DNA of 31,414 nt, taken from a virus. The position numbers were made by a program, and so were the translations under genes. Positions 1 to 31,414 of this stretch are shown here, one piece after another. Below the pieces are notes generated by a model. It ran no database searches, had not been told where the DNA came from, and saw only the letters and a list, made by a program, of their open reading frames with translations. Each line of letters starts with the position of its first letter. The stretch's first letter is position 1. Location of the stretch: IMG/VR virus record IMGVR_UViG_3300023179_000341, positions 1 through 31,414 of that record. One strand, written 5' to 3'.

Positions 1-608
1 GTAAGACCAGACAAAGCCTTGTCCAATGGCAAAAGACCACCAACAGCAAGTTTCTGGGCCGTGGCCATCAGATCAATCGAACCGGCTGCATTTGTCGCGC
101 CAGAAGCAATCGCTTCATAGAAACCCTTGGCCGCTTCGGTTGGATTTGCGCCGAAAGTGCGCTGCATATCCAAGATGCGTTTTGCAAAGTCCACTTGGCC
201 GACTTCTGAATCGTCCAGAACGGTCGTAATCCTTGCAACCTGAAGCTCGAGTTCGGCAGCAGAGCCTACCGTGAGAGCGAATGCACGCTGAACGACGTAC
301 AAAGACTGCTGAATGACACCAAAGGCCTGATTCAATGCTGTAATTGGCTTGAACATATTTTCAAGGACGCCCTTGAAAGAAGTCATCTGGTTTGTTGAAT
401 CTTTGATCGACTTGTTGGCTCTTTGAGTAGCTTGAGCCATCGCCGTTGCGAATCTTTCAGTACCCTTTTCAACAAGCTGCATGTCGTCCTTGAGCTTGAT
501 GAACTGGCCTTGAAGATTTCGGATTTGACCATTGGCATTCTTGACGCCAACGACCATGCCGGAAGCATCGAGTATGACGGAAACTACGGTATCAAGTTTC
601 GTTGCCAT
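1..608 (-). CDS. Tail tape measure protein, N-terminal part (cut by window edge)
   Basis: Only about the first 202 residues are present; the reading frame stays open to base 1. The tape measure protein sets tail length and is threaded through the tail tube. The start is ATG at 608, just after the TAA of the chaperone extension at 612. The visible part begins MATKLDTVVSVILDASG and continues with a charged helical stretch (QGQFIKLKDDMQ, then ATQRANKSIKDST). It then shows the typical tape-measure core (AELELQVARITTVLDDSEVGQ and GFYEAIASGATNAAGSIDLM), which resembles the TP901-type core family. Its position directly after a G/GT-type chaperone is the standard order in long-tailed phages. The identification rests on composition, core motif style and synteny. 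Confidence 0.85.
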   Translation of the reverse strand, partial: MATKLDTVVSVILDASGMVVGVKNANGQIRNLQGQFIKLKDDMQLVEKGTERFATAMAQATQRANKSIKDSTNQMTSFKGVLENMFKPITALNQAFGVIQQSLYVVQRAFALTVGSAAELELQVARITTVLDDSEVGQVDFAKRILDMQRTFGANPTEAAKGFYEAIASGATNAAGSIDLMATAQKLAVGGLLPLDKALSGL

Positions 609-611
609 CTC

Positions 612-1049
612 TTATTTTTTCCTTGTCGGTGTTTTTGGCGATGAAGACTCTTTCTTACCGTCGCCGAGAACCATTCTTGCCTTTGTTTGAAACTTGGCAA
701 AATCAAGTTTGGTCAAAAACCATGATAACACATCAATGAACCATTCGGGTTGCTCTGACAACGACCCGTCATCCCACATTGCTCCGGTTTCTGACGCTAC
801 GTGAAGGATACGGAACAGATGCATCGTTTGTCCATCCCACGTAGCCTTGCCTGGGCAGAAACCATACAGCTCTCCACCTTTGGTCACATACATTGGCCAG
901 ATAGGACCATCCTTGTCCGTGAAATCCCATCTGTCTTCTTGGCAACGGCGGAGCTTTTGCAGCTTGCATGTTGAGCAATCAAAAGAGCGGCCTTCTTTTT
1001 GAAGTGCCGCCCCGTCAACGTATGAAAGATCGATGATTGCGCTTAGCTT
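612..1049 (-). CDS. Tail assembly chaperone, C-terminal extension made by -1 frameshift (GT-like)
   Basis: This open frame has no convincing start of its own; its first ATG is at 893 but the frame is open back to the slippery site at 1049-1055. Read after a -1 slip it adds 145 residues to the short chaperone, giving a product of about 298 residues. The extension has a Cys-rich patch (FDCSTCKLQKLRRC) that could bind metal, then WDFTDKDG and a Lys-rich tail. In lambda-like phages the G-T fusion recruits tail tube subunits to the tape measure; the same role is inferred here from position. It ends at a TAA four bases before the tape measure ATG. Confidence 0.8.
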   Translation of the reverse strand, partial: KLSAIIDLSYVDGAALQKEGRSFDCSTCKLQKLRRCQEDRWDFTDKDGPIWPMYVTKGGELYGFCPGKATWDGQTMHLFRILHVASETGAMWDDGSLSEQPEWFIDVLSWFLTKLDFAKFQTKARMVLGDGKKESSSPKTPTRKK

Positions 1050-1507
1050 TTTTTTAGCAAATTCACATCACCAAGGGTCTTTTGCTTTCCTTGAAGCGCA
1101 GTGAAGATTTCTGGAAGGATATCTGAGGCCGCAAGAGAGAGCATGATGTCATCCGAAACAAGTCCATCAGCGCCTTTTTTCATCTCGCTGACATCACCCG
1201 TAAGGATATCCTTGATTGCCACGCGAACCTGAGCAAACATCAGGCTGTAAATCGGCATTTCACCAGTCGATTGTGCCTTCATTGCGATTCCTGCCATCGA
1301 ATCCTTGGCGGAAAGAACATCTTTTACCTTGGAACTTAAAGACAAAACAAAGCGTGTTGGTTGAACTTCTGGATTGAGGTCCAAAATCTGCTCATCAAGA
1401 CTTTCAAGATACTTCGCATAATCTTCGTTTGAGCAACGAACAGCGTCATCCTTCGATGAGATGAATTTGAAAGACAAGTCTTGCGGGCTTGCAAACTTCA
1501 GGGCCAT
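1043..1507 (-). CDS. Tail assembly chaperone, short form (G-like)
   Basis: This is a 154-residue protein starting MALKFASPQDLSF. ATG at 1507 was chosen because AAAGGAGA precedes it at ideal spacing; the frame is open further up to 1579 but that stretch crosses the terminator hairpin. The protein is helical and acidic, of the size and position of lambda gpG-type chaperones, between tail tube and tape measure. It ends LLKKS at a TAA within a run of eight A residues (on the coding strand), which is the frameshift site. No specific family was recognised from residues alone; the call rests on synteny and the frameshift arrangement. Confidence 0.8.
   Translation of the reverse strand: MALKFASPQDLSFKFISSKDDAVRCSNEDYAKYLESLDEQILDLNPEVQPTRFVLSLSSKVKDVLSAKDSMAGIAMKAQSTGEMPIYSLMFAQVRVAIKDILTGDVSEMKKGADGLVSDDIMLSLAASDILPEIFTALQGKQKTLGDVNLLKKS
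1047..1055 (-). promoter_or_regulatory. Programmed -1 ribosomal frameshift site (A AAA AAA G)
   Basis: On the coding strand the end of the short chaperone reads CTA AAA AAA AGC TAA. Eight consecutive A residues form an A AAA AAA slippery heptamer. Slipping back by one base enters a frame with no stop for 145 codons, ending just before the tape measure gene. This matches the arrangement known for G/GT tail chaperones in many long-tailed phages. No strong downstream stem was identified. Confidence 0.8.
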
Positions 1508-1546
1508 AAAATCTCCTTTCCTGGGGGATTCCGACCAATTTAGAGC

Positions 1547-1576
1547 AAAAAAAGAACCCCCGCAATGCAGGGGTTC
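1547..1576 (-). terminator. Rho-independent terminator after tail tube gene
   Basis: On the minus strand a perfect 7-bp stem GAACCCC/GGGGTTC with a 9-base loop is followed by seven T residues. It lies between the tail tube stop (1602) and the chaperone start (1507). It should reduce downstream transcription so that the abundant tube protein is made in excess over chaperone and tape measure. Confidence 0.85.
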
Positions 1577-1601
1577 CACCGTTCTTTGGAGATCTCTATG
1601 A

Positions 1602-2840
1602 TCAGGCGTATTTTACCACGATCTCGTCAGCCGCGTCGAGTGCCTGCTGATAAGCCTTGCCTTCAAACGTGACAGGGATTGAACCATTTTCTGGAACCGA
1701 GATCGAAGGAACCTGGAAGATTGCCTTCGGAATGTCGATTTCCAGGTGGCGTCCGGCAGCGTCACCGAGTTTGAAGTTCAGGTCTTGAGCCTCGAACTGT
1801 TGAACAGCGTTGTAGAAGGCCACCGTGTCTTTGTTGAGGTTCAATTCAATCGAAACGTCAACTTCGAGGCGGCTTGCAGGAACGAAAATCGCTCCGTAAG
1901 CAGCATCAGTGCCCCAGCAGTAGTTCACAATCTCATGGCCGTTTGTCACGGTGATTGTTGCGCTACGAACGCAAGGCATTCCAGGAATGCTTGCCGAGGT
2001 GAATGTACCAACAAGGCCAGTTTGTGGGTTGTCGATGCCTTCTGCTCCGGTCATCACTGGCTCATAGTAGGACAGATAGATTGGAGTTCCAGAGCCATCA
2101 GCGTCAGCCAAAGCCGCGCCGTCGAGAGTGATAACGTCGCCCGTGACAGAGACGACCTTACGAGCAGAGCCGGAGGGTGTATCAGCCGAACGGGTTGTTC
2201 CGTCAGCCTCGACCAACATCACGAAAGAACCGACAGGGAATTGCTTTCCTTCGCCGGCCTGCAAGGTAACGGTTTGGCCTCCGTCGTTATCAACGGTCGA
2301 TTTGCCAATGCCGACCAAGTAGCTTTCAACGCCCATTCCGGACCAGTTGAGCTGTGATTGTCCGTCGCCTGGCAGGGAAATCTCACACGCATCCACAAAA
2401 AGCCCCCGGGACATTTTGCACCATTTATCGCCCACTTCGAACATGGTGAAAGTAATCGAAGGATCTTCAGAAGAATCGTATTGAACTTCAGCAGGAATGC
2501 TTTCCTTGCCGAGCAGCGACTTCCAAAGGACGCGCAAGCCACCTTCAAGTTCAGCAACACCCTGAGCAGCAGCAGTGTCAATGTTGACCATCGTGGGCAA
2601 CGACCACTCAAGGGCTTTCTTTTCCTTGATTGTGTTGTTGTTATGGCGACCGGAGCGGTGAGGAGACGAGTTGATGGGTTGACTGAAGTTGATTGAACCA
2701 CCCGAAAGGGCAAAGAAGTAATCAGCAGCGGCAGGAACAACCATGGTTCCGCGTGTTCCCTCTTGCTTGATGAAGAAACGCTGATTCAAAGACGAGCTGT
2801 CACCTGTACTGGCATAAATTGAGGCATAATTCTTTGCCAT
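1602..2840 (-). CDS. Major tail tube protein
   Basis: This 412-residue protein forms the stacked rings of the tail tube. It begins MAKNYASIYAST and has a beta-rich composition. Features include an FFIKQEG...GTMVVP segment near the N-terminus, a central region rich in Gly, Asp and Thr (about residues 190-270) that could be an inserted surface domain, and a C-terminal half with ASRLEVDVSIELNLNKDTVAFYNAVQQF and IPVTFEGKAYQQ, typical of tube proteins. A GGAAGGAT ribosome site lies upstream of the ATG. It sits between the tail terminator and the chaperone and is followed by a strong terminator, as expected for a highly expressed structural gene. Confidence 0.85.
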   Translation of the reverse strand: MAKNYASIYASTGDSSSLNQRFFIKQEGTRGTMVVPAAADYFFALSGGSINFSQPINSSPHRSGRHNNNTIKEKKALEWSLPTMVNIDTAAAQGVAELEGGLRVLWKSLLGKESIPAEVQYDSSEDPSITFTMFEVGDKWCKMSRGLFVDACEISLPGDGQSQLNWSGMGVESYLVGIGKSTVDNDGGQTVTLQAGEGKQFPVGSFVMLVEADGTTRSADTPSGSARKVVSVTGDVITLDGAALADADGSGTPIYLSYYEPVMTGAEGIDNPQTGLVGTFTSASIPGMPCVRSATITVTNGHEIVNYCWGTDAAYGAIFVPASRLEVDVSIELNLNKDTVAFYNAVQQFEAQDLNFKLGDAAGRHLEIDIPKAIFQVPSISVPENGSIPVTFEGKAYQQALDAADEIVVKYA

Positions 2841-2906
2841 TTTCTAATCCTTCCATGAACCTGAATATTCGCCACTCAATCCTTGAGATGGTTGTATAAA
2901 ACGACT

Positions 2907-3347
2907 TTAACATACATCGACGTACTTTTTCCGGTACTGAACACTGAAAAGCAGGGTCGTCGTATAGAACGGCCTGACCAAGTTCAGATCGGGTGTATTC
3001 TGAAGGTACAATACATGAATCACACCCGGTATCCCAAGATTAGGGATGGCTCCAATGACCTGTTCAACTTCTTGGCGCTTGTCCAGAAGTGTTCTCATGT
3101 TCACGGTCGATGTTGAACTGCCCTTGAGGGCGATCTCCACGGCAATTTGCCAATCAACGAGGATTTCGCCTCTTTGGTGGGTGAAAGATTGTCCGTTGTC
3201 ATAGATTTGGATGTAAGGAATTTCATGGTCATGGACCTCTGAGAATTCGAGTTTGATATTCTCACTCTCGACCTTTTTGACCCAGGCCAGTGTCTTGATC
3301 CGGTTCTCAATCGCGTCGAGAATTGTTGAGTCATTGGCGACTGGCAT
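2907..3347 (-). CDS. Tail terminator / tail completion protein
   Basis: This 146-residue protein starts MPVANDSTILDAIENRIK. ATG at 3347 was chosen over an in-frame TTG at 3353 because GAGGAAA lies 9 bases upstream. The pattern of an N-terminal helix, then alternating strands (PYIQIYDNGQSF, VDWQIAVEIALKG) and a long helix (MRTLLDKRQEVEQVIGAI) matches the tail-terminator fold of the lambda gpU / HK97 gp10-neighbour type. It overlaps the gp10-like gene by 17 bases, so the two are probably translationally coupled. It lies directly before the tail tube gene, the usual place. Exact family assignment is by fold pattern and synteny. Confidence 0.7.
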   Translation of the reverse strand: MPVANDSTILDAIENRIKTLAWVKKVESENIKLEFSEVHDHEIPYIQIYDNGQSFTHQRGEILVDWQIAVEIALKGSSTSTVNMRTLLDKRQEVEQVIGAIPNLGIPGVIHVLYLQNTPDLNLVRPFYTTTLLFSVQYRKKYVDVC

Positions 3348-3813
3348 TATCAATTTCCTCGCGCAACATCTGGATTATGGTTTTCTCGTTTTCTTCAACC
3401 GCTGGACGGACGAAAGGTCTTTCCTTCAAGCGACCAGTTTTCTTGTCAAAGACACCCTTTGAGGGTCGACCAATTCTTCCAAGTCTTTCGTAATTCTTCA
3501 ATATCATGCCGAGAATCTTGTTTGGACTTGTGCCCTTGAGATTCTTTGTTCCGTATTCATGGAAGCGGGCATAAAAAACACCATAAACACCTGCTTCAAC
3601 TATCGTTTTGCCGCCAAGTGTTCTGATTTTATAGCTGATACTGTTTACGGTTTTACTTGAATCCTTGATGTCTTGACGGATGGCGTTGATTTTCATTTGT
3701 CCCGCAAGGAACATCCCGATGCGATGGCCTGCCTTGTCGAATGTTTCCCGTGAAACAAATGCATCAAGACGACGCTCAAGAAGCTCTATGCGTTTAAACT
3801 CAACTTGTGCCAT
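3331..3813 (-). CDS. HK97 gp10-like head-tail joining protein
   Basis: This 160-residue protein (MAQVEFKRIELLERRL...) carries the hallmark of the gp10/minor-capsid completion family: GVYGVFYARFHEYGTKNLKG, followed by a basic linker and a C-terminal PFVRPAVEENEKTI. In this family the YxxxxEyGT segment and the late RPFxRPA motif are conserved. It helps join head and tail. The start ATG shares one base with the stop of the gp6-like gene (TGATG), so translation is coupled. Confidence 0.85.
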   Translation of the reverse strand: MAQVEFKRIELLERRLDAFVSRETFDKAGHRIGMFLAGQMKINAIRQDIKDSSKTVNSISYKIRTLGGKTIVEAGVYGVFYARFHEYGTKNLKGTSPNKILGMILKNYERLGRIGRPSKGVFDKKTGRLKERPFVRPAVEENEKTIIQMLREEIDNASRQ

Positions 3814-4436
3814 CAGCTATTGCCCACCGAGGATGGGGTCAACGGCGCATCCAGGCGACGATGCGGTTCAAGAAGTTCGACAACTTCCGGCGGCATACCC
3901 TGAGAGAAGCTGATAGTCTCCTGATTCTTCCCTTTGCCCTTGACGCCGAGCCTTCTGTCAGCCCGCATTTGATACATCCATTCGACGAGCAGTAAGCAGG
4001 CGTGTTGCAGATCTGCCGGCAGGTTTGGACCCGCACCAGGAGATACAACACTCTTATATCCTGCATTGTATGTGACCTTGATATTGAGGTTTGCTCGCAT
4101 GAAGCGTCCGTACCGAAGCACGACAACGCCCGCATCTTCAATATCGTATTGAGCAGGATCGTATGGAGTCAAAAAATCCCATGCGGGATCGTCATAAAGT
4201 GATGTCGGTTTTTCGGCAGGGTATTGTTTGAGCATGATTCTGTCTGAACTTCTGCCATCCTGACGTTCAGTATGTGCTTGATAAATCAACTTTCTATCAA
4301 GGTGACGCTCAATACGCTCGCTTGCCGTATTGATATAGAGTTCGAGTTTTGCATCTTGGCTGACATCTGCACTTGAAATGTCCAAGTGTACTTTTGCAGT
4401 AGCGACCGTGACCAAAGCATTAGAGTTCAGGGTCAT
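3813..4436 (-). CDS. gp6-like head-tail connector
   Basis: This 207-residue protein forms the connector ring below the portal. It begins MTLNSNALVTVATAKVHLDIS, followed by a helix (DAKLELYINTASERIERHLDRKL), a beta-hairpin region (SDRIMLKQYPAEKPTSLYDD, VVLRYGRFMRANLNIKVTYNAGYK) and a C-terminal helix (PADLQHACLLLVEWMYQMRADRRLG). This is the layout of HK97 gp6 / SPP1 gp15-type connectors, including the NIKVTYNAGY motif that precedes the last helix. It overlaps the upstream 83-residue gene by 17 bases. Confidence 0.85.
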   Translation of the reverse strand: MTLNSNALVTVATAKVHLDISSADVSQDAKLELYINTASERIERHLDRKLIYQAHTERQDGRSSDRIMLKQYPAEKPTSLYDDPAWDFLTPYDPAQYDIEDAGVVVLRYGRFMRANLNIKVTYNAGYKSVVSPGAGPNLPADLQHACLLLVEWMYQMRADRRLGVKGKGKNQETISFSQGMPPEVVELLEPHRRLDAPLTPSSVGNS

Positions 4437-4671
4437 CCTTCACCTCCGCCTTTGGAAGCTGACGATTTCTGCCTCTTGTTGGAAGAATCTTGGCTTCAGC
4501 TTGAACAACAACATCTTCGATTTTGATGAATTTGTTCAATGGCAAGGCGAGCAGTTTTGGAAGACTGACTTCAGAAACTTCCTTTATCTCATTGAGCTTG
4601 AATTTGGTTGCGCCTTGTTCAAGAAAGACAACGATATGATCATCTGGACCGCAATATTTAACTTTTGCCAT
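4420..4671 (-). CDS. Small structural-module protein, function unknown
   Basis: An 83-residue protein starting MAKVKYCGPDDHIVVFLEQG. ATG at 4671 was chosen because GAGGTG lies just upstream; the longer frame to 4701 has no ribosome site. It is predicted mostly beta with a Lys/Arg-rich end (RGRNRQLPKAEVKDD). Its initiation region abuts the stop of the glycine-rich protein and its end overlaps the connector gene, so it belongs to the same transcription unit. Small proteins at this place are sometimes head-completion factors, but no family was recognised. Confidence 0.65.
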   Translation of the reverse strand: MAKVKYCGPDDHIVVFLEQGATKFKLNEIKEVSEVSLPKLLALPLNKFIKIEDVVVQAEAKILPTRGRNRQLPKAEVKDDPEL

Positions 4672-4679
4672 GAGACACC

Positions 4680-5483
4680 TCAATAAGATATGACGATGCA
4701 AACTCCAGCAGCGCCACTTCCGCCCGCTCCAGAGCTGGTTCCTTTTGAAGCACCGCCTCCGCCACCGCCGCCGCCGTAAGATGAACCTGCAATGCCGTTG
4801 TCGCCCGCTCCAGTTGGCCTGCCGTAGCCTCCAGAGCCACCGGAACCACCGGGGCCGATTTGTGCTGTACTGCCAGAACCACCCGCTTGTGATGTTGTAA
4901 CACAGCCTCCGCCCGCTCCGCCTGAACCGGGAGCATTGACGGTATCAGCAGCAGACTCACCAGCCGTGATTCTTCCACCCGCTCCACGAACACCGCCCTG
5001 TCTTGCAGAGCCGCCTTCGGAGAATTGCAGGGTGATACGTCCAGAAAGGAACTTTCCGGCCCCTGCGCCGCCTTTTCCGCCGAGAGCCTTGGCATATGCG
5101 CCAAAAGAAGAAAGATTGCCGTCAGAGCCGTCTTTGCCGTTATATCCGTTGGTCGAAACAGAAGCTCCACCAGCCCCGCCAGTCCCGACCGTGACCGAGA
5201 CGGTTGAGGTCAGATCTGTCGCAATCAAGTCCTTGACGACAAGTTGGCCGCCAGAGCCTCCTGCGCCGCCGCATTGTGAGCCGGTTGTGCCATAAGAACC
5301 AGAACCGCCGCCTCCGCCACCGCCAATCAGAATGACTCGCACTTGCTTGCAGCCGCTTGGCTTTGTCCAAGTTCCATTGGCTGAGAATGTTTGAACGTCT
5401 GGATCGATTCCGCCACCGGAAGGCACAGCAATGAGACTGCGCTTTCCTGTTTCGTCATCGACTGCAATGAGTCGCTGAGTCAT
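4680..5483 (-). CDS. Glycine-rich adhesin-like protein
   Basis: This 267-residue protein is dominated by glycine runs such as IGGGGGGGSGSYG and SYGGGGGGGGASKG. After a short N-terminal part (MTQRLIAVDDETGKRSLIAV) comes FSANGTWTKPSGCKQVRVILIGG and the end is GAAGVCIVISY. This FxxNGTWTKP...VxVxLIGGGGGG...GVxIVxY plan is that of glycine-rich beta-sandwich domains found at the tips of phage fibres (Gp38-like adhesins) and in many phage surface proteins. AAGGA lies 7 bases before the ATG. Its place between the long fibre and the connectors fits a fibre tip or surface adhesin; receptor binding is inferred. Confidence 0.75.
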   Translation of the reverse strand: MTQRLIAVDDETGKRSLIAVPSGGGIDPDVQTFSANGTWTKPSGCKQVRVILIGGGGGGGSGSYGTTGSQCGGAGGSGGQLVVKDLIATDLTSTVSVTVGTGGAGGASVSTNGYNGKDGSDGNLSSFGAYAKALGGKGGAGAGKFLSGRITLQFSEGGSARQGGVRGAGGRITAGESAADTVNAPGSGGAGGGCVTTSQAGGSGSTAQIGPGGSGGSGGYGRPTGAGDNGIAGSSYGGGGGGGGASKGTSSGAGGSGAAGVCIVISY

Positions 5484-5499
5484 TGTTCAATCCTTTGAT

Positions 5500-5529
5500 A
5501 AAAGGCGAGGCAGATTTCTCCACCTCGCC
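5500..5529 (-). terminator. Rho-independent terminator after long fibre gene
   Basis: On the minus strand a 7-bp perfect stem GGCGAGG/CCTCGCC with a 12-base loop is followed by TTTTAT. It lies between the long fibre stop (5537) and the glycine-rich gene start (5483). Confidence 0.75.
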
Positions 5530-5536
5530 AGGTCAA

Positions 5537-8386
5537 TCAGTATTCAAACTCATAGACCGGCTGGAAGGCAATCTCTGTTGCAGAGATAGCACGTCCAACG
5601 CAGTACACCGAGTTTCCTGACTCAAAGCCAGTCAGCACTTGAACCACTTCACCAGCGGTTTTGGAGACAAAGCACTTCTTGCCTGGAACAAGCCCAGAGA
5701 AGCCGCCGACAACGGTTCCTTCCTTGATAACAACCTTGCCAGAAGCGCCGGAAGCGATGCTTGCAGCAGCGATGACCAAGGCAGCGTCGCTCATATCCAA
5801 GTCAGCATCAGCGAGGTCGATGTTGCCATTGGGCTTGATATAGCAGATCTTGCCAGCAGAGATTGCAGCGTCGGCAGTCTTGCTGATGAGGTTGAGTTCA
5901 GAAACGACAACTTCCAGAGCGTCGATTTCGCCTTGAAGCGCCAACTCAGCAGCAGCCGCACGAACCTCTTCGGCATCCACTTCAGCTTGAACCGCTGCAA
6001 CGGCTGCGGCTCTGTCCAAAAGCTCTTGAGCAAGGTCAGCTTCAACCGCATCAATCTCGCCTTGCAACGCTGTGTCGGCAGCCGCCCTGTCGAGAAGCTC
6101 TTGTGCCAGGTCACCGGCAACGGCGTCGATATTGCCTTGAAGAGTTGTATCAGCAGCAGCTCTATCTAGGAGTTCCTGAGCCAAATCAGCTTCAACAGCG
6201 TCCACTTCGCCTTGCAGTGCAAGTTCAGCAGCTTCAGCGCGTGATTGTTCAGCAGAAACAGCGGCAGCGCGGTCGAGGATTTCTTGGGCCAAGTCTGCCT
6301 CAACGGCATCAACTTCACCCTGAAGTGCGGCTTCAGCGGCCTCAGCACGACCTTTTTCGACCAACACAGCAGCGTCAGCATAGGCTTGAGCATCGAGCTG
6401 AGCCTTGGCAACCGAACCAGCGCCAGAGCCTTCGATAACATCTAGGCGTGTGTCGAGAGCGCCTTCAGCAGCAAGAGCGCGAGTCTCTTCAGCGGCGATG
6501 TCGCCTTCAAGTGCAGTGACGGCAGAAGCTCTTGCGAGTTCTTCAGCGTCAACTTCAGCCTGAACAGCAGCGATGGAGTTCGTGATTGTGACAGCGAAGT
6601 TTCCATCAGCACCGAGCGCGTCAGAAAGCTCTTTCAACGTGTCAAGGATTGCAGGAGCGCCGTTTACAAGGTCTGCAACCTTCTGGTCGGCATACGCTTG
6701 AGCAGAAGACAATGTGCTTGCATCGCCACTTGAGCGAGCAGATTGTTCAGCAGAGATTGCCGCATCAAGTTGTGCTTTCGAGACGGCATCTTGCGCATCA
6801 ACTGCGTCAGCAATGTTCTTGACTGCCATCGACGAAACATCGAGCTGGCGACCTGTGAGCTTAATCTTACCGCGAACGCCTGTTCCGGTGGTTTCAGCGG
6901 TCGTGATGTTGATGTCACCGCCGTTGACGTTTGGTTGCAATCCGTAGCTATCGGATTCAACGAAAATCGAACGCCCTGTCGATGCGGCAGCATAAGCATT
7001 GCCCATCGAGATGACGTACAGGTCAGAGTCAGTTGACGAGAACACATACGAGAATGTGTACAGGTACTGCTTGCCCAGGTCACCGATGCTGCGCTCGTTG
7101 GACTTGTGTGGGACAGTGCTTGAAACGTAAACGACGTTTCCGCCATCAGAAGATGTCAGGTTCGACGCTTGTCTTGGAGCAGAGTCGTCATCAAGGTCGC
7201 AGTAAGCCGAAGGGCCATTGACCGACAAAGCGTTGAAGTTGAAGTTCTTGGCAAACACGGACACGCGACGGTTGAAGTCGTTTGTCGATGCCGTCAATGT
7301 TGCTGTTCCACCGCAATATCCACCAGAAGCGTTCAGGATTGTCGCCATTCCACCATTTGGATGCTGGTTGAGGACGATGTTTCCAAAGTGGATGTTGTTC
7401 ACATGCAAGCCGACGTTGATGCCGCTGACCGTGAAGGAGGAATAGAACAAGCAAGAATGGAACTGCGCTTGAGCAATGGCGTTGTTGTGGCCATACAGCG
7501 TGACTGCGCTGTTGAAAGTGACTTGGTTGAAGTACAGCTTTCCAGCAGGCGACGTGACTGTTTGCCAGTTGAAATCGCAAGCACCAATCAGAACGACGTT
7601 TGTGAATCCAGAACGGCAATCGTTTGCTGCTGCCTGGTTGAAGTCAGAAGCCATTGTGAAGCTGCTTGCCGTGATTCGTACCGCATCTCTGACAGCACCA
7701 ACGACGAACACGTTCGCTTTAAGAGCAACAGCTCCGGCTTCGGCATAGCTACCAGCGTGCATCAAAACGACGTAGCGTTTCGTTGGAGTCGCATCAGTGA
7801 TGGATGCCAAAGCAGCGGTCAGGCTTGCAAATGGCTTGTGCTGACCACCGTTTCCGGTTGAGTCATTGCCGGATTTGGAAACCCAAACAACCTGCGCGTC
7901 TTTGAGGTCTTGCAAGGTTGTGATTGAGGTTTGGAGCGCAGTGTCTCCTGCTTGGCGGTCAAGAATCTCTTGAGCCAGGTCGGATTGCAGTTCGGAAATG
8001 TCTCCGCCAAGTCCACCAGAAGCAGAAAGGATTTCTGCGTCGGTGTATGCCTTTGCGTCAACCAATGTGGAAGCGTCACCAGCGGCGCGGTCAAGCAATT
8101 CTTGAGCAAGAGCGGCTTCCACTGCGTCAACTTCTGCCTGCACTGGAGCAACAGCGCCAGAAGCGGCTGAATCTGCATATCCTTTGGATGCAAGGTCAGA
8201 AGAATCAACCGGAGCGCCGACGTTGGTGATAACTGCTCCGCCGATGTCGAGCTTTCCGCCAACTTCTTTGATGTCAGCAAGCGAGCCGATGGCCAACTTG
8301 CCGAGCTTGAGTTCCATGGTCTGGGATTCGACACGCTTTTGCTTCGTGCCATCCCAGTGAATCAACTGAAAATTCTGCGTGGCCAT
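5537..8386 (-). CDS. Long repetitive fibre protein (tail or head fibre)
   Basis: A 949-residue protein with AGGAGG 8 bases before its ATG. N-terminal part: MATQNFQLIHWDGTKQKRVE, a short attachment-like region. It then has a first coiled-coil block, a beta-helix-like region (about residues 165-480, with KSGNDSTGNGGQHKPFASLTAAL, typical of pectate-lyase-like fibres), and a long second coiled-coil block rich in Ala, Glu and Asp with six copies of a LAQE(L/I)LDR(A/Q)A motif and ALQGEVDAVE units. It ends in a beta domain (SAGKICYIKPNGNIDLAD to the C-terminal VYEFEY) that resembles the end of the 415-residue neighbour. No obvious catalytic residues were seen. Its location beside the capsid gene leaves open a capsid-attached fibre instead of a tail fibre. 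Confidence 0.8.
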   Translation of the reverse strand: MATQNFQLIHWDGTKQKRVESQTMELKLGKLAIGSLADIKEVGGKLDIGGAVITNVGAPVDSSDLASKGYADSAASGAVAPVQAEVDAVEAALAQELLDRAAGDASTLVDAKAYTDAEILSASGGLGGDISELQSDLAQEILDRQAGDTALQTSITTLQDLKDAQVVWVSKSGNDSTGNGGQHKPFASLTAALASITDATPTKRYVVLMHAGSYAEAGAVALKANVFVVGAVRDAVRITASSFTMASDFNQAAANDCRSGFTNVVLIGACDFNWQTVTSPAGKLYFNQVTFNSAVTLYGHNNAIAQAQFHSCLFYSSFTVSGINVGLHVNNIHFGNIVLNQHPNGGMATILNASGGYCGGTATLTASTNDFNRRVSVFAKNFNFNALSVNGPSAYCDLDDDSAPRQASNLTSSDGGNVVYVSSTVPHKSNERSIGDLGKQYLYTFSYVFSSTDSDLYVISMGNAYAAASTGRSIFVESDSYGLQPNVNGGDINITTAETTGTGVRGKIKLTGRQLDVSSMAVKNIADAVDAQDAVSKAQLDAAISAEQSARSSGDASTLSSAQAYADQKVADLVNGAPAILDTLKELSDALGADGNFAVTITNSIAAVQAEVDAEELARASAVTALEGDIAAEETRALAAEGALDTRLDVIEGSGAGSVAKAQLDAQAYADAAVLVEKGRAEAAEAALQGEVDAVEADLAQEILDRAAAVSAEQSRAEAAELALQGEVDAVEADLAQELLDRAAADTTLQGNIDAVAGDLAQELLDRAAADTALQGEIDAVEADLAQELLDRAAAVAAVQAEVDAEEVRAAAAELALQGEIDALEVVVSELNLISKTADAAISAGKICYIKPNGNIDLADADLDMSDAALVIAAASIASGASGKVVIKEGTVVGGFSGLVPGKKCFVSKTAGEVVQVLTGFESGNSVYCVGRAISATEIAFQPVYEFEY

Positions 8387-8388
8387 GT

Positions 8389-8586
8389 CTATTCCTCCTC
8401 AAATTTTACAAGAATTGTTAGGGTCGCTTTTTTTTCATATTTCTCGCACAACTTCTCAAACTTCCTGTTTGCAGATTGGTAGATGGTATCATCAAACTCT
8501 TCAAAGAAGGTTGCCAATTTCTGGTCATCTTTTATTGAGTCGACGGGTATTCCTTCAATGAATATTTTGCGCTTGTCTTCACTCAT
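8389..8586 (-). CDS. Small acidic protein, function unknown
   Basis: A 65-residue protein starting MSEDKRKIFIEGIPVDSIKDD. ATG at 8586 was chosen because GAGG lies 6 bases upstream, inside the end of the 415-residue gene, whose TGA is at 8588; the longer frame to 8667 has no start signal. It is highly charged and helical (FEEFDDTIYQSANRKFEKLCEKYEKKATL). It lies between two fibre-like genes and is probably co-translated; a chaperone or linker role is possible but unsupported. Confidence 0.65.
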   Translation of the reverse strand: MSEDKRKIFIEGIPVDSIKDDQKLATFFEEFDDTIYQSANRKFEKLCEKYEKKATLTILVKFEEE

Positions 8587-8587
8587 T

Positions 8588-9835
8588 TCATGCCTCTGCA
8601 ATGATTTGCGGATCGATAAACAATGACGTTGCCTCGCCTGTGTGTGCACCACTTGGCGGCTCTGCAAAGCCTATGCGGAAGATTGTTCCGGCTGTTGGAG
8701 CGACCAGTGAGATCTGACCGGGAACATCTCCAAGATATACCGGCTGACCTGCAACGGCTCCGAAGCCGACAAGGGCACCGGGAACTTCACCGAGCTTGTG
8801 GATCTTGCCATAGCCAAGGTTGGCAATCCCATCCTGAGTGATTCCTGCGAAATCAGCGATACCGATACCATCCGCATCGGCTGGAACAACAGAGTTGTCA
8901 TCCACCCAGGCGACGGCCTTGAAGGGCATGATAAGAGCGCCGGATTTGTTGAAAACGACTTTTGTAAGACTCGACATTTCTTCCAACACCTCTTTGATGA
9001 ATTCGTATCCACTCAACAATATATCGCAATCAGAAAAACCCGTTGATGTCAGGCGCTCTGCTTCGATTGTAACAAGCGATCCCTTTGACGCTATCCTGAA
9101 GGGAGTCAAAGACAAGTGATCGTTTGGACAGTGCAGAGAGGTTCTCAATACGGATATCAGGCGACCGTTGACTCTGACCATGAACTTGAAGTCACCAAAG
9201 GCGCTGACATTGATATTGGCTATTTTTAGAGCCTTTGAATAGCACTCATGGGCAATGATTGTCTTGCGCTCATGGTGAGTCAAGGTATCCGAGTGTTGAA
9301 GGTGAAAGTCTTCACCCTCACTTTCGGATGTGATGATTTTTCCGTTCCTTGAGCGAAGAAATCTGAAGCTGTCAGTTTCGTCATCGACGGTGATGAGCGG
9401 AATACCACGCTCTGAGCCTAGAAAACTTTGTTGGTCCCTGAACAGCGACGATTCGATATCGGACGCAAAGGCCGAAACCATCGTTGCCATAAGCCCAAAT
9501 TTTACACTTCCGCCTTCAATGATAACTTCGCAAACAGGCTTAAAGTGCATCCTGGCAACGATAATTGTGTCTGAGTCCATGCTCGGGACTGTCTTTATCG
9601 TATGCCCTGCAAGCTCAGAACGCTCCGTGATCTCGTTTCCGGATGTTGTCTGGAAGTAGTTGACCTTTATTGACGCGCCAGAAGCCAGTTCCGTGACAAG
9701 CAATGAGCTGAGGATTGAGTTACCGCGCACCTGAAGCGGAATTCTGTACGTTCCAGGCGCACGAGTCTCAAGACCAAACAATGTAATTGACTGAAACTCG
9801 CCGAACTGAACGAGCGGCAAATTGATAATGCTCAT
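8588..9835 (-). CDS. Structural protein with fibre-like C-terminal domain
   Basis: A 415-residue protein with GGAG 6 bases before the ATG. The N-terminal 290 residues are beta-rich and not recognised (MSIINLPLVQFGEFQSITLF; later HEERKTI-like and FKFMVRVNGRLISVL segments). The C-terminal 120 residues (from FNKSGALIMPFKAVAWVDDN to SLFIDPQIIAEA) follow the same pattern as the end of the 949-residue fibre: a KAVAWV entry strand, an Asn/Asp-Ala-Asp turn, a GxVPGxLVGFG segment, a GQPVYLGD strand and a final GFAEPP strand. It lies directly downstream of the capsid gene, so it may be a capsid decoration or head-fibre base; that is inference. Confidence 0.7.
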   Translation of the reverse strand: MSIINLPLVQFGEFQSITLFGLETRAPGTYRIPLQVRGNSILSSLLVTELASGASIKVNYFQTTSGNEITERSELAGHTIKTVPSMDSDTIIVARMHFKPVCEVIIEGGSVKFGLMATMVSAFASDIESSLFRDQQSFLGSERGIPLITVDDETDSFRFLRSRNGKIITSESEGEDFHLQHSDTLTHHERKTIIAHECYSKALKIANINVSAFGDFKFMVRVNGRLISVLRTSLHCPNDHLSLTPFRIASKGSLVTIEAERLTSTGFSDCDILLSGYEFIKEVLEEMSSLTKVVFNKSGALIMPFKAVAWVDDNSVVPADADGIGIADFAGITQDGIANLGYGKIHKLGEVPGALVGFGAVAGQPVYLGDVPGQISLVAPTAGTIFRIGFAEPPSGAHTGEATSLFIDPQIIAEA

Positions 9836-9851
9836 CGCTTGCTCCAGACAT

Positions 9852-9877
9852 AAAAAAAGGGAGGCGCTATGCCCCCC
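9852..9877 (-). terminator. Rho-independent terminator after major capsid gene
   Basis: On the minus strand the stem GGGGGGC/GCCTCCC (7 bp with one G-U pair, 5-base loop) is followed by seven T residues. It lies between the capsid stop (9899) and the next gene start (9835) and separates the highly expressed capsid gene from the fibre genes. Confidence 0.85.
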
Positions 9878-9898
9878 ATCTTACCCGCTTGGGAGAAC

Positions 9899-11251
9899 TC
9901 AAGCGAGGATGTCGATACCGACAACTACTGAACGCTCTGCCGAGGTTCCGCCACCCGCGAGAGCTTCACCGGCCTGCTTGTGACCGACGAATGCAGCGCG
10001 TTGGTACGAAACCAACTGCCAACGATCGTACTCTGCACGAGCATCAGGTTTGACCTGAACCTTGATTGGCGCTCTTTGGCCCATATAGAACCGCTTAGCG
10101 TTGACCAAGAGGAGGTAAGTACGGTTGGTTGTTGCGCCGTCGTAAACACCAGCGTCGTTGATGTCTTCGCGGATGAACTCGCTGACAACCACTGGAGAAC
10201 CACGGTACATGCTCAGAGCGCCCTTGATCAAAGTGGCGTTTGCACCGAACTTGTCGAGTGTCGTCACTTCGTCGATGTTGAGCATCTGGCTGTATGCGCT
10301 CGAACCAGCGATGTACACCAATTCGTTCGGGTTCACGCCATACTTGCTCATCTTCTTGCGCATAGCGTCCAAGCCGAGCTTGGTCACGCCGCCGCCTGTG
10401 AAGTCGACAGTTGACGATGCTGCCAAGCCGAGCTTACGAAGACCCTTCCAAGCCTTGCGAGCATCAGCAGCCGACACAACGTCGCTGTCCATGTGAGCAA
10501 CCGAGTCATCCCCTTCCAGGATTGCGCGTTCGATCGCCCGGGCCTGGGCCTCAATTACTTCGGCTCGTGCGAGGGCCAAGATGCCTGGGGTGCTATCAGC
10601 GTCCAGTTCTTCTGGCAGCAGGAAATATTCGCTGAACTTTTTAGCCGACATGACCAGCTTGTCTGTACCGAAATTCACGTCGGTAGCAGCAGCGCCTTCA
10701 CCAACCAAACGAGCGGTTGTGACTTTGGTTTGAACAGGAAGTTCCCAAGTAGCCGAAGGCATGCTCAGAGACTTGAACAGTCCTTGAACCTTTTTGAGCA
10801 GTTCATATTCTTCGATGAAGTTTGCCGAGATGAGCGTGGGAACGAGTTCATCACCAGCGCCAACAACTGTCGAACCGAATGCCTTGAGGCGGCCTTTGAG
10901 GTCCACTTCACGAGCATAGTTGGAGTCGAACAGGTTCTTCACGCGGCCTGCAACGCCATCACGGTCGAGTTCAGCGCCGTGGAACATTTGAGCCAATGCG
11001 CGAGAAACGTCGAGGTCTTGTTTGAGAGCCAGAACGGCAGCCTTGGAGTTTTCGCTCACGTGAGCAAAACGCTGTTCAGCGACGTTTGTTTCCATCAGAC
11101 GGCTCAGCGATGGAGCGCCAAATGCGGCCATCAAGCGAGATTCGTCAGATGTGCTTTTGGACTGTCCCAAAATGCCAATCGACTTAGCCTTTTCCAATTC
11201 AGCAATCTTAGAATCCAACTCAGACTTGATTTCTTCGAGCTTCTTATCCAT
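9899..11251 (-). CDS. Major capsid protein, HK97 fold
   Basis: This 450-residue protein is the shell subunit. The N-terminal 40 residues are a coiled coil (MDKKLEEIKSELDSKIAELEKAK) that corresponds to the delta/scaffolding domain removed by the protease in HK97-type phages. The mature part has the family pattern: PTLISANFIEEYELLKKVQGLFKSLSMPS, then WELPVQTKVTTARLVGEGAAATDVNFGTDKL (E-loop/P-domain strands), the helix ARAEVIEAQARAIERAILEGD, LVYIAGSSAYSQM, and YRGSPVVVSEFI. It sits downstream of the protease gene and upstream of a strong terminator. AAGGAAGG precedes the ATG. Confidence 0.95.
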   Translation of the reverse strand: MDKKLEEIKSELDSKIAELEKAKSIGILGQSKSTSDESRLMAAFGAPSLSRLMETNVAEQRFAHVSENSKAAVLALKQDLDVSRALAQMFHGAELDRDGVAGRVKNLFDSNYAREVDLKGRLKAFGSTVVGAGDELVPTLISANFIEEYELLKKVQGLFKSLSMPSATWELPVQTKVTTARLVGEGAAATDVNFGTDKLVMSAKKFSEYFLLPEELDADSTPGILALARAEVIEAQARAIERAILEGDDSVAHMDSDVVSAADARKAWKGLRKLGLAASSTVDFTGGGVTKLGLDAMRKKMSKYGVNPNELVYIAGSSAYSQMLNIDEVTTLDKFGANATLIKGALSMYRGSPVVVSEFIREDINDAGVYDGATTNRTYLLLVNAKRFYMGQRAPIKVQVKPDARAEYDRWQLVSYQRAAFVGHKQAGEALAGGGTSAERSVVVGIDILA

Positions 11252-11325
11252 GAAACATACCTTCCTTGAGGAATAGAACTAAGGTCTTGGCATCTTGCCT
11301 CGACTCAAAATAGCACAAATTGAAA

Positions 11326-12453
11326 TTATTCTGCCAATGCCTTGAGGCGTTTTTGATACTCAGACACCATTGCGTCTATTTTTTGCTCCATTTCAGGCTT
11401 TGGCGCTGGCTGTGAACCAGCCAGGGCTTCCGTTACCTTGATGAGCATTTCCATCTTAGCATTAAGGCTGCCAAGCATTTCAAGCTGAGACTGCATAATC
11501 ATCAGCATTGGGTTCTCGTTGACCAATTCCTTGACGCCGCCTTCGCTGTCGCATCCTTCACAAACGGACTTCTGCTCCTGCTTGCACATATCGTAAGCTA
11601 TCGCAGCCGCCTGATCTTGAGCGTACCCTTCTTTAATGAGTTTTGGGATCTTCTTGGAGACACACTCTTGGACTGCTGGGTCTTCAGCTTTTTGTTCTGG
11701 TTCTGGCTTTGACTTGGACTCAGCTTCAACGTCCTTGCCGTTAAGAACTTCAAGTTCCTGCGCGTCGCACCCAAGAACATCAACGCAAGCCGAAAGGACA
11801 GATTCCGATACCGGCGTAACATTGCCCGCCAGAACTTCGCTCAGCTCAGCGTCAGACAAGCCTGCCTTCTCCATGAGGCTTTCCATGAGTTCGACTTTCT
11901 CTGCGCCCATGTCTTCGACCAGCTTATCCATGTGACCTTGAATGTACTGAGCGACCATTGCGCCCTTTGCCTTCAACACGTCCATACGGAAATCCTTCAA
12001 TGACTTATAGTTTGACAAAGAGAACGTGGAATCCGGCTGCGCAGGAATACTGACAATCGACAATTCTTGAAGTTCCCAATCCTTGATGAGCTTACCACCA
12101 GTTTCCGGATCAGTCTCAACCGTCTCATCTGCAAATCTGACAGAAAACGTGCAAAGCGTCCCGTCCTTCACAAGTTCACGGATATAAGACACCTTCTCAT
12201 GATCGACCCCTGACACTGCCGCTTTGACATAAAGACCGTCTTCCTTTGGAACGACCTCAACAACGCGACCGATGGGATAATTCATGTCATGGTTGAAAAG
12301 CAGGATAGGGTTTTTCTTATACCTGTCGAGCTTCACCGACATCGGGTCCATGCGCTCATTATAGGCATCCTTTGCGAAATAGTTCGCATACCCCTCAATC
12401 ACAACGTCGTTTTCGTTTGGCTTTGCGCCAAGAGCCTTGAAGCGATAGTTCAT
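11326..12453 (-). CDS. Prohead maturation protease (peptidase S78 type)
   Basis: A 375-residue serine protease that cleaves capsid scaffolding during head maturation. The catalytic domain is in the first 150 residues: VIEGYANYFAKDAYNERMDP, the catalytic His in LLFNHDMNYPIGRVVEV, the catalytic Ser in GTLCTFSVRFADE, and ELQELSIVSIPAQPDSTF near its end. These are the HK97 gp4-type motifs. The C-terminal 220 residues are an acidic extension with Cys pairs and a helix segment (ECVSKKIPKLIKEGYAQDQAAAIAYDMC) seen in other phage structural proteins; it may act as a built-in scaffold. The start ATG overlaps the portal stop by one base (TAATG), so the two are coupled. Confidence 0.93.
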   Translation of the reverse strand: MNYRFKALGAKPNENDVVIEGYANYFAKDAYNERMDPMSVKLDRYKKNPILLFNHDMNYPIGRVVEVVPKEDGLYVKAAVSGVDHEKVSYIRELVKDGTLCTFSVRFADETVETDPETGGKLIKDWELQELSIVSIPAQPDSTFSLSNYKSLKDFRMDVLKAKGAMVAQYIQGHMDKLVEDMGAEKVELMESLMEKAGLSDAELSEVLAGNVTPVSESVLSACVDVLGCDAQELEVLNGKDVEAESKSKPEPEQKAEDPAVQECVSKKIPKLIKEGYAQDQAAAIAYDMCKQEQKSVCEGCDSEGGVKELVNENPMLMIMQSQLEMLGSLNAKMEMLIKVTEALAGSQPAPKPEMEQKIDAMVSEYQKRLKALAE

Positions 12454-15400
12454 TATTTCTTCTCCACAAGTTCAAGGAGCTGTTGTCTTGTTGCTTCCGC
12501 ATCCTGCGGGAAAATAGGTATCATCGTGCAACGGCAGTTGTGACTCACTATTCCTTCTGCTAGGTAAACTCCAGATTTTGTCTGGAGATTATAGACATGA
12601 CAATTAAGTACAACGACACTGACGTTAATAACTGGATCGATTGTTACATCAACCAATCCATGAGCATGAAACAAATCTCTGACTCTTTCGGTGTCGCAAG
12701 AACCGCCATCCATCATCACTTTAGCAAACGCGGAATCAAAATCAGAAACTCCAGAGAAGCCGAGCTTCTCAAGTGGAGCAGAATGACTCCTGAGCAAAGA
12801 AGGAATCAAGTTGCTGCCTGTCATGCTGCTACCACCGGAAAGCCCGCTTCCAGGCATCGGCTCGCCTTGGCTGCACAAACCAAGCGCACCACTCATAGCA
12901 ACATCGGTGTCGGCGAGGCTCTTGTTTACGGATACTTGCTCAAGGTCGGATTCGACGCTCACATGCAATTCCCCGTTGAGGCATACAATATCGATATCGC
13001 TTGCAGCTCCGTCGCCGTGGAAATCTCCAATACAACCGTTCACGCTCATAATTGTTCTAGGTTGAGAAAAAGAGTCGAATACCTGATGGAATGCGGTTGG
13101 CATTACCTTCATGTCGTTATTGCTAAAAGCCCCATCACTGATGACTGCCTTCAACAGATTGCTTCCTTTTGTGATTTTTCCAGCAGGAATCCATCCATCT
13201 GTCGTCAATATCGGGTGATTAGGGGTAACGGTGATCTCAGAGCCGCTGGCTGCTTTAATAACGACAGCTTCTCCTTGATAAAATCTCCGATAGACCTTCT
13301 CGGCGTTTATTGCTGAGACTTTTGTTTCACCAATAAAACAATTCACACACTCTTGTGCAGAGCCACGCGGATCACGTGGATAGCTCAAGCCGTTGCTGAA
13401 ATCCTCGTCATGGTTCTTTGTCTCACCGTGAAGAACAACATGGTTTGCCGAGTCGGTTGGCTTTGTCCCACGCACGTCTTCATCCGCCATCGTAGCCCAA
13501 ATCTTTTTAAGATCAGGAATGGCCTTTGCCACTGTACGCATCATTGACGCCTGACCCATTGAAATCGCCGTCAGTGTCTCGGTGCGGGCAATCCGCCGCG
13601 CTCTCTCTGCCGCTCTGTCCGTGAAGTAACCTTGGATGCCCTCAATCACCTGTGGGATTGATTGGCCTTCTTTCAGCCCATCTAAGACCACTTGCATGAC
13701 TTGCTTGGTGGTTGTCTCATTGATTGAATCAAACGAAGCCTTGCCCCTGTCTCGCAGCAATTTGAGCCTATCACCTTCGTCTATCATAATCGCTACCAAA
13801 ATAGTCTCTCTCGATGGACCGTCCATGACCGTTCCGGCTTGCATCCGATACCCTTCCTCAACGGTTGGGCCGAGGATCTTGTTGTATCGCTCAAGGTATT
13901 CTTTTTCGAGGCGTGCAAGCTCCTCCTCGATCATCTGCTTGAACCGCTCATCGTCATCGCTCTTTGCGCGATAGACCTCGTTGGCAGATCTGATGGCAAT
14001 TTTTGCAGCCTCAGTGAAAAGGTCGAGTGACCAAAGGACCATCTCAGGCTCAGGCTTTTTGGAAGCCTCTTCCATGCCGTCTGAAAGTGCCTTCACGCTT
14101 GCTTCGTTGTCATCAAGTTCATCTATGCGGTCCATCCGTGAAACAAGGCGCTCGGCCCAATCACGTCCTTCATCGCCACCCCAAAGAAGATGGGCAATGT
14201 ATCCGTTCGATGGCGGGTCTTTCTGCTCAAGATTATCATGTTGATGGCGGGCAAAGAACGAGCGCATCCTGCGTACCGTATCAGGCGACAGGTTCTCCCT
14301 GTTCTTGAGCTGCACCGCGCGGGCCACACCCACCGACGTGCCACCGCGACCAAACTCTTCCCTGAGCTTCAGGCCACGCTCAGCGTTCTGAGCCATCGCC
14401 TGAGTGGGTGTGAAGTCGATCATATCGTACGCACCGCGCATCTGGGGTGCTTCAGGTTCGGGAAGGCTCTTGGCTTCCGTGACAGCAGGGGAGATGTTTG
14501 GTGTTTCAGGCTGTGTCTGGAGAACTTCGGGGTTGACTTGGATGGCCTGAAGCACTGGTGGTTTCGATCCGGGGATGGCATCGCCGCCCTTCACCGGAGG
14601 GAGCTGCCACAAAGCCGCTCTCACTTCGTTGAGTGTGTGGACCTGAAGCATCTGGATGGACAACGCTGCCTTGGCATCGAGGTTCTCTTGAAGCGCCATA
14701 ACGCCCGAATAGTCGAAGCGCAGCTCCTCATTCGTACCTAAAAGTTTCATTTCTCGGAAATACTTGGACATCGAAGATGCAATGGCATCGCCGGTCGGCC
14801 TGACCGCTGACTCCCAGAAATATCTGAGCGCCATCTTGGCCTCTTCCGAACCGAGCGAGCCTGCGGATTGCAAACCAACAACATGCTTTGGGATATGAAG
14901 CACGTTGAGGATCGTCTCTCGGTTGAGATTGATCAGATCCACAAGCTGTTGGTCTGCAATCTTGTTGTCAGCCGACGTAGCGCTCACGCCTTTAGGGAGT
15001 AGCATGGTGCGACGTTGGTTGCGCCTGCCTGTATAAGCCTGTTCCATCGACTTGAGCAAGCGTTGGGCACTCATTTCATTCGCTTCACGGTCAAGCGAGA
15101 GGATGAACTGTGGGGTCGCGCCCTTGAGATAGAAAGCATTGAGATAGTCTTGACTGTAACGGTTGAACAGCAGCGATTTCCTGCCTGGCACAAACGGCGA
15201 AAGACCATAAAACACCGACGCGGGGTTTGGCCTCTTGATGTGGCATATTTCTGTAATCTTATACGAAATCGGTTTGATGGCCTCAGAGATTGTTTCATCA
15301 ATCCCTGAAGTCACGAGATAGTTCTTCGGCAGGCCGTTCTCGAAATGATACGACACCCGCTCAAAGCCAACAGGGATCATGGTGCTTGATTTTGGCGCAT

Positions 15401-15800
15401 AGAAGAAAAACGCATTCCCGCCCAAGATATAATCCGAGATGATCGAGTAAAGAAACTGCGATTCATCTTGGTATTCATTCGGATTCTGTAACATTTGGTT
15501 CAGCTTGTGGCGCTCTGAAACAGGTTTCCACGCATCGGTGTTATTCTCCGTGTCTTCACGGGCGAACACACGCAACGGGACTGTGGAAAGCGGCTGCGCG
15601 TAAGCATCCACCGTGATGTAAACCCAGTCCTCGCCAAAGAACAAACTCTTGAGCGTGCGGGCATCCATCATCGCCTTGGTTTCGGCTGACCATGAACCGA
15701 AATCACTTTCGTCCCAATCAGTCGGCTCAACGCTTTTCAGTGGGCTTATCTTCGCTCGCTTTCCTGACAATTGTGGCGCTTTCAACTTTTTCTTCACCAT
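12453..15800 (-). CDS. Portal-MuF fusion protein interrupted by an intein
   Basis: The primary product is 1115 residues; after splicing it would be 847. ATG at 15800 was chosen because GAGG lies 6 bases upstream; the frame continues to a TTG at 15821 without a better signal. Residues 1-430 are an HK97-type portal (YITVDAYAQPLSTVPLRVF, NAFYLKGATPQFILSL, HIPKHVVGLQSAGSLGSEEAKMALRYFWESAVRP). A middle domain has GRGGTSVGVARAVQLKNRENLS and YIAHLLWGGDEGRDWAE. The C-terminal part is a MuF/SPP1 gp7-like domain (RRIARTETLTAISMGQ, WATMADEDVRGTKPTDSANHVVLHGE). The final MuF motif is split: ECVN lies before the intein (residues 821-1088) and CRCTMIPIFP after it. Portal and MuF are usually separate genes; this fusion guarantees a 1:1 ratio. 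Confidence 0.92.
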   Translation of the reverse strand: MVKKKLKAPQLSGKRAKISPLKSVEPTDWDESDFGSWSAETKAMMDARTLKSLFFGEDWVYITVDAYAQPLSTVPLRVFAREDTENNTDAWKPVSERHKLNQMLQNPNEYQDESQFLYSIISDYILGGNAFFFYAPKSSTMIPVGFERVSYHFENGLPKNYLVTSGIDETISEAIKPISYKITEICHIKRPNPASVFYGLSPFVPGRKSLLFNRYSQDYLNAFYLKGATPQFILSLDREANEMSAQRLLKSMEQAYTGRRNQRRTMLLPKGVSATSADNKIADQQLVDLINLNRETILNVLHIPKHVVGLQSAGSLGSEEAKMALRYFWESAVRPTGDAIASSMSKYFREMKLLGTNEELRFDYSGVMALQENLDAKAALSIQMLQVHTLNEVRAALWQLPPVKGGDAIPGSKPPVLQAIQVNPEVLQTQPETPNISPAVTEAKSLPEPEAPQMRGAYDMIDFTPTQAMAQNAERGLKLREEFGRGGTSVGVARAVQLKNRENLSPDTVRRMRSFFARHQHDNLEQKDPPSNGYIAHLLWGGDEGRDWAERLVSRMDRIDELDDNEASVKALSDGMEEASKKPEPEMVLWSLDLFTEAAKIAIRSANEVYRAKSDDDERFKQMIEEELARLEKEYLERYNKILGPTVEEGYRMQAGTVMDGPSRETILVAIMIDEGDRLKLLRDRGKASFDSINETTTKQVMQVVLDGLKEGQSIPQVIEGIQGYFTDRAAERARRIARTETLTAISMGQASMMRTVAKAIPDLKKIWATMADEDVRGTKPTDSANHVVLHGETKNHDEDFSNGLSYPRDPRGSAQECVNCFIGETKVSAINAEKVYRRFYQGEAVVIKAASGSEITVTPNHPILTTDGWIPAGKITKGSNLLKAVISDGAFSNNDMKVMPTAFHQVFDSFSQPRTIMSVNGCIGDFHGDGAASDIDIVCLNGELHVSVESDLEQVSVNKSLADTDVAMSGALGLCSQGEPMPGSGLSGGSSMTGSNLIPSLLRSHSAPLEKLGFSGVSDFDSAFAKVMMDGGSCDTERVRDLFHAHGLVDVTIDPVINVSVVVLNCHVYNLQTKSGVYLAEGIVSHNCRCTMIPIFPQDAEATRQQLLELVEKK
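12571..12587 (+). promoter_or_regulatory. Hairpin and ribosome binding site of the antisense endonuclease
   Basis: On the plus strand GGAG at 12584-12587 lies 9 bases before the ATG at 12597, supporting translation. The sequence CCAGATTTTGTCTGG (12571-12585) is a perfect 5-bp inverted repeat that would pair the first bases of the ribosome site, possibly keeping expression low. On the other strand these bases encode the block F region of the intein. No convincing sigma70 promoter was seen upstream. Confidence 0.5.
12597..13316 (+). CDS. EDxHD/Vsr-like homing endonuclease encoded antisense within the intein
   Basis: A 239-residue protein on the plus strand, lying entirely inside the intein-coding DNA. 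Residues 7-50 form a helix-turn-helix (MSMKQISDSFGVARTAIHHHF, ending KRGIKIRN). Residues 63-85 are a basic linker (MTPEQRRNQVAACHAATTGK). Residues 102-175 match the very-short-patch-repair-like nuclease fold of EDxHD homing enzymes: GE (Glu107), FPVEAYNIDIA (Asp133), VAVEI (Glu142), VHAH (His149, His151) and RVEYLMECGWHYLHVVI. The end has QYRVIRGNGDL, a motif I associate with this enzyme class. These enzymes cut intein-free alleles and start homing. A GGAG site lies at good spacing. Each codon aligns exactly with an antisense intein codon (endonuclease residue k opposite intein residue 249-k). Confidence is high that it is a real gene, because its motifs are specific. Confidence 0.85.
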   Translation: MTIKYNDTDVNNWIDCYINQSMSMKQISDSFGVARTAIHHHFSKRGIKIRNSREAELLKWSRMTPEQRRNQVAACHAATTGKPASRHRLALAAQTKRTTHSNIGVGEALVYGYLLKVGFDAHMQFPVEAYNIDIACSSVAVEISNTTVHAHNCSRLRKRVEYLMECGWHYLHVVIAKSPITDDCLQQIASFCDFSSRNPSICRQYRVIRGNGDLRAAGCFNNDSFSLIKSPIDLLGVYC

Positions 15801-15948
15801 TGTTGACCTCGACAACTCCAAGTCTTTCTATCTTCATATCCTTTGGCGCATCGAGAACAAGACGCGCACCACGGGTCGCCGAAACCAGCAACACATGGCT
15901 CCCTATCTTCACCGCCTCGCCTTTTTTCAATTCAACAACCAACGCCAT
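15727..15948 (-). CDS. CsrA-like translational regulator
   Basis: A 73-residue protein: MALVVELKKGEAVKIGSHV, then TRGARLVLDAPKDMKIERLG and a charged tail. The spacing and residues match CsrA/RsmA proteins, which have a KxGExxxIG motif in strand 1-2 and a (R/K)LxxDAPKDxxIxR segment ahead of strand 5. CsrA dimers bind GGA motifs in mRNA leaders. The residues after the core diverge and the tail is longer than usual. The gene lies between terminase and portal, overlapping the extended portal frame, so it is expressed with late genes. Its target, phage or host, cannot be told. AGGAT precedes the ATG. Similarity is judged by eye. Confidence 0.7.
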   Translation of the reverse strand: MALVVELKKGEAVKIGSHVLLVSATRGARLVLDAPKDMKIERLGVVEVNNGEEKVESATIVRKASEDKPTEKR

Positions 15949-15960
15949 TGTCGCATCCTA

Positions 15961-17391
15961 TCACAAGAGCTGCATTGTCTGAACTGCGCCTATCTCACTT
16001 CTCAATTCATGCAGATAGGCAAGCGCCATGCTCATCGCATCAACACGGTCATCGTTCGGTGCGCGTGGGAAGTTACACACCTCCGCAAGCCAATCTTTCA
16101 CCCATGTGGCCTGGTCCATCGGCGGCAGATAAACGTCACCCGCCCTGATAAGCGGGCTGACCCTCTCAAGCCGCTGTATCTTGTCACCCCGCGGGTCATA
16201 AAGCACCAAGCCTGGCACCTCACCCTCAAGGTCGCTCTCTATCGCAGGGCCATTGGCTTTGTTCTCAACCAACACCGCTGTCGCCTGAGGCCACCTTCCA
16301 CACATCTCACGTATTGCATCACGACTTTCCGTATAACTCCACCGCCCGCGCATCTCGTCAAGAAGATAACGCTTCGAACCGCGGGCACCCCAAACCTGAC
16401 CAACCACAAAGCTCGACCCTGCCGTCTGTGACCGTGAGAACCTCAAGTCCCAACTTTGGATGATCATGTCCATCTCAGGGGCAACGTCAAACTCCCTGAA
16501 CCAACGGGCCTTGAGAATTTCACCACCCGCTGAGGCGGGGCGCTGCTGATACAAGCTGTCCCACCACCTGTTGGGCAAAGCGCGTTTCATCTTAAGCAAC
16601 GCCTCAACGTCAAACCTCTGCGGGTGCAACGCTTCGCCCATCTTGCGAAACTCCTCATCCTCCTCCGCTATCGCAGGGAAGTTGAGTATCTCCCAAGTAT
16701 CTCCCGATTTGTTCTCGCTCTCTGCTATCAACCGTCCGGTGATATCGTCCTTGTGCCAACGGGTGTTCACGATGATTATCCCACCACCGGGCGTCAGACG
16801 TGTTCTTGCCACCGAGTTGAACCAGTGCCACATATCATCCCGCACCTTCGGGCTGTCTGCCTCGGCTTGGTCCTTGATAAGGTCATCGCAAATAAGAATA
16901 TGCGCACCACTGCCCGTGAGAGAACCACCACGCCCCACCGCCTTGTACGTCGTCGGTGTCGAGTAATTCTTCCCAAAGAATACTTTCCACTCCTTCACGG
17001 AGAAGTGGTTCGGGTCCACACGGGCGAGCGGCCAAAGTGTCTGCACATACTGCTCGCTCATCAACGACCGCGCTCTGCGTGAGAGCCTCTCTGAAAGCGA
17101 ACTGCCGTAAGTCGAGACAATGACCTCCCATGAAGGATTGTTCAATAAGCACCAAAGCGGAAAGCGCACGCTTATCGACTCGCTCTTGAGATGGCGCGGG
17201 GGCATACACACAATCAGCCGTGGGCTTTTCTTGTTGCGCACGTCTTCCATGAACTGAGCAAGGCGCTTGCAAAGGTGCTGATACAACCACCCGTCCACAA
17301 AGTTCGGCACCGTTGAGGCCACGAACCTGTGGAAATCCCGTCTTCTCAATTCAAGCTGGATCTCTATGATTTGCTCTTGGGTTAGCTCCAT
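15961..17391 (-). CDS. terL: Terminase large subunit
   Basis: A 476-residue DNA-packaging motor. ATPase domain: a Walker A-like loop MPPRHLKS (about residues 63-70; the Leu variant is common in phage terminases), an adenine/coupling region STYGSSLSERLSRRARSLM, Walker B ILICDD (about 165-170) followed by the arginine-rich HTRW-like element VNTRWHKDDITGRL. Nuclease domain: IIQSWDLRFSRS, TAVLVENKANGPAIESDL and a final PNDDRVDAMSMALAYL, supplying the three acidic positions of the RNase H-like fold. Both halves are full length. It follows the small subunit by a few bases. Confidence 0.96.
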   Translation of the reverse strand: MELTQEQIIEIQLELRRRDFHRFVASTVPNFVDGWLYQHLCKRLAQFMEDVRNKKSPRLIVCMPPRHLKSESISVRFPLWCLLNNPSWEVIVSTYGSSLSERLSRRARSLMSEQYVQTLWPLARVDPNHFSVKEWKVFFGKNYSTPTTYKAVGRGGSLTGSGAHILICDDLIKDQAEADSPKVRDDMWHWFNSVARTRLTPGGGIIIVNTRWHKDDITGRLIAESENKSGDTWEILNFPAIAEEDEEFRKMGEALHPQRFDVEALLKMKRALPNRWWDSLYQQRPASAGGEILKARWFREFDVAPEMDMIIQSWDLRFSRSQTAGSSFVVGQVWGARGSKRYLLDEMRGRWSYTESRDAIREMCGRWPQATAVLVENKANGPAIESDLEGEVPGLVLYDPRGDKIQRLERVSPLIRAGDVYLPPMDQATWVKDWLAEVCNFPRAPNDDRVDAMSMALAYLHELRSEIGAVQTMQLL

Positions 17392-17400
17392 GAAGGCAAG

Positions 17401-18105
17401 TCACCTCGCCTGCTGCAAGGCTTTTTGAAGCTCGTCGTCTGACATCTTGGTCACGTCTATCGTTGGCTTGTCGATATCCGATTCGTTCCTGACCCGTGTC
17501 GTCTTCTCTATCGCTGCGCGCTTGCTGATATCGACCGATTTCACCTCGGCCCACTTCTCAGGATACTTGCGCTCCAAAAGCCAGGCCGCCGCTTTCCAGT
17601 TGTCGCGTGCATGGCCCATGATCTTGTCAATCAGGTACATCGAGAACCTGATCTCTGCCTCATTGATCTGCCTAAAGAAGTCCGGGTTCTTCTCCGCGTA
17701 CCTGCGGATATCTATTGGGTTGACGCTCACATAGATGCACGCCTGCTCGAAGGTGAGGCCCCGTGAAAGAGCATCGCCCATCTTCTCTGCTATCTGGGCC
17801 GCTGTCTTGTCCGTGACCTTATCAACATAGCGGTGAACATCACCCTCGCCCCGCTCAAAGAGCTTCCTGAGCTTTATCTCGACTGCTTCAGTGGGGAGCG
17901 CCCGTGAATCAAGAGATGCCATGTGTTCGGCGAAGTCTGGATATGAGCCTCTCAGCTCAATGTACTTGTCTCTGTCTGTTCCCAGGGACGTGAGGATATC
18001 ACCTATCGTCTCTCCAACGGCATAGCGTTCCGCTATCTTCTCCATGAGAAACTTATCGCTGTACGAGGTGTCCTTGCCTCTGATCGTTCCGAATTGTCTC
18101 GCCAT
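17401..18105 (-). CDS. terS: Terminase small subunit
   Basis: A 234-residue protein upstream of terL. It has an N-terminal helix-turn-helix-like region (YSDKFLMEKIAERYAVGETIGDILTSLG), central helices with a second HTH-like pattern (LSRGLTFEQACIYVSVNPIDIRRYAEKNPDF), the helix EAEIRFSMYLIDKIMGHARDNWKAAAWLLERKYPEKWAE that is typical of small terminases, and a charged C-terminal tail that may contact TerL. It recognises phage DNA for packaging. The stop is 9 bases before the terL ATG. It is the first gene of the structural operon. Confidence 0.85.
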   Translation of the reverse strand: MARQFGTIRGKDTSYSDKFLMEKIAERYAVGETIGDILTSLGTDRDKYIELRGSYPDFAEHMASLDSRALPTEAVEIKLRKLFERGEGDVHRYVDKVTDKTAAQIAEKMGDALSRGLTFEQACIYVSVNPIDIRRYAEKNPDFFRQINEAEIRFSMYLIDKIMGHARDNWKAAAWLLERKYPEKWAEVKSVDISKRAAIEKTTRVRNESDIDKPTIDVTKMSDDELQKALQQAR

Positions 18106-18332
18106 CCTTGAACATCCTGTTCTTGTGATTTGAGGTCAGGATAACGCGGAAAGAAGGGTTTTGAAAGGGATCGGGAGAAGTGGAAAAATTGGTGGGGTTT
18201 GCGGAGGGGGCTTTTCCCTCCCCTCCCCAACAATTTCAGTAACTTACCACCCCCCTGGTATCATTGGACTTTTTTCTCCAGGGATATCAATGGGTTAGTA
18301 CGAAGTGTCTGTTATTGTTAAAAAATATATTT

Positions 18333-18412
18333 AGTCTATTGATTTCGGTAGGTTGTCGTGATAGTGTTGATTTTATTGAGGAAAACAAAAAGTCTAGTGA
18401 TTTCGGGTGGTT
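18333..18412. repeat. Imperfect 22-bp direct repeat pair
   Basis: Copies at 18333-18354 and 18391-18412 share the core AGTCTA(T/G)TGATTTCGG, then (T/G)(A/T)GGTT, differing at 3 of 22 bases; their starts are 58 bases apart. They lie upstream of terS and could be binding sites for a late-gene activator or for terminase (a pac/cos-like element). No function is shown. Confidence 0.6.
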
Positions 18413-18527
18413 AAAGGGTATTTGATATAACGAAATGTTATCCCTCCCACCCTCAACTATAAATTTTATTTATATCTCAACCGATAGCACACTCCCGATC
18501 ACAATCACAAACCGACACAAAACAAAA

Positions 18528-18555
18528 CACCCGAGAGTCAATAGACTGTCGGGTG
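18528..18555 (-). terminator. Terminator of the amidoligase cassette
   Basis: Stem CACCCGA/TCGGGTG extended by AGTC/GACT across a single G-G mismatch, with a 4-base AATA/TATT loop; on the minus strand it is followed by TTTTGTTTTG. It lies 25 bases after the stop of the last cassette gene at 18580. Confidence 0.8.
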
Positions 18556-18579
18556 GAATGGGAGATGCTTCGGGAGCGT

Positions 18580-18819
18580 TCAGAGCTTCGGAGCTTTGAA
18601 CACCAAGAGGAACCGAACATCCTGACTCTCAGGACAATAAAACCGCCCAATGGCACTCTGTCGCTTAAACTCAGCCATGGGAGCGAGACTAGCTAGAGCG
18701 AGCGTGAAGGTATCGAACACACGCCGGATAACGACGGGCTTGGGTAGATCTTTGACCTGAACTATCCAACGACACTCGCCGAGAGTGTTTGACTGGAAGG
18801 TGAATGTTCTGAGGGTCAT
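18580..18819 (-). CDS. Small protein of the amidoligase cassette, unknown function
   Basis: A 79-residue protein starting MTLRTFTFQSNTLGECRW. ATG at 18819 is preferred because GAGG lies 8 bases before it; another in-frame ATG is at 18828. It is beta-rich with conserved-looking aromatic positions (ECRWIVQVKDLP, IGRFYCPES, DVRFLLVFKAPKL). Its start overlaps the region of the amidotransferase stop (18821), so it is co-translated. It could be an accessory factor or the substrate of the ligase pair; neither is shown. Confidence 0.7.
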   Translation of the reverse strand: MTLRTFTFQSNTLGECRWIVQVKDLPKPVVIRRVFDTFTLALASLAPMAEFKRQSAIGRFYCPESQDVRFLLVFKAPKL

Positions 18820-18820
18820 A

Positions 18821-19726
18821 TCATGCACCTCTTCTCAGATACGCCGATCGTTTGTATTGCTTTGCCGCTTGGCGTTGAATTGATCGGAGCTGTGATCTTT
18901 GCTTGGTGTTACACAATTTGTAGAAATCGTTTGATCTTGGCGAGCGTTTCTCGAAACCGAAATCATACACAAGGTCCAAGAAATCGGGGCCGTTTGCTAT
19001 CATGCGCGGATCGTCACGGAGCATGAGTATTTCGGTTTCCGTGAGCATATCATCGGAATTGACCGGATCATAATATCGTGACCACGTATCGGAGATTGTG
19101 TCACGGTCAAACAAACTGGAGTGAGAGAACACCGGAGATTGTGCTAGGGCTGGTGCAGGGATTGGCCGGAGCGAAAATGTTTCGCAGGTGTTCTGTCCGA
19201 CCGGAACGGAAATTTCTGAGAATGGGTTAGTCGAGAAATTCCCTCGGGCATCGGTATGGAGCGATCCGGAATTCTGACGGATGATATAATATCGGTCGAG
19301 TTTCGTGTCGACTATCATGATATTTGCCCATGTTTCGCCAAGGGTGTTGAGCATGGCCTGAATGTTTGCCGGTGGCGTATATTTCAAAAGATCGCACAAG
19401 AGCATGGAGTCAACCGGATGTTGCTTTGCTCCGGAAGATGACAGAACACCGTTGTGGAACACAATATAATCACCTTGAATGAACGCATGGGTTGCCGTGA
19501 TACCACGCGCCCATGTTGTCGCGTTCCGAGTGTGAACCCATACACGTTTGAACGGTTTGAAACTCAGTGAGTGTATGAGTGACTCCGGATCGTGTGTTTT
19601 GATGATTTGATACTCCGTTCCGTCAAACGTCACTGCCGATAGGCCATGGGGATTGAATTGGGCATCGGAACGTATCTGACAAAACAGTGACTCGTCGATT
19701 GTGTCGGTTGTTATGATTGTACACAT
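18821..19726 (-). CDS. Class II glutamine amidotransferase (Ntn hydrolase)
   Basis: A 301-residue protein. ATG at 19726 was chosen because the next codon is Cys2, the catalytic nucleophile exposed after Met removal, and GGGAG lies 8 bases upstream. Family motifs: MCTIITT at the N-terminus, WVHTRNAT (His65-Arg67), THAF (His80) and FHNGVL (Asn92-Gly93, oxyanion hole), then DSMLLCDLL. These match the GATase_2 domain that releases ammonia from glutamine. After about residue 180 the sequence is less recognisable, ending in a basic segment (QRSLRSIQRQAAKQYKRSAYL-like). No synthase domain is fused, so the ammonia must go to a partner; the amidoligase gene 24 bases upstream is the obvious candidate. 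Confidence 0.88.
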   Translation of the reverse strand: MCTIITTDTIDESLFCQIRSDAQFNPHGLSAVTFDGTEYQIIKTHDPESLIHSLSFKPFKRVWVHTRNATTWARGITATHAFIQGDYIVFHNGVLSSSGAKQHPVDSMLLCDLLKYTPPANIQAMLNTLGETWANIMIVDTKLDRYYIIRQNSGSLHTDARGNFSTNPFSEISVPVGQNTCETFSLRPIPAPALAQSPVFSHSSLFDRDTISDTWSRYYDPVNSDDMLTETEILMLRDDPRMIANGPDFLDLVYDFGFEKRSPRSNDFYKLCNTKQRSQLRSIQRQAAKQYKRSAYLRRGA

Positions 19727-19750
19727 GGCTGTTTCTCCCATTGAATGAAA

Positions 19751-20965
19751 TTAAGCGGCGTCGGCCTGATCTTGTGTTGTCAGAGCGGAAAGGGCTTGAT
19801 CAAATGTTAGTGAGTTTCTTGCAGCATGGAGCGCGATAGCATCGAAACGCATGCCCATGGGGAGCATGAGTGTCTCGGTATTGTTGATAGCGGCGTGATA
19901 TGCGTCGGAGGCGATAGCCAAGCAAGCAAGGGCATCGGAAATGTTGTCGATATTGCCGAAACACCGGAACTCCCATGTATTGGAACGCATGGCAACAAAA
20001 CGGTATTTTTGCGTGTCGAGGGTGAAATTGAAATACTGGGAGAGTGAGTCGGAGCGCCAACGCTGACGCACGCTCTCCGGAACCCTTGGGTCGTTCAAAA
20101 CGAAACGCATGAGAAACGATTGAAAATTGACGGAGTATTTCGGAGTGACTCCGTGAATAGATGCGTGGATATGAAACGAGCATCCGGAATTGACGGAGAA
20201 ACCGACGCGATCCAAGTCGGTAAATAGGGAAATGGCGCGTTCAGTGATTTCGGTCCACGTTTGAGGGCCTCGTGTTGTGATTTCTGGACCACGCACCGAT
20301 CCGTCTGGTTTCCAATCGAGTGCGAGAGTTTCATCGGAGAAATTGAGTGATTTCAGGTAGTCCATCATGTCGATAGTTTCTTGTTCTTGATATTCTTCTG
20401 TCCGAGTTTCCGCTCTTGGGGCAGCGGAGAGTGACGGGACAATGAAATGATCGGCGGCCAAGTATTGTCCGATCAAACGTGTGAGCTTGATCTTTGTTTG
20501 AGTGTTTTGTGTTTGCGCAAGAACAAATTTGAGAACACCAAGCAAACCGTTGTGGGCATTCTCACATTGGCGGAAATAGAAACCGGCCCGTCCGCGTCGT
20601 GTGTATGTAAGCACGAAATGGGACAACGGTTTGAAAGTGTCGTCTTGGCATGGAATCTGAATTGGCGGATCTTGTGTCAAAAGATGTTCCGACAAGATCA
20701 GTTTGTGAATCTTTTTGAGTGTTTTGTCTTTTGTGTTTGAAATCGAATATTGCACGCCATCGTGTACATCGGAGGCATATACGTTGGCCGATTGTGCGAG
20801 AATTGTTCTTGTCTTGGTGACGGAGCGAAATTGTGTATTGAGGGAATGATAATTGAGTGAATTGACGGAGTGAGTTTCAAGCTCGAAACCCAAGCGAACA
20901 TGAGAATTCCGGAATTCTTCTTTTGATGCGGAACGCGCAGAAATCAAACTAGGATTGGTTGTCAT
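19751..20965 (-). CDS. Amidoligase (PF12224-type COOH-NH2 ligase)
   Basis: A 404-residue enzyme of the glutamine-synthetase-like ligase fold. ATG at 20965 was chosen because GGGAGA precedes it by 7 bases; the frame extends only to a TTG at 20980. Motifs: VRLGFELET (residues 23-31), LDWKPDGS and RGPEIT (216-230), SGCSFHIHAS (260-269), and YRFVAMRSNTWEFRCFGN (about 321-338). These are the ATP/metal-binding signatures of the family. Such enzymes are predicted to form amide bonds in peptides, cell-wall pieces or protein tags. The paired amidotransferase suggests ammonia or a small amine is the nucleophile, or that one enzyme makes and the other removes a gamma-glutamyl link. The substrate is unknown. 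Confidence 0.88.
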   Translation of the reverse strand: MTTNPSLISARSASKEEFRNSHVRLGFELETHSVNSLNYHSLNTQFRSVTKTRTILAQSANVYASDVHDGVQYSISNTKDKTLKKIHKLILSEHLLTQDPPIQIPCQDDTFKPLSHFVLTYTRRGRAGFYFRQCENAHNGLLGVLKFVLAQTQNTQTKIKLTRLIGQYLAADHFIVPSLSAAPRAETRTEEYQEQETIDMMDYLKSLNFSDETLALDWKPDGSVRGPEITTRGPQTWTEITERAISLFTDLDRVGFSVNSGCSFHIHASIHGVTPKYSVNFQSFLMRFVLNDPRVPESVRQRWRSDSLSQYFNFTLDTQKYRFVAMRSNTWEFRCFGNIDNISDALACLAIASDAYHAAINNTETLMLPMGMRFDAIALHAARNSLTFDQALSALTTQDQADAA

Positions 20966-20983
20966 GGCAGTATCTCCCAAAAG

Positions 20984-21029
20984 CGATCCTCGGAATTGAG
21001 GATCGATCCTGTATCGGCAGAAAATTGTA
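20984..21029 (-). promoter_or_regulatory. Leader of the amidoligase cassette: hairpin and possible -10
   Basis: A perfect 8-bp inverted repeat CGATCCTC/GAGGATCG with a 6-base spacer (20984-21005) lies 19 bases before the amidoligase ATG. On the minus strand TACAAT (21029-21024) fits a -10 element, though no good -35 is present at 16-18 bases. The repeat could be an operator or an mRNA stem that affects the ribosome site. Confidence 0.4.
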
Positions 21030-21148
21030 TTTACATGAGCGGTTTTTAATGCTTTTTTGAGTTTCTCTCGTGTTCTTCACGGGTTGATTTCGTTGGTGTT
21101 TTCGGTTTTTGAGCGGAAAGACGGAAAATTGAATAATTTTAGGATGAT

Positions 21149-21308
21149 TAGGCCATGTGGTTGAAATTCCTGGACAAAGTTAACACGTTGAAATGTATGT
21201 AGAAAGTTAACATCCTGAGAATACTGAGAAAATGCAAGCTGTTGAAAATAAAGCGGAAAGTTAACATCCTGAAAAGTATAGAGAAAGTTAACATCCTGAA
21301 AAGATTGG
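21149..21308. repeat. 27-bp tandem repeat array (iteron-like)
   Basis: The core AAAGTTAAC begins at 21176, 21203, 21257 and 21284. Intervals are 27, 54 and 27, so the period is 27 bp with a degenerate copy near 21230 and another decayed copy near 21149. The best copies continue ATCCTGAAAAG. The array is not followed by any leftward gene for over 100 bases and lies upstream of the amidoligase cassette. It may be a binding-site array for replication or regulation. Confidence 0.75.
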
Positions 21309-21368
21309 TAAATAAAAAGTTCAATCATTTCAGCGGTTGGTGGTCTTGGGGGTACAAGGGGGTGGCGG

Positions 21369-21566
21369 GTGCAAAATGTCACAGAGGTTGAGGCAAAATT
21401 ACAGATCCAGGTGAACGGGCTGAGGATGGACACCCGGAAGTTGAAGGACAGGATTGAAATCCTGGAGGCCCAGGTGCGGAGACTGGTGGACAGTCTGGAG
21501 CGGGAGCGGAGGGAGAACAGGCGGCTCTCGGAAGTTTTGCTGTTGAACGGTATCCGTGAAGACTAG
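21369..21566 (+). CDS. Small coiled-coil protein (probable)
   Basis: A 65-residue plus-strand ORF starting with GTG after a GGGGGTGG stretch. Almost its whole length fits leucine heptads (VEAKLQIQVNGL, LKDRIEILEAQVRRLVDSLERE), typical of a real coiled coil and unlikely in an antisense shadow. It is G-rich compared with its neighbours. It is convergent with the minus-strand operon ending at 21588. No family is recognised. Its promoter is not evident. Confidence 0.5.
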   Translation: MQNVTEVEAKLQIQVNGLRMDTRKLKDRIEILEAQVRRLVDSLERERRENRRLSEVLLLNGIRED

Positions 21567-21587
21567 GGGGGGTGGGGGTCGAAACCG

Positions 21588-21839
21588 TCAGAGAGGTTGT
21601 GGGAAACGGAGGACGTAGCCGCGATTGTCTCCAAGCGAGCCTTCCCTACGGATATAGCCTTGGGCCTCGAGCAGGCGGAGGTGCTTGTTGATGACGGCAA
21701 GCGAGAGCGGGACGATGGCTTGGATCTGCCTTGCGGTGACTCTGGCCCCAGAAAGGCCGGAAATGGCCTTTAGAACGCGTTGGTTGTTCTCAAGGTAGTC
21801 TGACCTAGGATTTTTGTTAAGCGAGCCTAGCGGCCTCAT
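21588..21839 (-). CDS. Winged-helix DNA-binding protein
   Basis: An 83-residue protein. After a basic N-terminal arm (MRPLGSLNKNPRSD) comes a winged helix: RVLKAISGLSGARVTARQIQAIVPLSLAVINKHLRLLEAQGYIRREGS, then a hairpin GDNRGYVLRFP. It resembles single-domain ArsR/MarR-like regulators. The ATG overlaps the stop of the preceding gene (ATGA), with AGGA 9 bases upstream. As the last gene of the small-gene operon it may regulate it; targets are unknown. Confidence 0.75.
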   Translation of the reverse strand: MRPLGSLNKNPRSDYLENNQRVLKAISGLSGARVTARQIQAIVPLSLAVINKHLRLLEAQGYIRREGSLGDNRGYVLRFPQPL

Positions 21840-22105
21840 TCAGCGTCTTCCTGATTGTCTGGGTGGCTGGAGTGTTTATCCCCCGGTTCAAGGCCGATTG
21901 TAACCCGATGTGGGCTGTACCTTGAAGTCGTGGGGCCAATGAGGTCATTGACCTCCCAAAGAAGGCGCACAAACGCCTCCATCGTTTCCTTGGTAGGATT
22001 GATAGAGGCAGTGTCGCGCGTCTCAACCACGCGCCTCCGAGGGCCATCAGAGTCAGTTTCGTCCGTGAGCAGCCAACCATTATCGACGCATTCAATTTTA
22101 ATCAT
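21836..22105 (-). CDS. Small early protein with NG(W/F/Y) N-terminal motif
   Basis: An 89-residue protein starting MIKIECVDNGWLLTDETD. ATG at 22105 overlaps the stop of the gene before it (ATGA) and has GGGG upstream; the longer frame to 22216 is a shadow of that gene. Beta-hairpin at the N-terminus, then a helix (KETMEAFVRLLWEVNDLIG) and a variable tail. The plan matches two other small proteins here (22564-22755 and 27200-27400). Function unknown. Confidence 0.7.
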   Translation of the reverse strand: MIKIECVDNGWLLTDETDSDGPRRRVVETRDTASINPTKETMEAFVRLLWEVNDLIGPTTSRYSPHRVTIGLEPGDKHSSHPDNQEDAE

Positions 22106-22401
22106 TTGTAAACCCCAGGCAGCTTTGCGACATTCCGACTCAACCATTCGATGAATGATTCTCCCTGTGGAATACGGCCACCGTGATACCAGAGAGCAAG
22201 ATCGGTAAGATAACAAACAAACGACATGGGATTGTTTACGATTTGGTCTTTTGATCCAGAAACATATTTACTGCCTTTGTTATTCTTGACTGTAACAGTC
22301 ACAAGGCCGCTTTGTTCGTCTGATGATATGTCGATGTCTTTTGCTTTCACCTGATGATCCAGCAATATGTTTCTCAGTGCGCCAAGATACAAGATTGTCA
22401 T
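22102..22401 (-). CDS. Small early protein, function unknown
   Basis: A 99-residue protein starting MTILYLGALRNILLDHQVKAKD, with AAGGA 7 bases upstream. It is mixed alpha/beta with a strand pair (GLVTVTVKNNKGSKYVS) and a helical second half (MSFVCYLTDLALWYHGG, FIEWLSRNVAKL). It overlaps its downstream neighbour by ATGA. No family recognised. Confidence 0.7.
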   Translation of the reverse strand: MTILYLGALRNILLDHQVKAKDIDISSDEQSGLVTVTVKNNKGSKYVSGSKDQIVNNPMSFVCYLTDLALWYHGGRIPQGESFIEWLSRNVAKLPGVYK

Positions 22402-22405
22402 TGTT

Positions 22406-22567
22406 TCATCCTTCAGTGTTCATGAGATCGCATCCTGATTCATTTGTTGTCCTTTCGACTCGACGTTCTGCTATCTTTTTTGTTCTAACTTCATCAATCA
22501 AAACATAACCTATAATCAGCGGGCCAATGACCGCGATTGCTATTGTGATAATCGTATAAACATTCAT
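22406..22567 (-). CDS. Small single-pass membrane protein
   Basis: A 53-residue ORF starting MNVYTIITIAIAVIGPLIIG, overlapping the stop of the upstream gene as ATGA. Residues 4-24 form one transmembrane helix, followed by a charged cytoplasmic-type tail (IDEVRTKKIAERRVERTTNE). It ends 4 bases before the next ATG, filling an otherwise empty slot in the operon. Topology suggests an N-out, C-in anchor. Function unknown. Confidence 0.65.
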   Translation of the reverse strand: MNVYTIITIAIAVIGPLIIGYVLIDEVRTKKIAERRVERTTNESGCDLMNTEG

Positions 22568-22755
22568 GGGATCACATCCACTTTGAGGCCCATGGGCTCT
22601 GAGTCTTCATGCCACATCTTGATAAGGATGTTGCACGCAGCAGCCAAGGCTACGTTCATCGAATTGTATTCCTGCTGACAGACGATTGTGTATTCCTCTT
22701 CATCCTCGTTTATCTGAAGGACGAATCCATTGCGAACTTTCTCAATGCTGATCAT
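22564..22755 (-). CDS. Small early protein with NGF motif
   Basis: A 63-residue protein: MISIEKVRNGFVLQINEDEEEYTIV, then a helix (NVALAAACNILIKMWHED) and a KVDVIP end. The plan of an N-terminal hairpin with NG-aromatic, an acidic turn and one helix is a common type among small phage proteins of unknown function, and it matches 21836-22105 and 27200-27400 in this window. Its start overlaps the broken gene at 22742-22910 by 14 bases. Confidence 0.7.
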   Translation of the reverse strand: MISIEKVRNGFVLQINEDEEEYTIVCQQEYNSMNVALAAACNILIKMWHEDSEPMGLKVDVIP

Positions 22756-22910
22756 ATTTCTCGTCCTTTGGTTCGTCTTGTGGAATGTCTTTCACTCGAT
22801 ACCACGTATCATCAGCAAAAAACCAAACCGTGCCGTCATCGCAAAGGGCGTTCAGCACTTGCTGGTTCCACATTGTTGTCACAGTAAGTTGGATGATCTT
22901 ACGTTTCATT
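22742..22910 (-). pseudogene. Small CDDGT-type phage gene broken by a one-base frameshift
   Basis: ATG at 22910 overlaps the stop of the gene before it (ATGA). The first frame reads MKRKIIQLTVTTMWNQQ and then runs into stop TGA after about 24 codons. From about 22860 another frame reads VLNALCDDGTVWFFADD and then WYRVKDIPQ to a stop at 22742. Removing one A from the AAA in CAGCAAAGTG joins them into one 55-residue protein that resembles a widespread small phage family with a LYALCDDGTVW...W...PDIPQ pattern. Either the gene is decayed, the base is a sequencing error, or the site is slippery. A GTG at the start of the second part could also give a 38-residue product. Confidence 0.6.
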
Positions 22911-23184
22911 CTCTTATCTCCAGACTTCCGCGCACACCCTTCTTGCCGATGTGTTCCAAGGCATCGTCGATTGTTTGTTGGGTAAATTCTGACGGAACTT
23001 CATCTTCCCACTCATAAACAATTTTTCTATTCGGTTCAGAGCAGGCCGTTGGTGCATATTTGATACGCTTTGGAGGCAACATCCCCTTCCCTTCAAGAAA
23101 GTCGATGATTGGTTCAGCGTGAACTCCGATAAAAACATGGTTAAACTTTTCCATAAGGGCTTTAACCATTTCACTTTTTTTCAT
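22906..23184 (-). CDS. Small early protein, function unknown
   Basis: A 92-residue protein: MKKSEMVKALMEKFNHVFIG, then a helix-turn region, a Pro/Lys patch (KGMLPPKRIKYAPTACS) and an acidic helical end. The start overlaps the upstream stop (ATGA) with GAGGTG ahead of it. It lies in the tightly packed leftward operon. No family recognised. Confidence 0.7.
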   Translation of the reverse strand: MKKSEMVKALMEKFNHVFIGVHAEPIIDFLEGKGMLPPKRIKYAPTACSEPNRKIVYEWEDEVPSEFTQQTIDDALEHIGKKGVRGSLEIRE

Positions 23185-23441
23185 TTTATGTCCACCTCAT
23201 AGCTGGTCAATTCAAAACGCAATCCAACAGTAGCGCCCATGCGATATGCAAACAGCCCACCAGAGCCGGTGACTTCATATTTGTTCTTCATTAAGTCGTT
23301 CAGCAGCTCCCGCGCCATACGTCTCAAGTCACCGATCGTGGGCGTACCGTCGAAACCGGCCCATTTCCAATCAAGCGCCTTCATGGTGCGGTGAACAATT
23401 TCAAAATCAAATTCATCCATGATTTCTTCGATGTCATTCAT
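23181..23441 (-). CDS. Conserved small phage protein (EFDFExVH type), unknown function
   Basis: An 86-residue protein starting MNDIEEIMDEFDFEIVHRTM; ATG at 23441 fits the family start, though in-frame ATGs at 23450 and 23462 are possible. It continues ALDWKWAGFDGTPTIGDLRRMARELLNDL and GSGGLFAYRMGATVGLRFELTSYEVD. I recognise this plan (EFDFxxVHxxMxxLxWxW, then PTxxxLRxxAxxLL) from many phage early regions, where its function is unknown. It overlaps both neighbours slightly. Confidence 0.75.
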   Translation of the reverse strand: MNDIEEIMDEFDFEIVHRTMKALDWKWAGFDGTPTIGDLRRMARELLNDLMKNKYEVTGSGGLFAYRMGATVGLRFELTSYEVDIK

Positions 23442-23655
23442 GCTGATCATCGTTGTAAACATCGTCCCATTTTGCAGCGAGGAACTTTACGATATCCCTT
23501 GGTTTCTCTTTCTGCCTATCCGCCGCTCCATCGAGATGCCAGACATACATGCGGCCATCCATGAATCCTTCGGCAAAGTCCTGATTTTGGTAAATCTTGA
23601 CAATCTTTACGAATTTTCCGTTTCTTGTTTCATAATAACCAAGAATATCAATCAT
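23434..23655 (-). CDS. Small early protein, first gene of the leftward operon
   Basis: A 73-residue protein: MIDILGYYETRNGKFVKIVKIY, then a helical acidic end (KPRDIVKFLAAKWDDVYND). The N-terminal half is predicted beta. It faces the methyltransferase gene across a 64-base divergent control region. Upstream ribosome site is weak (GGGAAA). Function unknown. Confidence 0.65.
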   Translation of the reverse strand: MIDILGYYETRNGKFVKIVKIYQNQDFAEGFMDGRMYVWHLDGAADRQKEKPRDIVKFLAAKWDDVYNDDQHE

Positions 23656-23670
23656 AAAATTTCCCTAACA

Positions 23671-23699
23671 TTGAAGTTTGGTTTAGAACATCCGATATA
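23671..23699 (+). promoter_or_regulatory. Possible promoter for the methyltransferase cluster
   Basis: TTGAAG (23671-23676), 17 bases, then GATATA (23694-23699) fit a weak sigma70 promoter reading into the gene at 23720. The region also must hold the start signals of the divergent leftward operon. Judged by eye only. Confidence 0.35.
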
Positions 23700-23719
23700 G
23701 GATCAAAGAGGACAAAGCA

Positions 23720-24217
23720 ATGGATATTTTCAAGGGCGAAAAGAGTGATGAATGGGGGACGCCACCGGAACTTTTAATTGAACTTGGCCTGGGCGTTCGG
23801 GACGCGCTTGACGTGTGTGCATCGCCCGTGAACAAGAAGTTTGCCGAGTATTGGACGAAGGACGATGACTGTCTTGGCAAGGAGTGGCCAAAGAACAAAA
23901 TCTGTTGGATGAACCCGCCATTCTCCAAAGCCACCTCGTTCTTTCATAAGGCCGTCGAGGAGGCCCAAAAGGGCACAAAGGTGCTCGCAATTTACAAGAC
24001 AACCAACTTGGAAACATTGCTCTGGCAGAACGTGATTCTGCCGCATTGCGATGGTGTTTTGTTCCTCAAGGGAAGGACGGAATACGTCCGTGAACAGAGT
24101 GCGGGGAAAGGTGTTCCGTTTGGTAGTGCGCTTATCTTTTTCAACATCAGGAAGGATATCCCGACGAGAAAAGAGAGTATCGGATATTGGATCAACACAC
24201 ATGGAGGTGAGTGGTGA
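23720..24217 (+). CDS. Phage Dam-like N6-adenine DNA methyltransferase
   Basis: A 165-residue enzyme of the phage Dam family (PF05869 type). It has EWGTPPELL at residues 11-19, a DALDVCASPVNKKFAEYWTKDDDCLGKEW segment and the catalytic NPPF motif (CWMNPPFSKATSF), then FLKGRTEY. Methylation of phage DNA at adenine may protect against host restriction. AAGAGGAC precedes the ATG. Its stop overlaps the next gene's GTG start. The protein is compact but within the family's normal size. The target sequence cannot be predicted. Confidence 0.9.
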   Translation: MDIFKGEKSDEWGTPPELLIELGLGVRDALDVCASPVNKKFAEYWTKDDDCLGKEWPKNKICWMNPPFSKATSFFHKAVEEAQKGTKVLAIYKTTNLETLLWQNVILPHCDGVLFLKGRTEYVREQSAGKGVPFGSALIFFNIRKDIPTRKESIGYWINTHGGEW

Positions 24218-24858
24218 GCGAAGAGATTGTAAAGCGTAGGGGAAGGCCGAAGGGAAGTCTGAACAAGAATGGCGCAGTGAAAGTAAGAATGTTCAAACCA
24301 CCGAAGAGAGATATGATTCGTGGCAGACAAAAGTCGCTTATTTACAACGCGAACAATTATCCAGACAAAGAGCAATGGGAAGAGTATGCAGAAATCCTTT
24401 CAAGGCGACTGTGTATGCCAATCACTGCGGGATACTCAAAACCGCTTGGAAGATGGCTCGAGCTTGAGCTTGTGAAGGGCATCGTCAATCGCGTGTATTG
24501 CGATCACATGACCGAGGACAACGTGTTTCCCATCCGGCACATGGTCGAACGCTTCAGACACAATTACCTCACCTATCTTTACGATCTTGCAAGAGAGCGG
24601 TTCTTTGGAATGCTCTGGAAGAATGGCCTTGTCATCAGAGAGTTGGTAGACGACGAAGTGATGAAAAAGTTCAGAGAGGGCCGGAAGATGGCAGCGCGAA
24701 CAAGAAAGAACGAACACACGCCAGAAGATGGAATGAACGATCAGCGTGAGTATGAGATCGCAAAAAACAGACGCAACCATGAATCGATGAAAAGGCGTTC
24801 TGCGAATCTCAGAAAGAAGATGGAAGAACTGGGCATTGATAACCCGTGGGAGGATTGA
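24214..24858 (+). CDS. AT-hook-containing basic protein, unknown function
   Basis: A 214-residue protein. GTG at 24214 was chosen because GGAGG lies 6 bases upstream. The N-terminus carries an AT-hook-like KRRGRPKGSLNKNG, a minor-groove DNA-binding motif. The middle has aromatic helical segments (GRWLELELVKGIVNRVYCDHM, LTYLYDLARERFFGML), and the C-terminal third is a basic helix (NRRNHESMKRRSANLRKKMEELG). It overlaps the methyltransferase gene by GTGA and is probably DNA-associated. The rest has no recognised family. Confidence 0.75.
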   Translation: MSEEIVKRRGRPKGSLNKNGAVKVRMFKPPKRDMIRGRQKSLIYNANNYPDKEQWEEYAEILSRRLCMPITAGYSKPLGRWLELELVKGIVNRVYCDHMTEDNVFPIRHMVERFRHNYLTYLYDLARERFFGMLWKNGLVIRELVDDEVMKKFREGRKMAARTRKNEHTPEDGMNDQREYEIAKNRRNHESMKRRSANLRKKMEELGIDNPWED

Positions 24859-25089
24859 ATGAAGACAATTGAAGAAATAGCGAAGAAAGAAAACAAAAGT
24901 CCTCGCTGGGTCAGAATGCAAGCCGCGCAAGGGAAGTTCAAGTGCATCAAGGTCGCGGGTACTTGGATCATCCTTGAGAAGCACGAGATGCTTGTGGACT
25001 TGCGCAAACTACCCAAAGAGTTACGACTCGCACTGCTCGGAGCTGAGGTGGAAAGCGATGTGTTCCTGCAAGAGGGGATCGCTTCCTAG
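24859..25089 (+). CDS. Small helix-turn-helix protein
   Basis: A 76-residue protein: MKTIEEIAKKENKSPRWVRMQAAQGKFKCIKVAGTWII. The pattern of an N-terminal helix-turn-helix (IEEIAKKENKSPRWVRMQ) followed by a short wing (KCIKVAGTWIILEK) resembles excisionase/MerR-type DNA-binding domains. It follows the AT-hook gene without a gap. Its last 69 bases overlap, tail to tail, the resolvase gene on the other strand. Confidence 0.7.
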   Translation: MKTIEEIAKKENKSPRWVRMQAAQGKFKCIKVAGTWIILEKHEMLVDLRKLPKELRLALLGAEVESDVFLQEGIAS

Positions 25090-25566
25090 CTGCCACGCAT
25101 GGTGCAAGGTGTAAGCGACAGCAAATGCATCCCACTCGTCTTCATTGCGCGGGAGTGCGCTTATTCTATGGTGTATTCTCTTGAACTCCCGCTGAAAGTC
25201 CTGCTTCTTTGGAATGTGTTTGCCAATGCAGAACTTGCGAATCGTGCTGACCGGCAATGAACAGCAGAGAATCTTTTGAAAGAACAGGCCGACCTTGAGA
25301 GCTCCTTGGAGTTCAGCGAGCGGGGTTGTAGCCTGCGATGACATCGAGAAGGCATAGTTCTCAATCGCGGCAATCTGAACTTCATGTTTTTTGATGATAG
25401 CGAGGATGTCCCGAACAAGCAGGGCGAGACGCTGGTTCTTCTCCACATCCGATGGCTTTGTTCCGAGCTTGTGTCCACGCAACGTATAGAAGAACGTGCC
25501 TTCGTTTGAAATGATACACAAACCAGTCGCGCTCAACGAGGCGTCAATTCCCGCTATTGTAAGCAT
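25021..25566 (-). CDS. RuvC-like Holliday junction resolvase
   Basis: A 181-residue nuclease of the RNase H-like fold. The first strand has the catalytic Asp in TIAGIDASLSATG (residue 8), the second acid is Glu in IAAIENYAFSMSSQATTPLAE, and the C-terminal pair is in NEDEWDAFAVAYTLHH. KQDFQREFKRIHH resembles the helix before the last motif in RuvC-type enzymes. It would resolve branched DNA made in replication or recombination, before packaging. GGAG is 7 bases before the ATG, and the gene overlaps the end of the upstream gene by 23 bases. Confidence 0.85.
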   Translation of the reverse strand: MLTIAGIDASLSATGLCIISNEGTFFYTLRGHKLGTKPSDVEKNQRLALLVRDILAIIKKHEVQIAAIENYAFSMSSQATTPLAELQGALKVGLFFQKILCCSLPVSTIRKFCIGKHIPKKQDFQREFKRIHHRISALPRNEDEWDAFAVAYTLHHAWQLGSDPLLQEHIAFHLSSEQCES

Positions 25567-25864
25567 CCGAAAGCTCCATCTCGAATATATCTATCTGCAA
25601 GATATCATGCTTTGACTGCGTGACACGAGCATTGAACTTAATAACCTGACCATCGTCGTAGCAGTAAGACTCAGACAATTCCTGCAACATGTTTATCAAT
25701 TTGAAAGTCGAAATAGGAACTGTCGACTCAAGTCTTGCCGATACATAGATGTATGACTTGAACTTTTCGCCAAGTTTTTCACGCATGTGATCCCAAATCT
25801 GAGTGATAGCATAACTATAGCAAATGGGTGATTCGAGTTCGATATTGAGAGAGAGGTGTCTCAT
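25544..25864 (-). CDS. Small early protein, function unknown
   Basis: A 106-residue protein starting MRHLSLNIELESPICYSYAI, with ATG at 25864. It has alternating strands and helices (KFKSYIYVSARLESTVPISTF, VIKFNARVTQSKHDIL). Its start lies head-to-head with that of the plus-strand gene at 25863, the two start codons sharing the bases CATG. Upstream ribosome site is weak. It precedes and overlaps the resolvase gene. No family recognised. Confidence 0.65.
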   Translation of the reverse strand: MRHLSLNIELESPICYSYAITQIWDHMREKLGEKFKSYIYVSARLESTVPISTFKLINMLQELSESYCYDDGQVIKFNARVTQSKHDILQIDIFEMELSDAYNSGN

Positions 25865-26060
25865 GGTCACTATTTCCGACGAGTGGATGCCTTTGTTGAA
25901 CGAGTGTCTTGCGATTGCCCTTGAATGCATTCAAGACGAGGAAACGTCAAACGCAATCAAATTTCTGATGAAGCATCTTGATGAACAGGAAATGAATTCA
26001 ATGGGGATTGGGGCCGTTCGGTTTGTGAAGGGCGCTTACGACAGTACGGAATTGAATTGA
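25863..26060 (+). CDS. Small acidic protein, function unknown
   Basis: A 65-residue plus-strand ORF: MVTISDEWMPLLNECLAIALECI, then EQEMNSMGIGAVRFVKGAYD. GAGAGG lies 6 bases before the ATG, supporting translation. It sits divergently on its leftward neighbour and tail-to-tail over the end of 25957-26310. Mostly helical. It may be a real gene inserted between leftward genes; evidence is the ribosome site and protein-like composition. Confidence 0.5.
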   Translation: MVTISDEWMPLLNECLAIALECIQDEETSNAIKFLMKHLDEQEMNSMGIGAVRFVKGAYDSTELN

Positions 26061-26310
26061 CTCCGAACCTATATCTCGCGCCGTCACAAGCAGCCTCGGA
26101 AATACGCTCAATCAGACCATCAACTTCCATCTTCCGGATGGCAACCTTGAATGGAGTTTCGGAAAAGAGTTTGTCTGTCATGGAGACAAGCTGAGCAACG
26201 CGGATTTGCGTCCAGGTTTTGTTGTCCAGGAGCTTTTCAAATGCAGCCCAAACAACAGCACCGGCGATTCCGTACTCTTTTGCGATATCTGTATTGATCG
26301 TAATTCTCAT
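25957..26310 (-). CDS. Winged-helix protein (replication/regulation type)
   Basis: A 117-residue protein starting MRITINTDIAKEYGIAGAVVW. Its core (NKTWTQIRVAQLVSMTDKLFSETPFKVAIRKMEVDGLIERIS) is a helix-turn-helix plus recognition helix, like N-terminal domains of phage replication initiators. The last 35 residues (YCRKRPSQTERPQSPLNS) look disordered. ATG at 26310 overlaps the stop of the membrane protein gene. Function inferred as DNA binding. Confidence 0.7.
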   Translation of the reverse strand: MRITINTDIAKEYGIAGAVVWAAFEKLLDNKTWTQIRVAQLVSMTDKLFSETPFKVAIRKMEVDGLIERISEAACDGARYRFGVNSIPYCRKRPSQTERPQSPLNSFPVHQDASSEI

Positions 26311-26651
26311 CACATGAACTCTCTGATTTTCTCAAAAAGCACCGAGTAAGGAAAGCAGATGCAAGAGGCGAGCTTGTATGCAAAAACGCTTGCTGCAATG
26401 AGTGCAAGCCAAGCGAATACACGAACAAATATCTGCCTGTTCTCAAGTCTGTATCTATCAATCGGATGCCGTAAATGTTGCGGATTGTATAAACCGGAAA
26501 GCCAAAAAAGGAAAGCACAAACAACAACAAGCGAGAGCATCCAGATCGTGTTTTGATAGATCTCTTCACGCAACAAAGACGATCCAAATTCTGATTCTGG
26601 ATTGAGGATACCCATGTCAATGAGTTTCACGAATTGATTCTGCTTCGCCAT
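26310..26651 (-). CDS. Small two-helix membrane protein
   Basis: A 113-residue protein with two hydrophobic segments: NTIWMLSLVVVCAFLFWLSG (residues 34-53) and VFAWLALIAASVFAYKLASC (about 78-97), separated by a basic loop (HPIDRYRLENRQIF). GAGG lies 6 bases before the ATG. It is probably an inner-membrane protein with its loop in the cytoplasm. A lysis or exclusion role is possible, but no holin feature is decisive. Confidence 0.65.
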   Translation of the reverse strand: MAKQNQFVKLIDMGILNPESEFGSSLLREEIYQNTIWMLSLVVVCAFLFWLSGLYNPQHLRHPIDRYRLENRQIFVRVFAWLALIAASVFAYKLASCICFPYSVLFEKIREFM

Positions 26652-26773
26652 AGGTTCCTCTTCTCAATGATTGTCAGAATTTGCTTTTGTTCTTGTTTGT
26701 TGAATCCATAGATAAAATTTTCAATACGGATACCAGAAGTTACAGAAGCGTGTTCGATCAAGTTTGCAAGCAT
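26627..26773 (-). CDS. Small early protein, function unknown
   Basis: A 48-residue ORF starting MLANLIEHASVTSGIRIENF, with a helical basic end (FNKQEQKQILTIIEKRNLWR). It starts 11 bases after the stop of the upstream winged-helix gene and overlaps the membrane protein gene by 25 bases. The start lacks a strong ribosome site; coupling is likely. Function unknown. Confidence 0.5.
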   Translation of the reverse strand: MLANLIEHASVTSGIRIENFIYGFNKQEQKQILTIIEKRNLWRSRINS

Positions 26774-26783
26774 AACGCAACGG

Positions 26784-27119
26784 CTATGCCAAACGCGGCG
26801 GTGTCTTGTTTGGGTTAAGTCTGAACACTGTCGTTTTTCCATGACTCTCTGCCTCTAGACTGCCAATCTTTATCAATCTCATACGCGCATAGTTGTGGAC
26901 GCCATCAAGTCTTTTTCCATTCTTATCGAAAAGCCTTGTTACGGTTTTCATTGTTTTGCTTCTTGGTTTGTTCGGAAATGATCTTTCCTCACTTTGAACG
27001 AGATAACCACCTTCCAAGAGCGTCCTTAATACGTTTTGCACGCGACCTGATGTTACAAGCATCCAACAAAGCTCCCTGCCTGTCTCCCCGCATCCTGCTG
27101 CCGAGTTCTGTATTTCCAT
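26784..27119 (-). CDS. Winged-helix-like protein (start uncertain)
   Basis: A protein of up to 111 residues. The segment ETGRELCWMLVTSGRVQNVL, continuing RTLLEGGYLVQSEE, resembles a helix-turn-helix with a wing, and the second half has FDKNGKRLDGVHNYARMRLIKIGSLE. ATG at 27119 has only a weak site; an internal ATG at 27062 has GGGAG 9 bases upstream but would cut into the domain. It overlaps the upstream gene by 131 bases in another frame, which is unusual; one of the two ends may be an artefact of a frameshift. Confidence 0.5.
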   Translation of the reverse strand: MEIQNSAAGCGETGRELCWMLVTSGRVQNVLRTLLEGGYLVQSEERSFPNKPRSKTMKTVTRLFDKNGKRLDGVHNYARMRLIKIGSLEAESHGKTTVFRLNPNKTPPRLA

Positions 27120-27228
27120 AATAATATCTCACGCCATCCGTGAATGAGACTGTGTAAACATCTCCACATTTTCCACTCACGGTTCCTTCACCATATTCTT
27201 TATCCAATACCTTCTGGCCAATTTTCAT
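26989..27228 (-). CDS. Small early protein (KIGQKVxDKxYGEG type)
   Basis: A 79-residue protein: MKIGQKVLDKEYGEGTVSGK, then GDVYTVSFTDGVRYYYG and a basic tail. The N-terminal half resembles small phage proteins with an SH3-like barrel (GQKVxDxxYGxGxV...V.F..G). GAGGAT lies 6 bases before the ATG at 27228; the frame extends further to 27270 without a signal. The basic C-terminal 30 residues overlap the next gene and may not be part of the ancestral protein. Confidence 0.65.
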   Translation of the reverse strand: MKIGQKVLDKEYGEGTVSGKCGDVYTVSFTDGVRYYYGNTELGSRMRGDRQGALLDACNIRSRAKRIKDALGRWLSRSK

Positions 27229-27400
27229 TTGAATCCTCAATTTTGATTTCGACCTTCTCTGGCGGTTCAAATTCGCAGAGCAAGAATTTGAGCATATCAG
27301 TACAGGCGTTCAATCCGCCAAAGGCGAAGACTTTGACATCATCGTTGACTTTGCGTTGGACAATATATCCGTTCACAACTGTCTTGATTGCTATTTCCAT
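27200..27400 (-). CDS. Small early protein with NGY motif
   Basis: A 66-residue protein: MEIAIKTVVNGYIVQRKVND, VKVFAFGG, a helix (ACTDMLKFLLCEF) and an acidic end. AGGG lies 7 bases before the ATG at 27400. It shares the hairpin/NG-aromatic/helix plan with 22564-22755 and 21836-22105. Function unknown. Confidence 0.7.
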   Translation of the reverse strand: MEIAIKTVVNGYIVQRKVNDDVKVFAFGGLNACTDMLKFLLCEFEPPEKVEIKIEDSNENWPEGIG

Positions 27401-27651
27401 TTGAGTTCCCTCATACATTGTTGATAAGTGACCATGAGCGAATGGATGATTGTTGGTTGTGGTGCTTCCATGAGGATACGCATGGAGATTGTTCTCTCGC
27501 TTGTGTGGTGCGTTTCTTTATTGGTCACAACCAGCTTTGCCTCATGTGATCGAGCGTCCACGGTAATGTGTGGCGGGAACTGGGGGTCGATAGGTACGAA
27601 CTTGAGGTTCTCCCGCCCCTTGTTCTCTGCCATAAGCACGAATTTCGTCAT
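27391..27651 (-). CDS. Small early protein, function unknown
   Basis: An 86-residue protein starting MTKFVLMAENKGRENLKFVP. GGAG lies 9 bases before this ATG; the frame is open further upstream only as a shadow of the zinc ribbon gene. It has alternating strands (HITVDARSHEAKLVVTNKE) and a C-terminal helix (TIIHSLMVTYQQCMRELKW). It overlaps the Lar-like gene by 110 bases. Confidence 0.6.
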   Translation of the reverse strand: MTKFVLMAENKGRENLKFVPIDPQFPPHITVDARSHEAKLVVTNKETHHTSERTISMRILMEAPQPTIIHSLMVTYQQCMRELKWK

Positions 27652-27895
27652 GTGACTTGGCTCCATAATAAGTGTTTTGAACCTTGGTGAACCCGTCCGA
27701 AGACTGTCTATTGTTCCATCTTTCGATACATTCATCAGCCAGGTCAGCTTCAGTTTCACGGTGAGACTTGAACACCCAGGGCCCCAAGGCATCGCACGAC
27801 CGGCATCGTATCCGCATGGATGTGCCGATGTGGGAACAATCAAAACTCAGGCGTGTTGAGCCGCAAAAAGGGCATGACTTGGCATTGTTGAGCAT
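27542..27895 (-). CDS. Lar-like restriction alleviation zinc ribbon protein
   Basis: A 117-residue protein starting MLNNAKSCPFCGSTRLSFDC; ATG at 27895 has GGAG 6 bases upstream. The first 55 residues match the Lar family: CPFCGS, then RIRCRSCDALGPWVF, then ECIERWNNR. The two CxxC pairs should bind zinc. Lar proteins of lambdoid phages reduce type I restriction, so here it may act with the phage Dam enzyme as anti-restriction; this is inference. The Arg/Pro-rich C-terminal 60 residues are extra, and overlap the next gene. It heads the leftward operon. Confidence 0.75.
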   Translation of the reverse strand: MLNNAKSCPFCGSTRLSFDCSHIGTSMRIRCRSCDALGPWVFKSHRETEADLADECIERWNNRQSSDGFTKVQNTYYGAKSHDEIRAYGREQGAGEPQVRTYRPPVPATHYRGRSIT

Positions 27896-28046
27896 AAACT
27901 TCTCCGTTTGGATGGATTTTGTTCCGTAAACGGATCGCGGATTGGATGCAAGCGAAAAAAGCAAGATTCTATAATCATTGAAGATAAAAAATAGTTCTTT
28001 AGTCTTTCTGTAAACTTCCGTTATAGGAAGTGCAGGAGGTGAATCA
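27896..28046. promoter_or_regulatory. Divergent control region with palindromes and a TATAAT
   Basis: Between the leftward zinc ribbon operon and the rightward gene at 28047. It holds a consensus TATAAT on the plus strand (27970-27975; no good -35), a 12-bp palindrome TCCGTAAACGGA (27923-27934) and an inverted repeat ACTTCC/GGAAGT (28014-28031) just ahead of the AGGAGG ribosome site. The palindromes are candidate operators. Confidence 0.45.
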
Positions 28047-28415
28047 ATGAAGAACTTCAAAGATATCGACGAAGCCAAGGAGTATTATCCAGAATCCCGT
28101 TATTTGATTCTCACTGACGAGGAGGCAAACGATGCGGTATTTGAATATATTGTTGAAAGCCTTTGGGCGTTTAAGTCAGAATTTCTTGCAAGTGAAACAG
28201 ACCTTCCTGTTGAAGTCTTCAAAGCCCTTTCTGGACAATGTGAAGATGCAAATGAACCAATTAAAAAACTCGTTGAGAAAACGTGCGGTCTTCTGCCGTT
28301 GGTTGACGCGGCAATAAGTGCCGATGGGCGTGGACACTTCTTGTCAACGTATGACGGAGAAGAAACAGAGATCCAGATAGGTGATGAAGATTATTACGTT
28401 TACAGAACAAATTGA
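28047..28415 (+). CDS. Conserved small phage protein (FLSTYDGEE...YYVYRTN type)
   Basis: A 122-residue acidic protein. AGGAGG lies 7 bases before the ATG. Two-thirds is helical and acidic (DIDEAKEYYPESRYLILTDE), and the C-terminus is HFLSTYDGEETEIQIGDEDY followed by YVYRTN. This ending is one I recognise from many phage early proteins of unknown function; DNA-mimic-like acidity is notable (more than 20% Asp+Glu by eye). It starts a rightward three-gene cluster. Confidence 0.75.
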   Translation: MKNFKDIDEAKEYYPESRYLILTDEEANDAVFEYIVESLWAFKSEFLASETDLPVEVFKALSGQCEDANEPIKKLVEKTCGLLPLVDAAISADGRGHFLSTYDGEETEIQIGDEDYYVYRTN

Positions 28416-28423
28416 GGTGAGTT

Positions 28424-28723
28424 ATGAACAAGATTGAAAACAAAGAGCATTTCATCGAGGCGCTGAACTTTGCACGAAAGAGCGAACCACAAACACGAAA
28501 GAGCTTTCTGCATTGCTTGAGGATTCTCAACAGAATGAAGCGAAATGCAAATGAAGTTCTTGAGATATATGCTGACTTTGTGAAACATAGTTTTATCTTT
28601 GTTCTCAAGAATAAAGACGGAAAATGTTCGCTTCATGGCGGAATGATTCTTCACGGATATGAAGAAACGCTTTCTGTTACATTATCTCCAATCAACCATC
28701 CTCAATGGAGGATTCATACATGA
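28424..28723 (+). CDS. DUF4120-like protein
   Basis: A 99-residue protein with an N-terminal helical half (MNKIENKEHFIEALNFARKS) and a C-terminal beta half: SLHGGMILHG, then SVTLSPINHPQWRIHT. The (L/I)HGG(L/M)(I/L)xHG ... SVTLxP...WxIHT end matches DUF4120, a family common in gut bacteria and phages and without known function. GAGGTGAG precedes the ATG. Its stop overlaps the next start (ATGA). Confidence 0.75.
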   Translation: MNKIENKEHFIEALNFARKSEPQTRKSFLHCLRILNRMKRNANEVLEIYADFVKHSFIFVLKNKDGKCSLHGGMILHGYEETLSVTLSPINHPQWRIHT

Positions 28724-29028
28724 ACAAGGCCGTGAAGCAGATAATCCTCAAGGCGTGCCCTAACCTTGAACGAGAGGTGAGCGAGGAGTTCGGTCGGCTT
28801 ACGGAGTACGGCTACCCCGCCAAGATATTTCTCTTGGGGTACATCGACCGGAGTGAGGGGAGTGTCCCTGCGCCCGTGACCGAGAGGGCAAGGATGGCCG
28901 TTCGTAGCCTAGAGGATGGCTTCATGGCGCTCGTCAGGGTCGAGAGGCCGGAGATGGACATAGATGCAATCATGGTCGAGGAGGAGATGAAGCAAAGGGC
29001 CTCAAAGAAGGCCGCCAAGAGCATTTAG
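28720..29028 (+). CDS. Small helical protein, function unknown
   Basis: A 102-residue protein starting MNKAVKQIILKACPNLEREV. ATG at 28720 was chosen because GGAGG lies 8 bases upstream. It is helical and GC-rich with AGG/GAG-rich codons that differ from its AT-richer neighbours, suggesting a separate origin. It ends in a Lys-rich tail (MKQRASKKAAKSI). A terminator follows. Confidence 0.7.
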   Translation: MNKAVKQIILKACPNLEREVSEEFGRLTEYGYPAKIFLLGYIDRSEGSVPAPVTERARMAVRSLEDGFMALVRVERPEMDIDAIMVEEEMKQRASKKAAKSI

Positions 29029-29063
29029 TGTATCTGGTAAGGTCATCATAGCCTGATTGATTT

Positions 29064-29090
29064 AGAGCCGCCTCAGAGCGGCTCTTTCTC
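29064..29090. terminator. Terminator between convergent genes
   Basis: A perfect 8-bp stem AGAGCCGC/GCGGCTCT with a 6-base loop (29064-29085) is followed on the plus strand by TTCTCG. It lies 36 bases after the rightward gene and contains the stop codon of the leftward metallopeptidase (29073-29075). The T run is modest. Confidence 0.65.
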
Positions 29091-29498
29091 GTTATTTGGC
29101 ACAAGCAGCTTCGAGAGGGTCAAACAGTCCTTGAAAAAGAGGTCAAGGTACTTGTCCCACATGATTTCCATTTCGGCCTCGGAGTGCATCTTGGTGGTCA
29201 TAATCCCAAGGTCCTGATGGTCATAGCCAAGGACGCAATGCCCAAGCTCATGGAAGACAAGTTCCCTGCGCTGGTACTCCTTCATGGTCATCCACATGGT
29301 TTCGTTCAAGAGGATGCCAAAATCCTTCACGCAATATCCAGCCGTACCTGAGTCGAGCCTTGCAAAGTAGATGCTCACCGGCGCGACGAGACACCCGCGC
29401 TCATTCGCCTCTTTATAGAACAGCTCTCTCTCTGCTTCAAAAGTGGGCGTCTTACAGGCGGCAATGACCGTGAACAAGAATGGGATGACTCGCTTCAT
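29073..29498 (-). CDS. Lipoprotein with metzincin-type metallopeptidase motif
   Basis: A 141-residue protein with GGAGG 6 bases before the ATG. The N-terminus MKRVIPFLFTVIAACKTPTF is a short signal with a lipobox (IAAC, Cys15), so it is probably exported and lipid-anchored. The motif HELGHCVLGYDH (about residues 88-99) is HExxHxxGxxH, the zinc site of metzincins/matrixins. Upstream GILLNETMWMTMKEYQRREL is typical of small bacterial lipoproteins of this type. The host-derived look suggests a moron, possibly acting on the cell envelope. A lysis role is possible. Confidence 0.8.
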   Translation of the reverse strand: MKRVIPFLFTVIAACKTPTFEAERELFYKEANERGCLVAPVSIYFARLDSGTAGYCVKDFGILLNETMWMTMKEYQRRELVFHELGHCVLGYDHQDLGIMTTKMHSEAEMEIMWDKYLDLFFKDCLTLSKLLVPNNEKEPL

Positions 29499-29587
29499 GG
29501 GGACCCTCCGGCTGATGAGGATAGGTTAGCAGCCGATTTGCACTGATAAGCGTCAAAAAGGTGATGGATGGGTGGTTTTGATGGAAT

Positions 29588-29606
29588 ACTTAGTACAACT
29601 TAGTAC
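29588..29606 (+). repeat. Left arm of a perfect 19-bp inverted repeat
   Basis: ACTTAGTACAACTTAGTAC is two ACTTAGTAC 9-mers in tandem 10 bases apart. Its exact reverse complement is at 29946-29964. Further TAGTAC copies at 29612 and 29668 and GTACTA at 29624 extend the cluster. Confidence 0.85.
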
Positions 29607-29710
29607 GGTTATAGTACGGGGGTGTACTAAATACTGTTCTTACGGAGAGTAAGAAAACTATCAAACTTAGTACATATAGTGCACTTCTAAGAGAAATTTC
29701 TTATAAATAG

Positions 29711-29732
29711 AAAAAAAGCTCGCGAAGCGAGC
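29711..29732 (-). terminator. Minus-strand terminator in the AT-rich region
   Basis: On the minus strand GCTCGC/GCGAGC, a 6-bp stem with a TTC loop (cUUCg-like), is followed by seven T residues. It would stop leftward transcripts before the metallopeptidase gene, so that gene needs its own promoter. Confidence 0.8.
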
Positions 29733-29807
29733 ATAATTAAGAAAGTCTAATAATATCAATATAGATATAGTATTATAGTATTATTATAGAGTAATTATAT
29801 GTAATAT

Positions 29808-29859
29808 AATAAAAATAACCGACCCTCAAAATCCTAAATTTTAGTGATTTTGCGGTCGG
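29808..29859 (-). terminator. Terminator of the helicase gene
   Basis: A long stem: CCGACC/GGTCGG (29819-29824, 29854-29859) and CAAAATC/GATTTTG (29827-29833, 29846-29852) around a CTAAATTTTAG loop. On the minus strand it is followed by TTATTTTTATT. It lies 150 bases after the helicase stop. Confidence 0.75.
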
Positions 29860-29945
29860 GTATATCCCCTGCCTAAATGTACTATGTTAGGTCTATGTGC
29901 TTATCTGGCTTGAATAACTACTTGGTACACCCCTGTTCTAAGTAT

Positions 29946-29964
29946 GTACTAAGTTGTACTAAGT
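29946..29964 (-). repeat. Right arm of the perfect 19-bp inverted repeat
   Basis: GTACTAAGTTGTACTAAGT on the plus strand is the exact reverse complement of 29588-29606. A further GTACTA is at 29879-29884. Confidence 0.85.
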
Positions 29965-30010
29965 TTTTGGCGTAACCCGCCCAAACCAGAACCAAGTTGA
30001 GTATTTTGTA

Positions 30011-31414
30011 TCATTGCTCTTTGTTTAGTGCAATCATCGTCGATGACGGCCCACGCTTTGTGTTCTGAATTTTGACGAGTCCAGACATGACCAAACCATC
30101 AAGAGCACGTTCAAGGACCTTGACCTCACAGTTTCTCAAACGCCTAGAAGTGTTTCTGAGAACCCCAAAGCCAACCCACCTTCCGTCCCTCGCGTTCCTT
30201 TGAAGCTGAAGGAGGATGACCTCCCCAATCTCCGCCTCAAGGCTTTGTCCAGCTTTATCCAAAACCCGTACCTCCATGTTGTTCACAATCCATTCGTGCC
30301 ATCCCTTGGCCCACTCGATGTCGGATTGGGTGATTTTCGGTTCACGGGGATTCCTGGCCACCGCCAAGAGTGAACTCGTCCTCAGAATCTTCTCTGCCGC
30401 TCGGTTCCAAAGCGACGATGCCAAGTTGTTCTCTGAATCGTCACGGGCCTTCTTTTGATATTCCTTGAAGATGCGTTTCCAGTCTTGAACAGCCGTCCCC
30501 GCATAGATGACCGGCTTGGGTTCGAAGTAATGCACCTTGTCACGCCGCTTGCCGACCTTCTCGTTGTCTTTCGGAAGGACAAACGATTCGCTCTTTTCCG
30601 GCCTGCCGTCGATCATGTGCAGAGCTTCGTAGCACCAGTCATCAAGCTCGAACTTGCTTGTCTCATCGAAGTCATCATCACTCGCATAGTCTGATTGCAC
30701 AATATCAAAGCGAGACAATATCCCGTCAGTGATGAAGTCGGCGCTGCGTCTGAGCAGATAATCGAACTTTTCCGTTGTGCCGCATCCGATGATACTCAGG
30801 AACGGCATCTTCACATCAGGCGTTTTATCCTGCTCTCGTTTGGTCGAGTATCCCGAAAGGATTTCACCAGACATACCCCAGATGCTCAGGATATCGCTTA
30901 TGAGCTGTTGATCGACTTGGTTCTTGCTCTCAATCTTGTTCTGGAGAACGCGCAGGGCTTCATCCATGAACAACATCCGCGCATTGCAGTCAGCAAGTTC
31001 AAAGCGCAACGCCTGTGACGAGGATGGCATCCTCAACACGCGATGCTCGGCCACGCGCCTAATGATATCCATCGTGCGGTTTCCATAGTGCTCCTTGCCC
31101 GCCGATGCGCCTGCCATGAGGATGTAATAGCTGCCCACATATCCATGCTTCACGGGCGTGTAATAATTCCCCTGCGCAAGACCGCTCAATGCAGACAAGG
31201 TGCTTGCAATGGCGAACGAGGGGTGCTTGTGCATTGCGCTCTCAAGGATAGCGTTTGCAATGTTCTTGATAAGTGTTATGTCGGGTAATCCAACTGGACA
31301 CTCCAGTGCTTGCTTCACTTCTGTTTTGATGAAATTCAGTGGCGTTGTATCCAATGGTGGTGTCCAGCTCCGTCTGTACGCGAGATGGAAAACAGTTTCG
31401 GGATTGACTCGATT
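30011..31414 (-). CDS. DUF3987-like helicase/primase-associated protein (runs off right edge)
   Basis: At least 467 residues are present. The frame has no stop from 31354 to the window end, and no good start there; a TTG at 31354 lacks a ribosome site, so the gene most likely begins outside. P-loop ATPase features: ILMAGASAGKEHYGN (Walker A-like), ADCNARMLFMDEALRVL (Walker B), and FLSIIGCGTTEKF. The C-terminal part has a winged-helix-like end (LRNCEVKVLERALDGLVMSGLVKI). These fit DUF3987-type phage replication helicases. It lies next to the AT-rich repeat region, consistent with a replication role. Confidence 0.75.
   Translation of the reverse strand, partial: NRVNPETVFHLAYRRSWTPPLDTTPLNFIKTEVKQALECPVGLPDITLIKNIANAILESAMHKHPSFAIASTLSALSGLAQGNYYTPVKHGYVGSYYILMAGASAGKEHYGNRTMDIIRRVAEHRVLRMPSSSQALRFELADCNARMLFMDEALRVLQNKIESKNQVDQQLISDILSIWGMSGEILSGYSTKREQDKTPDVKMPFLSIIGCGTTEKFDYLLRRSADFITDGILSRFDIVQSDYASDDDFDETSKFELDDWCYEALHMIDGRPEKSESFVLPKDNEKVGKRRDKVHYFEPKPVIYAGTAVQDWKRIFKEYQKKARDDSENNLASSLWNRAAEKILRTSSLLAVARNPREPKITQSDIEWAKGWHEWIVNNMEVRVLDKAGQSLEAEIGEVILLQLQRNARDGRWVGFGVLRNTSRRLRNCEVKVLERALDGLVMSGLVKIQNTKRGPSSTMIALNKEQ

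Follow-up and report, generated by a model that had tools for sequence, protein, structure and literature searches.

A phage intein with a predicted homing endonuclease gene on its opposite strand, in codon-for-codon overlap with the intein frame

Results

Layout of the locus

The DNA analysed here, 31,414 bases long, comes from a virus record in IMG/VR, and we call this whole stretch the window. Its minus strand holds a gene in which a portal protein is fused to a MuF head domain and which is interrupted by an intein. Within the intein, the plus strand carries a second complete reading frame, the product of which is a predicted endonuclease. The two strands contain the following features:

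12453–15821, minus: host gene, portal protein + MuF head domain fusion, intein-interrupted, 1122 aa
12537–13340, minus: intein, 268 aa, Cys1 to Asn268 (Pfam Intein_splicing, E 7e-8)
13140–13340, minus: N-terminal splicing part, residues 1–67, with Cys1, the TPNHPILT block B and the invariant H42
12699–12962, minus: intein middle, residues 127–214, without a confident fold, antisense shadow of the nuclease
12537–12668, minus: C-terminal splicing part, residues 225–268, with the HVYNLQT block F and the HN terminus, followed by the +1 Cys in the extein
12584–12587, plus: Shine-Dalgarno GGAG, antisense of intein codons Leu252-Gln253, 9 nt upstream of the ATG
12597–12599, plus: ATG start codon, antisense of the CAT codon of the block F His248
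12597–13316, plus: endonuclease gene, 239 aa, complete from ATG to stop, antisense and in register with the intein codons
12615–12746, plus: predicted helix-turn-helix DNA-binding domain, residues 7–50 (helices 7–18, 24–31, 35–44)
12900–13202, plus: Vsr-like nuclease domain, residues 102–202, from structural matches
12915–12917, plus: invariant Glu107 (55/55; GAG 28, GAA 27)
12984–12995, plus: YNID, with the invariant Y130, N131 and D133 (55/55)
13011–13022, plus: VAVE, nuclease residues 139–142, antisense of intein FHGD (107–110), both almost invariant

The original prediction had placed a 268-residue intein in the MuF part of the portal gene, and fully inside it a 239-residue plus-strand frame with a GGAG ribosome site; all of these coordinates proved exact. 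The host gene matches the Pfam families Phage_portal (E 9e-43), Phage_Mu_F (E 9e-7) and Intein_splicing (E 1e-6), and its PHROG match is portal and head morphogenesis. The intein is located between ...QECVN and CRCTMIP... (VN / CRC) and shows the marks of a class 1 intein, namely C1, T39-H42, N268 and the +1 Cys. When it was aligned with 54 relatives, all 55 sequences matched Pfam Intein_splicing, and C1, T39, N41, H42, T46 and G49 were found to be invariant. The structural model of the intein contains a Hint fold and matches the Mtu RecA intein with Z 12.5, with 106 residues superposed at an rmsd of 1.9. Its ends are predicted confidently, with pLDDT values of 92–98 for residues 1–60 and of 93–97 from residue 231 onward, and values below 50 are seen at residues 127–174 and 180–214. 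A Pfam search with the window intein gave the splicing domain alone and no nuclease match in the sense middle. A canonical bifunctional intein, with the nuclease in the intein's own frame, was ruled out because the sense middle is disordered and devoid of a Pfam nuclease.

The antisense frame encodes a Vsr-like protein

The two frames pair codon for codon, with intein position 3 opposite nuclease position 1. The AlphaFold model of the plus-strand protein reaches a mean pLDDT of 91.1 and a pTM of 0.74. Its N-terminal domain is predicted to be a helix-turn-helix (HTH), supported by HTH fold matches and by Pfam matches to UPF0122 and other HTH families. With Foldseek on its own, the nuclease model had no significant match, and we ranked the structural matches by VIA re-alignment. 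The top entries are the catalytic domain of I-Bth0305I (3r3p, Z 9.5; rmsd 3.0 over 91 residues), the E. coli Vsr protein (1vsr, Z 9.4) and 3hrl (Z 9.3). A separate PDB search with the nuclease family profile agrees with this ranking, giving the Vsr-like entry 3hrl at E 4e-6. In Pfam, the window nuclease matches MTES_1575 at E 3e-5, which is below the Pfam cut-off, and 25 of the 55 family members match it at E <= 0.01.

The plus-strand protein had been proposed to be an EDxHD/Vsr-like endonuclease with an HTH. The Pfam, PDB profile and fold matches to Vsr and I-Bth0305I bear out the Vsr-like fold together with the HTH, but the EDxHD motif is not conserved in full. The sole invariant columns in the 55 sequences are M1, E107, Y130, N131, D133, A140 and E142; E107 and D133 are thus present throughout, and a conserved H-D pair is absent from the alignment. 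Because the His-Asp part is unconserved, we file the nuclease as Vsr/MTES_1575-like and not as a proven EDxHD member.

Intein codons serve the antisense gene

The block F His, whose codon reads as the start codon on the other strand, is present in 73 of 92 dereplicated loci. There it is written as CAT in 62 of the 73 cases, compared to 33.6 expected from each locus's own genes (z 7.2). Additionally, the predicted pairing of the upstream region with the anti-Shine-Dalgarno sequence is -6.3 kcal/mol, compared to -3.0 kcal/mol after synonymous resampling (92 loci; Wilcoxon p 8e-13). Splicing codons of the intein are, by these codon statistics, co-opted as the start codon and the ribosome site of the putative enzyme.

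A second kind of sharing is seen at VAVE. Its codons are fixed (GCC 53/55, GTG 53/55, GAA 55/55), and therefore the FHGD of the intein is nearly invariant as well. The conserved nuclease residues R50 and E107 are written with several codons in the 55 sequences, so that the intein residue opposite to them is free. The invariance of FHGD goes further than the nuclease frame alone would demand, and the motif seems to be needed by the intein as well. A scan for plus-strand promoters gave 4 sites, none of them convincing, compared to 1.9 +/- 1.5 in shuffled sequences. At the stop codon of the nuclease (13314–13316), the plus strand has a terminator-like hairpin (13298–13318), which was not kept in the twelve relatives that we folded.

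The layout is widespread

A tblastn search found a nuclease homologue in 125 phage records, and in the phage and plasmid records examined it always lies antisense within a head/MuF gene. In all of the 26 relatives first compared, the nuclease lies within the intein as an in-register antisense gene. They comprise phages of Salmonella, Escherichia, Klebsiella, Cronobacter, Pseudomonas, Vibrio, Edwardsiella, Haemophilus, Helicobacter, Gordonia and Mycobacterium, IMG/VR contigs, and a Chloroflexota and a Streptomyces plasmid. The full nuclease alignment has no stretch of 7–10 columns conserved enough for a profile search of IMG/VR and GTDB; the wider search was hence performed with a DNA pattern of the active site, in which any codon was allowed and which contained no intein information. 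This pattern gave at least 119 loci in IMG/VR. Among the matches listed, 116 have the nuclease, and in every one of these 116 it is in-register antisense to an intein. The other three loci, L060, L077 and L141, have no match to the nuclease profile and were taken as chance. In the prokaryotic genomes of GTDB, 40 loci have a match of any strength to this profile; 39 of them, with strong matches, lie inside an intein and antisense to it, and the fortieth is a weak match (E 0.002). In the reverse search, performed with the intein block B pattern alone, 80 of the 83 loci that were new to the analysis proved to have an antisense nuclease. The tblastn, IMG/VR, GTDB and block B searches turned up no free-standing gene of this Vsr-like family. 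The layout had been treated as a single case; the antisense intein nuclease is instead a widespread class with hundreds of related loci.

Two further observations concern where these elements sit. Locus L030 has a 1335-codon ORF with two antisense nuclease ORFs (233–904 and 1100–4276, minus), which suggests two such putative inteins in one gene. In L024 (Escherichia phage Ec1-ASingh), L012 (Sejanus) and L004, the same intein class occupies head-gene sites besides N/CRC, for example STT/CRARDG; several sites have therefore been colonised.

Mobility

Intein-free alleles were searched with the MuF gene of Sedona from which the intein had been removed. The joined Sedona flanks align without interruption (480/480 bp) to at least 60 records of Gordonia phages, which are empty alleles. 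The empty allele of the window itself is known only from distant MuF proteins that are 35–44% identical. The Salmonella phage BPS11Q3 and the Escherichia phage Snoke share intein DNA that is 95% identical, with MuF flanks at only 69–80%. The opposite is seen in the Gordonia phages Angelicage and Sedona, whose MuF flanks are 92–95% identical and whose inteins differ (67% DNA identity). Empty sites and the apparent transfer of the intein between diverged phages indicate homing.

We regard it as very probable that the window contains a mobile intein with its endonuclease gene on the opposite strand, in codon-for-codon overlap, and that this enzyme cuts intein-free MuF genes, into which the element is copied by repair. 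Translation of the sense strand would give a portal-MuF precursor, the intein ends would form the Hint domain and splice out, and the middle would largely be filler. Antisense translation, starting at the reversed block F His codon behind the antisense ribosome site, would give a separate HTH and Vsr-like nuclease. Given the empty sites and the horizontal transfer, this product would cleave the insertion site in MuF alleles that lack the intein, and the element would be copied in as the cut is repaired.

Decayed copies are also expected from homing cycles, and L049 is apparently one. It has a stop codon within the antisense nuclease (6893–6895) with the intein frame open, and its FHGD motif reads LHGD. 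The window element could likewise be decaying, with an intein that still splices and a nuclease that is already inactive. We consider this unlikely, since the window keeps all family-invariant residues and a full-length frame with start codon and ribosome site, and since its antisense omega compared to L001 is 0.32 [0.23–0.44]. For this value, each codon pair of the in-register overlap was scored exactly as synonymous or not in each frame, and antisense omega is the ratio NN/SN.

Slightly less likely still is a real nuclease with a role besides homing, for example in the exclusion of rival phages or in antisense-RNA regulation of MuF. Vsr-like nucleases are generally known to vary in role, transcription of the gene would run counter to that of a structural gene, and computational analysis does not indicate the cleavage site. 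However, the nuclease is confined to an intein at every family locus found, a homing endonuclease is among its best fold matches, and the empty alleles, the intein transfer and the swapping of inteins at one site all speak for homing; an exclusion role and homing would, moreover, be compatible with each other.

Selection on the two frames

Pooled over seven pairs, antisense omega is 0.32 [0.28–0.37] in the central overlap, compared to 0.94–0.98 in the exteins and 0.87 in those parts of the intein that the nuclease does not cover. The omega of the intein frame goes up to 0.69 in the same central overlap. In the stretch shared by the nuclease and the N-terminal splicing part, constraint is seen on both frames, with omega values of 0.29 and 0.25. 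The positions of the differences follow the same trend. In 76 disjoint pairs of homologues, 5858, 3804 and 7716 differences fall on nuclease codon positions 1, 2 and 3, and position 3 varies above position 1 in 75 of the 76 pairs. The wobble position therefore switches to the antisense frame inside the nuclease and returns in the exteins. From omega and the codon-position counts it follows that the intein middle is mostly a shadow of the nuclease, while the ends are truly dual-coding. The mild central value of 0.69, together with the invariant FHGD, leads us to believe that a part of the middle may have a function of its own. Within the compared sequences, these patterns show two selected coding frames on opposite strands. 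Homologues with both frames open and purifying selection on the plus strand, which the original prediction called for, were accordingly found.

A chance origin of the antisense ORF, as a mere shadow of the conserved intein frame, is very hard to believe: although in-register frames of this relation are often open and inherit sense similarity, and although the ORF lies opposite to the annotated strand and was uncalled by annotators in the records examined, a shadow predicts an overlap omega near 1 and not 0.32, the position-specific divergence switches frame only inside the nuclease, the antisense translation folds Vsr-like with the sense middle disordered, and R50 and E107 are conserved in spite of their codon variety. 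Sequence motifs had been put forward against chance from the beginning; YNID and VAVE are indeed conserved, whereas VHAH is no family motif.

Other inteins with overlapping nuclease frames

In the Gordonia phages Thing3 and Barsten, the same MuF site (VIN/CRC) is occupied by an unrelated intein:

L148:2372–3196 (Thing3) and L149:2375–3199 (Barsten): unrelated intein
L148:2486–3073, minus: Thing3 antisense endonuclease, 196 aa, in register

The antisense protein of these two phages is related to free-standing LAGLIDADG nucleases and weakly to I-MsoI. Intein-frame differences between Thing3 and Barsten at positions 1/2/3 number 51/6/16 in the overlap vs 4/1/26 in the N-extein, a shift from which we conclude that their antisense frame is selected too. 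With this LAGLIDADG case, the antisense layout must have arisen at least twice. The inteins of L228, L253 and L258 furthermore hold a DUF559/Vsr-like nuclease that is read in the +1 frame of the sense strand (Pfam E 3e-12, 2e-6 and 1e-11). At least some of these three inteins seem to lie in helicase-like genes. Vsr-like antisense, LAGLIDADG antisense and DUF559/Vsr-like +1 nucleases, taken together, mean that overlapping-frame nucleases arose several times. We infer that, once an intein splices, any of its frames that remains open can accommodate a nuclease gene.

Discussion

Taken together, we consider it probable that an endonuclease in an overlapping frame is a general architecture of inteins and one that evolved repeatedly, represented by the TPNHPxLTxxGW class with a Vsr-like antisense nuclease, by the LAGLIDADG antisense type and by the DUF559/Vsr-like +1 type. 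It would include the co-opting of splicing codons and, at VAVE/FHGD, dual-coded motifs that are selected in both frames. One stretch of DNA can accordingly carry two putatively functional proteins on opposite strands over more than 200 codons, in very many phages and with selection measurable for each frame, making these inteins a strong natural system for the evolution of overlapping genes. The way in which inteins are taken to carry their nuclease would have to be revised, to a model in which the enzyme is separate, antisense and possibly separately timed. The nucleases are unannotated in the public records examined, and the layout implies that many phage inteins seemingly without an endonuclease are full mobile elements.

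The original prediction knew of no intein endonuclease encoded on the opposite strand. Our full-text literature searches likewise found no intein with an antisense, opposite-strand or overlapping-frame endonuclease; a 2025 preprint on "non-canonical" phage inteins may describe part of it. With canonical inteins of the PI-SceI and PhoVMA type, the element shares the Hint domain, the N- and C-terminal blocks with a nuclease between them, the conserved site in a conserved gene and the horizontal spread. In those inteins, however, the nuclease belongs to the same polypeptide and the same frame, whereas here it would be a separate protein from the opposite strand that has a start, a stop and a ribosome site to itself. 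The catalytic fold is shared with the EDxHD enzyme I-Bth0305I and with Vsr/MTES_1575-like nucleases, and the E..YNxD..VAVE core is invariant here. Different from these enzymes, the full EDxHD motif is unconserved, the HTH domains are N-terminal and the gene is antisense inside inteins.

In fractured genes, split inteins are accompanied by a free-standing Vsr-like/EDxHD nuclease. The same broad nuclease class is thereby found beside intein coding, but the gene lies between the intein halves, while here the intein is contiguous and the gene overlaps it in antisense. The ShiLan insertion, a non-intein phage insertion with a hidden out-of-frame HNH nuclease (PMC11855218), likewise keeps the host frame open as filler and has its homing nuclease in another frame. 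That nuclease differs in that it is an HNH enzyme in the third frame of the same strand, without a splicing domain or a detectable ribosome site.

Finally, antisense homing endonuclease genes occur in nuclear group I introns, such as I-DsqI of Didymium (PMC9548176). These introns have in common with the present inteins that the homing endonuclease lies opposite to its splicing element and needs expression signals of its own. What splices in them is an RNA that has no coding frame, and a peripheral loop holds the nuclease gene (PMC9548176). Unlike in these introns, the other strand must here stay an open protein frame for more than 200 codons, and the codons are shared between the two genes.
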